A stretch of DNA of 64,000 nt. It comes from Moraxella haemolytica (GTDB lineage: Bacteria > Pseudomonadota > Gammaproteobacteria > Pseudomonadales > Moraxellaceae). This document shows positions 1 through 64,000 of this stretch, in pieces. Location: positions 806,001 to 870,000 of the forward strand of contig NZ_CP089974.1 in the NCBI RefSeq assembly GCF_030177935.1, in the 5' to 3' direction. Numbering within the stretch: position 1 is the stretch's first letter; every line of letters starts with the position of its first letter. The position numbers and the translations under genes are program-made. Under the pieces are notes generated by a model. That model made no database searches. It was given only the letters and a program-made list of their open reading frames with translations, and was not told the origin of the DNA.

Positions 1-115
1 CCGTAACACGAGCGTGCATTAAGCCAAATTCGGACAGATAAGGACGCAAGGTATCGCATTTGGACGCATAGCGACCGTCTAGGGGGGATAGGGCGGTTAG
101 TTGATTGAGAGACAC
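1..115 (-). CDS. purB: Adenylosuccinate lyase, N-terminal part (cut by window edge)
   Basis: Only the first 38 codons are present; the gene continues off the left edge. The reading begins at a GTG (115-113) with an AAGGA-type ribosome binding site just upstream and contains the family's N-terminal signature, LTALSPLDGRYA, followed by LRPYLSEFGLMHARV. PurB cleaves SAICAR and adenylosuccinate to fumarate plus AICAR or AMP in purine synthesis. The signature is distinctive, but most of the protein, including the catalytic residues, is outside the window. No in-frame ATG was found upstream, so GTG is the best start. Confidence 0.85.
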   Translation of the reverse strand, partial: MSLNQLTALSPLDGRYASKCDTLRPYLSEFGLMHARVT

Positions 116-291
116 TTTTAAAATCCTTAAAAAAATGATGAGAATGATTAGATTGCAAATTTTGGATTATAACAAATTTTGTCGTTTTTAACCAGTTGCA
201 TTTTGATTGCAAGTCGTTGGGTATATGTAGATAATTGGTTTACTTGTGTAGGTGGCTAAATTTTTGTATAATGCTATGTCATAAATTGAAC

Positions 292-319
292 TTGACACAG
301 GGTAAATGATGCATATAAT
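292..319 (+). promoter_or_regulatory. Sigma70 promoter upstream of the methyltransferase pseudogene
   Basis: TTGACA (292-297) and TATAAT (314-319) are separated by 16 bases, and the -10 lies 54 bases before the ATG at 373. A near-consensus promoter suggests that the broken gene downstream was once strongly expressed or still is transcribed. Confidence 0.65.
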
Positions 320-372
320 CACAGCACACAGCATAGCCTAAGTTTTACCTGCACGCCTATTGGGGGTGTGCA

Positions 373-1473
373 ATGAGCAAACACATCTCTAAAGCCTTTT
401 TGGAAGCCAAAACAGGCGTCAAACAAGACCCTACACCCACCAAGCCTAAGCACACCACACAAAGCAAGCCCACCAAAGCTAAAAAAGCGACCGCCACAGA
501 CGGCGGTAACAGCACTCTACACGCCGCAAAGCGTGCCAAAAACGATGATTTTATACCTGCCTTGCCGACATAGAAAACGAACTACGCCATTATAAAGACC
601 ATTTTAAGGACAAAATCGTCTATTGTAATTGCGATGACCCCTACGAGAGCAATTTTTTGCAGTATTTTTTGTTAAATTTTAAACGCTTGGGGCTAAAAAA
701 ACTCATCACCACAGGCTATGCCACCAGTCCCATTGCAGGCACGCAGTTATCGTTATTTGAAGATAGTTACCCGCTTATCGTAAAGCCCACAAAATAGAAA
801 TCACGAGCATTGATGATTTAAATTTGACAGACAATCAAATCATTAAATTAAGCGACTTGCCCAAAAAACCCAAGGCATCAAAATCACCAGTCTTAATGAC
901 AGCAAAGCCAAAGACGGCACGGTATATTTGGGTGGGGATTTTAGAAGCAAAGAATGTAGCAAATTGCTATGCCAAGCCGATATTGTGGTTACCAATCCGC
1001 CATTTAGCTTGTTTCGTGAATATATCGCCCAGCTTATGGCGTATGATAAAAAATTTTTGGTAATCGGTAATCAAAACGCCATTACTTATAAAGAGATTTT
1101 TCCTCTTATTAAAGAAAATAAGCTGTGGTTGGGAAATCATTCGGTAAAAATATTTGTCGTACCAACTTTCATTCAAGCCAAAGACAATATTAAAAAAGGC
1201 GATGATGGTAAATATTACGCTAATTTTGGCAATGTGTGTTGGTTTACCAATTTAACCCACTCCAAACGCCAAGATTTACGGACATTTGGCGACAAAGATC
1301 GCCAAAAAGCCTATCAAGCCCAAAAGGGTATTTGCAAAATTTGCAATGAGTATTTTACGATTGATAAAATGGAAGCCGACCATATTATCCCTTGGGCAAA
1401 AGGGGGTAAAACCACTTTTGATAATTGCCAAATGCTATGCCAAAAATGCAATCGTACTAAGTCGGGGAAGTAA
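373..1473 (+). pseudogene. EcoRI-type adenine methyltransferase, frameshifted, joined to an HNH nuclease tail
   Basis: The pieces assemble into an EcoRI-family N6-adenine methyltransferase: YCNCDDPYESNF near the start, then GTQLS, GGDFRSKECSKLL and the catalytic NPPF motif in ADIVVTNPPFSLF, through WFTNL. The reading frame steps by one base three times, near 549-552 (T run), 770-772 (C run) and 863-871 (A/C run), each consistent with one lost base, so no intact product is made. From about 1270 the expected methyltransferase C-terminus is replaced by LRTFGDKDRQKAY and an HNH domain (CKICN, ADHIIPW, NCQMLC, CNRTKSGK) of the type found at the end of DUF262 proteins. An internal deletion fusing two restriction genes is the simplest explanation. 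Confidence 0.75.
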
Positions 1474-1506
1474 TTGTTATTAAAATACCATTAAAAAGAT
1501 GCTAAA

Positions 1507-1536
1507 AATAGCCATTGTATTTTTGTAATGGCTATT
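1507..1536. terminator. Perfect 10-bp inverted repeat between convergent genes
   Basis: AATAGCCATT (1507-1516) is repeated inverted at 1527-1536 around a 10-base T-rich loop. It sits between the 3' ends of the pseudogene and mnmA. A long T tail is lacking on either side, so it is only a probable bidirectional terminator. Confidence 0.45.
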
Positions 1537-1588
1537 GGTGTAGGCAGTCTTTTATTTTAGTTTTGTTTAAACCAAATACAAACTAAAT

Positions 1589-2704
1589 CTAAACCAAACA
1601 CGGTGCATCACACCAATCAATCACGCCCCCACCTAAGCAAACATCGCCATCATACAAAACCACCGACTGCCCAAGCGTAACGGCTCGTTGTGGCTCATCA
1701 AACACCACTTTGAGCGTATCGTCTTGAATAAACACGGTGCAGGCTTGGTCGGGCTGACGATAGCGAGTTTTGGCGGTAAGTTTTGAGCCGTCTTTGGGTG
1801 GACTGATGACCCAATCTAGTTTTGTGGCGGTCAAAGTGGTTGAGTGTAGTAGGGGGTGATTATGCCCTTGACCGACAATCAAGCGATTGTTCTTTAGGTC
1901 TTTTTGCAGTACAAACCAAGGCTCATCAGGACGACCAGAGACACCCCCAATGCCAATACCTCCTCGCTGACCAATGGTGTAATACATCAACCCATCGTGT
2001 GTGCCAAGTGTTATGCCATCGTCACTGATGATTTCTCCTTTTTGGGCAGGCAGATAGGTCTGTAAAAAATCCTTGAATTTTCGTTCGCCAATAAAGCAGA
2101 TGCCTGTACTGTCTTTTTTCTTGGCGGTTGCTAGGTTGTATTTTTCGGCAATCGCTCGCACTTGTGGCTTTTCTAATTCACCGACTGGAAATAAGGTTTT
2201 GGCGATTTTGTCGCCACCGACCGCATACAAAAAATAGCTTTGATCTTTGTTGCCATCAAGTCCACGCAGTAGCTGTGCTTTATTGTCCATGATTTGTGAA
2301 CGGCGAACATAATGCCCTGTAGCAATATAGTCTGCACCCAGTGTTAAAGCGTAGTCTAAGAACGCTTTGAATTTGACTTCTTTGTTGCACAAGATATCAG
2401 GATTGGGCGTGCGACCTGCTCGATACTCCTCCAAAAAATGCTCAAAAACATTATCCCAATATTCTGCCGAAAAATTGGCAGTATGCAATGGTATGCCTAG
2501 CTTATCTGCCACCGCTTGGGCATCTGCCAAATCAGTCAAGGCAGTGCAATATTCTGTACCATCGTCTTCTTCCCAGTTTTTCATAAAAAGCCCCTCTACT
2601 TGATAGCCTTGTTCAAGTAGTAGGGCGGCTGATGCTGAGCTGTCCACACCGCCTGACATTCCGACGATGACTTTTTGGGTGGTGTTTGGCTTTGTTATCA
2701 TCAT
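1589..2704 (-). CDS. mnmA: tRNA-uridine 2-sulfurtransferase MnmA
   Basis: This enzyme uses ATP and a persulfide relay to thiolate U34 of Lys, Glu and Gln tRNAs. The 371-residue product has the usual family length. The PP-loop ATP-binding motif SGGVDSS begins at residue 17. The two catalytic cysteines are C106 in [10 protein letters not shown] and a second in [12 protein letters not shown] near residue 200. The C-terminal beta-barrel region includes [20 protein letters not shown] and ends in the usual CLGGGVI stretch. Two adjacent ATGs could start the gene. It is divergent from ispF with 62 bases between. Confidence 0.95.
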
Positions 2705-2723
2705 GTATTAACCATAAAATTTT

Positions 2724-2760
2724 GCTATAATATTAGGGTATTTTAACAAATTATAGGAGA
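2724..2760 (+). promoter_or_regulatory. Extended -10 promoter and ribosome binding site of ispF
   Basis: TG-C-TATAAT (2723-2731) is an extended -10 with no good -35. AGGAGA (2755-2760) lies six bases before the ispF ATG and fixes that start. Confidence 0.55.
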
Positions 2761-2766
2761 AAAACA

Positions 2767-3246
2767 ATGATAAAAATCGGTCAAGGACTAGATGTTCATG
2801 CTTTTACAGATGGTGAGTTTGTTACGCTTGGTGGTATCAAAATTCCTCATACGCACGGTATTAAAGCCCATTCGGACGGTGATGTCCTGCTTCACGCTCT
2901 CATGGATGCGATGCTTGGGGCGTTGGCTTTAGGAGATATCGGTATGCATTTTCCTGATACAGATGACCGCTTTTGTGGGGTGGATAGCAAGGTGTTATTA
3001 AAAGAGGTTCATAAAAAAGTAACCGAAAAAGGCTACAGTCTGATCAATGCTGATATGACAGTGATTTGTGAACTGCCCAAACTTTCCCCACATAACAAAG
3101 CGATGCGTCAGTGCATTGCTGATATTTTAAAAGTAGAAGAGGACTGCATTAGCATTAAAGCCACCACCAATGAAAAGATGGGCTATCTGGGGCGAGGCGA
3201 GGGGATTTTTGCAAGTTGTGTGGTGCTATTGCAAAAGATGGGGTAG
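2767..3246 (+). CDS. ispF: 2-C-methyl-D-erythritol 2,4-cyclodiphosphate synthase
   Basis: IspF forms the cyclic diphosphate in the MEP isoprenoid pathway. The 159-residue product matches the family length. The zinc ligands are visible as D9 and H11 in GLDVHAF and H43 in DVLLHAL. GDIGMHFPDTD and the C-terminal KATTNEKMGYLGRGEG signature are also present. In many genomes ispF follows ispD; here it stands alone and is divergent from mnmA. Confidence 0.96.
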   Translation: MIKIGQGLDVHAFTDGEFVTLGGIKIPHTHGIKAHSDGDVLLHALMDAMLGALALGDIGMHFPDTDDRFCGVDSKVLLKEVHKKVTEKGYSLINADMTVICELPKLSPHNKAMRQCIADILKVEEDCISIKATTNEKMGYLGRGEGIFASCVVLLQKMG

Positions 3247-3398
3247 TTGTTTTAATCATGGGATTTGATGGCACGGAGGCGTTTGGGTAGTAACTTTTAA
3301 AGGTGTGGTTTTTATCGTTGGTTTTGGTGTTAAAATGACTAGGGTGCTTTTTAAGGTTACTTGCTAATTTTTTATTATTAATTTCTGACAGGAGATTT

Positions 3399-3974
3399 AT
3401 GTTGGATAAAAATACCGCTCTTTTATTGATTGATTTGCAATTAGGATTTGATGACCATGTCTATTGGGGTGGCAATAGAAACAACCCAAATTGTGAGCAA
3501 GTTTGTTTTGATTTATTGGCAAAGTGGCGTGCGTATCAGATGCCCATTTTTCATATTCAGCACAATTCTACTGAACCAAACTCACCTTTAAGACCCAACC
3601 AGATTGGCAACGACTTTAAGCCCCTAACCGCCCCAATGGGTGATGAAGTGGTTATTGGCAAAACGGTTAATTCTGCCTTTATTGGCACAAATTTAGAACA
3701 GCAACTAAAAAGTCGTGCGATAACCAACCTTGTCATTATTGGCTTAACCACCAATCATTGTATTTCTACCACCACACGAATGGCAGGAAATCTGGGCTTT
3801 CATGTGATTGTGGTGGCAGATGCTACAGCGACTTTTGACCGTCTGGGCTTTGATGGTAAGCACTATGATAGTGAGCTTGTGCATCAAATTAGCCTTGCAA
3901 ACCTACATAATGAATTTGCAACTGTGTTAATGAGCGATGTGCTTTTGGCGGATAAATTTTGGCAGAGTACTTGA
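3399..3974 (+). CDS. Isochorismatase-family cysteine hydrolase
   Basis: The 191-residue protein has the full catalytic triad of the family: D12 in LLIDLQ, K88 in VIGKTVNSAF and C121 in TTNHCISTT, the last in the usual GLTTNHC context. Such enzymes hydrolyse nicotinamide, carbamoyl or similar amide substrates; the substrate here cannot be told from sequence. An AGGAG ribosome binding site precedes the ATG. The gene stands between ispF and grxD with gaps of 152 and 66 bases and does not look operonic. Confidence 0.85.
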   Translation: MLDKNTALLLIDLQLGFDDHVYWGGNRNNPNCEQVCFDLLAKWRAYQMPIFHIQHNSTEPNSPLRPNQIGNDFKPLTAPMGDEVVIGKTVNSAFIGTNLEQQLKSRAITNLVIIGLTTNHCISTTTRMAGNLGFHVIVVADATATFDRLGFDGKHYDSELVHQISLANLHNEFATVLMSDVLLADKFWQST

Positions 3975-4040
3975 AATCTGCCAAACCGCCACCAATGTAT
4001 GATACAATGCAGGTAAATTCAGTTTCATTTTGGAGTAATC

Positions 4041-4376
4041 ATGACCGACATCAACCCTCAAATCAAAGAGCTGATTGAAAACCAAATCAAAGACCATAGT
4101 GTGCTTTTGTATATGAAAGGCACACCACAATTTCCACAGTGTGGATTTTCTGCCCGTGCGGTGGAGGTATTAAGCCAAATCGGTCGTCCTTTTGCCTTTG
4201 TTAATATCCTAGAAAACCCTGAAATTCGCACTACTTTGCCCATCATCGCTAATTGGCCTACTTTTCCACAGCTATGGGTTAATGGCGAGCTCATTGGTGG
4301 TAGCGATATCATTTTACAAATGTATCAAGCAGGCGAGTTAAAGCCACTGATTGAAGAGCATAGCCCTGAAGTGTGA
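4041..4376 (+). CDS. grxD: Monothiol glutaredoxin, Grx4 type
   Basis: The protein has 111 residues and carries the monothiol CGFS active site (C34-S37) preceded by LYMKGTPQFPQ, then WPTFPQLWVNGELIGGSDI, the glutathione-binding half. Grx4 proteins bind and transfer [2Fe-2S] clusters, often with BolA. A strong terminator follows at 4389-4420, so grxD is probably monocistronic. Confidence 0.95.
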   Translation: MTDINPQIKELIENQIKDHSVLLYMKGTPQFPQCGFSARAVEVLSQIGRPFAFVNILENPEIRTTLPIIANWPTFPQLWVNGELIGGSDIILQMYQAGELKPLIEEHSPEV

Positions 4377-4388
4377 TTAAAAGATATC

Positions 4389-4420
4389 AAAGGTTTTTGT
4401 CGCTAGCAAAAGCCTTTTTT
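4389..4420 (+). terminator. Intrinsic terminator of grxD
   Basis: An 11-bp stem (4389-4399 with 4407-4417, one G-U pair) with a 7-base loop is followed by a run of six T. Confidence 0.85.
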
Positions 4421-4529
4421 ATTGATTGACTGTATCAATTAACTGTATTAAGCTGTTGATAACCTTGGGATAATTGTCAAAAAATCATTGCTAAAGTAGT
4501 GAATTGTTGGTCTTGATGAGTAAAAAATA

Positions 4530-4853
4530 ATGCAAAAAATCAAACAGATTTCTGAAGAAATTTTAACTTTGTGTGAAAATGCGAACACTGCTTTAAAAGC
4601 GATTCATTTGATTGTTCAGCATGGTAGTGCAAGTGAATTGGCTTGGCAGACGGTGTATAATCGTGTGATGGCGGATAATGATGTTGATGGGGCGTATTAT
4701 TTGGCAAATTTTACTCAAAAGATTGATGATTTGCCATTTGATGGGTTGCCACTGATTGAGATGGTGATGAATGGTGATGACAAGAACATGAAATTATCAC
4801 TGATTGATAAAATGCCCAAACAAATACAGCAGGAGTATTTGAGCAGGGTTTAG
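4530..4853 (+). CDS. Hypothetical protein, 107 residues
   Basis: I do not recognise a family. The product is acidic and probably mostly helical (ISEEILTLCENANTALKAIHLIVQHG at the start, then repeated D-rich turns) with no signal peptide or membrane segment. The ATG is preceded by a weak GATGAG ribosome binding site. It is codirectional with grxD but separated from it by a terminator and 153 bases, and converges on rnd. Confidence 0.6.
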   Translation: MQKIKQISEEILTLCENANTALKAIHLIVQHGSASELAWQTVYNRVMADNDVDGAYYLANFTQKIDDLPFDGLPLIEMVMNGDDKNMKLSLIDKMPKQIQQEYLSRV

Positions 4854-4924
4854 TTATCCTTTTTATTATTCATTCTTTGTCATTTTTTCATGCAGGTTAT
4901 ATCCATCTCAACATGACGGTCAAT

Positions 4925-6163
4925 CTAAGGTTGAGATTTTATACCAAGTCCTGTGGTGATTTGGGCTTTATAAGTCTTTAATAAAGGCAAAACGGTATCA
5001 ATTATCCAATCTTTGCGATAGCCTTGTAAGCCTAATGGTAGATGTTCGGCATTTAAGTCATGTGCCACCATCAGTAATAACTCGCTAATCCACCGTCCAC
5101 GCAAAAGCAGATTTTCTGGAATGTGATGTGTGTGGCTGTAATCAGTGATGGCTTGATCAAGAGATTTCTTAAAGATTTTTTCCTTACTACGATAAACAGG
5201 TGGTGGTAGAGGTGGTAGTGTTTTTTGTGGTTGAGATTTTACGGTACGAATGATGTGGATAATCTCATCGCCATACTTACGCAATGCATGGCGATTGATG
5301 GTGGTTTGTGCCAGTTGCTTGATACTTTCTGGTAGCGTTTCAATGATTTCACGCATTGCTTGTTTGCTAATAATGAAAGTTCTTGGCTCGTTAATGTTGC
5401 GAGCCAGCGATTCACGCCATGCCACTAAAGATTGTAGCACACCTATTTGAGTGCGGTTGTATTCAGGAGAGCTAAATTCTAGATACAGCATCTCATCGCT
5501 GATATGGGCGGTATCATGTAGTTCTTTGGCATAAACATTGCTGTCTTCAATGACATGACCAAGTAATTGATTTTCATCAAGTTTTTGTTTGACGCTTTGA
5601 TAAAGTGTCAACAGATAACGCACATCATTGGCGGCATAGCTTTCTTGTTCTTGACTTAGTGGTCGTACCAGCCAATTAGATTGGCTCTCGCCTTTGTCAA
5701 TCTCAATGCCAAGAATTTCAGCGACAGACTGGCTGTAGCCTGCTTGTAATTTGCCTGTCAAATAAGCAACGCCAATCTGCACATCAAAGATATTGGTTAG
5801 AGGGGCGTTTTTTGCCAATAGATAAAAAATACCCAAATCTTCACCGCAAGCATACCAAACCATCGTCGGTACTTCTATCAAGGCTTGCCAAAATTCAGTT
5901 AAATCCAATCTAGGTGCGTCAACCAAATAGATGCCACGCCCAGTATTGACCTGTACGAGTGCTAAAATGGGGTAATAGGTGGTGCGTTTGATGAATTCGG
6001 TGTCTAAGGCGACCACATCCACCTCATCGATTTCATCAATCAATGCGTAAAGCTCATCTTCGTTGTGTACCCATGAGACGGGCAGGTTATGATTTTGATC
6101 TTTTATATGATCAGCACGAAAAAAGCCAAAGCGTGTGTCGCTATTTGAGGGTGTTGTAGTCAT
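4925..6163 (-). CDS. rnd: Ribonuclease D
   Basis: RNase D is a 3'-to-5' exonuclease trimming tRNA and other small RNA 3' ends. The 412-residue product has the DEDD exonuclease signature, starting with VALDTEFIKRTTYYP near residue 52 and completed by SYAANDVRYLLTLY near 175, then an HRDC domain around LQSLVAWRESLARNINEPRTFIIS. Five bases separate its start from the end of recR, so rnd is likely the last gene of a ybaB-recR-rnd operon. Confidence 0.93.
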   Translation of the reverse strand: MTTTPSNSDTRFGFFRADHIKDQNHNLPVSWVHNEDELYALIDEIDEVDVVALDTEFIKRTTYYPILALVQVNTGRGIYLVDAPRLDLTEFWQALIEVPTMVWYACGEDLGIFYLLAKNAPLTNIFDVQIGVAYLTGKLQAGYSQSVAEILGIEIDKGESQSNWLVRPLSQEQESYAANDVRYLLTLYQSVKQKLDENQLLGHVIEDSNVYAKELHDTAHISDEMLYLEFSSPEYNRTQIGVLQSLVAWRESLARNINEPRTFIISKQAMREIIETLPESIKQLAQTTINRHALRKYGDEIIHIIRTVKSQPQKTLPPLPPPVYRSKEKIFKKSLDQAITDYSHTHHIPENLLLRGRWISELLLMVAHDLNAEHLPLGLQGYRKDWIIDTVLPLLKTYKAQITTGLGIKSQP

Positions 6164-6168
6164 GTTTT

Positions 6169-6762
6169 TTAGATAAAAGCACGGTTTTGTAGAGCTTGAT
6201 GCAAGGTTAAGCTATCCACATATTCTAGTTCACCACCCATTGGAATGCCTTGTGCCAGTCGGGTGATTGTTTCAACATGGGGGCGAGTGGCATCGGTGAT
6301 AAAAAAGGCGGTGGTTTGTCCTTCTACTGTGGCTCCGGTCGCCAAAATTAACTCTTTGATGGGTTCTTGTTTTAGGCGGAAAATAAGCTGGTCAATGTTT
6401 AGATCATCAGCGTTAATACCGTCAATTGGCGATAAATGACCACCCAATACAAAATATTTGCCACGATAAGCACCGCTTTGTTCAATTGCCACCACATCAG
6501 CAGCACTTTCTACGACGCACAACAGACCATCATCACGGCGTACATCGCTACAGATGGGGCATATCTCTTCATCGCTGTAAGAGTGGCATTGGCGACACTC
6601 GATAATCTCATTCATGGCGACACCTAAGGCTTGTGATAAACTAATGCCTTGCAAGCGTTTTTTGGATAGCAGATGTAGAGCCATGCGTTGAGCGGTCTTT
6701 TGTCCAACACCGGGCAAATGTTGTAGCTCTTTGATAAGATGGTCAAATTTTGGGGTTAGCAT
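6169..6762 (-). CDS. recR: Recombination mediator RecR
   Basis: RecR works with RecO and RecF to load RecA at gaps. The sequence shows the N-terminal helix-hairpin-helix ([17 protein letters not shown]), the four zinc cysteines C56, C59, C68 and C71 ([16 protein letters not shown]), and a Toprim domain beginning [19 protein letters not shown] chose the ATG at 6762; a TTG at 6768 would add two residues and start right against the ybaB stop. Coupling with ybaB is the usual arrangement. Confidence 0.95.
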
Positions 6763-6768
6763 GATCAA

Positions 6769-7101
6769 TTAGCCAAACAGACCTTGCATGCCCTTAGGTA
6801 AACCCATGCCAGTAGTTGCACTTGCCATGACCTCTTCAGACAGCTCATCGGCTTGGCGAACGGCATCATTAATGGCAGCTGCTACCAAATCTTCAATCAT
6901 GTCAGGATCATCGTCCATAAGACTTGGGTCAAGACTGATGCGTTTGACCACATGGCGACCTGTCATGGTAACTTTTACCAAGCCATTACCTGATTCGCTA
7001 TGTACTTCTTTGGTAGCAAGGCTAGCTTTGGCAGCTTCAACATTCTTTTCTACCTGCTTTTGCATGGCTTGGGCTTGTTGCATGAGTGCTTGAATGTTCA
7101 T
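6769..7101 (-). CDS. ybaB: YbaB/EbfC-family nucleoid-associated protein
   Basis: The product is a small DNA-binding dimer of 110 residues with the family pattern: N-terminal [18 protein letters not shown] helix, then [22 protein letters not shown], then [18 protein letters not shown] and a glycine-methionine-rich tail. It is followed directly by recR, a widely conserved pair. Confidence 0.95.
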
Positions 7102-7251
7102 GATATTTTCCTAATTAAAATTTTATGATAAGTGATGTCAGTAAATTTTAAAAAATTTATCCATCAATCGTGTTTTTATTGATGAAATTATAGCATATCT
7201 TTAGGGAAAAATCTAAATGGTATATAAAGCTAGCTTGGATTGGTAACCATG

Positions 7252-9528
7252 TTAGATTTTGCAAGTACCAGAGGTACAGCCATCATCAATGTCGCCTTGA
7301 CTGTCGTCAGCACCATCACGAGTATTATGATAATACAGTGTCTTAACGCCAAATTTATAAGCGGTTAGCAAATCTTGAATCAACACCTTCATGGGGACTT
7401 TATTGCCTTCAAATTTTGATGGGTCATAATTGGTGTTGGCGGAGATGGACTGATCGATGAATTTTTGCATGATACCTACAAGGCGTAGATAGCCATTGTT
7501 ATCAGGCATCTGCCAAAGCAACTCGTACTGTTTGGCAAGTTTTTCAATATCAGGCACAACCTGTTTTAAAATACCGTCTTTAGACTGTTTAACAGATACC
7601 AATCCACGAGGAGGCTCAATACCATTAGTGGCATTAGCGATTTGGGAGCTGGTTTCAGATGGCATAAGGGCACTGAGTGTTGAATTACGCAGTCCGTATG
7701 TTTTGATGTCGGCACGCAAAGATTCCCAGTCAAATTGCAACGGTTCTGGACAGATGCTGTTCAAGTCGGCTTTATAGGTATCTATCGGCAAGATGCCCTT
7801 ACTATAAGTCGTCTGATCAAACCAAGGGCAGGCACCTTGTTCTTTAGCGAGCTTGTTAGATGCCTTTAATAGATAATATTGCAATGCTTCAAAGGTGCGG
7901 TGAGTCAAGGATAATGCTGCAACATCTGAATAGCGAGTGCCATTTTTGGTGAGATAATAGGCGTAGTTAATTACGCCAACACCAAGTGTACGGCGGTTTA
8001 GACTGCCTTTTTTGGCGGCGGCAACAGGATAGTCTTGATAGTCAAGCAAAGCATCAAGAGCACGCACAATCAGCTCGGCCGGCTCTTCAATATCTGAGAT
8101 TTCATTAATTTTGCCTAGATTAATGGCTGATAAAGTGCATAGGGCAATCTCGCCATTTTCATCATTGATATTATCAAGAGGCTTGGTCGGTAGGGCAATC
8201 TCCATGCACAGGTTAGACTGGCGAATCGGTGCAATGCTTGGGTCAAACGGGCTGTGTGTATTGCAGTGGTCAACATTTTGAATATAGATACGACCTGTAC
8301 TGGCACGCTCTTGTAGCATAAGGCTAAATAGCTCTCGTGCGGAGATGGTGCGTTTTCTGACATTGTCATCTGCCTCATATTGCGTGTACAAGCGTTCAAA
8401 TTCTGCTTGATTGGCAAAGAAAGCTTCATATAGACCAGGTACATCTGATGGCGAAAACAGCGTGATGTTTTTATTTTGGATTAGGCGAGCGTACAGCGTT
8501 TTGTTTATTTGTACACCATAGTCCATATGGCGGACACGGTTATCCTCAACGCCACGGTTGTTTTTTAGGACGAGTAGGTTTTCTATCTCTAGGTGCCACA
8601 TTGGGTAAAATAAAGTTGCTGCACCGCCACGAACGCCACCTTGTGAGCAGGATTTGACCGCAGCTTGGAACATCTTGAAAAATGGAATACAGCCAGTATG
8701 TTGGGCTTCACCGCCACGAATGGGTGAGCCTAAGGCACGGATTGCTCCTGCATTAATTCCGATGCCTGCACGCTGTGAGACATAACGGACGATGGCAGAA
8801 GTGGTGGCGTTGATGCTGTCTAGGTTGTCTGCACATTCAATCAGCACGCATGAGCTAAATTGGCGTGTTGGTGTGCGAACGCCTGCCATGATAGGGGTTG
8901 GCAATGAAATATAAAAATTAGAAGTGGCATCATAAAAACGCTTGACATAGTCAAGTCGCTCGCTCTTATCATAACCTGCAAACAAGCACATACCTACGAG
9001 CATATATAGGAATTGTGGGCTTTCATAGACTTGCTTGGTAACTCGGTCTTGTACCAGATATTTACCCATCATTTGCTCAACTGCCGCATAAGCAAGGTTC
9101 ATGTCTCGGTCATGGTCAATGTAGCTACCAAGTTTGTCAAATTCATCTTTGGAGTAGTCTGCCAAAATGTGCTTATCGTATTTACCGCTATTGGTTAGTT
9201 TGACAACATGGTCGTATAGGTGTGGTGGCTGGTACTGACCATAGGCAATCTTACGCAGATGAAAAGTGGCTAAGCGTGCTGCTAGATACTGATAATTAGG
9301 CGTTTCTGCTGAGATTAGGTCGGCCGCTGCTTTGATGATGGTTTCGTGAATATCTTTGGTACGAATGCCATCATAGAACTGGATATGAGATTTTAGTTCA
9401 ACTTGTGAAACCGAAACATTGCTTAGACCTTCGGCTGCCCAAGTGATGACTTTGTGGATTTTTTCTAAATCAATGGGCTCTAATCGTCCATCTCGTTTCG
9501 TAACTTTAATTTTATCGATGTGTACCAT
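7252..9528 (-). CDS. nrdA: Ribonucleoside-diphosphate reductase, class Ia alpha subunit
   Basis: NrdA reduces ribonucleoside diphosphates with a radical supplied by NrdB. The ATP-cone (VTKRDGRLEPIDLEKIHKV) is at the N-terminus. FSSCVLIE and IALCTLSAIN carry the redox-active cysteine pair; SNLCMEIALP carries the catalytic radical C and E; and LMPSETSSQI binds substrate. The C-terminal CTSGTCKI matches the thioredoxin-facing cysteine pair of E. coli NrdA. I place the start at the ATG at 9528 (MVHIDKIKVTKRDG), with GGAA eight bases upstream; ATG 9534 or a TTG at 9573 would lengthen it. nrdB is not next to it in this window. Confidence 0.94.
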   Translation of the reverse strand: MVHIDKIKVTKRDGRLEPIDLEKIHKVITWAAEGLSNVSVSQVELKSHIQFYDGIRTKDIHETIIKAAADLISAETPNYQYLAARLATFHLRKIAYGQYQPPHLYDHVVKLTNSGKYDKHILADYSKDEFDKLGSYIDHDRDMNLAYAAVEQMMGKYLVQDRVTKQVYESPQFLYMLVGMCLFAGYDKSERLDYVKRFYDATSNFYISLPTPIMAGVRTPTRQFSSCVLIECADNLDSINATTSAIVRYVSQRAGIGINAGAIRALGSPIRGGEAQHTGCIPFFKMFQAAVKSCSQGGVRGGAATLFYPMWHLEIENLLVLKNNRGVEDNRVRHMDYGVQINKTLYARLIQNKNITLFSPSDVPGLYEAFFANQAEFERLYTQYEADDNVRKRTISARELFSLMLQERASTGRIYIQNVDHCNTHSPFDPSIAPIRQSNLCMEIALPTKPLDNINDENGEIALCTLSAINLGKINEISDIEEPAELIVRALDALLDYQDYPVAAAKKGSLNRRTLGVGVINYAYYLTKNGTRYSDVAALSLTHRTFEALQYYLLKASNKLAKEQGACPWFDQTTYSKGILPIDTYKADLNSICPEPLQFDWESLRADIKTYGLRNSTLSALMPSETSSQIANATNGIEPPRGLVSVKQSKDGILKQVVPDIEKLAKQYELLWQMPDNNGYLRLVGIMQKFIDQSISANTNYDPSKFEGNKVPMKVLIQDLLTAYKFGVKTLYYHNTRDGADDSQGDIDDGCTSGTCKI

Positions 9529-9942
9529 GGGCATGTTCCATATTTTATTAAAAGTTGCGGAAAAAAACTGCAATCAAAGATTTAATGCCATCATGACCAT
9601 GCTGTTAAAAAGTATTGCTTTTCAAGCAGTTAAAGGCATAAAAATGGCGGTTTTGTTGATGAGGGGGTTAAGCTGTCATCACTACATCTAGGCGTATATC
9701 TTTTAATGTGGCACAATATATCCTAAAAAAAATAAAAATGCTAGCTTGTTTTTTTTTTGATTTTATGAATGACTTGGAGGAAAAATTTATGATGGTTCTG
9801 TATGCTAAATCTGATAAGGGGTGCAGATTTGTCAATAGGCTAAAAATTTTTTTTATTTTAAATTTTAAAATATTATATTAATTTTGATTGGTTTTATAAA
9901 ATAATACGCACCACTGGGATGCGTATTATTTAGGCTGTTAGG
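9529..9942. other. Intergenic region upstream of nrdA
   Basis: About 410 bases hold the nrdA promoter region and the putA terminator. GCACAATATATCCTA near 9709-9723 vaguely resembles half of an NrdR box, but I cannot confirm a second box at the expected distance. From 9720 to 9900 the sequence is very AT-rich and I see no gene. Confidence 0.35.
9900..9931 (-). terminator. Intrinsic terminator of putA
   Basis: An 11-bp perfect stem (9900-9910 with 9920-9930) with a 9-base loop lies 12 bases beyond the putA stop and is followed on the minus strand by TTATTTTATAAAA. Confidence 0.85.
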
Positions 9943-12900
9943 TTAGGCACTTGCCATTAAGCTGGCGTTACCGCCTGCTGCGGTGGTGTTGTAGCTTTGG
10001 CTGATTTCATGATACAGGCGTGCTACATCAAGACCGTCTTTGGCATCAATCACACGGCGAATTGCACCATCTAGCGTTGCCAATCTTACCCGTTCATCGC
10101 TTGGCATTTCTGTGAGAGCGATGATGATATCATTGGTATCAGCACCAGCGGATTCTATGACGCTAAGCAGGCTGCCAAAATGTTCTGCATGAGTAGAGAG
10201 TTCATGTTCTGGCGTAATGTGGGTGTGTATATTGTTGGTTGCTAAAACCATCAAAGTTTTAACCGCATCAATGGCATTGCCACCGTAGAGCGTAACAGCA
10301 TGTGGTGCACGCCACGATAGGGTGTTGCATTCACCTGTTGGCCCTGGTAGGTTAATGTATGCACCGTTTAGTGCCGAAGTGCGTGCAATATTTGCCGCTG
10401 TTTCTAGCTGTGTGGCATCGGTGATTAAGCCTGATGTTTTGGCGGCTGTTATTATTTGATTGATGGCGATTTCATTGACCGTTGCAGGAAAATCAACCGC
10501 TGGGACAGACCAAGTACTAAGACAGCTTAGACGCTGTAGGTAGAATGGACCACCTGCTTTTGGCCCTGTGCCACTCATCCCATGACCACCAAAGGGTTGT
10601 ACGCCCACAACTGCACCAACGATGTTGCGGTTGATATATACATTGCCTGCTTCGATACGGTCGGCGATACTCTCAATGGTGCTATCAATACGGCTATGGA
10701 TACCATGTGTTAAGGCAAAGCCTTTTTTGTTGATGCTGTCAATCAAGTCGTCTAACTCATGAGCATCAAAGCGAACCACATGTAGTACAGGTCCAAAAAC
10801 TTCCTTTTTAAGTTGTGATAAATTTTGTAGTTCAAACATGATAGGGGTAACAAAAGTACCCACATCTGTTGAGCGGATTTTCACTTCATGAAATGGAGCG
10901 ATTTGTTTTAAGGTATTGATGTGGTTGAATAGGTTTTCTTGTGCTTCAGCATCAATCACAGGGCCTACATCGGTAGATAGATAGGCAGGATTGTTCACTA
11001 TCAGTTCATCCATTGCCCCCTTAATCATCTCAATCATATGGTCGGCTACATCTTCTTGGATGCACAAGATGCGAAGTGCTGAACAACGCTGACCCGCTGA
11101 GTCAAATGCAGATGCCAATACATCGGTGCATACTTGCTCAGGTAGGGCGGTACTATCAACAATCATGGCATTCATGCCACCTGTCTCAGCGATGAGAGTG
11201 GGGTTGTCATCTCGCTGTGCTAAGGTGTGGTTAATGCGTTTGGCAACATCGGTGGAGCCTGTGAAAATCACGCCATCAATGCGACTGTCTGTGGTCAATG
11301 CTGCCCCTATGTCGCCTGCACCCAAGACCAATTGCAAGGCATCTTGTGGTACGCCTGCTTCGTGTAACCAAGTTACTGCCAGATGGGCGATAAGGGAGGT
11401 CTGTTCGGCAGGCTTAGCAACAACCGTATTGCCTGCCGCTAGGGCTGACACCACCTCACCAACAAAGATGGCAAGCGGAAAATTCCAAGGGCTGATTGCC
11501 ACCATTGTGCCAACAGGACTATTTAGGTTTAGGCGTTCGGCTTCATCGGCATAATAACGACAAAAATCAACCGCTTCACGCACCTCAGCAATGGCATTTA
11601 GCAAGGTTTTGCCTGCTTCACGCACGGCAACCATCATCAGCAGTGCCATGTATTTTGGCGACTCTAACATATCAGCAAAGCGACGCAAGATATTTGCACG
11701 CACTGTTGGTGGGGTTGATTGCCAGCTATTTTGGGCATCAATAGCAACAGAGATGACCTCTGACACAGAAGCAGATTCTAAAAACGAGACATGTCCAACA
11801 ATGTCAGCATGATTGGCAGGGTTGATTACCTGATGCGGAGCTTGGTGTTCTACATTAACGCTAACGATGGATTGAATGTTAAAATCAATACCCAGTGCCT
11901 CATTCATATCGGCTTCTAATTGGGCAAGCACATGCTCATTGCTTAGGTCGATGCCGTACGAATTTAGGCGGTTGCCATAGATGTGGCGTGGTTTTGGTGT
12001 TAATGGGTTACTGGTGATATGATTGACATCAATCTCATCTAAAGGCGAGATGGTTAGTTCATCAATGCTAACTTTTTCATCAACAATGCGGTTGACAAAT
12101 GACGAGTTTGCACCATTTTCAAGCAAGCGACGCACCAGATAAGCAAGCAGGGTTTTATGTGTGCCAACAGGAGCATAGATGCGTACACGGCGACCTAAAT
12201 TTTGTTCACCGACAACTTGGTCATAGAGAGTCTCGCCCATGCCATGTAGGCATTGGAATTCAAAATCTTTTCCTTCGCCCATCTTATAGATGGTGGCAAG
12301 GCTTTGGGCGTTGTGCGTAGCAAATTGTGGGAAAATGGCATCTTGTGCATTCAGTAGTTTTTGGGCACAAGCTAGATATGAGATATCGGTATGAACTTTG
12401 CGTGTATAGACAGGGTAACCGTCCAGACCATCAACTTGAGCCCATTTGATTTCGCTATCCCAATACGCACCTTTTACTAGACGAATCATGAGACGCTGGT
12501 TGTTGCGACGAGCAAGATCAATCAGATAATCAATCACATAAGGACAGCGTTTTTGATAAGCCTGTACCACAAAACCAATGCCGTTAAAGCCTGCCAAATC
12601 AGGGTCTGATACCAACTTTTCCATCAAATCAAGTGATAGTTCCAAACGATTGGCTTCTTCTGCATCAATGTTTAGACCGATGTTGTATTCTTTAGCAAGC
12701 ATGAATAGTGCTTTTAAGCGTGGCAACAGCTCAGTCATCACTCGTTCATGTTGGGCACGAAAATAGCGGGGGTGAATGGCAGAGAGCTTCACAGAGATGC
12801 CATTGCCATCATAGATACCACGACCTTTGGCGTCTTTACCAATGGCATGAATGGCGGTAACATAGTCATTATAATAACGGTCTGCATCAGCAGCAGTCAT

Positions 12901-13524
12901 CGCAGCTTCCCCTAGCATATCAAAGCTGAAGCGATAGCCTAGTTTTTCACGCTCTTTACCGTTTCTTAGGGCTTCATCAATGGTTTGACCTGTAACAAAC
13001 TGTTTGCCAAGCATTTTCATGGCGTAGTTGACGCCGCCACGAATGAATGGTTCGCCACCTTTTTGGATAACACGAGTTAGGGCAGAGCCTAGTGATTTTT
13101 CGTTAACATCGGTGGTTAATTTGCCTGTTAATACCAAGCCCCAAGCAGCAGCATTAACAAACATAGAAGGGCTATTACCAACATGGCTCTTCCAGTCGCC
13201 ATCAGCCAACTTATCACGAATGAGCTTATCACGAGTGGCGTTGTCGGGGATGCGAAGTAGGGCTTCGGCAAGGCACATTAAAGCAATACCTTCTTCGCTT
13301 GACAAAGAAAATTCGTGCATGAGTGCATCCACACCTGACGATTTACTGCGGTCAGCACGCACTTGAGTGATGAGGCGATGAGATAGTTCGCTGATTTCGG
13401 TTTTTTGACTTTGGGATAACTGCAATGTTGAAGCTAGATTTTGTACAGCTACTTGTTCATCAAGTCGATAGGCATTGGTAATGGCATCACGCAAATGACT
13501 TTGAGAGTGGGTGAATTGGAACAT
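9943..13524 (-). CDS. putA: Bifunctional proline dehydrogenase / P5C dehydrogenase PutA
   Basis: The 1193-residue enzyme oxidises proline to glutamate through P5C. The proline dehydrogenase half carries FSLSSEEGIALMCLAEALLRIPD and the FAD-barrel motif RLMIRLVKGAYWDSEIK near residue 350. The aldehyde dehydrogenase half carries SPWNFPLAI, GAGDIG, FTGST, ETGGMNAMI near 783 and the catalytic cysteine in SAGQRCSALR near 811. The C-terminal NTLSWRAPHAVTLYGG segment is present. Compared with E. coli PutA it lacks the first ~85 residues, including the ribbon-helix-helix repressor domain, so it should not autoregulate by binding DNA. Confidence 0.96.
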   Translation of the reverse strand: MFQFTHSQSHLRDAITNAYRLDEQVAVQNLASTLQLSQSQKTEISELSHRLITQVRADRSKSSGVDALMHEFSLSSEEGIALMCLAEALLRIPDNATRDKLIRDKLADGDWKSHVGNSPSMFVNAAAWGLVLTGKLTTDVNEKSLGSALTRVIQKGGEPFIRGGVNYAMKMLGKQFVTGQTIDEALRNGKEREKLGYRFSFDMLGEAAMTAADADRYYNDYVTAIHAIGKDAKGRGIYDGNGISVKLSAIHPRYFRAQHERVMTELLPRLKALFMLAKEYNIGLNIDAEEANRLELSLDLMEKLVSDPDLAGFNGIGFVVQAYQKRCPYVIDYLIDLARRNNQRLMIRLVKGAYWDSEIKWAQVDGLDGYPVYTRKVHTDISYLACAQKLLNAQDAIFPQFATHNAQSLATIYKMGEGKDFEFQCLHGMGETLYDQVVGEQNLGRRVRIYAPVGTHKTLLAYLVRRLLENGANSSFVNRIVDEKVSIDELTISPLDEIDVNHITSNPLTPKPRHIYGNRLNSYGIDLSNEHVLAQLEADMNEALGIDFNIQSIVSVNVEHQAPHQVINPANHADIVGHVSFLESASVSEVISVAIDAQNSWQSTPPTVRANILRRFADMLESPKYMALLMMVAVREAGKTLLNAIAEVREAVDFCRYYADEAERLNLNSPVGTMVAISPWNFPLAIFVGEVVSALAAGNTVVAKPAEQTSLIAHLAVTWLHEAGVPQDALQLVLGAGDIGAALTTDSRIDGVIFTGSTDVAKRINHTLAQRDDNPTLIAETGGMNAMIVDSTALPEQVCTDVLASAFDSAGQRCSALRILCIQEDVADHMIEMIKGAMDELIVNNPAYLSTDVGPVIDAEAQENLFNHINTLKQIAPFHEVKIRSTDVGTFVTPIMFELQNLSQLKKEVFGPVLHVVRFDAHELDDLIDSINKKGFALTHGIHSRIDSTIESIADRIEAGNVYINRNIVGAVVGVQPFGGHGMSGTGPKAGGPFYLQRLSCLSTWSVPAVDFPATVNEIAINQIITAAKTSGLITDATQLETAANIARTSALNGAYINLPGPTGECNTLSWRAPHAVTLYGGNAIDAVKTLMVLATNNIHTHITPEHELSTHAEHFGSLLSVIESAGADTNDIIIALTEMPSDERVRLATLDGAIRRVIDAKDGLDVARLYHEISQSYNTTAAGGNASLMASA

Positions 13525-13714
13525 GCTTTGTCCTTATAAAATGGTATGAAAGGGTAGATTTTATTATACAATGATTTGAGATGGTGATTGATATCACTTA
13601 TATGTGCATTATTATATCATTATCATAAGAATGTCATCAATAAAAGTCATGAGTAATGTTTAAATAATGTGCATAAATGTAAAAGGGCGTTGTTTGACAT
13701 TGGAAAAACCAATA

Positions 13715-13747
13715 AATTAGCCAAAAGTAGTGGACTTTTGGCTAATT
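13715..13747 (-). terminator. 14-bp perfect hairpin downstream of the L,D-transpeptidase gene
   Basis: AATTAGCCAAAAGT (13715-13728) pairs perfectly with 13734-13747 around a 5-base loop, 39 bases past the 13787 stop. The T tail is short, so termination is probable rather than certain. Confidence 0.65.
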
Positions 13748-13786
13748 AAATTATGGGTCTGATTTTCTTGATGGGTGGCTACCAGA

Positions 13787-14869
13787 TTAGCGAATCTCAA
13801 CCGATGCACCGTTTTGAATATTGGCATATAGTTCAAGTACATCCCAGTTGGTCAGACGCACACAGCCTAAAGATGATTGGCGACTGATACCCTCAGGCAC
13901 CGGTGAGCCATGAATGCCATAGCTTGGTTTGTTTAGACCAAGCCATACCACACCAACAGGGCTGTTTGGTCCTGGCGGTAAAATGAAAGTTTTTTTGTTG
14001 GTCTCGCTTTCACGATTGACAGTGGCTTTGTAGTGTGGCATTTTAACTTTATTGACTACTTTGTATTTACCCCCTGGCGTGGAAGTAGCGACACCGCCAA
14101 CGGTAGTTGGGTAGGTTGCCACCAGTTTATCGCCATCATAGGCATATAGGATTTTGTCTGTCCGATCGGCTATTACACGAGTGATGCGACCAGAGAAAGG
14201 TTTTCCTGTGTTGATAACGGTGATGGTCTCGCCTTCAACGAAGTTTTTATTTGGGTTGAGTTTTTCAAGATAATTAACAGACATATGGAAGCGTTCGCCC
14301 AACATCTCTTGAATATTTTCGTAGTTCAAGGCTTTTAATTTGGAGCGTGATTCGGCACTGCTTGGTAGTGCTTTATATGAGCCTTTGACATCATCGGCGG
14401 TGATGGTGTATGAGACAAGTACAGGTTGATTTGGGTCAATATCTTCAATCAATGCCGCCCAAGTTGCCTCGTCCATCTTTCCTGTTGGTCTTAGGTCTTT
14501 GATTTTTTGGAAATTAATCAAGGCTTTTTTGCTGTTCATGCCCCAACCGCCATCAATCGGACCAGGCGATGCGTGATTCCAGTCAAGTAGCACTTGTAGC
14601 TTTACCGTCATGGCGGTATTGACTTTCATGTTAGGCGACCAAGTGGACTGATTGACCGTCTTGGCGTAATCTGATAAATTGACTGTTGTTATTCGTTTGC
14701 CATCTTGCTCAATGCTTTTGATGGCACTGGTGTCAGTATCAGCAAATTCTACCGCTTCACCTGTAACAATATCATCTTCTGCACTGGTTTCATTGGCATA
14801 AGCAGTGCTTGCAAGACCTAGATAAAGAGACAATAAAGTGCTAATAAATAATGGTTTTTTGTTAGCCAT
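13787..14869 (-). CDS. Periplasmic L,D-transpeptidase (YkuD family)
   Basis: The 360-residue protein starts with a signal peptide (KKPLFISTLLSLYLGLASTAYA, about 25 residues). It then has a peptidoglycan-binding type 1 domain at about 92-143 (DGGWGMNSKKALINFQ), a LysM-like stretch around 185-230, and the YkuD catalytic domain ending in IHGSPVPEGI and the active-site cysteine in SLGCVRLTN near residue 336. Such enzymes make 3-3 peptidoglycan cross-links or attach lipoproteins in the periplasm; which of these cannot be told. Confidence 0.9.
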   Translation of the reverse strand: MANKKPLFISTLLSLYLGLASTAYANETSAEDDIVTGEAVEFADTDTSAIKSIEQDGKRITTVNLSDYAKTVNQSTWSPNMKVNTAMTVKLQVLLDWNHASPGPIDGGWGMNSKKALINFQKIKDLRPTGKMDEATWAALIEDIDPNQPVLVSYTITADDVKGSYKALPSSAESRSKLKALNYENIQEMLGERFHMSVNYLEKLNPNKNFVEGETITVINTGKPFSGRITRVIADRTDKILYAYDGDKLVATYPTTVGGVATSTPGGKYKVVNKVKMPHYKATVNRESETNKKTFILPPGPNSPVGVVWLGLNKPSYGIHGSPVPEGISRQSSLGCVRLTNWDVLELYANIQNGASVEIR

Positions 14870-15004
14870 TGGTATGTCCGATTTAAAATTTTAAATTAAA
14901 ATATTTATTTCAAAAGTAAAACACACTCATCATAACATAAAATAATGAGTCTTAAAAGTCAAATTACGAGTGGTTACGCACCGCTGACTGTTGTATTTGG
15001 CAGC

Positions 15005-15733
15005 TTACTTGGCTAATGATTGATTTACCAGTTCAATCGTACCGCTTGCTTGATAGATAAGCGTGGTGGTGCCACTTTCAAAATTAGCTTTGATGCCATC
15101 GTTGGTGTTTTTTGCCATTGACATTGCAGCCATCGGGTATACATGACGATGATTTGCCCCATCTAACTGCACTGAAACGATTTTGTAATCAGTTGCTCCA
15201 AAGGCAAGGCTGATGGTTTGTGCTTGCTCCAAAAAGTTCTTGGTGGCATTTAGGGTGAGACGTTTTTTGATGTTATTTTGTGTATTCTTTGAGACACTAA
15301 AAGATACATCATTAACCATCATGATGGACTGCAAATCACTGATGAGCTGACCGACTTCCTCAAAGTTTTGGCTTTTTAATTGTATTGATACATTGCCAGT
15401 AAAGCCTGTGATGGTGTTGTTTTTATCATAATTTGGATAGGTGCTTTGACTTTCTGTTTTTATGCTGACATTGGGGTATTTTTTGGCGATGGCTAGGGCA
15501 TCGTTCATGGTTTTGTTTAAGATTTTGGCGATTTCTTTGGTGGTTTTGGCTTGGGCGGTTTTGGCTAGCCTTGCTTGAATTTCGTCATTAGCAACCTCTT
15601 CTTGTGCTTCCACCTGAAAGCTGATGCGGTTATAGGCTTGGTTATCATGGGCATGGCTAAATGTTGCAAGACTACCCATTATCCCCAAACTTAATGCGAT
15701 GCTAAGACGAGTGATTGTGGACAAAGTGGTCAT
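15005..15733 (-). CDS. SIMPL-domain (DUF541) periplasmic protein
   Basis: The product has 242 residues. A signal peptide ends near ATFSHA, followed by an oxidative-stress-type SIMPL domain: FQVEAQEEVANDEIQARL, VSIKTESQSTYPNYD, TGFTGNVSIQLKSQNFEEVGQLISDLQ, then a QAQTISLAFGATDYKIVSVQLDG stretch. The function of this family is poorly known. A good ribosome binding site (AAGGAGCA) precedes the ATG. Confidence 0.8.
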   Translation of the reverse strand: MTTLSTITRLSIALSLGIMGSLATFSHAHDNQAYNRISFQVEAQEEVANDEIQARLAKTAQAKTTKEIAKILNKTMNDALAIAKKYPNVSIKTESQSTYPNYDKNNTITGFTGNVSIQLKSQNFEEVGQLISDLQSIMMVNDVSFSVSKNTQNNIKKRLTLNATKNFLEQAQTISLAFGATDYKIVSVQLDGANHRHVYPMAAMSMAKNTNDGIKANFESGTTTLIYQASGTIELVNQSLAK

Positions 15734-15956
15734 GAGTTGCTCCTTTGGAGTTCATTTTTGATAAGTCTGAATGAATGACGATGAATTGATGAATAATAGA
15801 TTGGCAGATAGTAGATTGGTAAATAATGAAAAGCTAGCTTAAATATAATAAAAATCATCGTGTTGGGTTGTTTGCTTTTGGTGAATATTGGCTAATGTTA
15901 TAAAAATTGTATGGGTATTGTTTTGTAGATTGGTAAGGCCGTTAATGCCGTCATCC

Positions 15957-15990
15957 AAAAGACGCATCATGGTGGTGATGCGTCTTTTTT
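15957..15990 (-). terminator. Intrinsic terminator of argF, possibly bidirectional
   Basis: A 13-bp perfect stem (15957-15969 with 15976-15988) and 6-base loop has T runs on both strands; it lies 7 bases past the argF stop. Confidence 0.9.
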
Positions 15991-15994
15991 GGGG

Positions 15995-16915
15995 TTAATC
16001 AAGCTTAATTTTGTCTTTTAATAAAAATTCCATGAGTGCTTTTTGGGCGTGTAGGCGGTTTTCAGCTTCGTCCCATACCACCGAACGAGCATCATCTAAT
16101 AGGTCATGACTGATCTCTTCGCCACGATGAGCGGGTAGGCAGTGCATGAATAATACCTCCTTATCAGCAGTATCTAGCAACTTAGGGGTGATTTGAAATC
16201 CTGCAAAGTCTTGTTCACGCTTTTTTTGTTCAGCCTCTTGTCCCATACTTGCCCACACATCTGTAACCACAAGGTGTGAGCCTTTGACAGCATCAGCAAC
16301 GCTATTGGTCAAGGTTAAGCGATGGCTGTATTTGGTGGTAAGTTCGCTATTTGGTTCATAGCCCTTTGGTGTGGCAATATTTAGATGAAAGTCAAACTGC
16401 TCGGCGGCTAGAATGTATGAATTGCACATATTGTTGCCATCGCCGACCCATGTTACGGTTTTGCCTTTGATATCGCCTTTATGTTCAAAAAAAGTCTGCA
16501 TATCGGCAAGTAGTTGGCAGGGGTGGTAATCATCGGTCAAGGCGTTGATGACAGGCACAGATGAATGCTTGGCAAAGGTCTGTACACGCTCATGGGCAAA
16601 GGTGCGAATCATGACAATATCGGTCATGGAGCTAATCACACGAGCAGAATCTTCAATGGGTTCACCACGCCCCAGCTGAGTATCATTAGGTGATAAAAAT
16701 AGAGCCTGACCACCAAATTGCCCCATGCCTGTCTCAAAAGATACACGAGTGCGAGTGCTAGATTTCTCAAAAATCATGGCAAGTGTACGCCCAACAAAAG
16801 GGCGATAAACCTCGCCTGCATGTTGCATTTTGCGAAGTTCGCTGGCACGATTGATGACTGTGCGAAGCTCTTGTTTGGATAGGTCAAATAGAGTAAGAAA
16901 ATGACGAACACTCAT
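15995..16915 (-). CDS. argF: Ornithine carbamoyltransferase
   Basis: This enzyme makes citrulline from ornithine and carbamoyl phosphate. The 306-residue product has the carbamoyl-phosphate motif [10 protein letters not shown] (about 52-61), [11 protein letters not shown] near 131, and the ornithine-loop motif [12 protein letters not shown] near 266. It stands alone with a terminator directly after it. Confidence 0.96.
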
Positions 16916-17023
16916 GAATATTCCTTTGCTTTATTAGGAAAAAATTTGAGTATATCAAAGCTTATTTTAAATGGCTAGTGGTTTTTACAACTTGAACCAA
17001 GTGATTGGTATCCCATATGGGGA

Positions 17024-18151
17024 TTAAATGACAACTTTGCGTATCGGTCTTGTGGTGGTGCGACACATTATCTCATAGCCAATTGTCCCTGCATTGGCAG
17101 CGACCTCGTCAATACTTGGGGCGTCATCACCTCCCCACAAAATGACAGGCGTGCCGACATCGCAGGCTATTTCGGTGATATCTATCATCATGATATCCAT
17201 CGTTATACGCCCAACTATCGGTGCAAGTGTGATTTTACCATCGATACTAACACCAACAGATGCATTCTTGATGACTCTGGGGTAGCCATCGCCGTAGCCA
17301 CAGCTGACGATACCAATACGGCTTGGTTTGTTTGTTTGCCATAAAGCCCCATAGCTTACCGATTCACCTGTATCTACAGACTGCACCGCCATGATGTGCG
17401 AACTAAATATCATCGCAGGTTTAAGTTCAAGCGTGCGGTGTGTAATATGGCTAAAGGGGCTAGCACCATATAAGGCAATGCCTGTACGCACCCAGTCATG
17501 ATGCTCGTTAGGATGATTTAAAATTCCGGCTGAATTACATAATGATGCTTGAATATCGCTACCAACACTGCTTCGCAGTTGCTCAAGTAGCACATTAAAA
17601 CGAGCAATTTGTTTGGCGGTGATGGGGCTATCTGTTTCGTCAGCACAGGCAAAATGACTGGTCAATATGAGCTTATAGCCCATATTGTATAGGGTGTTGG
17701 CAGCTTTTATTGTCTCATCTTTATCAAAGCCTAAGCGGTTCATGCCGGTATTGTATTTTAACCAAATGGTGCGAGTAAAGCTGTTGTTGCAGGCGGGATA
17801 TTTGATGGCAAAATCAAGCTGTGCTTGACTATGAATAACACAGCCAAAGCCTTGCTCTAAAGCGATTAGCCATTCGTTTTCGTCAAATACACCTTCAATG
17901 AGAACAATTGGTCGTCTGATACCTAAAATATCACAGACTTTTTTAACCTCTAGGGCTTCACTCATGCACGCCACGCCAAAGGCATCGGCATCTTTTAATC
18001 CTGCCAGAGCGTAAGCAATGCCATGCCCATAGGCATTTGCCTTGACCATTGCCATAACTTTGGCGGGGTGGTTGGCATTTAGGCTGTTTTTGATGGTGGA
18101 TAGATTGTGTGCTAAAGCATTTTGGTTGATGGTCAAGGTGGTGTTTCGCAT
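17024..18151 (-). CDS. alr: Alanine racemase
   Basis: This PLP enzyme supplies D-alanine for peptidoglycan. The 375-residue product has the PLP lysine K37 in MVKANAYGHG, the second catalytic base tyrosine in SVSYGALW near 265, GCGYGDGYPR near 286 and the C-terminal GYEIMCRTTTRPIR. It follows dnaB by 57 bases, a common arrangement in this group, and is probably cotranscribed. Confidence 0.95.
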   Translation of the reverse strand: MRNTTLTINQNALAHNLSTIKNSLNANHPAKVMAMVKANAYGHGIAYALAGLKDADAFGVACMSEALEVKKVCDILGIRRPIVLIEGVFDENEWLIALEQGFGCVIHSQAQLDFAIKYPACNNSFTRTIWLKYNTGMNRLGFDKDETIKAANTLYNMGYKLILTSHFACADETDSPITAKQIARFNVLLEQLRSSVGSDIQASLCNSAGILNHPNEHHDWVRTGIALYGASPFSHITHRTLELKPAMIFSSHIMAVQSVDTGESVSYGALWQTNKPSRIGIVSCGYGDGYPRVIKNASVGVSIDGKITLAPIVGRITMDIMMIDITEIACDVGTPVILWGGDDAPSIDEVAANAGTIGYEIMCRTTTRPIRKVVI

Positions 18152-18208
18152 TGCTGAGTATCGCCTATGGGTATGTTGATTGAATGTTATTGGGTGGTTG
18201 ATGATAAA

Positions 18209-19636
18209 TTACATCTCTTCTTCATAATCTTCAGGCATACCATAGCCTTCGATAAAGTTGGTAAAGCGAGTGAATTGCCCTTCAAAGCGTAATGGCACAG
18301 TGCCAATCGGTCCATTACGCTGTTTACCAATAATAATCTCTGCAAAACCTTTATTATCCGCCTTGTCTTTATTATACACCTCATCACGGTAGATGAACAT
18401 GATCAGGTCGGCATCTTGCTCAATGGCACCAGATTCACGCAAATCGGACATGACAGGGCGTTTGTTGGGTCGCTGTTCAAGACTTCGGTTCAGCTGTGAT
18501 AAAGCAACGACAGGGCAGTTCATTTCACGAGCCAGTGCTTTGATGCTACGACTGATTTCACCAATTTCACCAACACGGTTATTCTCCATGCCAGGTATTT
18601 TCATAAGTTGCAAGTAGTCAATGATGACCATACCCAGACCGCTTTCGTGGTTTTTGGCGATACGGCGGCAGGTGGAGCGAATCTCAGTTGGCGGTAGATT
18701 GTTGCGAGCATCTACATATAGGTGCTTATCTTGAATCATGGTAATGGCGGTGGATAATGCCGCCCATTCGTGTTCACTCATGTTACCAGAACGCAGATTG
18801 GTTTGGTTGATTTGCCCCAGTGATGACAACATACGAGTAACGATGGATTCAGCAGGCATCTCCATAGAAAATACCACCACAGGCAATCCCTGCATGAGTA
18901 CTGATTCTGCCAAATTCATCGCAAAAGTCGTCTTACCCATTGATGGGCGAGCTGCCACAACAATCATATCGCCTTTTTGTAGCCCTTGTGTTTTGTTATT
19001 TAGCTCTTCAAATGGCGTGGCAAGACCAATCATTGAGCCATCTCTTGCCTTTAGTTCAGCCAGCTGATTGGTAACATTCATTAGAATGTCGGTAATGTTT
19101 TGTACTCCCTGCTTGCCCACACCGCTGGTGTAGTTTTCGTTGATGCGAAAAATATCCGCTTCGACCGTATCTAGGATATCGCTTACTGTTTGTTTTTTTG
19201 GGTGGTAGGCGAGATTTAGCATATTGTTGGCGGATTTAATGAGCTGACGATACACCGAAAACTCACGCACTCGTTCGGCATACGGCACCAGATTAAATAG
19301 CGTTCCTCTACTTTGGTTAATCTGCATGAGATAGTCTTCACCGCCTGCAGCATTTAAAAGATTTTGGGCGTTGAGATAGTCATAAACCATCAGGCTATCA
19401 TAAGGCTGATTTACCCTTGATAGATGTGTGATTGCCCGAAAAATATGTTTATGCCGTTCGCCATAAAAATCATCATCGGTAATGATGCTATCAATCTTTT
19501 CAAAGGATTCATCAATACTCATGAGTGAAGCAAGCAAAGCTCGCTCAATCTCAATACTATGAGGCGGTTGAAGGCTTAATAAGTCATCGCTACTATCATG
19601 AGTTTCTTTATTGGTTTTTTTGGTGCTGGTTGTCAT
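18209..19636 (-). CDS. dnaB: Replicative DNA helicase DnaB
   Basis: The 475-residue hexameric helicase has the N-terminal DnaB domain (PPHSIEIERALLASLMSIDE...FYGERHKHIFRAI) and the RecA-like motor with Walker A ARPSMGKTTFAMN near residue 230, VVIFSMEMP-type motif 1a, MVIIDYLQLM as Walker B, and SQLNRSLEQRPNKRPVMSDLRESGAIEQDAD. It is divergent from pdxA. A TATAAT at 19701-19706 in the gap probably belongs to pdxA. Confidence 0.97.
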   Translation of the reverse strand: MTTSTKKTNKETHDSSDDLLSLQPPHSIEIERALLASLMSIDESFEKIDSIITDDDFYGERHKHIFRAITHLSRVNQPYDSLMVYDYLNAQNLLNAAGGEDYLMQINQSRGTLFNLVPYAERVREFSVYRQLIKSANNMLNLAYHPKKQTVSDILDTVEADIFRINENYTSGVGKQGVQNITDILMNVTNQLAELKARDGSMIGLATPFEELNNKTQGLQKGDMIVVAARPSMGKTTFAMNLAESVLMQGLPVVVFSMEMPAESIVTRMLSSLGQINQTNLRSGNMSEHEWAALSTAITMIQDKHLYVDARNNLPPTEIRSTCRRIAKNHESGLGMVIIDYLQLMKIPGMENNRVGEIGEISRSIKALAREMNCPVVALSQLNRSLEQRPNKRPVMSDLRESGAIEQDADLIMFIYRDEVYNKDKADNKGFAEIIIGKQRNGPIGTVPLRFEGQFTRFTNFIEGYGMPEDYEEEM

Positions 19637-19769
19637 GAATAAGTGTTCTTTTTTTAATATGATTGCTAAAATTTAGACACAAATTTTAGCACAAAAGCGA
19701 TATAATAAATACTAAATTAAGTACGAAATTTATTCACCAAAATCTAAGATTGGATAAGAGAAAATCATC

Positions 19770-20870
19770 ATGAATGACGCCATGCCTACAGCAAGCAAAC
19801 CCCTACTTATTACCACAGGCGAGCCTGCAGGTATTGGCATGGATATTGTCATCGATGTCTTGTGCCACCATCGTGATGAGCTATCTATGCCGATTGTTAT
19901 CACGGCAGACGTGACCGCTTTTTTTCAAAGAATGTCTGAACTAAAAGTGGTTGGTTTGATTGATGAAATGCCGATATTTAGGGTGATTGATGAGCAGGAA
20001 GTTTTTGATACCAACCAATTCCTAGCTGATTGTGTATATATTATTCATACGCCTTGCAATGATGCTGTCATCTCTGGAAAGTTAAATGTGCAAAACGCCT
20101 ACATGGTTGAAAGACAGCTTAGATTGGCACATAATTTGGCATCTGTCGGCGTGGTTGGGGCGATTGTTACTGCACCCATTCAAAAGTCGGTTATGATAGA
20201 TGCCGGTATTCATCTAGATGATGGGCAGATGTTTTGTGGGCATACTGAGTATTTTATGCAAAAGGCAGGTTGTGATAAGGTAGTGATGATGCTAGCTAAT
20301 GCCAAAATGCGTGTGGCACTTGTTACCACCCACATTCCTTTGAGAATGGTTGCTGATGCCATCACGACCATCGAGGTGCAACAGACGGTCGCCATTACCG
20401 AGTGGGCAATGCGTGAACAATTTGGTATAAAGCACCCAAAAATTCTAGTGTGTGGTCTTAATCCCCATGCAGGCGAGGGCGGTCATCTTGGTGATGAAGA
20501 GATTTGTATCATCAATCCAGTTTTGCAAGCATTTCGTGATAAGGGTGTGGACATCAGTCTTGCCATGCCTGCTGATACGCTATTTACTGACAAATATCTG
20601 TCTCAGGCAGATGCCATCATCGCCATGTATCATGATCAAGGGTTGGCTCCTTTAAAATCACATGGTTTTGGAGATACGGTTAATATCACGCTAGGATTGC
20701 CTTATGTACGCACTTCGGTAGATCATGGTACTGCTTTGGACTTGGCGGGAACTGGCAGAGCAAGTAGCAGTAGTTTGGTTCAAGCAATTAAGATGGCACA
20801 TCAAATGATGAGTGGTAAACAAGAAAATCAACCAACCACAACCCAAAATATCATAAGTCTTAAAGAATAA
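19770..20870 (+). CDS. pdxA: 4-hydroxythreonine-4-phosphate dehydrogenase
   Basis: This enzyme of vitamin B6 synthesis has 366 residues. The sequence shows GEPAGIGMDI at the start, GHTEYF, VTTHIPL, the metal-site region GLNPHAGEGGHLGDEE near 230, and AMYHDQGLAPLKSHGFGDTVNITLGLPYVRTSVDHGTALDLAG at the C-terminus. A second ATG (codon 5) is possible, but the first has the better-placed AAGAGAAAA region. Confidence 0.94.
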   Translation: MNDAMPTASKPLLITTGEPAGIGMDIVIDVLCHHRDELSMPIVITADVTAFFQRMSELKVVGLIDEMPIFRVIDEQEVFDTNQFLADCVYIIHTPCNDAVISGKLNVQNAYMVERQLRLAHNLASVGVVGAIVTAPIQKSVMIDAGIHLDDGQMFCGHTEYFMQKAGCDKVVMMLANAKMRVALVTTHIPLRMVADAITTIEVQQTVAITEWAMREQFGIKHPKILVCGLNPHAGEGGHLGDEEICIINPVLQAFRDKGVDISLAMPADTLFTDKYLSQADAIIAMYHDQGLAPLKSHGFGDTVNITLGLPYVRTSVDHGTALDLAGTGRASSSSLVQAIKMAHQMMSGKQENQPTTTQNIISLKE

Positions 20871-21003
20871 GTCGTAATAGTGGGAGTGGCAGATATGCCA
20901 TCAAAGCCGACAGAAAATTTCTCAATAAAACCTTGTCCACACGGCAGATTAAGCACTTGTGAGATTTATGGCGACAGCTGACAAAGACAGATGGTTTTGG
21001 TGG

Positions 21004-21213
21004 TTAGGCATCTACGATGTTTTGATTGGCATACATCTGCAATGCTTCAGTTACGATTTGGGCTTGTGATTTGCCTGTTTGTTTAGACAAATCCTTGACC
21101 AGCGCCACCGTATCTTCATGCAGTTTAAAGGCTTTATTGACAATGCCACGGTGTGCCATGCTGTCTTCGTTGATTTGGTGGCGTGTCTTTGGGTTTGATA
21201 TAGTTTTTGGCAT
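21004..21213 (-). CDS. Ribbon-helix-helix protein, copy 1 of a three-copy module
   Basis: The 69-residue product begins MPKTISNPKTRHQ and ends in an RHH-like helix pair (AFKLHEDTVALVKDLSKQTGKSQAQIVTEALQMYA). It resembles the 64-residue product at 40843-41037 (same MPK..NPK(T/S)R start, same spacing) and more distantly that at 38414-38623. Like them it lies downstream, on the same strand, of a ~20-residue hydrophobic peptide. It probably binds DNA, perhaps regulating its own unit. It is outside the attachment site, next to fossil phage DNA. Confidence 0.65.
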   Translation of the reverse strand: MPKTISNPKTRHQINEDSMAHRGIVNKAFKLHEDTVALVKDLSKQTGKSQAQIVTEALQMYANQNIVDA

Positions 21214-21254
21214 TTGACAACCCTTTAAAGTATTGCTAAGATAATCACAAGTTT

Positions 21255-21295
21255 TAGGAGAAACTGGGTGCTTGCACCACCCAGCTCAAGCCTTT
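21255..21295 (-). promoter_or_regulatory. Hairpin and anti-ribosome-binding-site between peptide 1 and its RHH gene
   Basis: On the minus strand a 7-bp hairpin (CTGGGTG/CACCCAG) is followed by TCTCCTA (21261-21255), a perfect 7-base complement of TAGGAGA (21386-21380), the ribosome binding site of the peptide gene upstream. Equivalent pairs occur in the other two copies. Confidence 0.5.
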
Positions 21296-21310
21296 TGGCT
21301 GGACTTAGTA

Positions 21311-21373
21311 TTACCAATCAGATGTGCTGAATAATACTAAGATTAAAACGATTGCGATTTTGAACATTTTCAT
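21311..21373 (-). CDS. 20-residue hydrophobic peptide, copy 1
   Basis: ATG at 21373 follows AGGAG with a 7-base gap. The product starts MKMFKIAIVLILVLF and ends TSDW: a short basic N-terminus and one membrane-spanning stretch. A hairpin-rich leader (TATCAAGAC/GTCTTGATA and GGTGTT/AACACC, 21432-21470) and a TATAAT at about 21468-21473 on the minus strand precede it. It resembles type I toxin peptides in size and character; function is not known. Confidence 0.5.
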   Translation of the reverse strand: MKMFKIAIVLILVLFSTSDW

Positions 21374-21483
21374 CGTTCATCTCCTAGGATAGCCACCACT
21401 TGACTTAGGTCGGTGGCGGTAACCTATCAAGACTCGGTGTTGCAACACCTTGTCTTGATAAAACATATTATAGGGTATCCTAC

Positions 21484-21513
21484 AAAAAAGCCAAGATAAA
21501 TCTTGGCTTTTTT
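21484..21513. terminator. Intrinsic terminator in the fossil phage segment
   Basis: An 8-bp stem (21489-21496 with 21501-21508), extended by A/T pairs, has a TAAA loop and T runs on both strands. A second hairpin with AACCGCT/AGCGGTT arms (21524-21549) and six T follows. Confidence 0.75.
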
Positions 21514-21567
21514 GTTTCAACTCAACCGCTTATCGTCTGATGAGCGGTTTTTTATTGGGTAAAAATC

Positions 21568-21672
21568 ATGAAAACCATCCAGTTACCCGGTATTTTAGCC
21601 AAAAAGTTTGGCAGATTTTTCAGCTTAATGTTAAATCCATCTAGGCGAACATTTGATAGTCCATTCCGATAA
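21568..21672 (+). pseudogene. Broken copy of lambda-gene-I-like tail assembly gene
   Basis: The first 18 residues (MKTIQLPGILAKKFGRFF) are nearly the same as the start of the gene at 63836 in the live prophage. After that a one-base loss (TTAATG where TTAGATG is expected) shifts the frame; the lost frame reads LDVKSI and then stops. It is a remnant of a second, related phage. Confidence 0.7.
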
Positions 21673-21688
21673 AAACCCCATCACAATA

Positions 21689-21800
21689 TGACCTGCACCC
21701 CAAAAGTTAGATGCTCGGTTTTTAACCCTTGGGGTGTTTTTTTATGACAAAACGCACCATTGTAGAACCAATTAAAATAAACCAAGTATATTCTTTGTGA
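21689..21800 (+). mobile_element. IS3-family end fragment (probable)
   Basis: TGACCTGCACCCCAAAAGTT (21689-21708) resembles the terminal inverted repeat of IS3-family elements, and an ORF starting ATGACAAAACGC follows but stops after 18 codons. The same bases can form a CACCCCAA/TTGGGGTG hairpin with seven T, so a plain terminator is the alternative. Confidence 0.35.
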
Positions 21801-21880
21801 TAAATAGGATTGGTAATATGTGAGATGGAGTGGCGTTAAGGTAATATAAGTGATTTTTACGCAGTGAAATGATACAAAAA

Positions 21881-21916
21881 AACAACCCTTGAAAGCTCAT
21901 GTTTTCAAGGGTTGTT
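21881..21916. terminator. Strong intrinsic terminator next to the tRNA fragment
   Basis: A 14-bp perfect stem (21881-21894 with 21903-21916), 8-base loop and T-rich flanks. Read on the minus strand it sits about 30 bases after the CCA end at 21948, as expected for the original tRNA's terminator. Confidence 0.8.
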
Positions 21917-21947
21917 TTATTTTAGCGAGCTTTTATGAACGCTGAAT

Positions 21948-21967
21948 TGGTACCAGTGGTCGGATTT
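21948..21967 (-). other. Probable attL: 3' end of a tRNA gene (Leu-like)
   Basis: Read on the minus strand, AAATCCGACCACTGGTACCA is a tRNA 3' end: T-loop remainder, T-stem CCGAC, acceptor CACTGGT, then ACCA. A GCCAGTG 5' partner, as in some tRNA-Leu, would pair with the acceptor. Upstream the sequence does not continue as a tRNA, so this is only the short duplicated end that tRNA-integrating phages leave at one junction. The whole tRNA should lie at the other prophage end, beyond 64,000. The tRNA identity is inferred. Confidence 0.6.
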
Positions 21968-22077
21968 AAATTTATAATTTAAGTTATTGATTTTATTATA
22001 TTTTATATAAATAAAATAATCATAGGGTACAAGATAGGGTGCATTTGAGAGAAACGATAATTTGGCATATAACAATA

Positions 22078-22119
22078 AAAAAATGGTGTGGATATAGTAT
22101 CATATCCACACCATTTTTT
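22078..22119 (-). terminator. Terminator ending the leftward early operon
   Basis: An 18-bp perfect stem (22078-22095 with 22102-22119) with a 6-base loop lies 7 bases past the AlpA-like gene. A and T runs on either side allow both directions. Confidence 0.9.
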
Positions 22120-22125
22120 GTCATT

Positions 22126-22344
22126 TTATTCTGCTTGCCATTGCATTGGGTTTTCCAGCCATGCATTAACTTCATCATTCTTCCACACCGTGACGCTTGC
22201 ATTTATTCGTTGTGGTTCTGGAAATTTGCCATCTTTGCATTTTCGCCACAAGGTCGTGCGTCCGAACGGCAATAGAGGCAAAATATCTTTGGCTTTGGAT
22301 AGTCCACCAGCAACCAGTGGTTTATCTCTTGGTTTATCAGTCAT
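22126..22344 (-). CDS. AlpA-family regulator / excisionase-like protein
   Basis: The 72-residue protein has a winged-helix pattern typical of AlpA/Xis proteins: LLPFGRTTLWRKCKDGKFPEPQRI followed by TVWKNDEVNAWLE. It is the last gene before the probable attL, where an excisionase would be expected, but no integrase is next to it. The ribosome binding site overlaps the end of the small broken gene upstream (TAGGAGAATAA). Confidence 0.8.
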   Translation of the reverse strand: MTDKPRDKPLVAGGLSKAKDILPLLPFGRTTLWRKCKDGKFPEPQRINASVTVWKNDEVNAWLENPMQWQAE

Positions 22345-22348
22345 TTTT

Positions 22349-22533
22349 TTATTCTCCTACTTCAGGTTTTGGAAAGCTCACACCATTGATGGTAATCATT
22401 TCTCGGGCTAGGCGAAACTTGTTGTTTTTATTTGCCAGCGCCACATCACACAAAATTCTTCATAGGTCGGACTACGCCAGCGTAAAACCATTAATGTCGG
22501 TAACTCGTACAGTCCAGTATCTACATAGTACAT
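22349..22533 (-). pseudogene. Small phage gene with a one-base frameshift
   Basis: From ATG 22533 the product reads MYYVDTGLYELPTLMVLRWRSPTYEEF, then the frame must move by one base in a T run (A run 22456-22459 on the plus strand) to continue as CDVALANKNKFRLARE and end SFPKPEVGE. Restoring one T gives 61 residues ending just before the AlpA-like gene. The family is not recognised. Either a real frameshift or a homopolymer base-calling error. Confidence 0.4.
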
Positions 22534-22547
22534 ATCAAGTTCTCACT

Positions 22548-24236
22548 CTAAAATGGAATGTCATCATCTGTTACAGTATTAAAACCGATTGGTGCTGGCG
22601 ATCTTTCAAAGAATTCTGCCTTTTGTTTGACTTGCCAAAATCGCCCACTGGGGTCTTTAGTGCATAGTATCTTATGTGGAATCTGATGTGGTTTGGTATT
22701 TAGCATCTTAATTGCATCATCCACAGTAAATGGTACACTGTCATTGATGACGGACGACCACCATGCACACGCCTTTTGTAGCGCGTAGCCTGTATGTTCA
22801 AAGCATTGCCATTCTGACACCATCAGTATTTCGCCGATGTCGTAATCTACTCGCAAAGTCGGCGATTTACCTTTCTTTTGGTGCTTGTGGTAGCTGACAT
22901 TTAGCACTTCAAACCATCGCTCCTCTGCTGGCTCTAAGCCTGCAATCGGTGCGGTATGGCTTGCTGTCGTGCCATGCACAGGCGTGGCAACGACAGGAAA
23001 GACAAAACCGCACTCGCTACATTCGGTGTGGTGTACCTCATTAGCATTGCCACAGCTGTCGCAGTATTTAAAGGGCTTATCGCCTGATTTACTGCCACGA
23101 GTTTTATTGCGACCCTTGATGCGATTGACCGCCCCCAGCGTGTCGGTGGTGTCGGTATAATCGAGCCACAAACAATCACGCTTGCCATCGGCAATTCGCA
23201 TGCCACGCCCTGCAATCTGCACATAAAGCACAGGCGAACGAGTGGGACGAAGCAGCACAATACAATCGGTCGCAGGGGCATCAAACCCCGTGGTCAGTGT
23301 GCCAATGGATACCAAAGCATTGATGGCATCAGGATTGGACTTTGGTAGTTGGTAGCGAGCCAAAATATCATCACGCACCCCCTTTGGTGTGTCAGCGATG
23401 ACCATATGAGCATTTAACCCGCTAAATGCTTGTAGGGCTTTTAACACTCTGTTGGCGTGTGATTTATCCACACAATAAAATAAAAATTTGTTGCGACTTT
23501 GGTAGGCAGAAATGTAAAAATCATCCATGACCGCTTGTGTTAATGCTTCGTGATTCACCGCTGCCGCCAAATCCTTGACCACAAAATCACCACCAGCCAT
23601 CTTAACTGCCGAAGTGTCAATCTTAGGCTTGTCTGATTTATCCACCACCAACGGAGCAAGATACCCTTGCTCCAACAGCTCATCCATCGTGATACGACAA
23701 GCCGTCCCTGCAAATAAAGGGTCTTCGCCTTGCCATAGCCAAATGCCATCGCCACGAAAAGGCGTGCCTGTGAATCCAATAACGCATAATGACGGATTGC
23801 CAAATCGTTTGATATCATCAAACAGCGTGCGGTACATGCCTGTATTTTTACTATTGACATTGTGGCATTCGTCAATGAGCATGATGTCCACCTTGCCGAG
23901 CTTGTCGGCGTGCCTGGCAATAGAGCCAATGGTGGCAAAGATGATTTGGCTCTCTAAGTCTTTTTCGCCAAGTGAGGCACTGCACACACCAGCGGGTGCG
24001 TCCGCCCATACCGCCAAAAGTTTATCCAAATTTTGGCGACACAACTCACGACTTGCCACACACATGACAATGCGTGCGGTGGGACTCATCGCAATGACTC
24101 GGCGGCACAGCTCGGCGATGATGACCGATTTACCCGCCCCAACGGTGGCTTCTACGATGGGATTGCCTGTGGGGTGGCGGGTCAGCCACCCAAACAGGTC
24201 ATTGATGCACTTTTCTTGGTAGGGTCGTAGTTGCAT
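22548..24236 (-). CDS. Phage DEAD/DEAH-box helicase
   Basis: The 562-residue superfamily 2 helicase (SSL2-like) has a Q-motif-like RPYQEKCI start, Walker A ATVGAGKS (30-37), motif II IDECHN near 127, motif III GFTGTPFR, and motifs V/VI TTGFDAPATDCIVLLRPTRSPVLYVQIAGRGMR. A four-cysteine zinc knuckle (CDSCGNANEVHHTECSECGF) lies near 395-415, and an additional C-terminal region ends in TDDDIPF, an acidic tip like those that bind SSB. It probably acts in phage DNA replication or recombination together with the Gp157 and DUF669 proteins. Confidence 0.9.
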   Translation of the reverse strand: MQLRPYQEKCINDLFGWLTRHPTGNPIVEATVGAGKSVIIAELCRRVIAMSPTARIVMCVASRELCRQNLDKLLAVWADAPAGVCSASLGEKDLESQIIFATIGSIARHADKLGKVDIMLIDECHNVNSKNTGMYRTLFDDIKRFGNPSLCVIGFTGTPFRGDGIWLWQGEDPLFAGTACRITMDELLEQGYLAPLVVDKSDKPKIDTSAVKMAGGDFVVKDLAAAVNHEALTQAVMDDFYISAYQSRNKFLFYCVDKSHANRVLKALQAFSGLNAHMVIADTPKGVRDDILARYQLPKSNPDAINALVSIGTLTTGFDAPATDCIVLLRPTRSPVLYVQIAGRGMRIADGKRDCLWLDYTDTTDTLGAVNRIKGRNKTRGSKSGDKPFKYCDSCGNANEVHHTECSECGFVFPVVATPVHGTTASHTAPIAGLEPAEERWFEVLNVSYHKHQKKGKSPTLRVDYDIGEILMVSEWQCFEHTGYALQKACAWWSSVINDSVPFTVDDAIKMLNTKPHQIPHKILCTKDPSGRFWQVKQKAEFFERSPAPIGFNTVTDDDIPF

Positions 24237-24240
24237 AAGA

Positions 24241-24738
24241 TTATCCTATTCTTAGATGCTTGCCCTTCTCCACACGCACGCCATCGATGGTGGCACCTGC
24301 TTTGATGGCTTGTTCTAGGGCGGTTTTGTTCGGCTCGATTTTGACCAGCTGAAAATCTGCTGGCAAACTTTGCACATCATCAACAAGCACGCTTGCCTTG
24401 CCGTTCGTTTGCACGCGAATAGGCATGATGGGGTCGGCAATTTTATCCAGATTGTGCGTGAGCATAGCGCTAAGCATGTTTGCTTTGATGAGGTCGGTGT
24501 GTTTTTGCAGAGATTGTTTTTTGGCGGTTAGGCGTTTGATTTCGCCATCAAGCCCATCAATGTCCACTTGGGCATTTTTGATGAACTTGCCACAATTAAC
24601 CAGTTTGTTTTCCAAATCATCTTGCAAGTCTAGGCATTCATCGATGAATTCTTGGCTTGGCGTTTCACCGTTATCGAGCATCTCGCCCAGCTCTATCATA
24701 CGCACGGCAAGTGTGGTGTCGATTTCATACAGATTCAT
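24241..24738 (-). CDS. Siphovirus Gp157-family protein
   Basis: The 165-residue protein has the family layout: an N-terminal acidic helix region (LYEIDTTLAVRMIELGEMLDNGETPSQEFIDECLDL), a coiled coil (IKNAQVDIDGLDGEIKRLTAKKQSLQKHTDLIKANM) and a short C-terminal beta domain ending VRVEKGKHLRIG. Gp157 proteins are found in phage replication clusters and have been linked to phage resistance in streptococci; the biochemical role is unclear. Four bases separate it from the helicase. Confidence 0.8.
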   Translation of the reverse strand: MNLYEIDTTLAVRMIELGEMLDNGETPSQEFIDECLDLQDDLENKLVNCGKFIKNAQVDIDGLDGEIKRLTAKKQSLQKHTDLIKANMLSAMLTHNLDKIADPIMPIRVQTNGKASVLVDDVQSLPADFQLVKIEPNKTALEQAIKAGATIDGVRVEKGKHLRIG

Positions 24739-24749
24739 GGTTTTTCTCC

Positions 24750-24950
24750 TTATTCGTATTTGGCGATTTGTTTAAGTTTGGTGTTTTCTACCTGTAAGGT
24801 GGCAACCGTGGACAGTAGTTCTTCGACTTGCTGTTCCAGTTCATGCCTGCTTTGCCTTAATCCTTGTGAGACTTTCATTTCAAATTCATAATTTTTGAGT
24901 GCCGCAGACAGCTGTTGGGCAAGCTGGGCGTATTGTTCGGTGGTGTACAT
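24750..24950 (-). CDS. Small coiled-coil protein
   Basis: ATG 24950 overlaps the previous stop (TAATG) and has a nearby AAGGAGA ribosome binding site. The 66-residue product is almost entirely coiled coil (LAQQLSAALKNYEFEM, LEQQVEELLSTVATLQVENTKLKQ). The family is not recognised. Tight spacing suggests cotranslation with its neighbours. Confidence 0.6.
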   Translation of the reverse strand: MYTTEQYAQLAQQLSAALKNYEFEMKVSQGLRQSRHELEQQVEELLSTVATLQVENTKLKQIAKYE

Positions 24951-25108
24951 TAAGGTTCTCCTTGGGTGTGTTGGTGTGCCCAGTCGGGCGATTGGTAGCC
25001 TGATTCGTCTTCGGCGCAGCCTTTGACGGCAAAAAAGATAAAAACAAAGGTCAAAATCCAGACCATCACAGCGGTGATGGTGGTGCATAAGGAAGTGTCG
25101 TTGTTCAT
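24950..25108 (-). CDS. 52-residue membrane peptide with a lipobox-like cysteine
   Basis: The product reads MNNDTSLCTTITAVMVW, then a hydrophobic run ending TFVFIFFAVKGCAEDE, then a polar tail. The AVKGC resembles a lipoprotein signal, as does LLKGC in the 55-residue gene at 30367-30534; both phage genes sit at the head of leftward gene strings. Its stop overlaps the next start (TAATG). These features support a real gene; the role could be an Rz1-like or inner-membrane peptide but is not known. Confidence 0.55.
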   Translation of the reverse strand: MNNDTSLCTTITAVMVWILTFVFIFFAVKGCAEDESGYQSPDWAHQHTQGEP

Positions 25109-25171
25109 CGTTTATCCTTAAAGCAGTACAATGTATCTACAATGTAAGTACAAAAAGAATGTCATAAGCCC

Positions 25172-25194
25172 GTAGGGTGGGTTTGACCCACCTT
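25172..25194. repeat. GTAGGGTGGG...CCCACC palindromic repeat
   Basis: A GGTGGGT-TTG-ACCCACC hairpin (about 25176-25192), enclosed by AAGCCC/GGGCTT arms (25166-25206). A related sequence, GTAGGGTGGGGTCTACCCACC read on the minus strand, occurs at about 30665-30690. Such short REP-like repeats are dispersed in many genomes; here it may end transcription from the BRO gene. Confidence 0.45.
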
Positions 25195-25219
25195 GGATTA
25201 TTGGGCTTAAATGGGAAAG

Positions 25220-25933
25220 TTAGGCGAGCTGTGCCTGTAATGCCTGCCAGTCTGGGGCGTGTCCGATGGTTGCACCCAGTTTGGTCAGTTTTGCTTTGAT
25301 GTGCGGGGTGTAGGGTCTGCCTTGACGGATAATATACCCCTGTGCCTGTTTGTCAAGCTCATAGCGAAACTGGGCATAGGCTTTGGCGTGGCGGTCAATC
25401 TCGTCCAAAATCTGATGAGCCTTGTCAAGCTGGTGGGGCTGTATGTCGGCGATGTTTGCCAAGTTAAATTCCACCCGTAGGCGGTTGTAAATCTCGGCAG
25501 ATGCTCCCTCTTTAAAGTGAAAATTACCACTGATAAAATGCACCCTTGTTTTGATGGCTTGTAGCTCGGCAGGGGTAGCAGTGCGTTGGGTGGGGGTGGG
25601 GGTTTGATATGAGCCTGTTTTGCGAATGCTTGGCAAAACTTCATCAAAGACCCAATTTTGGAATTTTACCGCCTCCGCCTTGTTGCTACGGAAAATCACT
25701 CGGTATAGGTTGGGTTCGTTGATGAATGTTACTTGCTTTTTACCACTTTCATAGCTGATGTAGATTTTTTCTACACCAGCTTTATCTAATTGTTTTGCAA
25801 CAATATCACGGCTATTTTGGATTTCCAAGACATTTGCCACATCAGGCAAGCAAAAATAAATTTCGCCTTGTGGGTTGGTGGCGGTGCGGACGGTTTGGGC
25901 TTCAAAAGTGAAGTTGATGATTTGATTGTTCAT
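25220..25933 (-). CDS. BRO-N antirepressor, copy A
   Basis: The 237-residue protein has an N-terminal BRO-N domain (FTFEAQTVRTATNPQGEIYFCLPDVANVLEIQNSRDIV...FRSNKAEAVKFQNWVFDEVLPSIRKTGSY) and a C-terminal domain from about 120 shared by phage antirepressors. It follows a C4-like RNA leader (25973-26051), the arrangement in which P1 antirepressor synthesis is controlled. It shares a 49-bp near-identical stretch with copy B. Confidence 0.8.
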   Translation of the reverse strand: MNNQIINFTFEAQTVRTATNPQGEIYFCLPDVANVLEIQNSRDIVAKQLDKAGVEKIYISYESGKKQVTFINEPNLYRVIFRSNKAEAVKFQNWVFDEVLPSIRKTGSYQTPTPTQRTATPAELQAIKTRVHFISGNFHFKEGASAEIYNRLRVEFNLANIADIQPHQLDKAHQILDEIDRHAKAYAQFRYELDKQAQGYIIRQGRPYTPHIKAKLTKLGATIGHAPDWQALQAQLA

Positions 25934-25972
25934 AAGAACTCCGAATATTTAGTTGGTAAATACCACATAGGG

Positions 25973-26051
25973 TGGCGGGCTTCAACTACCGTATTCGGAC
26001 GGCGGAACTTATTTCCCAAAGGGTGTTGTATTAGGTTCTCTCGACCCGCCA
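25973..26051 (-). ncRNA. C4-like antisense RNA element i, leader of BRO copy A
   Basis: On the minus strand the element closes with TGGCGGG/CCCGCCA arms and contains the shared CCGCC core. Its 3' loop TCCGAATA-cgg-TAGTTG (25999-25983) is complementary to CAACTA-aa-TATTCGGA (25955-25940), which covers the BRO gene's ribosome binding site: 8 + 6 perfect pairs. An intrinsic hairpin with six T (CCGC/GCGG, about 26099-26131) and a promoter (26155-26183) precede it. The layout and position match the P1/P22-type C4 RNA that silences antirepressor genes. Confidence 0.6.
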
Positions 26052-26154
26052 TAACTGGCAAGATGGATTTATGCGTGGGATTTGCGAACGCAAGGCATAA
26101 AAAACCGCTAGGCTGTCGGGTGCGGATAACCGCCGAATATTTAGTAGTACGAAT

Positions 26155-26183
26155 ATACTACCATAACTCCATAGCCTTGTAAA
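26155..26183 (-). promoter_or_regulatory. Promoter of the element i / BRO copy A unit
   Basis: Minus strand TTTACA (26183-26178), 17 bases, TAGTAT (26160-26155). Confidence 0.5.
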
Positions 26184-26251
26184 GATTTTTTAATAAAAAA
26201 AGCGATGATGACACTTTGTCAAAATCACTTTAAAAACCGCCAAGTTTAGGG

Positions 26252-26328
26252 TGGTAGGGCTTGCAGGGTTGGCGGACTGTTCCAACTAGTAAACAGCACT
26301 TCTTGCGAAGTCCCTACAAGCTCTACCA
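26252..26328 (-). ncRNA. Structured RNA element ii (second C4-like family)
   Basis: The 12-base arms TGGTAGAGCTTG and CAAGCCCTACCA (minus strand, 26328-26317 and 26263-26252) pair at 11 of 12 positions. Inside are ACTTCGCAAGAAGT and AGTCCGCCAAC. Element iii at 39127-39204 has the same layout with compensating changes. Element ii lies directly after BRO copy B, between the two BRO genes; its target is not clear. Confidence 0.5.
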
Positions 26329-26338
26329 TATCAGGATT

Positions 26339-26770
26339 TTATCCTTTGATAAAGGGGGTAACAATTTGGTACACCCTTGTTTTGATGGCTTGTAGCTCGG
26401 CAGGGGTAGCGGTGCGTTGGATGGATTTGATTTGCACAGGCTCGCCGACTTCTTTATCCAAAATATTCAGCACCCACTGGCGAAATTCTTTGGCAACTTT
26501 GGTGCGAGCAAACATTGCGATAAGGTGGCAACCACGCAGGGAGAAAATGCGGTTGTCTATTTCCACTTTACCAGTTTTTCTAACGACGGTCATTTTGACC
26601 GTCGTTGTCATATTTGGCAAAAACTCATCAGAGTTACGGTTGTAAATCTTGGTTACGCTATCAGTCTCAGCATAACCTAACGCTTTTGCAAGCTCGGCTG
26701 ATGATAGGTGGATTTGGCTATTATGAACAACAGGGTTGAATTTATAGTCATTAAAAGTTAAACTAGGCAT
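26339..26770 (-). CDS. BRO-N antirepressor, copy B (C-terminally short)
   Basis: ATG 26770 follows AAGGA by 8 bases. The 143-residue product has the BRO-N fold (LSSAELAKALGYAETDSVTKIYNRNSDEF...FSLRGCHLIAMFARTKVAKEFRQWVLNILDKEVGEPV), close to the protein at 39863. It ends IKTRVYQIVTPFIKG, where copy A continues with another ~110 residues, so the C-terminal domain is missing. It is divergent from the Arc-type gene at 26951. Confidence 0.75.
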   Translation of the reverse strand: MPSLTFNDYKFNPVVHNSQIHLSSAELAKALGYAETDSVTKIYNRNSDEFLPNMTTTVKMTVVRKTGKVEIDNRIFSLRGCHLIAMFARTKVAKEFRQWVLNILDKEVGEPVQIKSIQRTATPAELQAIKTRVYQIVTPFIKG

Positions 26771-26849
26771 TGCTAATTCCTTAATTTCAAAGTTGAGTGT
26801 TGGCAAGCCCTGTGGTCTTTGGTCGGATAACAGGGCTTTACTTGTGTTA

Positions 26850-26914
26850 TTACACGGTGTAATAATAACACCGTGTAACTATAAAAGCAAGCAAAAATTT
26901 GCTACACTGTGTAA
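26850..26914. promoter_or_regulatory. Palindromic operators between BRO copy B and the Arc-type repressor
   Basis: TTACACGGTG (26850-26859) is repeated inverted as CACCGTGTAA (26869-26878), and a third site, TACACTGTGTA, is at 26903-26913. Three related sites in a 144-bp divergent promoter region are probable binding sites for the adjacent Arc-type protein. Confidence 0.6.
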
Positions 26915-26950
26915 TATTTCCGCTAACACAACCAACTTTGAGAAATTAAT

Positions 26951-27292
26951 ATGTCCAGAGATATTGCCCCTTTTGGGGTGCGAATGCCTGCTGAATTAAA
27001 AGAATGCCTAACCAAACAAGCCAATGAAAATAAACGCTCATTGAATGCCGAGATTGTGGCACGGCTTGAAGTAACTGTGCAACAAGATGAATTGCATACG
27101 GGTGGTTTTTCTCATTTTACAGATGAATTCTTGGATTTGATGGTGGAGAATACAAGCTTAAAGGCTCAAAATAACGAGCTTAAAGCAGGTTTGCCACCGC
27201 CATCAATAATCCAAAGAACCGCTACTAAAGATGACCTAGATAGGCTTTACGAGAACCTAAGAGCGGTCATTGAACGCAAGAGCAACCCGTAA
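26951..27292 (+). CDS. Arc-type ribbon-helix-helix repressor with coiled-coil tail
   Basis: The 113-residue protein starts with an Arc domain (FGVRMPAELKECLTKQANENKRSLNAEIVARLE) and has a long C-terminal coiled-coil region including TSLKAQNNELKAG. In P22 immI the Arc and Mnt proteins control the antirepressor gene; here the gene is divergent from BRO copy B, with palindromes between them. Its last 36 bases overlap the end of another Arc-type gene on the opposite strand. Confidence 0.75.
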   Translation: MSRDIAPFGVRMPAELKECLTKQANENKRSLNAEIVARLEVTVQQDELHTGGFSHFTDEFLDLMVENTSLKAQNNELKAGLPPPSIIQRTATKDDLDRLYENLRAVIERKSNP

Positions 27293-27451
27293 AATCTCAT
27301 CTAATTTTTTGCCAATCTCATCATCATAACTTGCGTTAAGCCTTGCGACAATCTCGCTATTGAGACTTCTTTTGTTGTCTTTGGCGGATTGTTGCAATTT
27401 GGCTTTAAGTTTACTATCTAGGCGTACGCCTGTTGGATTAAGTTCACGCAT
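27257..27451 (-). CDS. Second Arc-type ribbon-helix-helix protein
   Basis: The 64-residue product is a near-minimal Arc domain (NPTGVRLDSKLKAKLQQSAKDNKRSLNSEIVARLNASYDDE), close to the N-terminus of the gene at 26951. It converges on that gene with 36 bp of overlap, so the two repressors could interfere through transcription. A TAGGAG ribosome binding site precedes the ATG. Confidence 0.7.
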   Translation of the reverse strand: MRELNPTGVRLDSKLKAKLQQSAKDNKRSLNSEIVARLNASYDDEIGKKLDEILRVALAFNDRS

Positions 27452-27468
27452 AATCTACTCCTAATGAA

Positions 27469-27504
27469 AAAGTCCGTATCGTTAAGTGATACGGACTTTG
27501 ATGT
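27469..27504 (-). terminator. Terminator of the gene at 27535
   Basis: A 12-bp perfect stem (27469-27480 with 27488-27499), 7-base loop and a T-run on the minus strand. Confidence 0.85.
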
Positions 27505-27534
27505 AAAAACTGATAACCCATCATTCGCTATTTG

Positions 27535-28287
27535 TCAATCATTCAGCGGTACAATCTCATAAAAATCCATCACCGTGTATAAAGCAGGTTTGTCCTTGAT
27601 GGTTTGGACATTGACATCGACGATATAGGCGTTGTCATAGACCTTATCCGACTCACGAATGATACGGTTTTTTAGCTCTGGTGTATCAAAGATGACCTTT
27701 ACTTCTTTGGGGCTGATGGCTTCGATGACGCCTTTATCGCCACCGTGCTTGTTGTCCGCTCGTGTTTGGTTGAAATACAGCAGGGCTTTTTTGTGCGTGC
27801 CTGTCATTGGGGCATTTAGGCGAGACAACTCAAGCTGGGCGTTTCGCTGAATTTCTTTGGCTTCGGCAGAATTGATGATGATCATATTGTTATTTCCTTC
27901 CACTTGCACGATACTGCCACCATCTTTGGCGACAGGCTCGACGAATTTGTGGATATTGGTTAAGGATTGCTGGGTCAAAGGTGGCTGGCTGCTCGCCTTG
28001 TCGCCTTTAAGGTAGCTCAAAATATTCATCAGATGATTTCCAAAATCAAGAATGGTGTTGGCGTGTTCGGCAAAAGGCAAAACCGCCACGCCTGCGGTGA
28101 TGAGTGTGGCGATGATTGAGCCTTGGCGGATCTCTTTGATGAGTAGCTTAACTTCGCCTTTGTGCTTTTGCTCGTATTCGCAGGCTAAGGCGTTCATACT
28201 GGTGGCAAAATCCTTGAGTTCTATCGGCTCGTGATTTTGGATATGGATGATGAGTTCCTGGGGCGTGTCCTGCGTGATTTGTAGCAT
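27535..28287 (-). CDS. Hypothetical phage protein with one hydrophobic segment
   Basis: ATG 28287 follows AAGGA by 6-8 bases; the product has 250 residues. About residues 62-85 (IIATLITAGVAVLPFAEHANTIL) are hydrophobic and could sit in the membrane. The middle has a glycine/asparagine turn (VEGNNNMIIIN) and the C-terminal half is a mixed alpha/beta region with DVNVQTIKDKPALYTVMDFYEIVPL. The family is not recognised with certainty. Hairpin terminators on both sides make it a self-contained unit, typical of accessory genes. Confidence 0.6.
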   Translation of the reverse strand: MLQITQDTPQELIIHIQNHEPIELKDFATSMNALACEYEQKHKGEVKLLIKEIRQGSIIATLITAGVAVLPFAEHANTILDFGNHLMNILSYLKGDKASSQPPLTQQSLTNIHKFVEPVAKDGGSIVQVEGNNNMIIINSAEAKEIQRNAQLELSRLNAPMTGTHKKALLYFNQTRADNKHGGDKGVIEAISPKEVKVIFDTPELKNRIIRESDKVYDNAYIVDVNVQTIKDKPALYTVMDFYEIVPLND

Positions 28288-28349
28288 AAAAAATCCTTGA
28301 AAAAACAATTTTTATACTGTATCACTTGTGCTTTGTCAATTCCCCCATA

Positions 28350-28384
28350 AAAAAGTCCACGCGGTGAAGTGGCGTGGACTTTTT
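28350..28384 (-). terminator. Terminator of the small membrane protein gene
   Basis: A 13-bp perfect stem (28350-28362 with 28372-28384) with a 9-base loop and A/T runs at both ends; it overlaps the stop codon region of the gene at 28383. Confidence 0.85.
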
Positions 28385-28761
28385 ATTCATCATCGTTTTG
28401 TCGCTGTTTTTCTAGCGTAGTTACTTTACCCTTGTTAAATCCTGCAAAGTAGCCTGCCAGTAATGCACCGCCAATTTTTAAGACTTCTAGGGCAAAATCG
28501 GTTTTTTCTCGCCATATCGCCACCAAAATTACTATCACGACTGCCAACACAATCAACCAAACAGTAACATACTTCTTGCTTTCAAGTTTAGCAAAAAGAC
28601 CCATCTGCTCTACACGGTCGCCCTTTTGGGCTTCGATGCTGGCTAGAGCGATACGCTCATTGGATTTTACCTTTTCGCTTTCAAGTTGCAGCTCTTTTTT
28701 GAACCTCCGCCATGTCCTTGAGTGTAGAAACAAGTTGTTGTTCGTTGGGCTTATTGCTCAT
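28383..28761 (-). pseudogene. Coiled-coil membrane protein gene with a frameshift
   Basis: The natural start is ATG 28761, overlapping the previous stop (TGATG): MSNKPNEQQLVSTLKDMAEVQ. In a run of six A (around 28695-28700) the frame must move by one base to continue as KELQLESEKVKSNERIALASIEAQ, a transmembrane segment (VTVWLIVLAVVIVILVAIW) and a glycine-rich second hydrophobic stretch (GGALLAGYFAGF). Without the shift the first part ends after about 26 codons. An extra A in the run explains it. The protein type resembles the one at 39268. Confidence 0.55.
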
Positions 28762-28958
28762 CAGACACCCTCTGGCAATAAGACAGGCGTACTATAGCTG
28801 ACACGGAATGAACCAAAACCTTTACTGCCAAGCTTTGGTGGTATGAATTGGACATCGTCAATAATATCCTGACGACATTGAATCTCTGCCAAATAAGTTT
28901 TGGCATCCAACAGCCGCTCTTTTTTTGGAATTAAGACGGTCTTTTTGGCTTTATGCAT
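28761..28958 (-). CDS. Hypothetical 65-residue phage protein
   Basis: The product starts MHKAKKTVLIPKKERLLDAKTYLAEIQ and has no recognised domain. GAGGTAA precedes the ATG, and its stop overlaps the next start. It lies in the leftward early operon after a gap containing a plus-strand hairpin (GCCCC/GGGGC, 29062-29086, with six T). Confidence 0.5.
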   Translation of the reverse strand: MHKAKKTVLIPKKERLLDAKTYLAEIQCRQDIIDDVQFIPPKLGSKGFGSFRVSYSTPVLLPEGV

Positions 28959-29089
28959 AAGTTTACCTCTTGGTTAAACCTTTTGTTTTATTATAGTCGC
29001 AATTATCAATACCGTCAAGCCAGCCCAATAACCCTTTTAAGTTTTTAAAGAGTTGCCCCGTAGGTCGTCCCTAGGGGCTTTTTTGGCGT

Positions 29090-29611
29090 TTAGCCCTGTC
29101 TTGCCCACGGATTGCCCTGTGCTGGGGCTTGTGGAGTAGGCGAAGCAGTAAAGCCCTGAGGAGCTGTAGCAGGCGTGCTAAATGAGGTGGACTGCATTGG
29201 GCTATTTAAGGGGAAAAACTTTTTGACCGTGTTTCTCGGCTCATATTGCCCACTTTTGTCGGTTTCAATGGCGACACGAATGCCGATGGGCTTGCCGTGT
29301 AGCTGTTCGGAGTCTTGTAGGTTTAAAATCCCACACGCCCCAGCCAGCTGGGCCATCTGCTCTCGTCCGATGGTTTGAGCGGTGGCATTGGCATTGGTCA
29401 GTGTGATGTTTTGGAAAATCAAACGCCCTGCAAACTCGCCTTCTAGCACTTTGAGTGATAGGCTAAGATAAGAACCACGACCGTCTTTGGTAGCTTTAAC
29501 TTCGGAGCGATTGACCTCGGCAACATAGTTGCCAGCAGGAATGGGGGCGAAGTTGTCGCTTTGGGCTTTGGTAACTTCGTCTTGGGTAAAGTTTAGGTTA
29601 AGTAGTGCCAT
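29090..29611 (-). CDS. DUF669-family phage protein (single-strand-binding-like)
   Basis: The 173-residue product shows the family pattern: LNLNFTQDEVTKAQ, FAPIPAGNYVAEVNRSEVKATKDGRGSYLSLSLKVLEGEFAGRLIFQNITLTN, then a disordered Pro/Ala/Gln-rich tail ending GNPWARQG. Members sit beside an AAA ATPase and a recombination or replication helicase in many siphophages, as here. The beta-rich core and flexible tail suggest ssDNA binding; this is inference. Confidence 0.75.
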   Translation of the reverse strand: MALLNLNFTQDEVTKAQSDNFAPIPAGNYVAEVNRSEVKATKDGRGSYLSLSLKVLEGEFAGRLIFQNITLTNANATAQTIGREQMAQLAGACGILNLQDSEQLHGKPIGIRVAIETDKSGQYEPRNTVKKFFPLNSPMQSTSFSTPATAPQGFTASPTPQAPAQGNPWARQG

Positions 29612-29671
29612 AAGTTTTCTCCTGTTTGGCGTTGGGTTTTGGCTCGTTTCGTTCGTTTGCCGTTTGATAAA

Positions 29672-30367
29672 TTAGCCCAAAATCTTAGCTTGGATATGGG
29701 CAAGGTTTGCCATCTCACGCTCAGCAAGTCGTCCCGAGCGGTCTTTGGCGTGGTATTTGATGTCAGGCACGGTCTGTAGATAACGCACAGAGTTACCTTC
29801 AGCATCCTTTTCTACTCGTAAAAAGAACACTTCATCAAAAAAGTAGGGCAGGGCTTGACCGAGCTTCTTGCCAGGTAGGGCAGGTTGATAACGCACCACG
29901 CCAGTATCATCTTGATAAGATTCAAGCTTGGCGGTAAAGTACACATTGCGAGGTAGATCGCGAAATGCCCGAATCATGTCCTCAATCTTTTCTTGCATCT
30001 CGCCATAGGCTTGGCGTGGGTCTTTGACCGCTTTCTTGGCAGCAGATAGGATGACTTCGCCCATCTCACTCACGCTATCTAGGCAAATCCATTCATATGA
30101 TTGCCCTTGCTCGGTGGTGGTAAGCCATTGATATGCCTTCATTAGGTCGTCAATAGACTTAATCTCAATCACAGCGATGTCTGCCCCTGCGATGGATAAT
30201 AAGCCTGCCTCTGCCGACAGGATAATCGTCCGCTTGGGGTCGGGCGTGGTGGCACATAGGCAGGTTTTGCCTGCTCCTGCCTGCCCATAGACCAGCACTT
30301 TGATGCCTCTTGTGTTGGCTAGGGCTGATGTGGTGGTGATATTGATACCGTTGATTGATGCACTCAT
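29672..30367 (-). CDS. Phage AAA ATPase (AAA_24, RecA-like NTPase)
   Basis: I start the gene at ATG 30367 (MSASINGINITTTSAL), which overlaps the previous stop as TAATG. The 231-residue product has Walker A VYGQAGAGKTCLC near residue 21-33, a Walker B-like region ending YEWICLDSVSE, and AKLESYQDDTGVVRYQPALPGKKLGQALPYFFDEVFFL, typical of phage nucleotide-binding proteins. It probably works with DUF669 in replication or recombination. Confidence 0.8.
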   Translation of the reverse strand: MSASINGINITTTSALANTRGIKVLVYGQAGAGKTCLCATTPDPKRTIILSAEAGLLSIAGADIAVIEIKSIDDLMKAYQWLTTTEQGQSYEWICLDSVSEMGEVILSAAKKAVKDPRQAYGEMQEKIEDMIRAFRDLPRNVYFTAKLESYQDDTGVVRYQPALPGKKLGQALPYFFDEVFFLRVEKDAEGNSVRYLQTVPDIKYHAKDRSGRLAEREMANLAHIQAKILG

Positions 30368-30534
30368 TAGTAGTCCTCTTGTTGATTGGCTTTTAGCCAT
30401 TCTTTGTGCGTGTTGATGAATTCTTGATAACCCTGCTCTTGTCTGTCATAGGCTTGGATAGCTAGGGTTGTACAGCCCTTGAGCAAGGCGAACCCAAACA
30501 CAATAATGATTGCTGCCAGTAGTGCTTGTTTCAT
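30367..30534 (-). CDS. 55-residue lipoprotein-like peptide
   Basis: ATG 30534 follows TAGGAGA by 6 bases. The product starts MKQALLAAIIIVFGFALLKGCTT, a signal with a lipobox-like LLKGC, then a polar helical tail. Its stop overlaps the AAA ATPase start. It is the first gene of the leftward operon from the promoter at 30776, so it should be expressed early. The role is not known; compare the 52-residue gene at 24950. Confidence 0.6.
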   Translation of the reverse strand: MKQALLAAIIIVFGFALLKGCTTLAIQAYDRQEQGYQEFINTHKEWLKANQQEDY

Positions 30535-30551
30535 GGTTGATCTCCTAAAGT

Positions 30552-30612
30552 TAATCCGACATTGGCAACTGGTAAGTCATACTTACAGGTTGCCAATAGC
30601 TGATTAACTGTT
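30552..30612 (-). promoter_or_regulatory. Two-tier hairpin directly before the first leftward gene
   Basis: AGTTAATC/GATTAACT (30552-30559, 30605-30612) encloses ATTGGCAAC/GTTGCCAAT (30564-30572, 30592-30600), both perfect. The structure ends only a few bases from the TAGGAGA of the 55-residue gene, so it could control its translation or act as an RNA site for antitermination. Confidence 0.5.
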
Positions 30613-30775
30613 TCTAAAATGGAACAGGTTCACCCCGTTATCTGCCACGGTGGTGTGGGCTTCGCTTTTGCTGGTGGGTAGACCCCACCCTACACAAGCT
30701 CCGTGTGTTTCCCTCACGGTAGGGCTTCTGGTGTGTTAAATAGTATTCAAGGCATCGTCTGCGGTTGATGGGATT

Positions 30776-30827
30776 ATTATACTAAAAGTAATTAAATATG
30801 CAATAGTTTTATTATACTAAAAGTAAT
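30776..30827 (-). promoter_or_regulatory. Leftward early promoter with two CI-type operators
   Basis: ATTATACTAAAAGTAAT occurs twice (30776-30792 and 30811-30827), one base different from the operator at 33355-33371 next to cro. On the minus strand a promoter TTGCAT (30803-30798), 16 bases, TATAAT (30781-30776) overlaps the first copy. This is the counterpart of lambda OL/PL. Confidence 0.7.
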
Positions 30828-30913
30828 TTATTTTATAACTTTATGATTTTTCACAAAATTTAGGCGTAAAAAAAACCACCCGTGGGGGTGGTTTGGGGAT
30901 AAGGTACTAAGTT

Positions 30914-31480
30914 TTAGTCAGGGTCGTTAAAGTGAATTCTTTCACCCAAATACCATAGACAAGTAAATGTTAATAGCACTAACTGAAATAAAAAGAAAAA
31001 TAAAATAAAAGAGATTGTCAAATAGCCCGCTGTAATAAGCCAAGGATGAAAGCCTAATGAGAAACTATGACAAAATTCAACAAAGATAATCAGCAAGCAA
31101 ATAACAATGCCAATAAATGCCAGATATGCCAACAAGTAACACAATAAGCGTCTGCGTGTCAGTCTATCTTCATGCTCTCGCTGGATAATCATGGCTGGAT
31201 TGCTCATGTATTTATCTAGTGAGCGATTTGGAAATGATATAATCGCCGCCAATGCTGCGATATAAAATCCCGGCAATGTTTGAACAAAGCCTATAATATT
31301 AGCGGTAATTTTATGTGTACCGTCAAAAATATTAATATTGTGCTTAATATTAAGAAATAGTAAAAAAATTGTAATGATAAGTGACAAGACAAAAGGCACA
31401 TAAATATCCACTACGATTTTACTACCGTTTTCGGCTTTGATCGCAAGATAGTTAAATGGCTTAAATATTGTCCAAATCAT
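30914..31480 (-). CDS. RexB-like four-helix membrane protein
   Basis: The 188-residue protein has four predicted membrane helices (about 28-46, 64-85, 112-135, 148-172), with a charged cytoplasmic loop (NRSLDKYM...HEDRLTRRR) between the second and third. Lambda RexB, an ion-channel protein of the Rex phage-exclusion system, has the same four-helix plan with a basic loop (SRTRRLAKIRE), and the same place: cI, rexA, rexB on one strand. Similarity is by topology and order, not by strong identity, so this remains a proposal. Other membrane-effector defence pairs are alternatives. Confidence 0.5.
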   Translation of the reverse strand: MIWTIFKPFNYLAIKAENGSKIVVDIYVPFVLSLIITIFLLFLNIKHNINIFDGTHKITANIIGFVQTLPGFYIAALAAIISFPNRSLDKYMSNPAMIIQREHEDRLTRRRLLCYLLAYLAFIGIVICLLIIFVEFCHSFSLGFHPWLITAGYLTISFILFFFLFQLVLLTFTCLWYLGERIHFNDPD

Positions 31481-31486
31481 GGTAAT

Positions 31487-32470
31487 CTAAGATAGTAAGT
31501 GTGCATACATTCTATCACATAACGCTTGATTCAGTGCTAATTCTTTGGGATTTTTGTTCTGCCTTCTAATAAAGGATTTTTTGGCAAGACTAAATTCATG
31601 AGTATCAGAGTGATAGTAAGCTGTTCGGTTTTTGCCTTCTTTGTCCTTAAATTTTATAGTAAAAGTAATGCCTTTTAATCCAGGGTTCTTAACGAAAAGT
31701 TTTTCAAAGCTTGAAATGACATCCTTGGTTTTTTGCATCAAGGTTTTGGATTCCGCTTTGATAATATTTGCTTTTACACCCATATGTACATCCTGTCTTT
31801 TGGGGGTGTAACTGGTGCCATCATAACTGGATGTGTGAATAGGTTGGTGATAGATTACATCTTGAACCCTGTCACTCTCAAATGCTTTGATTATCTCGTC
31901 ACTTAATTCTGTTTGGCTTGTGAATTTTATTTTAAATCCTACTTTTTTAGCATTACCTTTATTGTCTCTTTCTGTTGGATGAATACCCTTAAATATATCT
32001 TTGTTCTTACTCCTAGCATTTTTGATGAAATAATTTAGTGTGTCAACAAAAAATCTATGGCTGATACCTTGTTTATATTCAATAGCAAACTTTGCAGATC
32101 TTGGATCATTTTTATCTACTTGAATTACAATGTGACTTCTTCCATTGTAACCCTCTGTGTTAGTTTTGCTAAAATGACGCACTTCATTAGTTTCAAAATC
32201 AAATGTTTCTGGTTCATCGCTATCTTTGTCCGATAAACATAACAAGATATCAATGCGCCCTTGTTTTTCATTGATAGTAATAACAGGAAGTATTCCACAG
32301 TGGCTATGATTATTAAATAGTCTTTTCTCGCTTTCATAACCCCATTCTTTCAAGTGCTTAAAGATATCCAATATACTAATTTTGGTAAGTGGTGTTACGG
32401 GGTTCTTCTTAGCGGTTGGCATAATATCCATCACCAATACATGATGCGTAATAATACTTGGTTTTCTCAT
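31487..32470 (-). CDS. RexA-like protein, partner of the membrane protein
   Basis: I use ATG 32470 (MRKPSIITHHVLVM), with AGGA 5-6 bases upstream; a TTG at 32500 would add 10 residues. The 327-residue protein is soluble. Its C-terminal part (QDVHMGVKANIIKAESKTL...GITFTIKFKDKEGKNRTAYYHSDTHEFSL) resembles, in pattern, the RexA stretch VKVEAKLPVF...ISLRAKDEAGDILTEHYLSEKGHLS. It lies between cI and the RexB-like gene, 6 bases from the latter, so it should be transcribed with cI in the lysogen. RexA senses infection by binding DNA or a recombination intermediate in lambda; here that is inference. Confidence 0.5.
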   Translation of the reverse strand: MRKPSIITHHVLVMDIMPTAKKNPVTPLTKISILDIFKHLKEWGYESEKRLFNNHSHCGILPVITINEKQGRIDILLCLSDKDSDEPETFDFETNEVRHFSKTNTEGYNGRSHIVIQVDKNDPRSAKFAIEYKQGISHRFFVDTLNYFIKNARSKNKDIFKGIHPTERDNKGNAKKVGFKIKFTSQTELSDEIIKAFESDRVQDVIYHQPIHTSSYDGTSYTPKRQDVHMGVKANIIKAESKTLMQKTKDVISSFEKLFVKNPGLKGITFTIKFKDKEGKNRTAYYHSDTHEFSLAKKSFIRRQNKNPKELALNQALCDRMYAHLLS

Positions 32471-32559
32471 AACAATCCTAATATTTTTTAAGCTATACAA
32501 ATTGATTGTTTAATACATTAATTTATATAAGGTTGGTTTATTTATGGATTGGCGACCAA

Positions 32560-33273
32560 TCAATACTCCACCAACTTCCCAACTACCTTCCCAACCAAAT
32601 GCCATTCCTCGCCAAGTGGTATCATCTTTTGTTCATGCCAGTTAGGGTTTAGGGGTTTTAAGTACATATCATCTGAGGTGTCGCCGATGATTAGCTGCTT
32701 GAATGTGGCTTCACTTTTGCCGTCTAATTTTTGCACAACCACCAAATCAGCATTTTTTAGCGAGATGGCTGCGATTTCAGGTTCAACATAGATGTAGTCA
32801 TCTGGGCGAAACTCGGGCAGCATACTTTCGCCTTGGACTTTTAGGGCAAAGCCTTTCTCGGATAAGCCCATTGGGCGTGGCAACCAATCAAAAGCATCAT
32901 CTACAGTAACCGTATTAGCCTCACTCCAAGAACCTGCCGCCACCCATGATAGTACAGGTACAGGCTTTGTCATGGATAGGACTTCGTTTTTTTGTTGGAT
33001 ATTGCTTTTTCCTTTTGATTTCATTTCAGCAATTTTAGCACGCAACTCATCAAGACTCGGCTTGGATGCCATCTCACCTTCACCAGTTGCCAGCCAATGA
33101 GCATTGACTTTTAGGGCTTGGGCGATTTCTAAAATATTTCTTGGCTTCAAGGTTGAGCCATTTTCAATCTTAAAATAGGTGGGTTGAGAAATATTTGCTC
33201 TTTTGGCAACTTCTTGCTGTGATAGGTTTGCCAATTCACGCGCGTATTTTAGTCGTTGAGCTAAGGTATTCAT
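32560..33273 (-). CDS. CI-type repressor with S24 self-cleavage domain
   Basis: The 237-residue protein has an N-terminal helix-turn-helix (LAQRLKYARELANLSQQEVAKRANISQPTYFKIENG) and a C-terminal LexA/CI peptidase domain. The cleavage site is A113-G114 in WVAAGSW, the nucleophile S150 in QGESMLPEF and the general base lysine K192 in EATFKQL. It should keep the prophage silent and be cleaved on SOS induction. It is divergent from the cro-like gene across an operator region. Confidence 0.92.
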   Translation of the reverse strand: MNTLAQRLKYARELANLSQQEVAKRANISQPTYFKIENGSTLKPRNILEIAQALKVNAHWLATGEGEMASKPSLDELRAKIAEMKSKGKSNIQQKNEVLSMTKPVPVLSWVAAGSWSEANTVTVDDAFDWLPRPMGLSEKGFALKVQGESMLPEFRPDDYIYVEPEIAAISLKNADLVVVQKLDGKSEATFKQLIIGDTSDDMYLKPLNPNWHEQKMIPLGEEWHLVGKVVGKLVEY

Positions 33274-33279
33274 TGCTTA

Positions 33280-33376
33280 ATTACCTTTGGTTTTAAATAT
33301 CCTATTTTAATACCTTTTGTTGTTAAAAAGCAAGGATAAAAAAACTATTGAATAATTATACCAAAAGTAATATAAT
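33280..33376 (+). promoter_or_regulatory. Right operator/promoter region between cI and cro
   Basis: A consensus promoter for the cro operon, TTGAAT (33348-33353), 17 bases, TATAAT (33371-33376), carries ATTATACCAAAAGTAAT (33355-33371) in its spacer. Two weaker inverted copies lie at 33280-33296 (ATTACCTTTGGTTTTAA) and about 33307-33325. Three sites, and near-identical ones at 30776 and 30811, match a lambda-like OR/OL layout. Confidence 0.75.
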
Positions 33377-33405
33377 TGGATTTTTACGATAGATTAAGGT
33401 ATCAT

Positions 33406-33618
33406 ATGAACCCAGAAATTTCCAAAGTTATTGCTCATTTTGGTACTCAGGGCAAGACAGCACAGGCGTTGAACTGTTCTCAAACGACTGTTTTTAAGTG
33501 GTTACACGGCAAGATGAACATTTCAGCCCTTCATGCCATCAAAGTTGAAAAGCTGACAGAAGGCAAATTCAAAGCCACCGACCTTTGTCCTAAACTAAAA
33601 GAGCTAGAAGACCTATGA
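33406..33618 (+). CDS. Cro/YdaS-type helix-turn-helix protein
   Basis: ATG 33406 follows AAGGT; the 70-residue product (VIAHFGTQGKTAQALNCSQTTVFKWLHGKMNISALHAIKVEKLTEGKF) is a small Cro-like DNA-binding protein. First gene of the rightward operon, it should repress cI during lytic growth. Its stop overlaps the primase start (ATGA). Confidence 0.85.
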   Translation: MNPEISKVIAHFGTQGKTAQALNCSQTTVFKWLHGKMNISALHAIKVEKLTEGKFKATDLCPKLKELEDL

Positions 33619-36017
33619 CCCTACTATCCCTACTCGGTACGCATCACACCTTCCAAACCTTTGATGACAACGCCGACCGAAAAGACAAAGCACTTGCCCG
33701 TCAGCTACACGGCACGCTAGACGAACACGCTCACGCCTTGCACGCCCTAAACGCACAAGGGGCAGGCGTGTATGTTACCGTAAACGCCACCGATGGCAAA
33801 GGACGCACTAAGGCAAACATCACGGCGGTGCGTGCCTTGTTTGTGGATTTTGATACGCCAGATGACAGCCGTCCTGCTCGCCTACTTGGTCTGCCTGTAC
33901 CGCCCAGCGTGATTGTGGAGAGTAGTGCAGGAAAGCACCACGCCTATTGGGTGGTGGATGGCATTGGTCTTGATGAGTTTAGCGAGTATCAAAAACGGCT
34001 GATTGCTTATTTTACGCAGGCAGGCGACACGCCAGATAAGGCGGTGCATGATTTGCCTCGTGTGATGCGACTGGACAGCTTTATTCACACCAAAGTCAAA
34101 GATGGTGTGGCAAGCGATGCTTTTGTCAGTCGTGTGGTGCATGAGGGCGATAAGGTGGATTTGTTTGAGATTTTGGCGTGGCTTGATGTCAAAGCAGGTG
34201 AGCTACCCCTAGCTCCTGCCAAATCTGCCGCACCCATTCGTCAGACAGCACAGACAGACACCGCCAGCCAGTTTGTGCGTCAGCAAGCACGAGGAGCGTG
34301 GCAGTTCGTACTGGGTCGTCTAGGTTATCACATCAAAGGCGGCGGGCATGAGCCATGCCCACATTGTGGTGGTAAAGACCGCTTTCGCTTTGATGATAAT
34401 AGCACCATGCAGGGCGATGGTGGCTGGATATGTTCGCAAGGTGGCAAGGGTAATACAGGTGGAGACGGTCTGTCATTCTTGATTGACCATGTTGGTATGA
34501 GTGCCTCCGATGCGGTGCGTGCGGTGGCAGGCGTGCTGAATCTTGATTTACCAAAAGAAGAGGTTGTCCTAGGTGATGTCTCGAGCTTTATCAATCAAGT
34601 GACAAATACCCAAAATAAAACCGCCCCGATGGCAGTCGGAGCGGAGGAGTTCGTACATGATGATGATTTTGTACTACCTGCACATCATAGCACAAAAGAA
34701 GTGCCAGAGCAACTATTATCCTTTCCTGTACCCATTCTGAATGAGGTGCGTGCTTGGATAGATGGACACAGTCGCCAGCCACAAGCTCAAATCAGCATTC
34801 AGGCGACATTGGCACTTGCCAGCGTCTTATGTGGTCGTATCTATCAGTCCACCGAGGCGAATACATCGAGCTTATATCTGATGGTGCTTGGTGAGACAGG
34901 TATCGGCAAAAACTACGCCAAAACAGGCATTCAGGCATTTTTAACTCAGAGTAATCTGGTAAATTTACTCTCTGGTGGTGGCAATACATCCAGTGGGGCG
35001 GTATATTCTGCTTTACACGAATCACCATGTCATATTCAGATTATGGATGAGATTGGCAAACAGTTACAAACCGCCAGAAAACAGCAAAATGGGCAGATGG
35101 CAGAGAGCTTTACCACGCTCGTTGAGGCTTATTCAGCGACTACCAGTCTGATGATGCCAAAGAACTACTCGAATATGGGACGGCGAAAGTCCGACCAAGT
35201 GAGTAAGGCTAAGCAGATGGTGCATTGTCCTGCCATCACATTATTAGGGCTTGCCACGCCTGCTCAGATGTATGACAACCTATCTACGGTGGATGTTGAG
35301 GACGGTTTTTTGAACCGCTTAATCTGCGTAGAGGCCAGCTTGCCTGTGGGCGAAAAGGTGCGCCGAAAAGCCGCCCCTTTGCCTGCCCATCTGATTGACT
35401 GGGCGGTCGCCATTCGTACGCCTAAGGGTGCAAGTCGTACCGACTTGACAGGGCTTGACACCGCTTACAATGTTGCCCCTACACCAAAGATGGTGCAGAT
35501 TGATGATGAGGCATTGGATTTGTTTGACGACACCGCTGATCTACTGACCGATCAAGAGACGGCAGGAGAGTTTGTACTGCCAGATATGACACGCCGATGG
35601 GTAGAAAACGCCATGAGGGCGGCAACCTTACTTGCTGTCTGCCAAGACAGTAATGACCCCATTATCACGGCAAATCTGGCAAGTTGGGCGTTGTCATATG
35701 TCTTGTACTATGGTCAGGACTTCATGGATAGTGTCAGTCGAAGGGTGGCAGATTCGGACCATCATCGCCTACGCCAAGCGATATATGACATGATTGTCCG
35801 CTCTGGTAAGAATGGTATGACCGAACGAGACCTTGCCAAGAATAGTCGTCTTTATGCTGCCAGTATGCCACATCAGCGTGAGCAGGCAACCACCGCTTTA
35901 TTGAATGAAGAACAAATCGTGGCGGTAAAAATCAACACCATTAGTGGGCGTGGTCGTAAGCGTCTATGTTTTATTTTACCAAAGTACTATGATGAAAACA
36001 CGATGGAGTTGGCATAA
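33615..36017 (+). CDS. Phage primase-helicase fusion protein
   Basis: The 800-residue protein starts with a RepB-type primase domain (TKANITAVRALFVDFDTPDD...PSVIVESSAGKHHAYWVV), followed near 243 by a P4-alpha-type zinc finger (PCPHCGGKDRFRFDD...WICSQG). A helicase ATPase part has Walker A LGETGIGKN near 425 and a glycine-rich stretch (SGGGNTSSG). A C-terminal winged helix (MTERDLAKNSRLYAAS) follows. It probably both primes and unwinds phage DNA. Confidence 0.85.
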   Translation: MTLLSLLGTHHTFQTFDDNADRKDKALARQLHGTLDEHAHALHALNAQGAGVYVTVNATDGKGRTKANITAVRALFVDFDTPDDSRPARLLGLPVPPSVIVESSAGKHHAYWVVDGIGLDEFSEYQKRLIAYFTQAGDTPDKAVHDLPRVMRLDSFIHTKVKDGVASDAFVSRVVHEGDKVDLFEILAWLDVKAGELPLAPAKSAAPIRQTAQTDTASQFVRQQARGAWQFVLGRLGYHIKGGGHEPCPHCGGKDRFRFDDNSTMQGDGGWICSQGGKGNTGGDGLSFLIDHVGMSASDAVRAVAGVLNLDLPKEEVVLGDVSSFINQVTNTQNKTAPMAVGAEEFVHDDDFVLPAHHSTKEVPEQLLSFPVPILNEVRAWIDGHSRQPQAQISIQATLALASVLCGRIYQSTEANTSSLYLMVLGETGIGKNYAKTGIQAFLTQSNLVNLLSGGGNTSSGAVYSALHESPCHIQIMDEIGKQLQTARKQQNGQMAESFTTLVEAYSATTSLMMPKNYSNMGRRKSDQVSKAKQMVHCPAITLLGLATPAQMYDNLSTVDVEDGFLNRLICVEASLPVGEKVRRKAAPLPAHLIDWAVAIRTPKGASRTDLTGLDTAYNVAPTPKMVQIDDEALDLFDDTADLLTDQETAGEFVLPDMTRRWVENAMRAATLLAVCQDSNDPIITANLASWALSYVLYYGQDFMDSVSRRVADSDHHRLRQAIYDMIVRSGKNGMTERDLAKNSRLYAASMPHQREQATTALLNEEQIVAVKINTISGRGRKRLCFILPKYYDENTMELA

Positions 36018-36027
36018 TGAGCGTTAT

Positions 36028-36163
36028 TGTTGGGTATTGTTGGGGACAGCGTGTCCCCAGTTATAAGCCTTATTCTATAAGGGGTTGTAGCATTGTTGGG
36101 GACGCCTTCGATATATCACACAAATGTGTGTAGGGGTGGGGGTGTCCCCAACAATGTGCTAAG
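36028..36163. repeat. Inverted repeats after the primase gene; possible replication or control site
   Basis: ATTGTTGGGGAC occurs at 36037-36048 and 36092-36103, and inverted at 36144-36155, giving a 13-bp perfect inverted repeat with a 40-base loop. A GGGGACA-GCG-TGTCCCC hairpin is at 36042-36058 and CACACAAATGTGTG at about 36117-36130. The 246-base gap has no gene that I can see. Repeats beside a primase gene could be an origin or a mRNA structure. Confidence 0.45.
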
Positions 36164-36263
36164 CCTTGATATATATAGGTTATAACTGTATTTTTATATT
36201 TCCAACAATATCATTAATTATTTATCCATTATTTATTTTTTAAATCATTATAAATATCAAAAT

Positions 36264-36605
36264 ATGAAATACCGTAATAAAAAAATCACTGTTAATGGTA
36301 TGAATTTTGACAGCAAAAAAGAGCACCGTCGTTATGAGCAATTGTGCCAGCTGCAAACGTCGGGTCTGATTAGCGATTTACGCACGCAAGTGGCGTTTGA
36401 ACTGATTGGTGGTGTCAAGATAGCAGGCGAGGCACGAAAACGCCCCTGTGTGCGTTATGTGACGGATTTTGTCTATCTGGATAGGCAGACGGGCAAGCAG
36501 GTGGTGGAAGATGTTAAAAGTCCCATCACTCGTAAAGATAAAGTCTATCGACTTAAAAAACATTTGATGAAAGTAGTGCATGATATTGATGTGGTGGAAG
36601 TATGA
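36264..36605 (+). CDS. DUF1064 phage nuclease-like protein
   Basis: The 113-residue product has the family pattern: NKKITVNGMNFDSKKEHRRYEQLCQLQ, then PCVRYVTDFVYLDRQTGKQVVEDVKSPITRKDKVYRLKKHLM. The E in KKEH, D in VTDF and EDVK match a PD-(D/E)XK nuclease core. Related proteins are placed among phage junction resolvases. Its stop overlaps the next start. Confidence 0.8.
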   Translation: MKYRNKKITVNGMNFDSKKEHRRYEQLCQLQTSGLISDLRTQVAFELIGGVKIAGEARKRPCVRYVTDFVYLDRQTGKQVVEDVKSPITRKDKVYRLKKHLMKVVHDIDVVEV

Positions 36606-36850
36606 AATTTAAGATACCTGTCATTCAGTGGGTAGCGCAAAAAGAGCAGTGTTTTGATGATTGTAGTCGCCAGACGCACATCAGCCAAAATACTTTTGTT
36701 GAATATGCCATTCAAAGCGAAAAAGAATTATTTTACTGTTATTACGGCAATGGAAGATTTAAGGAGTTTTTCAGCTTAGATGAGGCAAAGCATTGGGTTG
36801 AGACAGTGCATTATCCAAGGCAAGTACAAAAATATTTTGATGTGGTTTGA
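36602..36850 (+). CDS. Hypothetical 82-residue phage protein
   Basis: The product is basic at the start (MKFKIPVIQWVAQKEQCFDDCSRQTHIS), with four aromatic-rich strands after and ends WVETVHYPRQVQKYFDVV. No family is recognised. It overlaps the genes on both sides by a few bases, so it is very likely translated. Confidence 0.6.
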   Translation: MKFKIPVIQWVAQKEQCFDDCSRQTHISQNTFVEYAIQSEKELFYCYYGNGRFKEFFSLDEAKHWVETVHYPRQVQKYFDVV

Positions 36851-37746
36851 TGGGGTTGGCGATGATTGAACATAATAACCGCAAACAAGCCGATAAATTT
36901 GCCGAGTACATCACAGGGCAGGGATTACGCCAGTACCTAGCCCAAAAGGTTAAGCACTATGTGGGTGATAATCCCACGGTATTTGATGGGGCGGTAGGTT
37001 CTGGGCAATTGGAACAGCACCTAAACGCCAAGCATATCACAGGCGTTGAAATACAAAAACAAGCCTGCGATGTATTTATTCATAACTATCCAAATGCTAC
37101 GGTGCATCATCAATCATTTTTTGAGTTTGATGGCGACATTAGCGTGGATTGTGTGGCGATGAATCCGCCGTTTAGTATCAAGTTTAAAGATTTGCCCGAA
37201 GCTGAACAAGCCAACATCAAAGCTGCATTTAGCTGGAAAAAGTCGGGCGTGGTTGATGATATTTTTGTTTTGAAGTCACTCAAATACGCCAAACGATATG
37301 CGTTTTATATTTTGTTCCCTGGTGTTGCATACCGTGGTACAGAAAAGACATTCAGAGAGTTAATCGGCAATCAGCTGGCAGAATGCAACATGATAGCCAA
37401 CGCTTTTGATGATACGCCAATCAGCGTTTTGTTCATCGTTATCGACAAGCAGAAAACTGATGACAAGTACCAAAGCGAATACTTAGACTTAAAGACGGGT
37501 GAGCGATACGAACAAGACTTTACGGTTGATGTTGAGAATTGGCAGACTGCTAGAAAGCCCACGCCCGACCCATTCGGCATGGATTTTGATATTGATACAC
37601 TAAATGATGAATTGATGGAGGCGGATATTGCCAAACTTGACGCAATACTGTCTTATCATCATGGCATGACGATATTTACAGGGCTTGATTTTAGGGTATT
37701 TTGTGGGCGAATGCGTGCGGTTATTGATAAGTGGAGTGTGGTATGA
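36850..37746 (+). CDS. Orphan N6-adenine DNA methyltransferase
   Basis: The 298-residue protein has the SAM-binding motif VFDGAVGSGQLEQHL near 45 and the catalytic NPPF in DCVAMNPPFSIKFK near 97. No restriction partner is nearby, so it is an orphan phage methyltransferase that could protect phage DNA or alter gene control. ATG 36850 is coupled to the preceding stop (TGATG); ATG 36862 with GGGG in front is the alternative. Confidence 0.82.
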   Translation: MGLAMIEHNNRKQADKFAEYITGQGLRQYLAQKVKHYVGDNPTVFDGAVGSGQLEQHLNAKHITGVEIQKQACDVFIHNYPNATVHHQSFFEFDGDISVDCVAMNPPFSIKFKDLPEAEQANIKAAFSWKKSGVVDDIFVLKSLKYAKRYAFYILFPGVAYRGTEKTFRELIGNQLAECNMIANAFDDTPISVLFIVIDKQKTDDKYQSEYLDLKTGERYEQDFTVDVENWQTARKPTPDPFGMDFDIDTLNDELMEADIAKLDAILSYHHGMTIFTGLDFRVFCGRMRAVIDKWSVV

Positions 37747-38114
37747 ACTGGCATAAATACACCCTAAATGAATGGCTAGAACAGTTCGGAGCGTGGTGCT
37801 ACAAACAAGGTAGGGTAATGCCAAGCCGATTAGAGACTAATCAAATCTATTGGCTGATGCGGTCGGTCAATCCACCGCCAAGCCACGGCAGGACTTGTTA
37901 TATCAGCGATGATGAGGCGTTGGCTATTAATCGTGTGCTGTGTCAGACAGCTGTTTTTATGCCTGATGGCGTTGAGTTTTTAGTGCTTAATAAGTGTGAT
38001 GGTATGACCGTTCGGGCTATTGAGCAGGCAAAAGGACAAAAATTTAATCATATTTTAAAGATGATTGATAATACAAGGCACTATTTGGCAGGTTATTTGG
38101 GATTACCCCCTTGA
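37743..38114 (+). CDS. Late antiterminator Q (PF06530-like)
   Basis: ATG 37743 overlaps the methyltransferase stop (ATGA). The 123-residue product has the pattern of short Q proteins: LNEWLEQFGAWCYKQGR at the start, CYISDDEALAINRVL in the middle and EFLVLNKCDGMTVRAIEQAKG, a helix-turn-helix-like end. It is the last rightward early gene and is followed at once by a promoter and terminator, exactly where Q should act. Confidence 0.75.
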   Translation: MNWHKYTLNEWLEQFGAWCYKQGRVMPSRLETNQIYWLMRSVNPPPSHGRTCYISDDEALAINRVLCQTAVFMPDGVEFLVLNKCDGMTVRAIEQAKGQKFNHILKMIDNTRHYLAGYLGLPP

Positions 38115-38139
38115 CTGATTAATCAGAAAATGCTATATT
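38111..38139 (+). promoter_or_regulatory. Probable late promoter (pR'-like)
   Basis: TTGACT (38111-38116), 17 bases, TATATT (38134-38139) with an extended TGC. It overlaps the Q stop codon. Confidence 0.65.
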
Positions 38140-38210
38140 TATGTTATGGTGGTCTTATTATATAGATAGACACCATAACAATCATCTTTCCCACAACTGG
38201 TGGGACTTTT

Positions 38211-38246
38211 AACCCCTTTGCAAGACATACCTGCAAAGGGGTTTTT
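38211..38246 (+). terminator. Terminator downstream of the late promoter (tR'-like)
   Basis: A 12-bp perfect stem (38211-38222 with 38232-38243), 9-base loop and five T, about 65 bases after the predicted start site. A Q protein would be needed to pass it. Confidence 0.85.
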
Positions 38247-38248
38247 CG

Positions 38249-38413
38249 TTGGGCAAGAAGGCTAAAATTCTAGGGATTTCAAAAGCCAAGTTTTGTCAAT
38301 CCCATGCCCTTGTTTATGACAGGGTTATGGGCGATGTGGCAGGCGAGCTAAGCTTGGCAGACGATGTGGCAGGCGAGTATTGGCGAAAAACATTTAGAGA
38401 AAACAGGGGCTAA
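38249..38413 (+). CDS. Possible small gene with TTG start
   Basis: From TTG 38249 the product is 54 residues, GKKAKILGISKAKFCQSHALVYDRVMGDVAGE then a tandem LADDVAGE. The helix-turn-helix-like start and regular codon use suggest a real or recently shortened phage protein, but no ribosome binding site is seen and the start is uncertain. Confidence 0.35.
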   Translation: MGKKAKILGISKAKFCQSHALVYDRVMGDVAGELSLADDVAGEYWRKTFRENRG

Positions 38414-38623
38414 TCAAGCCCCTTGTTCTAAGCGTTTGGCGTACTCAATAATCGCTTGTTTAATTGCCCCTGCACGGTTGCCGTTGTGGTGGGCTTTGAT
38501 TTTTTGTAGGGCTTCATAGGCTTCGGTGTCGTATTGACCTAGTAGCACTCGCACATCTTCTAGGGCTTTGGCAGTGTTTTTTTTGACGGCTTTGATTTGA
38601 GCGTGTGATGTCTTAATTGTCAT
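38414..38623 (-). CDS. Ribbon-helix-helix-like protein, copy 2 of the module
   Basis: The 69-residue product (IKAVKKNTAKALEDVRVLLGQYDTEAYEALQKIKAHHNGNRAGAIKQAIIEYAKRLEQ) has an RHH-like C-terminal helix pair. It lies downstream of the peptide at 38736 and converges with the small plus-strand ORF, adjoining it without a gap. Confidence 0.6.
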   Translation of the reverse strand: MTIKTSHAQIKAVKKNTAKALEDVRVLLGQYDTEAYEALQKIKAHHNGNRAGAIKQAIIEYAKRLEQGA

Positions 38624-38665
38624 AAAATACCCCTTGATTTTTTCAAATTAAATGGCATAATAAAG

Positions 38666-38698
38666 ATAAGGAGTGGTTAAGGGTTAGCCCCCTAACCA
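38666..38698 (-). promoter_or_regulatory. Hairpin and anti-ribosome-binding-site of peptide 2 unit
   Basis: GGTTAG/CTAACC hairpin (38683-38698), then ACTCCTTAT (minus strand, 38674-38666), a perfect 9-base complement of ATAAGGAGT (38816-38808), the peptide's ribosome binding site. Confidence 0.55.
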
Positions 38699-38735
38699 AA
38701 CCCCCAGTAGTTGCCGCTACTTTCGGGTTACCTGT

Positions 38736-38801
38736 TTAATACGCTGGTGTAGCGATTAAGAGCAGGATTATTAGGGCGATGATTTTGACTAGTGTGGTCA
38801 T
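38736..38801 (-). CDS. 21-residue hydrophobic peptide, copy 2
   Basis: ATG 38801 follows AAGGAG by 7 bases. The product starts MTTLVKIIALIILLL and ends PAY, as does copy 3. Upstream are a consensus promoter and two hairpins (GCTAGTG/CACTAGC and CTAGCAA/TTGCTAG, 38824-38865). The unit looks like a type I toxin gene in form; its function is unknown. Confidence 0.55.
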   Translation of the reverse strand: MTTLVKIIALIILLLIATPAY

Positions 38802-38873
38802 CGTCCAACTCCTTATGTTTACCGCTAGTGCTAGTCACTAGCACCTACCTAGCAACCCTTGCTAGATGTGCCT

Positions 38874-38902
38874 ATTATATATTGACTTAGATAATTTGTC
38901 AA
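38874..38902 (-). promoter_or_regulatory. Consensus promoter of the peptide 2 unit
   Basis: Minus strand TTGACA (38902-38897), 17 bases, TATAAT (38879-38874). An ATTGAC/GTCAAT palindrome around 38881-38903 overlaps it and may be an operator. Confidence 0.75.
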
Positions 38903-38924
38903 TATATAATTTAAAAAAATCCGC

Positions 38925-38950
38925 TCATTATTTGGGTGGATTTTTTTTAT
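38925..38950 (+). terminator. Terminator-like hairpin upstream of element iii
   Basis: AAATCCGCTCA and TGGGTGGATTT arms with T runs; it separates the divergent promoters at 38874 and 38951. Confidence 0.5.
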
Positions 38951-38979
38951 TTGACAAATGGCGAATGATGGGTTATGAT
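38951..38979 (+). promoter_or_regulatory. Promoter of element iii unit
   Basis: TTGACA (38951-38956), 17 bases, TATGAT (38974-38979). Confidence 0.65.
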
Positions 38980-39126
38980 GGTTGCACATCGGCAAAATCC
39001 GATGTCAGACTTGGCGGTCTGGAATATGATTAGGGCAATATGCACGCCCCAAAGCGTGTTTTTTATTGCAAAAAATCCCCCATGAAAGGGGTTGGCTAAA
39101 AACCACACCCTTTAAAAATCAAATTA

Positions 39127-39204
39127 TGGTGGGACTAATAGAGACATCGCAAGATGTGCTGCTTTCCTAGTCGTGGCAGTCCGCCAACTCTGTTAGCCCT
39201 ACCA
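39127..39204 (+). ncRNA. Structured RNA element iii (second C4-like family)
   Basis: TGGTGGGACTAA (39127-39138) and TTAGCCCTACCA (39193-39204) pair at 11 of 12 positions, with the single A-C mismatch at the same place as in element ii. The inside has ACATCGCAAGATGT and CAGTCCGCCAAC. TTGGCGG at about 39214-39220 could pair instead with CCGCCAA. It precedes the coiled-coil membrane gene at 39268. Confidence 0.5.
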
Positions 39205-39267
39205 CCCTAAAACTTGGCGGTTTACTGTGGTAGGTTTTCCTAGACAAAACAAATAATAGGTGCTATT

Positions 39268-39531
39268 ATGGTTGATATAAGCCGTATTGACTTACAGACC
39301 TTAGACAAAGAAAACCTAGAAAAGGTAAAACTTATGCTAGACATTAGTAAAATCCAACAGGACATCGCAACCAGTCAAGCCACGGTTGAAAAAATGCGTA
39401 TTGAAAACGATAAATTTGTTGCTGAAACCAAAAAAATAGAAAAAGAAGCTCGCTTTTACCCCTATGTTACACTTGGCTCGGCAATGGTTGGTGGTTTGAT
39501 TGTGTTTGTCTTGACACGGTTTTTTGGTTAA
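39268..39531 (+). CDS. Coiled-coil protein with C-terminal membrane anchor
   Basis: The 87-residue protein has a long helix (LEKVKLMLDISKIQQDIATSQATVEKMRIENDKFVAETKKIEKEA) and one C-terminal membrane segment (YVTLGSAMVGGLIVFVLTRF). It resembles the frameshifted gene at 28383. Its place between a structured RNA and an antirepressor unit suggests an accessory role, not known. Confidence 0.6.
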   Translation: MVDISRIDLQTLDKENLEKVKLMLDISKIQQDIATSQATVEKMRIENDKFVAETKKIEKEARFYPYVTLGSAMVGGLIVFVLTRFFG

Positions 39532-39544
39532 TCCGTTGTTTCTT

Positions 39545-39580
39545 AAAAAATCCGTCCATACTTAAAATGGGCGGATTTTT
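39545..39580 (+). terminator. Terminator of the 39268 gene
   Basis: AAATCCGTCCAT/ATGGGCGGATTT arms with T runs, 15 bases past the stop. Confidence 0.75.
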
Positions 39581-39581
39581 A

Positions 39582-39610
39582 TTGACAAAGGGCAATTAGT
39601 GGGGTATGAT
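39582..39610 (+). promoter_or_regulatory. Promoter of element iv / BRO copy C unit
   Basis: TTGACA (39582-39587), 17 bases, TATGAT (39605-39610). A hairpin with ATCAC/GTGAT arms and seven T (39649-39672) follows, before element iv. Confidence 0.7.
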
Positions 39611-39703
39611 ATGGGGTAAGGTCTCAAAAGCCTATTATCAAGCGGTCATCACTCCGTTATTGTGATTTTTTTATGCTTACACCATATCTTTATGATAAGT
39701 TAT

Positions 39704-39783
39704 GGTTAGCGGTGCGATGAAATAAGGTTGCTTGCAACACGAATAAATCCGCCTGACTTGATACAGGTTTTGAGCCGCTAACC
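39704..39783 (+). ncRNA. C4-like antisense RNA element iv, leader of BRO copy C
   Basis: GGTTAGCGG (39704-39712) and CCGCTAACC (39775-39783) pair perfectly. The loop CTTGATA-c-AGGTT (39757-39769) matches the target AACCT (39839-39843) and TATCAAG (39856-39862), which flank the AAAAAGG ribosome binding site. A second stretch, ATATCTTTATGATA (39684-39697), can pair with TATCAAAAAGGTAT over the site itself. Compare element v, where the bases differ but pair again. Confidence 0.65.
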
Positions 39784-39862
39784 ACCCTAAATACTCCGTA
39801 ACGTCAAATTGACGGTACGAGAATCAAGGGTTAAATTCAACCTATCAAAAAGGTATATCAAG

Positions 39863-40630
39863 ATGAAAGCACTAACTTTTCAAAACATCACTCTAACCCC
39901 TGTCAAGGTGGATAACCAAATTTGGCTTACTTCTGCCGAACTTGCAAAGGCATTGGGTTATTCTCGTGCGGACAACATCACAAATATTTACAATCGCAAT
40001 GCCGATGAATTTCGCTCTGACACAACCGCCCTTATTGATAACCCAAAAATGAAAAATGCCAAAATCCGCATTTTCTCCCTTCGTGGTTGCCACCTTATTG
40101 CTATGTTTGCTCGCACCAAAGTTGCCAAAGAGTTTCGCCAATGGGTGCTTGATATTCTTGACAAGGAAGTTGGTCAGCCTGTGCCTGTCAAAACCACCGC
40201 CCACGACCGTACGCCCCTGATCCAGGCCTGCACACGGCTGTCAGTGGGGTATATGAATATCTCTGATGTCTATAAGATGGTTGGTAATCACTTTGGCTAT
40301 GATGATGTGGTCAGCATTCCTGCACCACTTTTACCCGAAGCAGTCGCCTTTGTCTATGAGCTGATTTTGACAAAATCAAAAGGTGGTATGAACGACCGCT
40401 TATCCATCAGTGCCCAACACCTAGCATGGCACACGCAGTTTATTTATTCTTGGTATAAAGCCATTGAAGAGCCATTTCGTGCCTTATCGCCCAGATTGTG
40501 CGGACAAATCCACGACCATATCATGCACGCTGTGTTAAATGCTAATTATATCGGCAAGCATCTGGGCTATGATGGCATGAACCCTGACATGATTACCCAT
40601 CAGCAGTGGGCGGTTGGTCGTTATTATTAA
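39863..40630 (+). CDS. BRO-N antirepressor, copy C
   Basis: ATG 39863 follows AAGG after the predicted target site. The 255-residue product has a BRO-N domain (IWLTSAELAKALGYSRADNITNIYNRNADEF...FSLRGCHLIAMFARTKVAKEFRQWVLDILDKEVGQPV), almost the same as copy B at the end of that domain, and a C-terminal antirepressor domain (TRLSVGYMNISDVYKMVGNHFGYDDV...YNWYKAIEEPF-like). It should inhibit a repressor when its C4-like RNA control is lifted. Confidence 0.82.
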   Translation: MKALTFQNITLTPVKVDNQIWLTSAELAKALGYSRADNITNIYNRNADEFRSDTTALIDNPKMKNAKIRIFSLRGCHLIAMFARTKVAKEFRQWVLDILDKEVGQPVPVKTTAHDRTPLIQACTRLSVGYMNISDVYKMVGNHFGYDDVVSIPAPLLPEAVAFVYELILTKSKGGMNDRLSISAQHLAWHTQFIYSWYKAIEEPFRALSPRLCGQIHDHIMHAVLNANYIGKHLGYDGMNPDMITHQQWAVGRYY

Positions 40631-40703
40631 TTAACTAAACTTTTCATTATAAAACCCTGCAGGCGTGGCTTGTGGGGTGTTGGTGCTTAATTCAAAACAG
40701 GGC

Positions 40704-40773
40704 TTGACAAACCGAACAAAAAACCCTATAATTTGGCAAAATGCGGTTAAGTGTGAAAACTTAGCCGTTTTTT
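40704..40773 (+). promoter_or_regulatory. Consensus promoter followed at once by a terminator
   Basis: TTGACA (40704-40709), 17 bases, TATAAT (40727-40732). A start site near 40739 is followed by an 8-bp hairpin (40744-40751 with 40760-40767) and six T, so the basal transcript is only about 35 bases. A second hairpin (AGCCC/GGGCT, 40779-40799, then six T) follows. This looks like a second promoter-terminator pair for Q-type antitermination into the terminase genes, or a tiny RNA. Confidence 0.6.
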
Positions 40774-40842
40774 GTTTTAGCCCTGCCTTTGGTGGGGCTT
40801 TTTTGTTGGGCGGTAGGCTGTTGTCTAGTCGCTCAATGTTTT

Positions 40843-41037
40843 TTAAATTTTTTCGTAGGCTCTGATAGCATCCATAATCAGTTGATTTTGTGGAATGTTT
40901 CTATCTTTTGCCATCTGCTCAATGAGTGCAATGTCATCAAGGTGCAGGATAAAGCCTTTGGTTTTGACACCTCTTTTGGCATTGCTGTCGTATTGCGTTT
41001 GATTGCGTGATTTTGGGTTGTTGGTAACTTTAGGCAT
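40843..41037 (-). CDS. Ribbon-helix-helix protein, copy 3 of the module
   Basis: The 64-residue product (MPKVTNNPKSRNQ..., GFILHLDDIALIEQMAKDRNIPQNQLIMDAIRAYEK) is the closest relative of copy 1 at 21004. It is the downstream gene of a unit whose first gene is the 22-residue peptide at 41149. Confidence 0.65.
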   Translation of the reverse strand: MPKVTNNPKSRNQTQYDSNAKRGVKTKGFILHLDDIALIEQMAKDRNIPQNQLIMDAIRAYEKI

Positions 41038-41075
41038 TTGACAAATCCTTAAAATATGCTATCATAAAAAAAGTG

Positions 41076-41106
41076 TAAGGAGTGAGCTTATGTTTCCTAT
41101 AAGCTC
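41076..41106 (-). promoter_or_regulatory. Hairpin and anti-ribosome-binding-site of peptide 3 unit
   Basis: GAGCTTAT/ATAAGCTC hairpin (41084-41106), then CTCCTTA (minus strand, 41082-41076), complementary to TAAGGAG (41227-41221) before the peptide gene. Confidence 0.5.
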
Positions 41107-41148
41107 CGCCATATTAAGCCCTTTTAGGGTTTAACTTAGGCGTTTATC

Positions 41149-41217
41149 TTAATACGCTGGTAAGCTGTATAAGATAAAGATACCAATGATTACAAGTTGT
41201 GTGAGAACTGTCATCAT
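41149..41217 (-). CDS. 22-residue hydrophobic peptide, copy 3
   Basis: ATG 41217 or 41214 follows AAGGAG; the second has the better spacing. The product contains VLTQLVIIGIFILYS and ends PAY, as copy 2 does. Its leader has a CAAGGCAAG/CTTGCCTTG hairpin (41277-41300) and a CCACTT/AAGTGG hairpin. Confidence 0.55.
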   Translation of the reverse strand: MMTVLTQLVIIGIFILYSLPAY

Positions 41218-41307
41218 CTGCTCCTTATATCGGTGAGCCACTTTGTCATATAGGAGAAGTGGTTTGACCTACAAGGCAAGGCTCCTACCCCTTGCCTTGA
41301 TGTTTAT

Positions 41308-41336
41308 ATTGTATGTTAATCTACATTAAAAGTCAA
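41308..41336 (-). promoter_or_regulatory. Promoter of the peptide 3 unit
   Basis: Minus strand TTGACT (41336-41331), 17 bases, TACAAT (41313-41308). Confidence 0.65.
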
Positions 41337-41405
41337 GTAATTATTGCAATTTGTACAAAAATTGTTGTGATTATTTGGCTTTTTTTATTGCCCACAGGAG
41401 GGCTT

Positions 41406-41819
41406 ATGACAGCAAATAAGCCCAAAATGGGCAGACCAACGATTTACAGCGAAGAGATTATTACAGAATTTTTGTATCGCATTGCCAAAGGTCGCTCGGT
41501 GGCAAGCGTGTGTCAAGATGATGATATGCCACACCGTGCGACCATCTATGAATGGCTTGCTCAATATTCTGACTTTTCCGACAGATACGCGCGTGCGAGT
41601 GAGCAGAGAGCCGACCATTATTTTGATGAGATGTTGGATATTGCAGATAAGGCATTACCTGAAGAAGTGCAAAAAGCCAAATTGCAGATTGACACACGCA
41701 AATGGGTATTAGCAAGAATGAACCCTAAGAAATACAGCGACAAGCACAAAGACGATGGCGATAATGCGGTCAGTCTGATGGCAGAGTTGATGAAGGAGTT
41801 ATCCAACAAGGGGGAATGA
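41406..41819 (+). CDS. Terminase small subunit
   Basis: ATG 41406 follows AGGAGGG. The 137-residue protein begins with a helix-turn-helix (GRPTIYSEEIITEFLYRIAKGRSVASVCQDDDMPHRATIYEWLAQYSDFSDRYARA), followed by a helical oligomerisation region (LQIDTRKWVLARMNPKKYSDK). It recognises phage DNA for packaging. It overlaps the large subunit by 4 bases. Confidence 0.88.
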   Translation: MTANKPKMGRPTIYSEEIITEFLYRIAKGRSVASVCQDDDMPHRATIYEWLAQYSDFSDRYARASEQRADHYFDEMLDIADKALPEEVQKAKLQIDTRKWVLARMNPKKYSDKHKDDGDNAVSLMAELMKELSNKGE

Positions 41820-43294
41820 TGCTACACAATCTAAAAGACCCCTTGTATCGCCTAAACAACCTGTATTACATCACCGATAAGACGGGTAAAAAGGTCAAGT
41901 TTAATATGACTGCTGAACAGCTAGAATATTGGCAAAATGAACATAATCGCAATATCATCTTAAAAGCTCGTCAGCTGGGATTTACGACGCAAGTATGTAT
42001 CATTCAGCTGGACAAAGCATTATTTGAAAGTGATAAATGTGCGTTGATTGCACACACGCTACACGATGCCAAGCGGTTGTTTCGTGAAAAGGTTAAGTTT
42101 GCCTATGATAACTTGCCAAAAGCCATTCGCCTTGCTAACCCCATTAAGATTGAGACCAAAGATGAGCTGGTGTTTGACAATGGCGGCTCAATCACGGTCA
42201 GTACATCGTTTCGTGGCGGTACATTACAGCGATTGCATATATCTGAATTTGGTAAAATCTGTGCCAAGTATCCTGACAAGGCTCGTGAGATTGTAACAGG
42301 GGCTTTTGAGGCTGTGCCGATGGGCGGTAAAATCACATTAGAGTCCACGGCAGAAGGGCGGCAGGGTTATTTTTATGAATACAGCCAGATGGCTGAAAAA
42401 CTTGCCCTAGCAAATGCGACATTAACCGCCCAAGATTGGCGGTTTTTCTTTTTCTCGTGGTGGCAAAACAAAGATTATCAGATGCCCAAACAACCCATCT
42501 GTGAGCGTTTGACGGCTTATTTTGATGGCTTAGAGGCGAAGTACGGCATTACCCTTAGTGATGAACAAAAGTCTTGGTATGCGTCAAAAGAACGCACGCT
42601 AGGCGATGACATGAAAAGAGAATATCCGTCAATCCCTGCCGAGGCGTTCGCCCAATCCATTGAAGGGGCGTATTATGCCAAGCAATTTACATGGCTATAC
42701 GCCAACGGTCGCATTACTGAGCAACTTCCTGATAATAACCATTTGCCAGTATCTACTTACTGGGATTTGGGGGTATCGGACAGCACAACCATTTGGTTTA
42801 TCCGTCAAGTAGGCGATGAATATCATGTGGTGGATTATTACGAAAATAGCGGCGAGGGCTTAAATCACTACCTCAAGGTGCTAAAAGATAAAGGCTACAA
42901 CTATGACAAGCACATTGCCCCACACGACATTGATAATCGGCAACTGGGGGCAAACCGTGCCAAATCATTACGAGAGTTAGCCAGTGATGGTTATGAGATT
43001 GATGGGCGGATTTACCGCATATCGTTCGATGTGGTGCCACGCACGAGCAATGTTAATGAAGACATTGAAAAGGTCCGCCAAATCCTGCCCAAATGTGCCT
43101 TTGATGCGATTAAGTGCGAACAAGGTGTTAAAGCCCTAGAAAGCTACCGCAAAGAATGGAACGATAAATTGGGCGTATGGCGTGATAGACCGTTACATGA
43201 TTGGTCAAGTCATGGGGCGGACGCATTCCGCTATTTTGCGGTGTATCAAAGCAAGCCTGTACTGGCGACTGATTTTAAAGTGAGTTTGTACTAA
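41816..43294 (+). CDS. Terminase large subunit
   Basis: The 492-residue packaging motor has an adenine/Walker A region LKARQLGFTTQ (about 49-59), a Walker B-like HISEFGKI region near 140, ESTAEGRQG near 180, and a C-terminal nuclease part with TYWDLGVSDSTTIW near 320 and SHGADAFRYFAVY. Its stop overlaps the portal start (TAATG). Confidence 0.93.
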   Translation: MMLHNLKDPLYRLNNLYYITDKTGKKVKFNMTAEQLEYWQNEHNRNIILKARQLGFTTQVCIIQLDKALFESDKCALIAHTLHDAKRLFREKVKFAYDNLPKAIRLANPIKIETKDELVFDNGGSITVSTSFRGGTLQRLHISEFGKICAKYPDKAREIVTGAFEAVPMGGKITLESTAEGRQGYFYEYSQMAEKLALANATLTAQDWRFFFFSWWQNKDYQMPKQPICERLTAYFDGLEAKYGITLSDEQKSWYASKERTLGDDMKREYPSIPAEAFAQSIEGAYYAKQFTWLYANGRITEQLPDNNHLPVSTYWDLGVSDSTTIWFIRQVGDEYHVVDYYENSGEGLNHYLKVLKDKGYNYDKHIAPHDIDNRQLGANRAKSLRELASDGYEIDGRIYRISFDVVPRTSNVNEDIEKVRQILPKCAFDAIKCEQGVKALESYRKEWNDKLGVWRDRPLHDWSSHGADAFRYFAVYQSKPVLATDFKVSLY

Positions 43295-44712
43295 TGAACC
43301 CTGACCATATTCTACCGGAACTTCTGCCGCACTTTGCCAAATGGCAGTTGGTGGCGGACTGTTATGCAGGCGAGACAGCGGTAAAAGAAAAGGGCGAGCT
43401 GTACTTGCCCAATCCTAGCCCTGCAAGCGAACCGCCTGATGTCAAAGCTAAACGCTACAAAGACTACCAAACACGAGCGGTATTTTACAACGCCACACGA
43501 AAGACCGCCAAAGCCTTGAGTGGACTTGCCTTTGCCAAATATCCTCTGCTTGATTTGCCCAAAAATTTAGAGATTTTAAAAACGGATGTGGATGGGGCAG
43601 GTACGGATTTAACCCAGCACGCCAGACGAGCCTTGACCATGCTTTTAATCAAAGGGCGTGGTGGGCTTTTGGCGGATTTTCCCATCTCAAAAGGTGGCAC
43701 AAAAGACAAAACCAAGCATTTACGCCCTGTGGTTAAATTGTATGAGCCAGAACAGATTATTAATTGGCGTACAGCAACCATTGACGGACAAAAGAAACTC
43801 ACGCTTGTAGTCATTAAAGAAAGCTATGTCAAGTCTGATGATGGCTTTCGTGCGGAATATGGCGAGCAATTACTGGTTCTGCGGTTGGTTGATGGTGTGG
43901 CTACCAGCCAAATTTTACGCAAAGACGGTGTTGGTTATCAGCCTTTTACCGATCAAGCATTGATTTATGATTTTGCTCAAAAGCCTTTTGATGTCATTCC
44001 GTTTAGTTTTATTGGGGCAGATGATAATGATGAAACCATTGACGATGCCCCTTTGTATGATTTGGCAATGCTAAACCTTGCTCATTACCGTGATAGTGCC
44101 GACTATCAAGAAAGTAATTTTATTGCAGGTCAGCCTACCTTGTTTATCACGGGGGTTACCAATGAATGGTATCGGGATGTATTAGCCCCCAATGGCGGTG
44201 TGCATTTGGGGTCAAGGGTGGGGCAGATTCTAGGCGTAGGGGCAACCGCTCAATTACTACAAGCCGATGCCAATAACGCCAATTTTGAGGCGATGAAACA
44301 TAAAGAAAGTCAAATGGTCGCAATCGGTGCAAGATTGGTTGGCAACACAAGCAATAAAACCGCAACACAAGCAGGGGCGGAGATTGCCGAGCAAACATCA
44401 TTACTGGCAACCATTTGCAATAACTTATCGGACGCTTATAGCCGTTGTTTTGGCTATCTGGGGCGTTTTGTGGGGGCTGATGGGGTGCCTACTGTCAGTT
44501 TTAATACCAACTTTGCCACCAATAAGATGACCGCCCAAGAACGAGCCCAGCTTATCGCAGAATGGCAAGGGGGTGCAATTAGTTGGTCTGAAATGCGTGC
44601 AAAACTGGTAGAGGATGAAATCGCTACCATTGAAGATGCTGATGAAGCAAAAGCATTGATTGACAGCGAAATGCAGGGCTACAATCTACATGAAATCTCT
44701 GATCAACCTTGA
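43294..44712 (+). CDS. Portal protein (DUF4055 family)
   Basis: The 472-residue product fits DUF4055 portal proteins: YKDYQTRAVFYNATRKTAKALSGLAF near 57, a central PVVKLYEPEQIINWRTATIDG, and ALYDLAMLNLAHYRDSADYQES-type helix near 255-280. Portals form the ring through which DNA enters the head. It lies directly after the terminase. Confidence 0.85.
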   Translation: MNPDHILPELLPHFAKWQLVADCYAGETAVKEKGELYLPNPSPASEPPDVKAKRYKDYQTRAVFYNATRKTAKALSGLAFAKYPLLDLPKNLEILKTDVDGAGTDLTQHARRALTMLLIKGRGGLLADFPISKGGTKDKTKHLRPVVKLYEPEQIINWRTATIDGQKKLTLVVIKESYVKSDDGFRAEYGEQLLVLRLVDGVATSQILRKDGVGYQPFTDQALIYDFAQKPFDVIPFSFIGADDNDETIDDAPLYDLAMLNLAHYRDSADYQESNFIAGQPTLFITGVTNEWYRDVLAPNGGVHLGSRVGQILGVGATAQLLQADANNANFEAMKHKESQMVAIGARLVGNTSNKTATQAGAEIAEQTSLLATICNNLSDAYSRCFGYLGRFVGADGVPTVSFNTNFATNKMTAQERAQLIAEWQGGAISWSEMRAKLVEDEIATIEDADEAKALIDSEMQGYNLHEISDQP

Positions 44713-46243
44713 AAGGCTAAAAACCAAGCTAACCGATGAGTTTGGCATAATCCTAAAAGCGGTGGATGCCTATTTGCAAAAGGCGATATTCAACCATGAA
44801 GTCAAAAGCCTAAACGCTCGTGAAATCAAGCAATTAACCACAAATGCCGACCGTGAGTTACAAGGCTTGTTTGGGGCGTATGTGGACGGCTTAAAGGCAA
44901 ATTGGCGGGGGCTGTTTAGTCATCGCTACAAGGTGCAGAATGACGAAGCCTACAAGGTATTTAAAAAGCGTCTAAATACGCCAAAATCATTGATGGCGTA
45001 CGCCGATAAAGTTTTTGATAAGCCGCTACATCTAACTACCAATGTGGGCATCAGCCTAGATGAATTAACTAAATCATTTGGCGAAAATGAAAGCGAGCGG
45101 ATTATCCGTGCCATACGCCTAGCCCATAGCGAAAGCCTAGATAATGCCAAATTAATTCAGATGATAAGGGGCAGTCGTGCCAATCGCTATCAAGACGGTA
45201 TTTTGAATATCAGCACAAGACACGCCAAAACCCTTGCCCATACAGGCACGGCGATAATGGCAAGTGAGGCAAAGCAAGCCTTTATCAACGATAACAAAGA
45301 CATCATCAAAGGCATTAAGGTCATCGCAACCTTAGACAGACGCACCAGCCCCATTTGTCGCCATTTGGATGGTCAGTTTATGCCACTAGATAAGGCTGTG
45401 TACCCACCTTATCACTTCAACTGTCGTTCATCTTTTGAGATTGTTCATGATGGCTATACCAAGCCAAACAACAGAGCGAGTGAATTTGGCGTAACCGAGA
45501 ATGTCAGTTATTATGAATGGCTAAAAGGGCAAGATAAAGCCTATATCCAAAGTGTGCTTGGCAAAAGAAACGCCGAAATATTCCTATCCGATGGCATGAG
45601 TGCTGATAAATTTAAGCGGTTAGGCTTTGATAGGGTGTTTATGCCAATGGGGCTTGATGAGCTATTAAATCTTGAAACACCACCTGTTAAGGCGTTGTAT
45701 CAAAAAATGAAAGCTGCTGAGCCCAACATCACCCAAGACATGACCGCCATTGTAAAACAAGTGGGGGTGGTGCTATCAGGGCTTGAACACCGCTTAAAAA
45801 GCCAAGGGTCATTACAAAGAAAGGTAGCGAGTGAAGTTTTGCAAGGTAAGGAACTTGATAGCGTTTTGCCAAACATCAAAGATGTCATTCGTTATACTGT
45901 ATTGCTAGATGAAAAGAGCTTTGTTAAACAATATCAGTCTTTGCTTGATGAACTAGAACAGGCGGGGTATAATGTCGTCAGGGTTAAGAATACTTGGAAG
46001 CAAGGGGCGATGTATAAGGGCATCAATACCTTTGTGGAAAAAGACGGCGTTGTGTTTGAGTTGCAATACCACACCCAAGACAGCTTTGCCTTAAAAAATG
46101 GTAAATTGCACACACTTTATGAAGAGTTTCGGCTTGATGATACTAGCGAAGCAAGGCGTGCAGTGCTGTTTTTTGAAATGCAGTCCCTAAGTGATAAAAT
46201 AAGACAACCACCTAACATTGATAAGATTGATGATAAAAAATGA
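44690..46243 (+). CDS. MuF head-morphogenesis protein with RelA/SpoT-like C-terminal domain
   Basis: ATG 44690 overlaps the portal end by 23 bases; the product has 517 residues. The N-terminal half is a phage Mu F/SPP1 gp7 protein with RRTSPICRHLDGQ near 217 and YPPYHFNCRS near 240. From about 340 an added domain shows the order of RelA/SpoT synthetase motifs: HRLKSQGSLQRK (367), IRYTVLLDE (402), MYKGINTF (441), FELQYHT (456), LYEEFR (476). MuF proteins with variable C-terminal toxin domains are known in temperate phages; I infer that this is one. The small gene at 46240 overlaps its stop. Confidence 0.7.
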   Translation: MKSLINLERLKTKLTDEFGIILKAVDAYLQKAIFNHEVKSLNAREIKQLTTNADRELQGLFGAYVDGLKANWRGLFSHRYKVQNDEAYKVFKKRLNTPKSLMAYADKVFDKPLHLTTNVGISLDELTKSFGENESERIIRAIRLAHSESLDNAKLIQMIRGSRANRYQDGILNISTRHAKTLAHTGTAIMASEAKQAFINDNKDIIKGIKVIATLDRRTSPICRHLDGQFMPLDKAVYPPYHFNCRSSFEIVHDGYTKPNNRASEFGVTENVSYYEWLKGQDKAYIQSVLGKRNAEIFLSDGMSADKFKRLGFDRVFMPMGLDELLNLETPPVKALYQKMKAAEPNITQDMTAIVKQVGVVLSGLEHRLKSQGSLQRKVASEVLQGKELDSVLPNIKDVIRYTVLLDEKSFVKQYQSLLDELEQAGYNVVRVKNTWKQGAMYKGINTFVEKDGVVFELQYHTQDSFALKNGKLHTLYEEFRLDDTSEARRAVLFFEMQSLSDKIRQPPNIDKIDDKK

Positions 46244-46452
46244 CACAGTATTATGCCCTTGATTTAAGCCAAGAACAAGCCGTTATCGCTAAGGGTGATG
46301 GTGTTGATTTAAGTAAATTCTTTATCTATGATAAAGACAAAAAAGAATGGGTAAATAATTTTTATTGGGGTCATCGTGTCTTGTATGATGATTTTACCGA
46401 TTACCAAGAAATTACCCAAGACGAAGCTCAAAAACTAATTAACCAAGCCTAG
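46240..46452 (+). CDS. 70-residue protein overlapping the MuF gene; candidate immunity protein
   Basis: The start overlaps the MuF stop (ATGA), so the two are translationally coupled. The product is acidic (LSQEQAVIAKGDGVDLSKFFIYDKDKKEWVNNFYWGHRVLYDDFTDYQEITQDEA) with no known domain, and a terminator follows. In polymorphic toxin pairs the immunity gene typically has this place and size, which is the only support for the proposed role. Confidence 0.5.
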   Translation: MTQYYALDLSQEQAVIAKGDGVDLSKFFIYDKDKKEWVNNFYWGHRVLYDDFTDYQEITQDEAQKLINQA

Positions 46453-46478
46453 CACCCATAGTTAAATTTTTCAACCCC

Positions 46479-46506
46479 AAACCCTTTGCAATCGCAAGGG
46501 TTTTTT
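46479..46506 (+). terminator. Terminator after the MuF pair
   Basis: An 8-bp stem (46479-46486 with 46496-46503), one base short of continuing, followed by six T. Confidence 0.8.
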
Positions 46507-46547
46507 ATTGTCCGCAATTTGTAATTGCATAACATAGGTAGTAACCC

Positions 46548-47165
46548 ATGACAGACGAAAACAAACAAGAAACCCAAATCACAGCCGAGCAGTTTCAAGC
46601 GGCACAAGCAGAAATTGAACGCCTGCGAAAGCATAATGAAACGCTACTTGGCGAAAAAAAGGCAGAGACCGAAAAACGCAAAGCCGAGCAAGCCGAAAAA
46701 GACCGCTTAGCCGAAGAAACCGCTAGAAAAAAAGGCGATTTTGAAACCTTAGAAAAGCAATACCAAGACAAAATCGCAGGGCTTGAAAAGCAATTAGCTG
46801 ATAACATTGCCCAAAGAAATCAAGATTTAATCAAGGCAGAGTCTGCCAAGATTGCCAGCCAGTTATCCACCAATGCCCATAATCAAGAAATCTTGCAAAT
46901 GCTCATTGAAAAACGATTGATCGCCGATAATGGGCAAATCAAAGTAACTGACAGTAACGGTAATTTAACCATTTCTACATTGGACGATTTAGTAAAAGAG
47001 TTCAAAGATGGGGGTAAGTTTGACAGTTTGATTGACGGCACAAGGGCTAGTGGCACAGGGGCAACAGGTCAAAGTCAAAAACAAGCCCAAGATTATAGCG
47101 AAGCCGAGCGAGTCGCTTTGGCACAGTCCAACCCAACTTTATTTAATCAATTATTCATGGAGTAA
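46548..47165 (+). CDS. Head scaffolding protein
   Basis: The 205-residue product is highly charged and coiled-coil (AEIERLRKHNETLLGEKKAETEKRKAEQAEKDRLAEETARKKGDFETLEKQYQDKIAGLEKQL) with a C-terminal hook ending AERVALAQSNPTLFNQLFME, and lies directly before the capsid gene. These are the marks of a scaffold. Confidence 0.8.
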   Translation: MTDENKQETQITAEQFQAAQAEIERLRKHNETLLGEKKAETEKRKAEQAEKDRLAEETARKKGDFETLEKQYQDKIAGLEKQLADNIAQRNQDLIKAESAKIASQLSTNAHNQEILQMLIEKRLIADNGQIKVTDSNGNLTISTLDDLVKEFKDGGKFDSLIDGTRASGTGATGQSQKQAQDYSEAERVALAQSNPTLFNQLFME

Positions 47166-47168
47166 TCT

Positions 47169-48185
47169 ATGGCTAAATTAAGAGAAATTTTTAATAAAAA
47201 TGTGGTGTTGTCTTATCAAGTTAAAGACAACCTGCAGCGTTCGAAGTTTTATCAGTCAGGAGCTTTTGTGTCAGATAGTCGCCTAAGACCACTACTGACA
47301 AGCGGTTCAAAAACCTTTGAAGTGCCATTTATCCACCCCATTGATGGCAATCTTGAAGCCAATTATGGCAACACCATCATGACCGACATTGCCATGCCAA
47401 GAAGTATTGAAGCAAGTAAGTCAAAAGGTCGTGTGGCGTTTTTGAACGAGGGCTTTATTGAGAGCCGACTGGAGAACTATTTAACGGGCAAATCGCCTTT
47501 GAGTGAGATTGCCAAAATGTTAGACGGATTTTGGCTGACTCAAATGGAAAACCGAGCGATTGCTACCGTGTTTGGTTTGATGAATTATGACCATACCAAC
47601 GGTAAAAAGCTTACATATGACATTTCAAAGACCACCGCTGATGATGCATCAGGCTTTGATGTGAATGCCTTTATTGATGCCGAAGGCACGCTTGATGAGG
47701 CGTATCAAGGCAAAGGCATCATGATTGTTCATCCGCTCATTGCCACCAAAATGCGTAAGCAACGCCTTGTGGAGCGTGTAACGACTGCCGACGACTTAAA
47801 GCCTGTTGAGACTTATAATGGACGCACCGTTATTCAATCTAAGGTCGGCACGGTTATTGGCACAGGCAAAAACGCCAAATATGTGTCTTACCTGTTGGGT
47901 CGTGGGGCATTCGCTGCCGACATGGTGGTAGGTCAAGATGATTTAGAGATAGAACGCACGGCAAACACAGGTAATGGTGCAGGTCATACCACGCTTTGGA
48001 CGCGTCGTCATGCGTTAATCCACCCACAGGGATTTAGCTTTATTGCTGAAGATTCTGCATTGACAGGCGGTACAAAGAATGAAGCCTTATCAGCAAGCTG
48101 GACAGACCTACAAACAGGCACAAACTGGCAACTGGACGCAACACCAGAACAAACGCCAATTCGCTTTTTAATTACCAACCTATAA
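47169..48185 (+). CDS. Major capsid protein
   Basis: The 338-residue product has the features of HK97-fold coat proteins of this type: FEVPFIHPIDGNLEANYGNTIMTD, GRVAFLNEGFIESRLENYLTGKSPL, GIMIVHPLIATKMRKQ and LWTRRHALIHPQGFSF. It follows the scaffold by 3 bases. Confidence 0.87.
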   Translation: MAKLREIFNKNVVLSYQVKDNLQRSKFYQSGAFVSDSRLRPLLTSGSKTFEVPFIHPIDGNLEANYGNTIMTDIAMPRSIEASKSKGRVAFLNEGFIESRLENYLTGKSPLSEIAKMLDGFWLTQMENRAIATVFGLMNYDHTNGKKLTYDISKTTADDASGFDVNAFIDAEGTLDEAYQGKGIMIVHPLIATKMRKQRLVERVTTADDLKPVETYNGRTVIQSKVGTVIGTGKNAKYVSYLLGRGAFAADMVVGQDDLEIERTANTGNGAGHTTLWTRRHALIHPQGFSFIAEDSALTGGTKNEALSASWTDLQTGTNWQLDATPEQTPIRFLITNL

Positions 48186-48195
48186 GGAGTAACCC

Positions 48196-48399
48196 ATGGG
48201 CTTACCAAAAGACAAAGTAAAACCTGCTTATAACTACACTTACCCATCAGAAAGAGACTACTTTGACGACTCAAAAAGTGCGGTAGGAGCAATGAAGGTT
48301 ACCGACACTGCCAAATCAGGCGGGGATTACGGCATTAAAAATCCAGAAAAAACAGAAGCTTTGACTGGCACGAAATCTGAGACTGGCAAAGTGGAATAA
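48196..48399 (+). CDS. Small protein after the capsid gene, 67 residues
   Basis: AAGGAG precedes the ATG. The product (MGLPKDKVKPAYNYTYPSERDYFDDSKSAVGAMK...) is polar and disordered-looking, a candidate for a capsid decoration or head protein, though no family is recognised. Confidence 0.55.
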   Translation: MGLPKDKVKPAYNYTYPSERDYFDDSKSAVGAMKVTDTAKSGGDYGIKNPEKTEALTGTKSETGKVE

Positions 48400-48403
48400 T
48401 CAC

Positions 48404-48440
48404 AAAACCCCTATAAGAACTTTACCTTATGGGGGTTTTA
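48404..48440 (+). terminator. Hairpin after the head genes
   Basis: AAAACCCC(T)ATAAG and CTTAT-GGGG(G)TTTT arms with an 8-base loop; a plausible terminator between head and connector genes. Confidence 0.65.
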
Positions 48441-48453
48441 GAATGGGGCATTT

Positions 48454-48801
48454 ATGACGCAAGACGAACTAAACCTGCCTGATGCCAATGAAGACGTGCT
48501 ACTTGCGGTCAATGCTTGGCTATCACGCCATCAGATACAAAAGCCATACCATGACAATGTTAAACAGGCAGGGCGATTAATAGCCAAAGCATATCTGGCA
48601 GGCGAGCTATACCAAGCACGCACTGAAGGCGTTGTTGTTACCAAATCGTCAAAAGCTGGTGATGTATCGGTCTCAAAAACCTATGCAAGCGGTCAAGATG
48701 GTCAAGCGATGGGGCAATACGAGATGATGGCTTTGGACTTAATTAAGCCGTTCATCATCACGTTTGGTGGTATGGCAAGCCTGACTGTGATGAGGGGATA
48801 A
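48454..48801 (+). CDS. Head-tail connector protein, probable
   Basis: The 115-residue helical protein (DVLLAVNAWLSRHQIQKPYHDNVKQAGRLIAKAYLAGELYQARTEG) sits where gp6-like adaptor proteins occur. The call is by position and helical pattern. Confidence 0.5.
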   Translation: MTQDELNLPDANEDVLLAVNAWLSRHQIQKPYHDNVKQAGRLIAKAYLAGELYQARTEGVVVTKSSKAGDVSVSKTYASGQDGQAMGQYEMMALDLIKPFIITFGGMASLTVMRG

Positions 48802-48802
48802 T

Positions 48803-49159
48803 ATGAGGCTAAGAGATGAAATTGATGGCGAAATCAGTCAAGCGTTTAATACCGACTTGGCAGATGCTGTCAAAGACTTCACAGGAACGCACAGAACGCT
48901 CATAGACGACGATTGGCTGTTAAATGGTACAAATACCCATGCTGTGCATTCATACAGCGGTAGAGGCGTTTTTAGTGGGTTTGCAGCGTCCGAAATTGAC
49001 GGCAATACGATACTACAAAACGATGTTAAGCTCATTTGCTTACAATCACAGATAGAGCGTACGCCATCAGTTGATGACATCATCAATCAAATGCGTGTGG
49101 TGGCGGTATCAAAAGACCCTGCTGATGTGGTATGGGTTATTCAGCTAAGGGGTGTGTAA
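48803..49159 (+). CDS. Head-tail joining protein, probable
   Basis: The product has 118 residues (MRLRDEIDGEISQAFNTDLADAVKDFTGTHRTL...). No firm family; position after the adaptor and a beta-rich pattern suggest a head closure protein. Its stop overlaps the next ATG (TAATG). Confidence 0.5.
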   Translation: MRLRDEIDGEISQAFNTDLADAVKDFTGTHRTLIDDDWLLNGTNTHAVHSYSGRGVFSGFAASEIDGNTILQNDVKLICLQSQIERTPSVDDIINQMRVVAVSKDPADVVWVIQLRGV

Positions 49160-49593
49160 TGGGGATTAAGTTTGAAGTGCCGATTGGGGAAATTGTAGAT
49201 GAGTTTGAGCAGGAACTGAACAAAAAAATCAACCTTGCTCTGATGGATTTATACAATGCGGTGGTGATGCTTAGCCCAACAGGGTTGTATGGCGGTGGCA
49301 GGTATCGGCAAGCCCATCATTTTAGCAAAAACAGCCGCAGCGACGCCCAAAGTGGGGCGACAGACATCAGCTTTGACATCAAAAGCGATAGATTTGTGGT
49401 GCTGCAAAATAACCTGCCTTATGCGGGAGTGATTGAACATGGCGGCTATCCAAATCCTGTTCAATACGGCACTTGGCGAAAAGAAAAGGGGATGTATGAA
49501 GTCCGCTCGGTGGGAGGGTACAGCTACCAAGCACCCCATGGTGTGTATGCAATGGGTGTGCAGGCATTCATGGCGGCGTTGGAGCGGTATTAA
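49159..49593 (+). CDS. HK97 gp10-like tail completion protein, probable
   Basis: ATG 49159 is coupled to the stop before it; 144 residues. The middle LMDLYNAVVMLSPTGLYGGGRYRQAHHFSKNSRS and LQNNLPYAGVIEHGGYPNP are typical of gp10/neck proteins that join head to tail. Confidence 0.6.
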   Translation: MGIKFEVPIGEIVDEFEQELNKKINLALMDLYNAVVMLSPTGLYGGGRYRQAHHFSKNSRSDAQSGATDISFDIKSDRFVVLQNNLPYAGVIEHGGYPNPVQYGTWRKEKGMYEVRSVGGYSYQAPHGVYAMGVQAFMAALERY

Positions 49594-49680
49594 ACGATTT
49601 GTTCAAAAAACCACATAAAAAAATTTCAAGATAAGTGGAGGTATTTTGTCAGCCTAGGTGAACTTTTTCAAGAGGTGATT

Positions 49681-50070
49681 ATGAACAGTTTAGAAATTGA
49701 ACGGCTCATCATGAGCTATTTTATGAAATGGGAACATTTCAACCAAGCACGCACGGCAAGGGCGAACCGTAATTTTACACCGCCTGTAAGCGGTATTTGG
49801 TATCGCATCAGTATCTTAGGTGGTATCAATCACATTGCCAGTTTGTCAGACCGCCCTTGTGTGCGTGAAGTTGGCACGCTGATTGTGCAAATCTTTGATG
49901 ATGACGGCAATGGCACAAAGAACATTAAGCAAACGGCGGACAGCTTAGCCAAGCATCTAGGCTGCACCATGCTTGATGATTTGGAGCTGTTAGCCCCTAG
50001 CGTGATTGATGTGGGGGCAAGTGGCGATTATTATCAAATCAATGTCAGCGTGCCTTATAGATACAAATAA
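49681..50070 (+). CDS. Tail terminator-like protein (lambda U-like), probable
   Basis: I use ATG 49681, with AGAGGTG in front. The 129-residue product (MNSLEIERLIMSYFMKWEHFNQ...VSGIWYRISILGG...VREVGTLIVQIFDDDGNGTKNIKQTADSLAKHLG) has the pattern of phage tail terminators and lies two structural genes before the tail tube. Followed by a strong terminator. Confidence 0.6.
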   Translation: MNSLEIERLIMSYFMKWEHFNQARTARANRNFTPPVSGIWYRISILGGINHIASLSDRPCVREVGTLIVQIFDDDGNGTKNIKQTADSLAKHLGCTMLDDLELLAPSVIDVGASGDYYQINVSVPYRYK

Positions 50071-50097
50071 ACCCAGCTACTGCAAATAGCTGGGTTT
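50069..50097 (+). terminator. Terminator after the tail terminator-like gene
   Basis: An 11-bp perfect stem (50069-50079 with 50087-50097) and 7-base loop; the T run is short (TTTAT). Confidence 0.75.
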
Positions 50098-50177
50098 ATA
50101 TCATCCCTTTAACCCTACTTAAAAGGATAATATGAGTGAATTTTAACATAAATTTTGCCAACTTGGAACAAATACCT

Positions 50178-50294
50178 ATGATGAATATCGTTGTATTGAT
50201 GGCTGGCATCGTATTTTTTGCTTTTGTTTGGAAATTTTCGGACAATATGAACGCCGTGATTAAATTTCTAAACTGGCGAAAACATCAAAAATAG
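50178..50294 (+). CDS. 38-residue single-span membrane peptide
   Basis: ATG 50178 follows GGAAC. The product has one hydrophobic stretch (MMNIVVLMAGIVFFAFVW) and a basic tail (FLNWRKHQK). It lies between a terminator and the Rha gene. Compare the 43- and 44-residue peptides at 52735 and 52946. Function unknown. Confidence 0.45.
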   Translation: MMNIVVLMAGIVFFAFVWKFSDNMNAVIKFLNWRKHQK

Positions 50295-50440
50295 CACCCT
50301 AATTAGGGTGTTTTTCTATCAGATGAATGTGAGTGTGTCGTATCGGTATCACTAAATTTTTAAAATCACTCCTCATGGATTATCTTGCCAATCTGTGGGG
50401 ATTTTTTTATGTGGCAAGAATTTTTATGTTCGGAGCGAAT

Positions 50441-50953
50441 ATGAATGAATTAGTAATGGTTGATGATGGACAACCAAAAACAACAACCCTACAAATTGCA
50501 CAGGGTTTGGAGTTAAAGCACAAAACTGTTTTCCAATTGGTAAATAGTTATTTGCCTGATTTTATGGAATTGGGAGAGGTTGTATTTAAACAAACGAATT
50601 CGGCATTTGAAATGCGAAATTCTACACAAGGTCGTTGGACGAGGTATGCTGAACTCAACGAACAGCAAGCCACGTTTTTAATGACCCTTATGCGAAACAG
50701 CCCCAAAGTGATTGCCTTTAAAAAAGCATTGGTGCAGGCGTTCTTTTATGCTCGCTCACTGCTACAAAGTGAAACCATGGAGCTAATGCAACAACACGCC
50801 TTGCTTAGCGACTTAAAAGAGCGTGAACAGGCGTTTGCCAGTTTGTGCGGTAAGGGTCTATCCGATTGGAAGAAAAGACGAGATGACCTAAACACCGCCA
50901 TTTTATCCGTCCAAAAACAAATGCAACCCCAACTACCTTTCAACCGCCCTTAA
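50441..50953 (+). CDS. Rha-family phage regulatory protein
   Basis: ATG 50441 follows CGGAGCG. The 170-residue protein begins NELVMVDDGQPKTTTLQIAQGLELKHKTVFQLVNSYLPDFMELG and has YAELNEQQATFLMTLMRNSPKVIAFKKALVQAF, the Rha (phage_pRha) signature. Rha proteins affect phage growth and lysogeny. It lies between head and tail genes, with a hairpin (GCCC/GGGC, 50947-50967) at its end. Confidence 0.8.
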   Translation: MNELVMVDDGQPKTTTLQIAQGLELKHKTVFQLVNSYLPDFMELGEVVFKQTNSAFEMRNSTQGRWTRYAELNEQQATFLMTLMRNSPKVIAFKKALVQAFFYARSLLQSETMELMQQHALLSDLKEREQAFASLCGKGLSDWKKRRDDLNTAILSVQKQMQPQLPFNRP

Positions 50954-50979
50954 GGGGCTTTTTTATTGGAGTGAAAACT

Positions 50980-51891
50980 ATGTCTCGTGGTTCAAAAGTT
51001 CAGATTAACTATGCTACCCAAACAACCGACGAAGTTCCAAAAACAGGCTGGAAAGTTCTACCATATAAGTCCAATGGTTTGTCGGCATCATTTGAAAAAA
51101 CAGACAGTGAAACCATCACGGATAGCCGTATCAGTTCGGCAGGATTGGTAACATCAGGATCGCTATCTGGTGATATTGAAGTGGAATTTTCCAAAGATGA
51201 GTATGATGACTTATTATCAGCGGCAGCTTGTAACAACTGGTCGGGCAATGCACTAACTTTTGGCGGTGATGTCGTTAAAAATTATGCTTTTGAAGTTGCT
51301 TTTAAAGATGTTGGCATTTTTCACTATTATGGTGGCGTTCGTGTCAATACTTTTGAGCTGTCATTGGCGGATAGCGGCTATGCAACGGCAAAATTTGGCT
51401 TAATGGGTTCTGATTATAAGAACCAAAACGACACGGCATTTAGCAAAACGCCAACGCCAGCAGGTCAGCTACAGAAAGTTACTTCGCTGTCTGTTGAAGA
51501 CATCAAGATTGATGGTATTACTACTAAGGGTGTAGCGTGTGCGACGGCATTTGATTTTAAGGTAGATAACAATATCCAAGAACAACGCTGTTTAGGTGGT
51601 GGTATTTTTGCAGGCAAATTGCTTGAGATGATGGCGAAAATGGAGGGTAGCTTGACCTTAGCTTACGGTAAAAAAGCCCAAGAGATTGTCAATAAGCAGG
51701 TAACAGGAGCGACGGTCGCTATTGAGATTACCTTAAAATTCCCAGATGGTTCAAAATATGTACTAGCCATTCCAAAAGCACAGGTATCAGGCGAAACACC
51801 AAGCGGTGGCATGAATGACATTATCAATCAGTCCGTTACTTATACCGTTGTTGAGCAAGCACCAACCATGACAAAAGTTCCAGCAGTTTAA
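50980..51891 (+). CDS. Tail tube protein
   Basis: I use ATG 50980; GGAG lies 8 bases in front. The 303-residue product (SRGSKVQINYATQTTDEVPKTGWKVLPYKSNGLSASFEKTDSETITDSR...VEVEFSKDEYDDLL) has the pattern of siphophage tube proteins and is followed by the G/GT chaperone pair, as in lambda (V then G). Confidence 0.83.
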   Translation: MSRGSKVQINYATQTTDEVPKTGWKVLPYKSNGLSASFEKTDSETITDSRISSAGLVTSGSLSGDIEVEFSKDEYDDLLSAAACNNWSGNALTFGGDVVKNYAFEVAFKDVGIFHYYGGVRVNTFELSLADSGYATAKFGLMGSDYKNQNDTAFSKTPTPAGQLQKVTSLSVEDIKIDGITTKGVACATAFDFKVDNNIQEQRCLGGGIFAGKLLEMMAKMEGSLTLAYGKKAQEIVNKQVTGATVAIEITLKFPDGSKYVLAIPKAQVSGETPSGGMNDIINQSVTYTVVEQAPTMTKVPAV

Positions 51892-51905
51892 TTGGAGATA
51901 TGCAA

Positions 51906-52325
51906 ATGAAAATTACAAAACGAGAAAAAACAACAATTAAAAACACCCCGTGTGAGTGGGTGGATTATGGCGATGGCGTAGCATTTGAGATTTATGGCGT
52001 ATCGCACCCGCTTTATCAGCAAGCCAATACCAAACATCGTGTGCGTGAGCTGACAGAGGATTTGTTAAATCTGTCTGATGAAGATGGCTTGGAAACATTC
52101 CCAAAAATCGTCGGTCAGTATTTGATTAAAGACTGGCGTGGTGTTACTGACGAAGATGGCGAGGATTTGCCATGTAATTGTGATAATTTCGTGGATATGG
52201 TGCTTTGTGTTGATGGGTTGTTACAGTGGGTAATTAACCAATCTTATCGCATTCAGGATAAGCACGCAGAGCAGGTGGAAGTAACGAAAAAAAAGCCGTC
52301 CAAAGGTGGCAATACCAAAGGTTAG
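51906..52325 (+). CDS. Tail assembly chaperone G
   Basis: ATG 51906 has GGAG 8 bases upstream; an in-frame ATG at 51900 is too close to it. The 139-residue acidic protein ends in a lysine-rich stretch coded by a run of eight A, where the frame can slip to make the longer GT product. The G/GT pair guides tape measure folding and tail length. Confidence 0.8.
   Translation: MKITKREKTTIKNTPCEWVDYGDGVAFEIYGVSHPLYQQANTKHRVRELTEDLLNLSDEDGLETFPKIVGQYLIKDWRGVTDEDGEDLPCNCDNFVDMVLCVDGLLQWVINQSYRIQDKHAEQVEVTKKKPSKGGNTKG
52289..52295 (+). promoter_or_regulatory. -1 ribosomal frameshift site for G/GT
   Basis: A-AAA-AAG in the G frame (codons AAA 52290-52292, AAG 52293-52295) is a classic slippery heptamer. 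After a -1 slip the frame runs open as AVQRWQYQRLGLSDFDIQ to 52612. Confidence 0.75.
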
Positions 52326-52612
52326 GACTGTCTGACTTTGACATACAAGTTAGGCGGTATTTGGGGCTTGAAGTGCCAAAAGAGCCTGAGAACAGCCATG
52401 CGATTAGCATGATTATTTATGTGTTTTGCATGGCAAGCCGTGCAAGGCGATATATTGGCATGACAGGCACACCCTTACCATTGACGGTAAAAGACATCAG
52501 CGATGTGGTGGATGCACACCCTACCATGATTGATAGGGAAACCTTAGACGCTGGTGTATTCGCCATTGATGATGTTTGGCTTGATGAGATGCAAGAAAAA
52601 ACAGCGAAATGA
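52295..52612 (+). CDS. Tail assembly chaperone T part of the GT fusion
   Basis: The -1 frame from the slippery site has no stop until 52612 and no good start of its own, apart from a TTG at 52361. The fused protein would be about 235 residues, and T would add LGLEVPKEPENSHAISMIIYVFCMASRARRYIGMTG...WLDEMQEKTAK. It sits exactly between the tail tube and tape measure blocks, as in lambda. Confidence 0.75.
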   Translation, partial: AVQRWQYQRLGLSDFDIQVRRYLGLEVPKEPENSHAISMIIYVFCMASRARRYIGMTGTPLPLTVKDISDVVDAHPTMIDRETLDAGVFAIDDVWLDEMQEKTAK

Positions 52613-52615
52613 GCA

Positions 52616-52652
52616 AAAACCCCAAACTACGGCAAATAGTTTGGGGTTTTTA
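52616..52652 (+). terminator. Terminator after the GT gene
   Basis: A 10-bp perfect stem (52620-52629 with 52637-52646) with 7-base loop, then TTTTTAT. Confidence 0.8.
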
Positions 52653-52734
52653 TACAAACCCATTGCAAGGAGGAAAAGCGAATGGGATATGATGATTTTA
52701 TCAAATTTTTAACTTTTTAGCAAAGGTTATTGAA

Positions 52735-52866
52735 ATGACAACCAAATCCTTGACTGAACATGGTCTTATCAAAACTTGCCTTACTTTAATGAGATTTTTG
52801 ATGCCATTTGTGGCGGTTGCTTTGGTATGGAAATTACCAGAGATTATTTTGGCAATCAAAGCCTAA
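52735..52866 (+). CDS. 43-residue single-span membrane peptide
   Basis: AAAGG precedes ATG 52735. The product has a polar start (MTTKSLTEHGLIKTCL) and one membrane span (FLMPFVAVALVWKLPEIILAI). Terminators stand on both sides. No family is recognised. Confidence 0.45.
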   Translation: MTTKSLTEHGLIKTCLTLMRFLMPFVAVALVWKLPEIILAIKA

Positions 52867-52873
52867 ATTAAGC

Positions 52874-52911
52874 AAAAACCCTTGATATTGGTCGTATCAA
52901 GGGTTTTTTTA
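52874..52911 (+). terminator. Terminator after the 43-residue peptide gene
   Basis: A 14-bp perfect stem (52874-52887 with 52895-52908), 7-base loop and a T run. Confidence 0.9.
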
Positions 52912-52945
52912 TTATCAATTTAGCGTATTGAATAAGGTTATTATA

Positions 52946-53080
52946 ATGTTAGATGAGAGAGTTGTCAAAGAAATTTTAGACAAGGCGAACAAAATGAAAG
53001 CAGTAAGATTTTATACGATAGCAATGATTGCCCTTGTATTTGCATTGGCAAGTTTTATTAATGCGATAAAGTGGTGGTAG
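52946..53080 (+). CDS. 44-residue single-span membrane peptide
   Basis: AAGGT precedes ATG 52946 at about 7-10 bases. The product has an amphipathic start (MLDERVVKEILDKANKMK) and one span (FYTIAMIALVFALASFIN) ending KWW. Similar in plan to its neighbour but not in sequence. Confidence 0.45.
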   Translation: MLDERVVKEILDKANKMKAVRFYTIAMIALVFALASFINAIKWW

Positions 53081-53147
53081 GGCTTGATGCGGTAAAATGT
53101 AACAGTTTGTGTTATGATAGTTTGGTCTTTTCGGATTGGAGCTATAA

Positions 53148-53624
53148 ATGAAAATCTTAAAAATACTATTCTTGACTACCTTATTGATGTTGCCAACTTG
53201 GGTGATGGCTGACTCATGGTTTTATGACATCCAAGAGGATGAGTTTGTGAGTGGGTATAGTAGAACCGCTATAGTTCCCGACAGTAACAATATCGTTTTT
53301 TTGGGTGTAGTGTTTGCTTCTAGATTTAATAATAAACCAATGGTTGGTTTTCATTACAGTGAGAGCCAAAATTACATTCCGAGCTTTTGTCATGTTGATT
53401 GCTCTATTTATCTGAATGTTGATGGTAAAAAATTCCCTGTGTTTAAGGCTGTAAGAAATAGTGAATCGTATTATTTGAAAGATTCGAATAAAGCGTTAAA
53501 AGCCATCAAGGATGCTAAGGTAATTAAAGTGGAATTGCCACCACCGCTATGGGGAGATGTCAATGTGCATACCTTCTATTTAGATGAGCCTTTGGATATG
53601 GATAAATTGGCAGAACCAAAATAA
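53148..53624 (+). CDS. Secreted hypothetical protein
   Basis: The 158-residue product has a signal peptide (MKILKILFLTTLLMLPTWVMA, then DSWFYD), so it is exported to the periplasm or beyond. Two cysteines (CHVDCS) could form a disulfide. A secreted protein in the middle of the tail genes suggests lysogenic conversion; no family is recognised. GGAG precedes the ATG. Confidence 0.6.
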   Translation: MKILKILFLTTLLMLPTWVMADSWFYDIQEDEFVSGYSRTAIVPDSNNIVFLGVVFASRFNNKPMVGFHYSESQNYIPSFCHVDCSIYLNVDGKKFPVFKAVRNSESYYLKDSNKALKAIKDAKVIKVELPPPLWGDVNVHTFYLDEPLDMDKLAEPK

Positions 53625-53656
53625 AAAACAGCTTTATAAAGTAAGGTTTTGTTTAC

Positions 53657-53974
53657 CTACAGCTCCTTAAATCTTGTCAAATCTAGCAAAGGACACCAAT
53701 GACATGATTTTTTTACAGCATAAGCCTGTAACTGACTGATAGGGCTTGATGGGTGTAAATTATTGACTCTGGCATGACTTAATTTTTGGCAAGGTATTAA
53801 CCATAATTTATCATCCACTCTTGTGCCACCAAATAAGGTGGTTTTGTATACAGGCTCTGTTTGTATGAAGTTACAATACGCTTTTGTATCATAACATTTC
53901 ATTGCTTCTGAGTAGCAAGATAGCGTATCAAGTATCCCAGTATGATTATTAACCAATACGCCATTAAAAAACAA
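53657..53974 (-). CDS. Cysteine-rich hypothetical protein, second of a reverse-strand pair
   Basis: A TTG at 53974 with AAAGGA in front gives 105 residues; an internal ATG would begin MKCYDTKAYCNF. Six cysteines (SCYSEAMKCYDTKAYC..., SCHWCPLLDL) are notable. In another frame at 53964-53899 a 21-residue hydrophobic ORF exists but has no ribosome binding site. The gene lies 12 bases after the gene at 53987, against the direction of the late operon. Confidence 0.5.
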   Translation of the reverse strand: MFFNGVLVNNHTGILDTLSCYSEAMKCYDTKAYCNFIQTEPVYKTTLFGGTRVDDKLWLIPCQKLSHARVNNLHPSSPISQLQAYAVKKSCHWCPLLDLTRFKEL

Positions 53975-53986
53975 ATGAAATCCTTT

Positions 53987-54238
53987 CTATTTTTTAGCCA
54001 TTTCAATGATGGCAGATAACATATGAAGTCTGATAGGTTGTAATGAGAAAGCACAAGAATAGTATGTTGTGCCTTGTATTTCTTGCTCGGCAAACAATAC
54101 TCCTTGCTTCATGAGACCTAGTACGATTGGCATATTACGAGATGGTGATTTGGATATATACACAACAAAATGTTCTTCAAAAGACCTAGAAAGAGGATGG
54201 ATAGCAACATCATTGGGTAGTACGGATAACAGATACAT
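53987..54238 (-). CDS. Hypothetical 83-residue protein, first of a reverse-strand pair
   Basis: The product (MYLLSVLPNDVAIHPLSRSFEEHFVVYISKSPSRNMPIVLGLMKQGV...) has no known domain. It has its own promoter-like sequence on the minus strand, TGCTATACT (54282-54274). Reverse orientation and own promoter suggest expression in the lysogen. Confidence 0.55.
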   Translation of the reverse strand: MYLLSVLPNDVAIHPLSRSFEEHFVVYISKSPSRNMPIVLGLMKQGVLFAEQEIQGTTYYSCAFSLQPIRLHMLSAIIEMAKK

Positions 54239-54273
54239 AACATCAGCTCATGAGATTATGATTAAGTTGGCTT

Positions 54274-54282
54274 AGTATAGCA
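54274..54282 (-). promoter_or_regulatory. Extended -10 of the reverse-strand pair
   Basis: TG-C-TATACT on the minus strand, about 36 bases before ATG 54238; no clear -35. Confidence 0.4.
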
Positions 54283-54302
54283 TTTTTTTTTCGGAAATTG
54301 AT

Positions 54303-54331
54303 TTGACTTTTATGGATTTTTCATATAGTAT
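54303..54331 (+). promoter_or_regulatory. Promoter of element v / antirepressor unit
   Basis: TTGACT (54303-54308), 17 bases, TAGTAT (54326-54331). A hairpin with AATCAC/GTGGTT arms and seven T (about 54367-54391) lies between this and element v, as in the element iv unit. Confidence 0.6.
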
Positions 54332-54460
54332 TAAAAAACGGTCTCAAAAGCCTAACAATACACGGTAATCACCCCGTCAGCGTGGTTTTTTTATGCTCCA
54401 AAAAAAAGTTAATCCGAAAATTTTTTGGCATAGATTTGCATACCTTATTTGATAAGTTAT

Positions 54461-54541
54461 GACCGACGGTGCGACGAATACAAAACCCAGTAATGGGGAA
54501 TAAGTCCGCCTGAATGTATTGCAGGTTTTGAGCCGTTGGTC
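54461..54541 (+). ncRNA. C4-like antisense RNA element v, leader of the antirepressor
   Basis: GACCGACGG (54461-54469) and CCGTTGGTC (54533-54541) pair with one G-U. Loop GTATTG-c-AGGTT (54516-54527) matches AACCT (54561-54565) and CAATAC (54577-54582), on both sides of the AAAAAGG ribosome binding site. ATACCTTATTTGATA (54440-54454) can pair with TATCAAAAAGGT over it. Relative to element iv, loop and target change together. Confidence 0.65.
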
Positions 54542-54583
54542 GCCCTTATGGGCTTAACTTAACCTATCAAAAAGGTCAATACT

Positions 54584-55411
54584 ATGCAAAATCAAATCCA
54601 AACCGTGAATTTTCACAACCAATCCCTAATCACTCTACAAAAAGACGGTATCGCTTATGTGGCAATGAAGCCCATTTGCGAAAATATCGGTCTTGATTGG
54701 ACGGCACAACGCCAACGCTTAGTGCGTGATGAAGTATTAAACTCAACTATGGTTATGATAACCACAGTTGCCACAGATGGTAAAATGCGTGAATTGCTAT
54801 GCCTACCAATCCACTACTTAAACGGTTGGCTATTTGGCGTAGATACAAACCGTGTCAAAGCCGAAATCAAAGAAACGCTGATTACTTACAAAAAAGAATG
54901 CTATCAAGCCTTATTTGATTACTGGAATAACGGTGTGGCAGTTAATCATCGTCTATCATCAGACGACACCCTGCCACTCCGCAACGCCATCAATATGGCA
55001 ACAGGGATTTTAAGATTGGACTATGCGACGATTTATAAAATGGTGCATCAAAGATTTGGCGTGGACGAAATCAAAGAGCTATCCAAAGAACAGGTACATC
55101 AAGCGGTGGAGTATGTGCATGGCTTGGTATTGCAACATGGCAGAAAGCCTGTGGATAATGCCATGCTTTATGATGTGCTTGCCAATAGTGCCGTACACCT
55201 AAGGGACTATGTGCGACTGATTAAGCAGATGAAAGGTATCATGTTCTTTGATGATGACATGGGTAGAAATGTGCATGACTTTGTGGTGAATAATGTTAGA
55301 GATATTGCACAACTCGCCCATGACATGAAACTGACAAACAAATACGGCAAACCGATGTTTGAGCCGAATCGCATTAATTATTATGGCGGTAATGCCATTA
55401 TAATGAATTAA
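54584..55411 (+). CDS. P22-type phage antirepressor
   Basis: The 275-residue protein has a P22_AR_N domain (SLITLQKDGIAYVAMKPICENIGLDWTAQRQRLVRDEVLNSTMVMITTVATDGKMRELLCLPIHYLNGWLFGVDTNRVK) and a C-terminal domain (YATIYKMVHQRFGVDEIKELSKEQVHQAVEYVHGLV) related to that of the BRO proteins. Its translation is probably limited by element v. Its place among tail genes makes it a late-region accessory unit. Confidence 0.85.
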   Translation: MQNQIQTVNFHNQSLITLQKDGIAYVAMKPICENIGLDWTAQRQRLVRDEVLNSTMVMITTVATDGKMRELLCLPIHYLNGWLFGVDTNRVKAEIKETLITYKKECYQALFDYWNNGVAVNHRLSSDDTLPLRNAINMATGILRLDYATIYKMVHQRFGVDEIKELSKEQVHQAVEYVHGLVLQHGRKPVDNAMLYDVLANSAVHLRDYVRLIKQMKGIMFFDDDMGRNVHDFVVNNVRDIAQLAHDMKLTNKYGKPMFEPNRINYYGGNAIIMN

Positions 55412-55474
55412 ACAAAATCACAGAACATAAATTTTGTTTTGCCAATCTTGAGAATTGATAAACAAAGTTAGACA

Positions 55475-55503
55475 AAACACCCTGCTGTTTAGTGGGGTGT
55501 TTT
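55475..55503 (+). terminator. Terminator after the antirepressor gene
   Basis: AAAACACCC/GGGGTGTTTT arms with an 11-base loop. Confidence 0.75.
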
Positions 55504-55519
55504 CCCTCGCATAAAAAAT

Positions 55520-55547
55520 TTGACAATCGCAATTAAATTGATAACAT
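55520..55547 (+). promoter_or_regulatory. Own promoter of the RelA/SpoT gene
   Basis: TTGACA (55520-55525), 16 bases, TAACAT (55542-55547). Confidence 0.5.
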
Positions 55548-55576
55548 AGAAATGAATTAAGTTGGAATTAATTGTT

Positions 55577-56590
55577 ATGCTGAGCAAAAAACAAATTAAA
55601 AGAGCAGGCGAGGCTCTGGCCAACAACCCAAAAGATGTAGAAGCCATGGCAATCTTGTCGCAATGGCGGTCTTTGCATGCTCACCCTATTAACACGTTTC
55701 AGGCAATGTTGCGAAAAAGAAAAGAGTTAAAACATGCCACAATCGCACAGCGTCTAAAACGCACGCCTTCAATTATCCGAAAGATACAACGCTTTGAAGG
55801 CATGAACCTAGCTAGAATGCAAGACATCGGCGGCATTCGTGTTATTGTCTCAAATATTTCTGAAGTTTATAGACTTCATAAATCGCTAATCAATGGAAGG
55901 CATCAACATGAACCACTGCTTCCACCAAAAGACTATATAAGCTCCCCTAAAGATGATGGTTATCGCAGCCTTCATCAAGTTTTTAAATACAATAGTCCGA
56001 ATGATGAACTAAAAGGTCTGCAAATAGAATTACAAATACGAACGCGCATTCAGCATTATTGGGCAACAGCAGTAGAAACGTTGGGGCTTATAGAAAAATC
56101 ATCGTTTAAAACGGGCGAAGGCTCAGAAGAGTATAAACGGTTTTTTAAACTTGCCAGCGTTCTGTTTTGTCATTATGAAAAGGCTAGAATTTTGCCTGAA
56201 TTTCAAAACACGCCCATTAAAGAGGTGATTGACGAGTTTGAGAACTTGGAGAATAAGTTGCAAGCCTTTAATAAGTTAAACGGACTGCTTGTTACTGGCA
56301 GGCATATCTCTAATGTCAAGACAAAGGGCGAGTTTTATTACTTGATGGAGCTAAACACACAGGAAAAAACTGTTAGTCTAACGCCTTTTGAAAAGAAACA
56401 ATTACACCAAGCGGAAAACATGTATCAGCTTTTGGAGGTTCAGAACGTTGACAATCCGCATATTGAGTTGGTATTGATGTCGGCTAAAAGTTTTAAAGAG
56501 GTAAAAAAAGCCTATCCAAACTACTTTTTAGACACCCAATCTTTCATTGAGAGCTTGGAAAAAATATGCCAAAAATATAAAAAAGTGTAA
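55577..56590 (+). CDS. RelA/SpoT-domain nucleotide transferase, stand-alone
   Basis: I use ATG 55577 (MLSKKQIKRAG); a TTG at 55562 would add 5 residues. The 337-residue protein has the synthetase motifs in order: IAQRLKRTPSIIRKI near 57-71, MQDIGGIRVIVS near 81, KDYISSPKDDGYRSLH near 118-133 and IELQIRT near 150, then QHYWATAVETLG. No hydrolase domain is seen. A further C-terminal part ends NYFLDTQSFIESLEKI. Such small enzymes in phages act as growth-arrest toxins or exclusion proteins (toxSAS/CapRel-like). A terminator follows at 56607, so the gene is an independent unit. The substrate, (p)ppGpp, (p)ppApp or tRNA, cannot be told. Confidence 0.82.
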   Translation: MLSKKQIKRAGEALANNPKDVEAMAILSQWRSLHAHPINTFQAMLRKRKELKHATIAQRLKRTPSIIRKIQRFEGMNLARMQDIGGIRVIVSNISEVYRLHKSLINGRHQHEPLLPPKDYISSPKDDGYRSLHQVFKYNSPNDELKGLQIELQIRTRIQHYWATAVETLGLIEKSSFKTGEGSEEYKRFFKLASVLFCHYEKARILPEFQNTPIKEVIDEFENLENKLQAFNKLNGLLVTGRHISNVKTKGEFYYLMELNTQEKTVSLTPFEKKQLHQAENMYQLLEVQNVDNPHIELVLMSAKSFKEVKKAYPNYFLDTQSFIESLEKICQKYKKV

Positions 56591-56606
56591 TTTATATTTA
56601 AAAAAC

Positions 56607-56632
56607 AACCGTCCTTTTGGGCGGTTTTTTTA
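56607..56632 (+). terminator. Terminator of the RelA/SpoT gene
   Basis: AACCGTCC (56607-56614)/GGGCGGTT (56619-56626) with a TTTT loop and a T run. Confidence 0.8.
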
Positions 56633-56645
56633 TTGGGGAATTAAC

Positions 56646-59600
56646 ATGACTAATTATAGCGTCCGACTTGAAATTACCACAGGTAATACAGAGCAGCGGC
56701 TACAAACCCTAAGACGAGAGCTGGCAAAAGTTGAACAAAGTGGCTTGAAAATGACCAGCAGTCTAAATGGGACGGTCATTAGCCAAAGTATAAAAGTGCT
56801 GACCGATACGATCACCAAAATGGGGCATGGGTCAAGTAGTGCCAGCTCGGATGTGGAAAAACTACAAAAACAGTTGTTACAAGCTCAGACTAAGTCAGAA
56901 AATCTAGCCAAATCTTTAGATAGGGCAAATATTCGGCTTGCTAGATTAGGACAAGCATTTGAAAAATCTAAGGCGATGGGGACAAAATTTGCCAATGAAA
57001 TCAAGCAAGCCAACGCCAAGATTGATGAAATGTCAAAAAAAATGCAAAAAATCGAGCAAGAATTGCAAAAGGCAAAAAAAGCCTTTGGCGGCTTTGGGGA
57101 TTTGCAAGGCAAGCTACAATCTTTGGCGGGATTTACGGTGTTTGGTATGGGTGTGGCGGATGTATTAAGAACCGCTGATACCATGAAAACGCTGGATACA
57201 CAGATTAAACTGGTTACTAAGTCAGAACAAGAACACGCAGCTGTCAAAGCCAATCTATACAACATATCCAATAAAACACGACAAGATATTACCTCAACCA
57301 TTGAAGCCTATACTAATAATGCTCGCTCGCTAGGACAACTTGGTAAAAATCAAGCTGAAGTGCTGAAATTCACCGAAAATATCAGTTTGGCGATGGCGGT
57401 CGGTGGTAAATCTGCCCAAGAGCAATCAGCGGCATTGCTACAATTAGGGCAGGCTATGCAGTCAGGTGTATTGCAAGGCGATGAATTTCGCTCTATTGCT
57501 GAAAATTCGCCAATCCTGCTTGATTTGATTGCTGAAAAATTGGGCAAAACTCGTGGCGAAGTAAAAAAACTTGCCAGTGATGGCAAAATTACCAGTGAGG
57601 TGATTTATCAATCGGTCATTGGTGCGGGCGATGAGCTGAACAAGAAGTTTGCCACCATGCCTGCTACCATGAGCCAAGCCCTTACGGTCGTACAAAATCG
57701 CTATACGCAGGCTGTGGATGATTTTTTCAATAAATCAGGTGGCTTGGGTGAACAGATTGCTAAGTCTTTGCTGTGGGTTAGTGATAATTTTGGCACGCTG
57801 ACAAATACTGTCATGGGTCTTGGCGTGGTCTATGGCGGATATATGGCATTAAATAGTAAATTTGTCAGCACCACCATACCTGCTAAAATTGCCGCCTTAA
57901 CTGCCAGTACTCGTGCATTTCATGCTGAAAGTGTGGCAATCAACGCCAACACCGCCGCTAAAATTCGCAATGATGGTGTGATTAAGACGCTGACAGCCAG
58001 TCTGAAAGCGACTAGAATAGGTCGGTTTACCAGTAGTCTTGTCGGGGTGACGGCTGAGCTTGGCAAGGGTACGGCTCGTATGGTTGGCTATGCTAATCAA
58101 GCCAGAAAAACGCATGGCACACTAGGAGCGTTGCGGTTGGGTGCGGTTAATACCACCACCGCCATTTTTAATAAAAATCGTGCTATTGGCGTGCTCCATG
58201 CCACCAAAGGCAAGCTCATTGGTACGGCAGGGCGGTTGGGTGCGGTGGTGACAAATCTGGGTCGTGCCATCTTTCGTGTCGGAGGCATCATCAAGGCACA
58301 CCCTGTCATGTTTTTGGCGAGCATTATTGTTACGGTCATCACCGCCACGATGGGTCTTGAAAATGCCATGAAAAGCTTCGGTGATGCGGTAGGCATCGTG
58401 GGTATTTTGATACAAGATTTTGTCAAATGGTCGGTAGATGGCATTGGCAAACAAATAACCAAAGCCATTGATTTTATGGCGGGCTTTTTTGGTTCAAAAT
58501 CAAAAGACGGCACCAATCAAGCCTCTAACGCTTTTAAGGATTTTTTCAAAACTTCGCAAGGCGGCTTTGTTGGCTTACTAGAAATCACCGCCAAAATCTT
58601 TGACAAGATTGTAACGATGGCAAAAGCGTCCATGCTGTATGCGTCATCGTATGTTGGCGATATGGTGATTAGCGTAAAAAATGCCTATAACGCCATGATG
58701 CCGTCGTGGATGGGCGGTGGTGGTGAGCAACAAGCCACACGCAATATGTCGTTTTCAGATGCTATTTTTCAAAGTCAAAGTTTTACCCTGCAAAATATGG
58801 TTGGCAATGCTAACACTCGCCACGCCATTTCACAAACAGCCAATGATAAAGCCTTACAGCACGATTTAGGTCAAGTGGGTGATGGGGCGGCTTCTGCCGC
58901 TAATGGTTTGAATAAACTAGGAAAAGAGGCGGATAAGGCGAAAGGCAAGATAGAGGCTAATCTAAACACCCAAGATGGGCGTATGCTGATGGTATTTAAT
59001 GCCTTTAAGAATGCTGGGTTTAGTGATGAGCAAGCACGCCAACTCACCGCACAGGTTGGGCGTGAGAATGATTACAACACCAAATATCTGTTTGGCTCGC
59101 ATAAAGATGCCGCCAATGGCAAGATGAACATTGGCATGATTAGCTGGCAAAAAGAGCGTGGTGCTAAGCTGTATCGTGAGATGCAGCAGCTGGGTCTGAT
59201 TGATAAGCATGGCAAGATGGTACGAAACCAAGAAGCATTAAATTATCAAGCCAAATATCTTGCTCGTGAAATGGCGAATGATAAATTATATGAACGCACA
59301 CGAAAAGACTTTATGTCTATTGACAATCCTACCTATGACAAGGGCATGAGTGCATTGAATGATGATTTTATTCGCTGGGATACGGCAGGTGAATCAATTA
59401 ACCCTAAGATACATTTTGCCAAGCAAGAGAATTTTTACAAAAAACTGGTTGCTTTAACAAAAGACCATGTGCAGATGGTTCAGGAGGATGTAAAAACCCA
59501 AGAGGAATTGTTGAAAGCCCAACAAGAACTCGCCCTTAAATATTCTGACCATGCCACTCGTCAATTAGCAGCATTGGCTGCAGAGAAAAAAGCTGTCAAT

Positions 59601-60815
59601 GATGCGTTTGGAGAAAGCAGCGAAGAGGGTCGCAAGCTCAATGCAATTATTGAAACCAGATACAAGTTGGCTGGCGAGCTTAGACAGCGTGAACAGTTGC
59701 TTGAAATGCAGGGCTATCAGATGTCTTCTGAAGAACGCATGGCATTAGAGCATGAAATTCATAATCTCAAAATTCAGCTGAGCGATGAGTATAGCGTCGC
59801 TGATAAAGAAATTTATCTAAAAGCGAATGCTCAAAAATATCAGCATGATTTGGAGATGTTTAAACGCCTACAGCAACAAAAAATCCAAGAGCTTGAAAAA
59901 CCCATCAAGGCAGCACTGGGAGAGCAAGAACGCATTACTATCGCACGCATGAACCAAAAAACCATGCGACCTGATGACTACCGACGATGGGAGCTATCAC
60001 AAGAGATGGCAGGTTCTAAGCGAACGGCGGACGATAATTATAGTAGCCAATTTCATGACATTTTCCGTCAAAATGATAACGGTCAATATGAGATTGAAAG
60101 CCTTGATGAGCGTTTAAGACTGTGGGAAGAAGCGTACCGACTGCATAAAGAGACGATAGCCAATATTGATGCTGAATATGGCGAAAAATCCAAAACTTTG
60201 GAAAATGAGCTACTTTCCAACAAATTGGGTGCGTACGGTAGTGCAGCAGGGGCTTTGGCTGGTCTGTTTAAAGACATGAGCGGTGAGCAATCTCGTGCCT
60301 ACCGTGCGATGTTTGCGGTATCAAAAGCCTTTGCCATCGCTGAAGCGGGTAAAAATGTTTGGCTGGCAGCATCAGATGCTTATGCTAAAGAGCCAGGCAC
60401 GGTATGGCAGAAATTGGCTGCTGCTGCGACTGCCACGGCAAAAAGCAGTAGCTTTATCCCACTTATCACTGCCATCAACCCCAAGGGATTTAAGACTGGT
60501 GGCTATACGGGCAATGGTGGTGTGAATGATGTGGCAGGCGTGGTGCATGGCAAAGAGTATGTACTCAATGCTAAGGCTACAAAACGCATTGGTGTGAACA
60601 ATCTTGACCGCATCAATAATGGTGGGGGAATAGATAGTAAACCCATCAATGTGATTATCCACAATCACAGCAATGCACAAGCCACCGTAGAGCAACTGTC
60701 TAATGGCGACATAATGGTTATCGTTGGTCAAGTGGCACGACGAATTGCCCAACACGAAATCCAGCAATACCACCGCAACCAGTTTAGACAAGGAGGAGCA
60801 CGATATGGCATCTAA
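56646..60815 (+). CDS. Tail tape measure protein with lysozyme-like domain
   Basis: ATG 56646 follows GGGGAA; 1389 residues. The start is coiled coil; around residues 150-330 is the tape measure domain (LGQLGKNQAEVLKFTENISLAMAVGGKSAQEQSAALLQLGQAMQSGVLQGDEFRSIAENSPILLDLIAEKLG). Several membrane-like helices follow at 560-640. Near 774-930 lies a phage tail lysozyme domain (MLMVFNAFKNAGFSDEQARQLTAQVGRENDYN...IGMISWQKERG), which would cut peptidoglycan at DNA entry. The C-terminal part is like lambda gpH. Confidence 0.9.
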   Translation: MTNYSVRLEITTGNTEQRLQTLRRELAKVEQSGLKMTSSLNGTVISQSIKVLTDTITKMGHGSSSASSDVEKLQKQLLQAQTKSENLAKSLDRANIRLARLGQAFEKSKAMGTKFANEIKQANAKIDEMSKKMQKIEQELQKAKKAFGGFGDLQGKLQSLAGFTVFGMGVADVLRTADTMKTLDTQIKLVTKSEQEHAAVKANLYNISNKTRQDITSTIEAYTNNARSLGQLGKNQAEVLKFTENISLAMAVGGKSAQEQSAALLQLGQAMQSGVLQGDEFRSIAENSPILLDLIAEKLGKTRGEVKKLASDGKITSEVIYQSVIGAGDELNKKFATMPATMSQALTVVQNRYTQAVDDFFNKSGGLGEQIAKSLLWVSDNFGTLTNTVMGLGVVYGGYMALNSKFVSTTIPAKIAALTASTRAFHAESVAINANTAAKIRNDGVIKTLTASLKATRIGRFTSSLVGVTAELGKGTARMVGYANQARKTHGTLGALRLGAVNTTTAIFNKNRAIGVLHATKGKLIGTAGRLGAVVTNLGRAIFRVGGIIKAHPVMFLASIIVTVITATMGLENAMKSFGDAVGIVGILIQDFVKWSVDGIGKQITKAIDFMAGFFGSKSKDGTNQASNAFKDFFKTSQGGFVGLLEITAKIFDKIVTMAKASMLYASSYVGDMVISVKNAYNAMMPSWMGGGGEQQATRNMSFSDAIFQSQSFTLQNMVGNANTRHAISQTANDKALQHDLGQVGDGAASAANGLNKLGKEADKAKGKIEANLNTQDGRMLMVFNAFKNAGFSDEQARQLTAQVGRENDYNTKYLFGSHKDAANGKMNIGMISWQKERGAKLYREMQQLGLIDKHGKMVRNQEALNYQAKYLAREMANDKLYERTRKDFMSIDNPTYDKGMSALNDDFIRWDTAGESINPKIHFAKQENFYKKLVALTKDHVQMVQEDVKTQEELLKAQQELALKYSDHATRQLAALAAEKKAVNDAFGESSEEGRKLNAIIETRYKLAGELRQREQLLEMQGYQMSSEERMALEHEIHNLKIQLSDEYSVADKEIYLKANAQKYQHDLEMFKRLQQQKIQELEKPIKAALGEQERITIARMNQKTMRPDDYRRWELSQEMAGSKRTADDNYSSQFHDIFRQNDNGQYEIESLDERLRLWEEAYRLHKETIANIDAEYGEKSKTLENELLSNKLGAYGSAAGALAGLFKDMSGEQSRAYRAMFAVSKAFAIAEAGKNVWLAASDAYAKEPGTVWQKLAAAATATAKSSSFIPLITAINPKGFKTGGYTGNGGVNDVAGVVHGKEYVLNAKATKRIGVNNLDRINNGGGIDSKPINVIIHNHSNAQATVEQLSNGDIMVIVGQVARRIAQHEIQQYHRNQFRQGGARYGI

Positions 60816-61143
60816 AACCTTTACATGGGACATCTCAAACGACAGTAGCGAAAGCACATCAACCAATGCATCACATATAAGTTTTGGTGATGGCTATGAG
60901 CAATCTGTCAGCTTTGGAATTAATAATAGCCGTAAATCATGGCAATGTACCAGGACAGATAATAAAGCGGTAATCGATGAGATTTACCGCTTTTTAATTG
61001 CCACTAAGGGCGTTGAGCCTTTTAATTTTAAACCCTTAGCCGATGAGCCAAGCATTAAAGTCCGACTAGATGGCGAAGTTAGCCGTAACCGTGTGGGCGG
61101 CAATGTTTGGACGATTAGTTTTAATTTAAAACAAGTCTTTTAG
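60805..61143 (+). CDS. Minor tail protein M
   Basis: ATG 60805 follows AGGAGG and overlaps the tape measure end by 11 bases. The 112-residue protein (HISFGDGYEQSVSFGINNSRKSWQCTRTDNKAVIDEIYRFLIATKGVEPFNFKP) is a typical gpM, part of the tail tip. Confidence 0.87.
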   Translation: MASKTFTWDISNDSSESTSTNASHISFGDGYEQSVSFGINNSRKSWQCTRTDNKAVIDEIYRFLIATKGVEPFNFKPLADEPSIKVRLDGEVSRNRVGGNVWTISFNLKQVF

Positions 61144-61147
61144 TTTA

Positions 61148-61207
61148 ACCGAACGACATCTATGTCGTTCACATCAACCAAGCCCCTGATAATCAAGGGC
61201 TTTTTAT
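61148..61207 (+). terminator. Hairpins after gene M
   Basis: GAACGACA/TGTCGTTC (61151-61170) and AAGCCC/GGGCTT with five T (61180-61205). Confidence 0.65.
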
Positions 61208-61220
61208 TTGGAGCAAAACC

Positions 61221-61601
61221 ATGACCCAAACCCTAACCACCCTAAACCGCACCGAAGCCCAAATCCTACAAGCATTTATCTGGCAGGTAGACACTTGGCA
61301 AAGTCAATATGGCGACAAAGCCAATAAGGTTGAAATCGTCTATTATCCTGAAGATGACGGCTTTGAGGCAATGAACGGCGAAGAGAATAATGGCATTTTA
61401 AAACGCAATCGCACCACTATCTTTCGTGCCGAGATTCTAGCTTGGGCGACCAACCAACTTAACCAGCTTAAAGGTTGGGGTAATGACAAAGCTGTTACCG
61501 TCCTGCATTTAGTCTATGCTAATGATGAATTTGGCGTGGCGGTGGAAGTTACCGACAAGACTGCCGAAAATGTCAGCGATGAAGCGGCAGACAGCGAGTA
61601 A
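61221..61601 (+). CDS. Hypothetical protein between tail genes M and L
   Basis: The 126-residue product (LNRTEAQILQAFIWQVDTWQSQYGDKANKVEIVYYPEDDGFEAM...) ends in an acidic tail. No family is recognised. It lies 5 bases before L and has GGAGC in front, so it belongs to the tail operon. Confidence 0.6.
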   Translation: MTQTLTTLNRTEAQILQAFIWQVDTWQSQYGDKANKVEIVYYPEDDGFEAMNGEENNGILKRNRTTIFRAEILAWATNQLNQLKGWGNDKAVTVLHLVYANDEFGVAVEVTDKTAENVSDEAADSE

Positions 61602-61606
61602 CGCTT

Positions 61607-62284
61607 ATGAGCTTTAATGCAGACATACAACAAAGCACCGTACAAGGTTTGATCACCTTGTACGAGCTGGACGCCAGACGACTTGGCGGCGATGTGTACC
61701 GCTTTCATGGGCATAACCAGTTAGACAATGGGGGTGTTATCACTTGGCAAAATCAAGCATTTACGCCAATATCTATCAAAGCTGACGGCTTAGAAATGCG
61801 GTCGGACGGTCGTGCTTCTGCTCCTACTTTGATAATCCACAACGACATTGGTGGCATACCCCAAGCCTTACGCTTTTTATGCCTTAGATATGGCGATTTT
61901 GTAGGGGCTAAATTAAAAGTCATTCACACATTAGCAGAATATCTGACCAGTGCTGATGAACAAAATTATAAAATCCAAAACTGGTACATTGAACAAAAAA
62001 CATCAGAAACCAATGCCACCACCACCTTTGAGCTGTCAAACCCTGTGGACTTTGAGGGCTTAAAAATCCCAGTGCGTCAAATCACCAGCTACTGCCATTG
62101 GGCGGTGTGTGGTCGTTATCGTGGCGAAGAATGTGGCTATATCGGCACCAACCGCTTTACCACAGATGGCAAGCCCACCGACAACCCAGAACTAGACAGG
62201 TGTGGTGGGCGTTTATCTGATTGTAAATTAAGAGACAATGAACAACGATTTGGCGGATTTCCTGCCAGTAGTCTTGTGGGGTAA
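61607..62284 (+). CDS. Minor tail protein L
   Basis: The 225-residue protein has the gpL pattern, DIQQSTVQGLITLYELDARRLGGDVYRFHGHNQLDNGGVITWQNQAFTP, and a C-terminal cysteine cluster (TSYCHWAVCGRYRGEECGYIG...DRCGGRLSDCKLR) like that which binds an iron-sulfur cluster in lambda gpL. Confidence 0.9.
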   Translation: MSFNADIQQSTVQGLITLYELDARRLGGDVYRFHGHNQLDNGGVITWQNQAFTPISIKADGLEMRSDGRASAPTLIIHNDIGGIPQALRFLCLRYGDFVGAKLKVIHTLAEYLTSADEQNYKIQNWYIEQKTSETNATTTFELSNPVDFEGLKIPVRQITSYCHWAVCGRYRGEECGYIGTNRFTTDGKPTDNPELDRCGGRLSDCKLRDNEQRFGGFPASSLVG

Positions 62285-62424
62285 TGCAAATGACAAATTT
62301 ATTTTATCAATGGCTATTATGCGAGCTTATCAAAAACCATAAGCAATTTACAACCCAAAAATTTGAAACAGAGCAACGCCGAACGATGGGGGCGAGAATA
62401 ACAAAACACCGAATTAGGCTTTAA
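62284..62424 (+). CDS. 46-residue small protein between L and K
   Basis: Its ATG overlaps the L stop (TAATG) and it ends 2 bases before K. The product, MQMTNLFYQWLLCELIKNHK then a basic tail, has no known family. The overlap suggests that it is translated by coupling. Confidence 0.45.
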   Translation: MQMTNLFYQWLLCELIKNHKQFTTQKFETEQRRTMGARITKHRIRL

Positions 62425-62426
62425 AA

Positions 62427-63221
62427 ATGCGACTAACCAAACCCCTTAAAGACCAAATCATAACCCACGCTTGGGACGACTACCCCAACGAGTGCTGTGG
62501 TGTGATTATTGATGGTCAATACCACCCTTGTACCAACATCGCCCCCAATCCTGCCAATGCGTTTGAGATTGACCCTGATCAATTTATTAACTTATCCAAG
62601 CTTGGCGAAATACAGGCAATTGTCCACAGCCACCCTGATGGCGAACCGTTGCCATCTGAAGTGGATAAGGTGCAAATGGGACTACATGACATAGATTGGG
62701 TCATCGTAGGCTTAGGTCATACACCTACAGGGGCAACATACTGCGACATCAAACGCCATAAGCCCACCACTTATCAAAGCCCACTTTTGGGGCGTGAATA
62801 TCATCATGGCGTACAAGATTGCTACAGCTTAGTGCGTGATTATTACAAGCGAGAACTATCCATTGAACTGCCTGATTTTGCAAGGGCTGATGAGTGGTGG
62901 GAAAACCCAAACCATGAACCACTTTATGAAAACAACTTTAAAAAAGCTGGCTTTGATGTCATTGATGACCCAGCACAATTACAAAAACACGATGTTATTT
63001 TGTGCCGTGTTGGTCGCACCTATCACATCAACCATGCGTTGATATTCATAGGCGATGGCAAATTAAACAGCGAAACCACACCACCTGCCATCGGTAACAC
63101 CCTAATCTTGCACCACCCACACGGACGGCTTAGTGTGCGTGAGATTTATGGTGAGAGCTGGCAAAGACGCACCGCGATGGTGGTTAGACATAGGCAGATT
63201 GCGGAGCAAATAATGGCTTGA
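62427..63221 (+). CDS. Tail assembly protein K (JAB peptidase plus NlpC/P60)
   Basis: The 264-residue protein has an N-terminal JAMM metal site (HSHPDGEPLPSEVD near 67) and a C-terminal NlpC/P60 domain with the catalytic cysteine in VQDCYSLVRDYY near 131 and histidine in NHALIFIG. This is the lambda gpK pair of domains. The 3' end overlaps higA on the other strand by 38 bases. Confidence 0.9.
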   Translation: MRLTKPLKDQIITHAWDDYPNECCGVIIDGQYHPCTNIAPNPANAFEIDPDQFINLSKLGEIQAIVHSHPDGEPLPSEVDKVQMGLHDIDWVIVGLGHTPTGATYCDIKRHKPTTYQSPLLGREYHHGVQDCYSLVRDYYKRELSIELPDFARADEWWENPNHEPLYENNFKKAGFDVIDDPAQLQKHDVILCRVGRTYHINHALIFIGDGKLNSETTPPAIGNTLILHHPHGRLSVREIYGESWQRRTAMVVRHRQIAEQIMA

Positions 63222-63489
63222 TGTTAGAGTAGTCTATTTTTGCGTTGTGTTCGGCTTGCCATAGGTCATAGGCTTGTTGCATATTAAGCCATAGACTGGG
63301 CGTGGTATTTGGCAACAAATGACTGATGCGAAGTGCCATATCTGCAGAGATACCTTGCTTGCCATTCAAAATGCGACTAAGATTAGCCCGTGTAACGCCA
63401 AGACGGCTTGCCATCTCAGTAACAGTCATCGTGGCAATGTATTCTTTTAGTAGTAAGCCAGGGTGCGGTGGGTTGTGCATTTTCATCAT
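63184..63489 (-). CDS. higA: HigA antitoxin
   Basis: I use ATG 63489 (MMKMHNPPHPG), with AGGAG in front, which also contains the higB stop; 101 residues. MTVTEMASRLGVTRANLSRILNGKQGISADMALRIS is the HTH of HigA/VapI-type antitoxins. It neutralises HigB and should repress the shared promoter. Located between tail genes K and I on the opposite strand. Confidence 0.92.
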   Translation of the reverse strand: MMKMHNPPHPGLLLKEYIATMTVTEMASRLGVTRANLSRILNGKQGISADMALRISHLLPNTTPSLWLNMQQAYDLWQAEHNAKIDYSNIKPLFAPQSAYV

Positions 63490-63496
63490 AATTCTC

Positions 63497-63778
63497 CTAG
63501 TGATAATCTTGATAATCAACAATCTCGGCATTGCCATCATCATTAAATTTGAAAGTTAAACGCCAGTTGCCATTGACTGACACTGACCAGTGACCGACCA
63601 AGTCGCCTTTTAAGGCATGGAGTTGCCAACCTGGAACATCCATTGCAAAGACGGTTTCAGCACTGTTTAGTGTGGATAGTTGTAAACTTAATTTGTTTTT
63701 ATGCTTAACTTGAATACCAGTGGTTGAACCGGTAGTAAAAAACTTCTCCAGACCTTTATGTTTAAATGAAACAATCAT
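63497..63778 (-). CDS. higB: HigB toxin (RelE/ParE-like mRNA interferase)
   Basis: I use ATG 63778 (MIVSFKHKGLEKFF); 93 residues. FTTGSTTGIQ, LSTLNSAETVFAMDVPGWQLHALKGDLVGHWSVSVNGNWRLTFKF and the C-terminal DYQDYH are all typical of HigB, which cuts mRNA on the ribosome. The toxin-first order is normal for higBA. Confidence 0.93.
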   Translation of the reverse strand: MIVSFKHKGLEKFFTTGSTTGIQVKHKNKLSLQLSTLNSAETVFAMDVPGWQLHALKGDLVGHWSVSVNGNWRLTFKFNDDGNAEIVDYQDYH

Positions 63779-63806
63779 CTTTGCAATCCGTATTGTGTAT
63801 AGATAC

Positions 63807-63835
63807 ATTATACAAAACAAATAAGGAGAATTCAA
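63807..63835 (-). promoter_or_regulatory. higBA promoter with palindromic operator
   Basis: Minus strand TTGAAT (63835-63830), 17 bases, TATAAT (63812-63807). TGTATA-ATGTATC-TATACA (about 63795-63813) overlaps the -10 and is a likely HigA operator. The -35 adjoins the ATG of gene I on the plus strand. Confidence 0.75.
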
Positions 63836-64000
63836 ATGAAAACAATCCAACTACACGGCATCCTTGCCAAAAAATTCGGCAGATTTTTTAAATTAGATGT
63901 CAAAAGTGCCAAAGAAGCCTGCCATGCGATTGCTTGTCAAATCCCTGCTTTTAAAGCATTTATGATGCGTGCTGAGCAAGACGGCATCCGCTTTGCCGTG
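63836..64000 (+). CDS. Tail assembly protein I, N-terminal part (cut by window edge)
   Basis: AAGGAG precedes the ATG. The first 55 residues (MKTIQLHGILAKKFGRFFKL, then DVKSAKEACHAIACQIPAFKAF) match lambda gpI-type tail assembly proteins. The fossil at 21568 starts almost the same way. Gene J is expected next, outside the window. Confidence 0.85.
   Translation, partial: MKTIQLHGILAKKFGRFFKLDVKSAKEACHAIACQIPAFKAFMMRAEQDGIRFAV

Follow-up and report, generated by a model that had tools for sequence, protein, structure and literature searches.

What kind of genetic unit combines, behind one promoter, a hydrophobic peptide of 21 residues, a sequence complementary to the SD of that peptide (anti-SD) and a gene for a small RHH-like protein? 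The question arises from a 64,000-nt stretch of the Moraxella haemolytica genome (NZ_CP089974.1, positions 806,001 to 870,000; this whole stretch is called the window below), where the arrangement was noticed in three copies. A first-pass annotation had reported for copy 1 a promoter, 5' hairpins, the peptide, a 9-base complement of its SD and the downstream gene, and all of these are present. It had read one strand, and the antisense promoter-like site located at each copy is absent from it. The reading that we favour, with a probability of about 0.8, is that the module belongs to the Ibs/Sib lineage of type I toxin-antitoxin systems, is carried by mobile elements and has acquired a co-transcribed ribbon-helix-helix (RHH) autorepressor.

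Layout and distribution of the module

All the elements of the module were found in the sequence, on the minus strand:

38.4-38.9 kb, minus strand: module copy 1
38874..38902, minus: copy 1 sense promoter, sigma-70 type, TTGACA-17-TATAAT (12/12)
38880..38904, unstranded: copy 1 putative operator, an interrupted palindrome (TATTGAC-N11-GTCAATA) across the promoter
38827..38867, minus: two 5' hairpins of the copy 1 toxin mRNA (predicted fold)
38808..38816, minus: copy 1 toxin SD, ATAAGGAGT
38736..38801, minus: copy 1 Ibs-like hydrophobic peptide of 21 aa, MTTLVKIIALIILLLIATPAY
38675..38729, minus: two hairpins of copy 1 in the interval from peptide to anti-SD (predicted fold; the first is also in the consensus fold)
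38666..38674, minus: copy 1 anti-SD, ACTCCTTAT, a perfect 9-nt complement of the SD
38634..38661, plus: copy 1 antisense promoter-like site, TTGATT-16-CATAAT, with a TG preceding the -10
38668..38870, plus: copy 1 predicted Sib-like antisense RNA, both ends estimated (promoter and weak SIB_RNA match)
38414..38623, minus: copy 1 RHH-like protein of 69 aa, phrog_9399 (unknown function)
38405..38423, minus: terminator-like hairpin where the copy 1 RHH gene ends
40.8-41.3 kb, minus: module copy 2
41308..41336, minus: copy 2 sense promoter, TTGACT-17-TACAAT, with TAGATTAACATA in the spacer
41149..41214, minus: copy 2 Ibs-like peptide, MTVLTQLVIIGIFILYSLPAY
41076..41082, minus: copy 2 anti-SD, CTCCTTA
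41038..41065, plus: copy 2 antisense promoter-like site, TTGACA-16-TATCAT
40843..41037, minus: copy 2 RHH protein, phrog_3887 transcriptional regulator (Pfam RHH_1 below cut-off)
21.0-21.5 kb, minus: module copy 3
21467..21494, minus: copy 3 sense promoter, TTGGCT-16-TATAAT, with putative operator TAGGATACCCTA
21311..21373, minus: copy 3 Ibs-like peptide, MKMFKIAIVLILVLFSTSDW
21255..21261, minus: copy 3 anti-SD, TCTCCTA
21214..21242, plus: copy 3 antisense promoter-like site, TTGACA-17-TAAGAT
21004..21213, minus: copy 3 RHH protein, phrog_3887 transcriptional regulator (Pfam RHH_1 below cut-off)

The order of elements in copy 1 recurs in copies 2 and 3, whose SD complement has 7 nt versus 9; thus the earlier claim of three copies built on one plan holds for the order, while the 9-nt complement is found in copy 1 only. 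The three copies sit within or next to a prophage. Copies 1 and 2 lie amid phage genes (terminase, portal, primase, antirepressor and an antitermination Q-like protein); copy 3 is flanked by a gene without PHROG match and by a phage helicase-like gene.

A covariance model (R1) was built from 23 Moraxellaceae loci, with no E. coli sequence. These loci came from 35 listed regions, of which 12 were excluded as irregular or divergent; copies 1 and 2 of the window were in the training set and copy 3 was out. R1 gave the three copies 115.6, 103.1 and 47.5 bits, respectively, the untrained copy 3 being detected at E 4.8e-9, and 38 strong matches (E ≤ 2.5e-5) were obtained in 344 family genomes. The first set of 36 loci comprised three without peptide (L004, L027 and L033) and, among the other 33, four duplicates. 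From 15 weak or new R1 loci, six were retained; eight without peptide (L104, L106-L111 and L113) were discarded, as was L112, which has a short ORF but no module.

The M. haemolytica genome itself contains seven modules, with between 3 and 10 differences in the 14 positions of their promoter spacers. Other carriers are the Moraxella catarrhalis phages Mcat15, Mcat28 and Mcat5, the Mannheimia phages vB_MhS_1152AP2 and, by inspection, PHL101 and vB_MhS_587AP2 (3 of 15 Mannheimia phage records were inspected), and the Kingella potus plasmid p1Npotu, which has two tandem copies, the second recognized by inspection only. A class-wide search with the peptide (369 genomes) returned only the genome of origin.

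Several irregular forms were seen. At L074 and L051 (G003:C15, 93.2-94.2 kb) three Ibs-like copies without RHH gene stand in tandem, with near-identical promoters lacking an operator. In L025, L013 and L014 the peptide/UTR and RHH/operator parts appear reassorted, a similar peptide being found with another RHH or a similar RHH with other peptides. L030 (G012) is apparently a decayed module (no anti-SD, altered peptide C-terminus, no antisense promoter), and in L117 (phage Mcat5) the RHH frame is broken near its start and unannotated, with an intact toxin part next to it. The window also contains RNAs of known families: one isrK RNA and two antisense RNAs of the C4 family, all exceeding the Rfam thresholds (38986-39064 and 39122-39209 on the plus strand, 26247-26333 on the minus strand), located near antirepressor genes, copy 1 being directly beside one set; and two matches to sRNA-Xcc1 above threshold (54461-54549, plus; 25966-26050, minus), together with a weaker one at 39704-39791.

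An Ibs/Sib-like toxin half with a predicted mRNA lock

Judged on sequence, the module and the Ibs/Sib type I toxin-antitoxin system are distantly homologous. R1 detected both E. coli genes on the right strand, ibsB with an E value of 3.9e-8 and ibsA with one of 2.2e-6, and in E. coli K-12 the same order follows the stop codon of ibsA and ibsB: a hairpin, then CTCACTCCT. With the Pfam model Ibs_toxin (PF13956), matches at E ≤ 1 were obtained for 16 of the 23 peptides, the best at 3.6e-5; no match exceeded the Pfam cut-off in 199 family genomes and an NCBIfam search gave no Ibs match. When the 23 Moraxellaceae loci were given to the Rfam model SIB_RNA (RF00113), it was placed opposite the peptide strand at eight distinct places (L051 and L074 counted as one), with E values from 5.5e-5 to 0.28, all under the gathering score. 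The match at copy 1 is weak (38634-38817, 22.2 bits, E 0.27, below threshold), and none is listed at copies 2 and 3. The plan had initially been thought to be conserved without conservation of sequence, which is not the case: the peptides share the consensus MKTLxKLxxIxxLLLxSxPAY, the hydrophobic C-terminus is conserved, and pN/pS is 0.38-0.50 (L030 omitted). The nearest relative is therefore Ibs/Sib, the toxin half being of that type, and aapA, proposed at first as the model, was rejected as the closest match.

The pairing of SD and anti-SD, whose absence from homologous loci had been named beforehand as one of the refuting observations, covaries: own pairs scored 17.0 and swapped pairs 14.77 (sd 0.37, p 5e-5, n = 36). 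L015, L016 and L030 have no good SD complement. Together with the recurrence of the same order in tens of loci, the covariation sets the module beyond chance, and the suggestion that selection acts on the plan is upheld. Folding of 34 of the 36 loci (L030 and L069 were left out for want of the motif) left the SD unpaired at a level of 0.06 in the intact message; cutting the mRNA ahead of the anti-SD raised this to 0.61, and scrambling the anti-SD to 0.29. The SD was less open in the full than in the cut RNA in 33 of 34 loci, L005 being the exception, and less open than in the scrambled one in 30 of 34. For copies 1 and 2 the predicted folds were better than all 200 shuffles (z of -4.93 and -5.29). 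A lock was likewise predicted, with assumed 5' ends, for E. coli ibsA and ibsB and for one Mannheimia phage copy; with the same kind of assumption it was predicted in neither Kingella copy. Covariation and folding thus agree with the early proposal of a type I toxin-like mRNA that would be silenced by an anti-SD. We do not put forward this lock as a novelty: PMC6733600 already attributes long-range occlusion by an anti-SD located far downstream to the Sib paper of Han et al. (2010). For this reason, and because the toxin half is Ibs/Sib-like, the first-pass statement that no described system has this layout finds no support.

On the other strand, a promoter-like site sits between the anti-SD and the RHH start, which it sometimes abuts. 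Its mean score over 36 loci was 9.89 versus 7.28 for shuffled sequences, the highest of 60 shuffled set means being 7.71; several loci are near the shuffle mean and one, L030, has no such site. In 30 of the 36 loci the end of the -10 lies 6-13 nt ahead of the SD-mimic. The antisense RNA is predicted to start with the SD-mimic, the complement of the anti-SD forming its 5' tail in copy 1, and to span the toxin half.

Could the peptide be a regulatory leader that controls translation of the RHH gene, and no toxin at all? A short ORF upstream of a regulator, within an RNA of extensive predicted structure, would fit such a role. Against it stand the 7 of 38 strong matches where the same peptide module has no RHH gene, the homology with Ibs, the conserved hydrophobic C-terminus and the antisense promoter-like site; we consider it very improbable.

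The RHH-type partner and the promoter spacer

Inspection of the 38 strong matches showed an RHH-type ORF 69-122 nt past the toxin stop in 31 and none in 7, a share which may be biased since R1 was trained mostly on RHH-bearing loci. Two classes of downstream protein were distinguished, A (including copy 1) and B (including copies 2 and 3). RHH_1 recognises ten of the 15 class B members at E ≤ 0.1, and a comparison of the class B profile with CopG gave E 0.0014. Class A, copy 1 included, gave no Pfam RHH match and no RHH structure match; phrog_9399 is its only PHROG match (12 of 13 members), and its similarity to the class B profile is weak (hhalign E 9e-4, probability 23%). Of the downstream proteins described at first as RHH-like, those of copies 2 and 3 match RHH_1 below its cut-off, and that of copy 1 goes unrecognised by Pfam. 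Searches with the copy 1 protein revealed no relative among genome contigs and no match among plasmids and phages; phrog_3887, sought in 398 genomes, was found in the genome of origin only.

No sense promoter reaching at least 10/12 was found between peptide and RHH gene in any of 34 loci, whereas the main promoter reaches at least 10/12 in 28 of them; the RHH protein is thus probably made from the toxin mRNA.

The sequence of the RHH protein follows that of the promoter. Among 31 representatives of the 37 RHH loci, the distance between RHH proteins correlated with that between the 14-nt spacers preceding the -10 (Mantel r 0.62, p 0.0005, with permutations that treat loci as exchangeable); with the peptide, UTR, CDS and downstream region r was between -0.02 and 0.02, and with the DNA upstream of the -35 it was 0.22 (p 0.0005). 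Controlling for this upstream DNA left a partial correlation of 0.60. The relation also holds within classes (A, r 0.62, n = 15; B, r 0.44, n = 18; both p 0.0002; L030 omitted). When the operator of each locus was compared with that of its nearest neighbour (n = 34, the 31 representatives plus 3 added), the mismatches out of 16 were 3.7 for the nearest RHH neighbour, 6.9-7.2 for toxin-side neighbours and 7.9 for random ones. The spacers also tend to be palindromic where an RHH gene follows: the score was 4.44 versus 2.66 in shuffles for 34 RHH-bearing loci, and 2.75 versus 2.90 for 8 RHH-less ones, three of which have nearly identical promoters while the promoter call of another, L096, is doubtful (RHH-bearing versus RHH-less, p 0.004). 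Individually, 12 of the 34 loci were significant; the copy 1 spacer, which is common to relatives of the same protein class, scored 1 (p 1.0).

Individual cases illustrate the association. Acinetobacter locus L100 and copy 3 have the same RHH type and both carry TAGGATACCCTA. The copy 3 RHH type recurs in four loci, L120 to L123, of which L121 carries a module. The Acinetobacter loci L122 and L123 (identity of 54% across some 50 residues) lack a toxin and reach only weak R1 scores, and each still displays two TAGGATAYCCTA-like sites at the promoter, upstream of position 1495. L120, from Moraxella (the same as L027), has neither toxin nor operator. The Kingella plasmid and phage Mcat28 have the same RHH type and TAAGCTAGGCTATAAT in common, and in one more copy from the family the operator departs from that of copy 2 by a single mismatch. 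Mannheimia phage PHL101, with TAGGATACCCTA and a different RHH strand, is a counter-example to one-to-one pairing. From this co-segregation we infer that the RHH protein would bind an operator at its own promoter; the first-pass idea of a DNA-binding partner is supported as plausible.

Two other relations between the protein and the toxin may be weighed here. One is that the modules are ordinary Ibs/Sib ones and that the RHH gene lies downstream by accident, as a gene of the mobile element with no relation to them and with regulation of its own. RHH-less copies do exist (7 of 38), so that the toxin core is independent of RHH; RHH and peptide sequences are uncorrelated, and toxin-free RHH genes occur. 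Chance neighbourhood agrees poorly with the regular position of the ORF in 31 of 38 matches (the training bias of R1 being kept in mind), with the lack of a good intervening promoter in 34 loci and with an RHH type that tracks the operator lying beyond the toxin; we hold it to be unlikely. The other is that the RHH protein neutralises the peptide directly, like a type II antitoxin. RHH antitoxins are indeed common in toxin-antitoxin operons. Here, variation in the RHH protein is independent of that in the peptide (Mantel r 0.02), RHH-less copies exist, and RHH sequence follows the DNA and not the peptide, all of which make direct neutralisation highly improbable.

Proposed mode of action and known systems

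In the favoured reading, a single promoter would give a bicistronic mRNA encoding toxin and RHH protein. The anti-SD, about 140 nt downstream, would lock the toxin SD, so that the RHH protein could be translated from the same mRNA without the toxin; it would then bind the operator in the -35/-10 spacer and shut down the promoter. The Sib-like antisense RNA would start just past the anti-SD, on the other strand, and cover the toxin half while sparing the RHH half, lock and antisense RNA together allowing repressor production free of toxin. Should the mRNA be trimmed from its 3' side beyond the anti-SD while antisense RNA is scarce, the SD would open and the membrane peptide, presumably toxic, would be made. 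More tentatively, this three-layer module, with autorepressor, antisense RNA and mRNA lock combined on a single transcript, might possess incompatibility-like types defined by its RHH-operator pairs, a resident copy repressing only incomers of its own type. We regard this extension as rather doubtful; if true, it would let seven insulated copies share one genome and would settle which mobile elements can coexist.

With these results the range of Ibs/Sib-like modules widens to take in Moraxella, Acinetobacter, phages of Mannheimia and a plasmid of Kingella, and a type I system would gain a protein autorepressor. What looks new in the module is the RHH partner together with its matching operator: no report of an RHH-linked Ibs module was found in the literature covered, which took in few subscription papers and included parts of PMC4147584, PMC8309996 and PMC6733600. 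With so many RHH-operator pairs available in nature, seven of them within a single genome, the specificity of the repressors and the insulation of the modules can be tested directly.

How does the module compare with known systems? We know of no RHH partner for the AapA/IsoA system of H. pylori. AapA/IsoA resembles the module in the long-range SD/anti-SD lock of its toxin mRNA (PMC6733600) and differs by its peptide family; the peptides here matched Ibs_toxin. The yonT/SR6-yoyJ module of a B. subtilis prophage is also a type I module on a polycistronic mRNA (PMC5848175), but its second gene is another toxin and no repressor. CopG-type RHH repressors and antitoxins likewise associate a small RHH protein with a palindrome at its own promoter; unlike in those systems, the RHH protein is coupled here to a predicted RNA-regulated membrane peptide. 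The closest likeness is with Ibs/Sib: a hydrophobic peptide of 19-21 aa ending mostly in AY or VY, a hairpin and an anti-SD-like stretch after the stop codon, a predicted lock and tandem copies. The present modules depart from it in falling below the Pfam and Rfam cut-offs and in residing on prophages, phages and a plasmid; and whereas E. coli ibsA and ibsB have no adjacent RHH-type gene or matching operator, most copies described here possess both.
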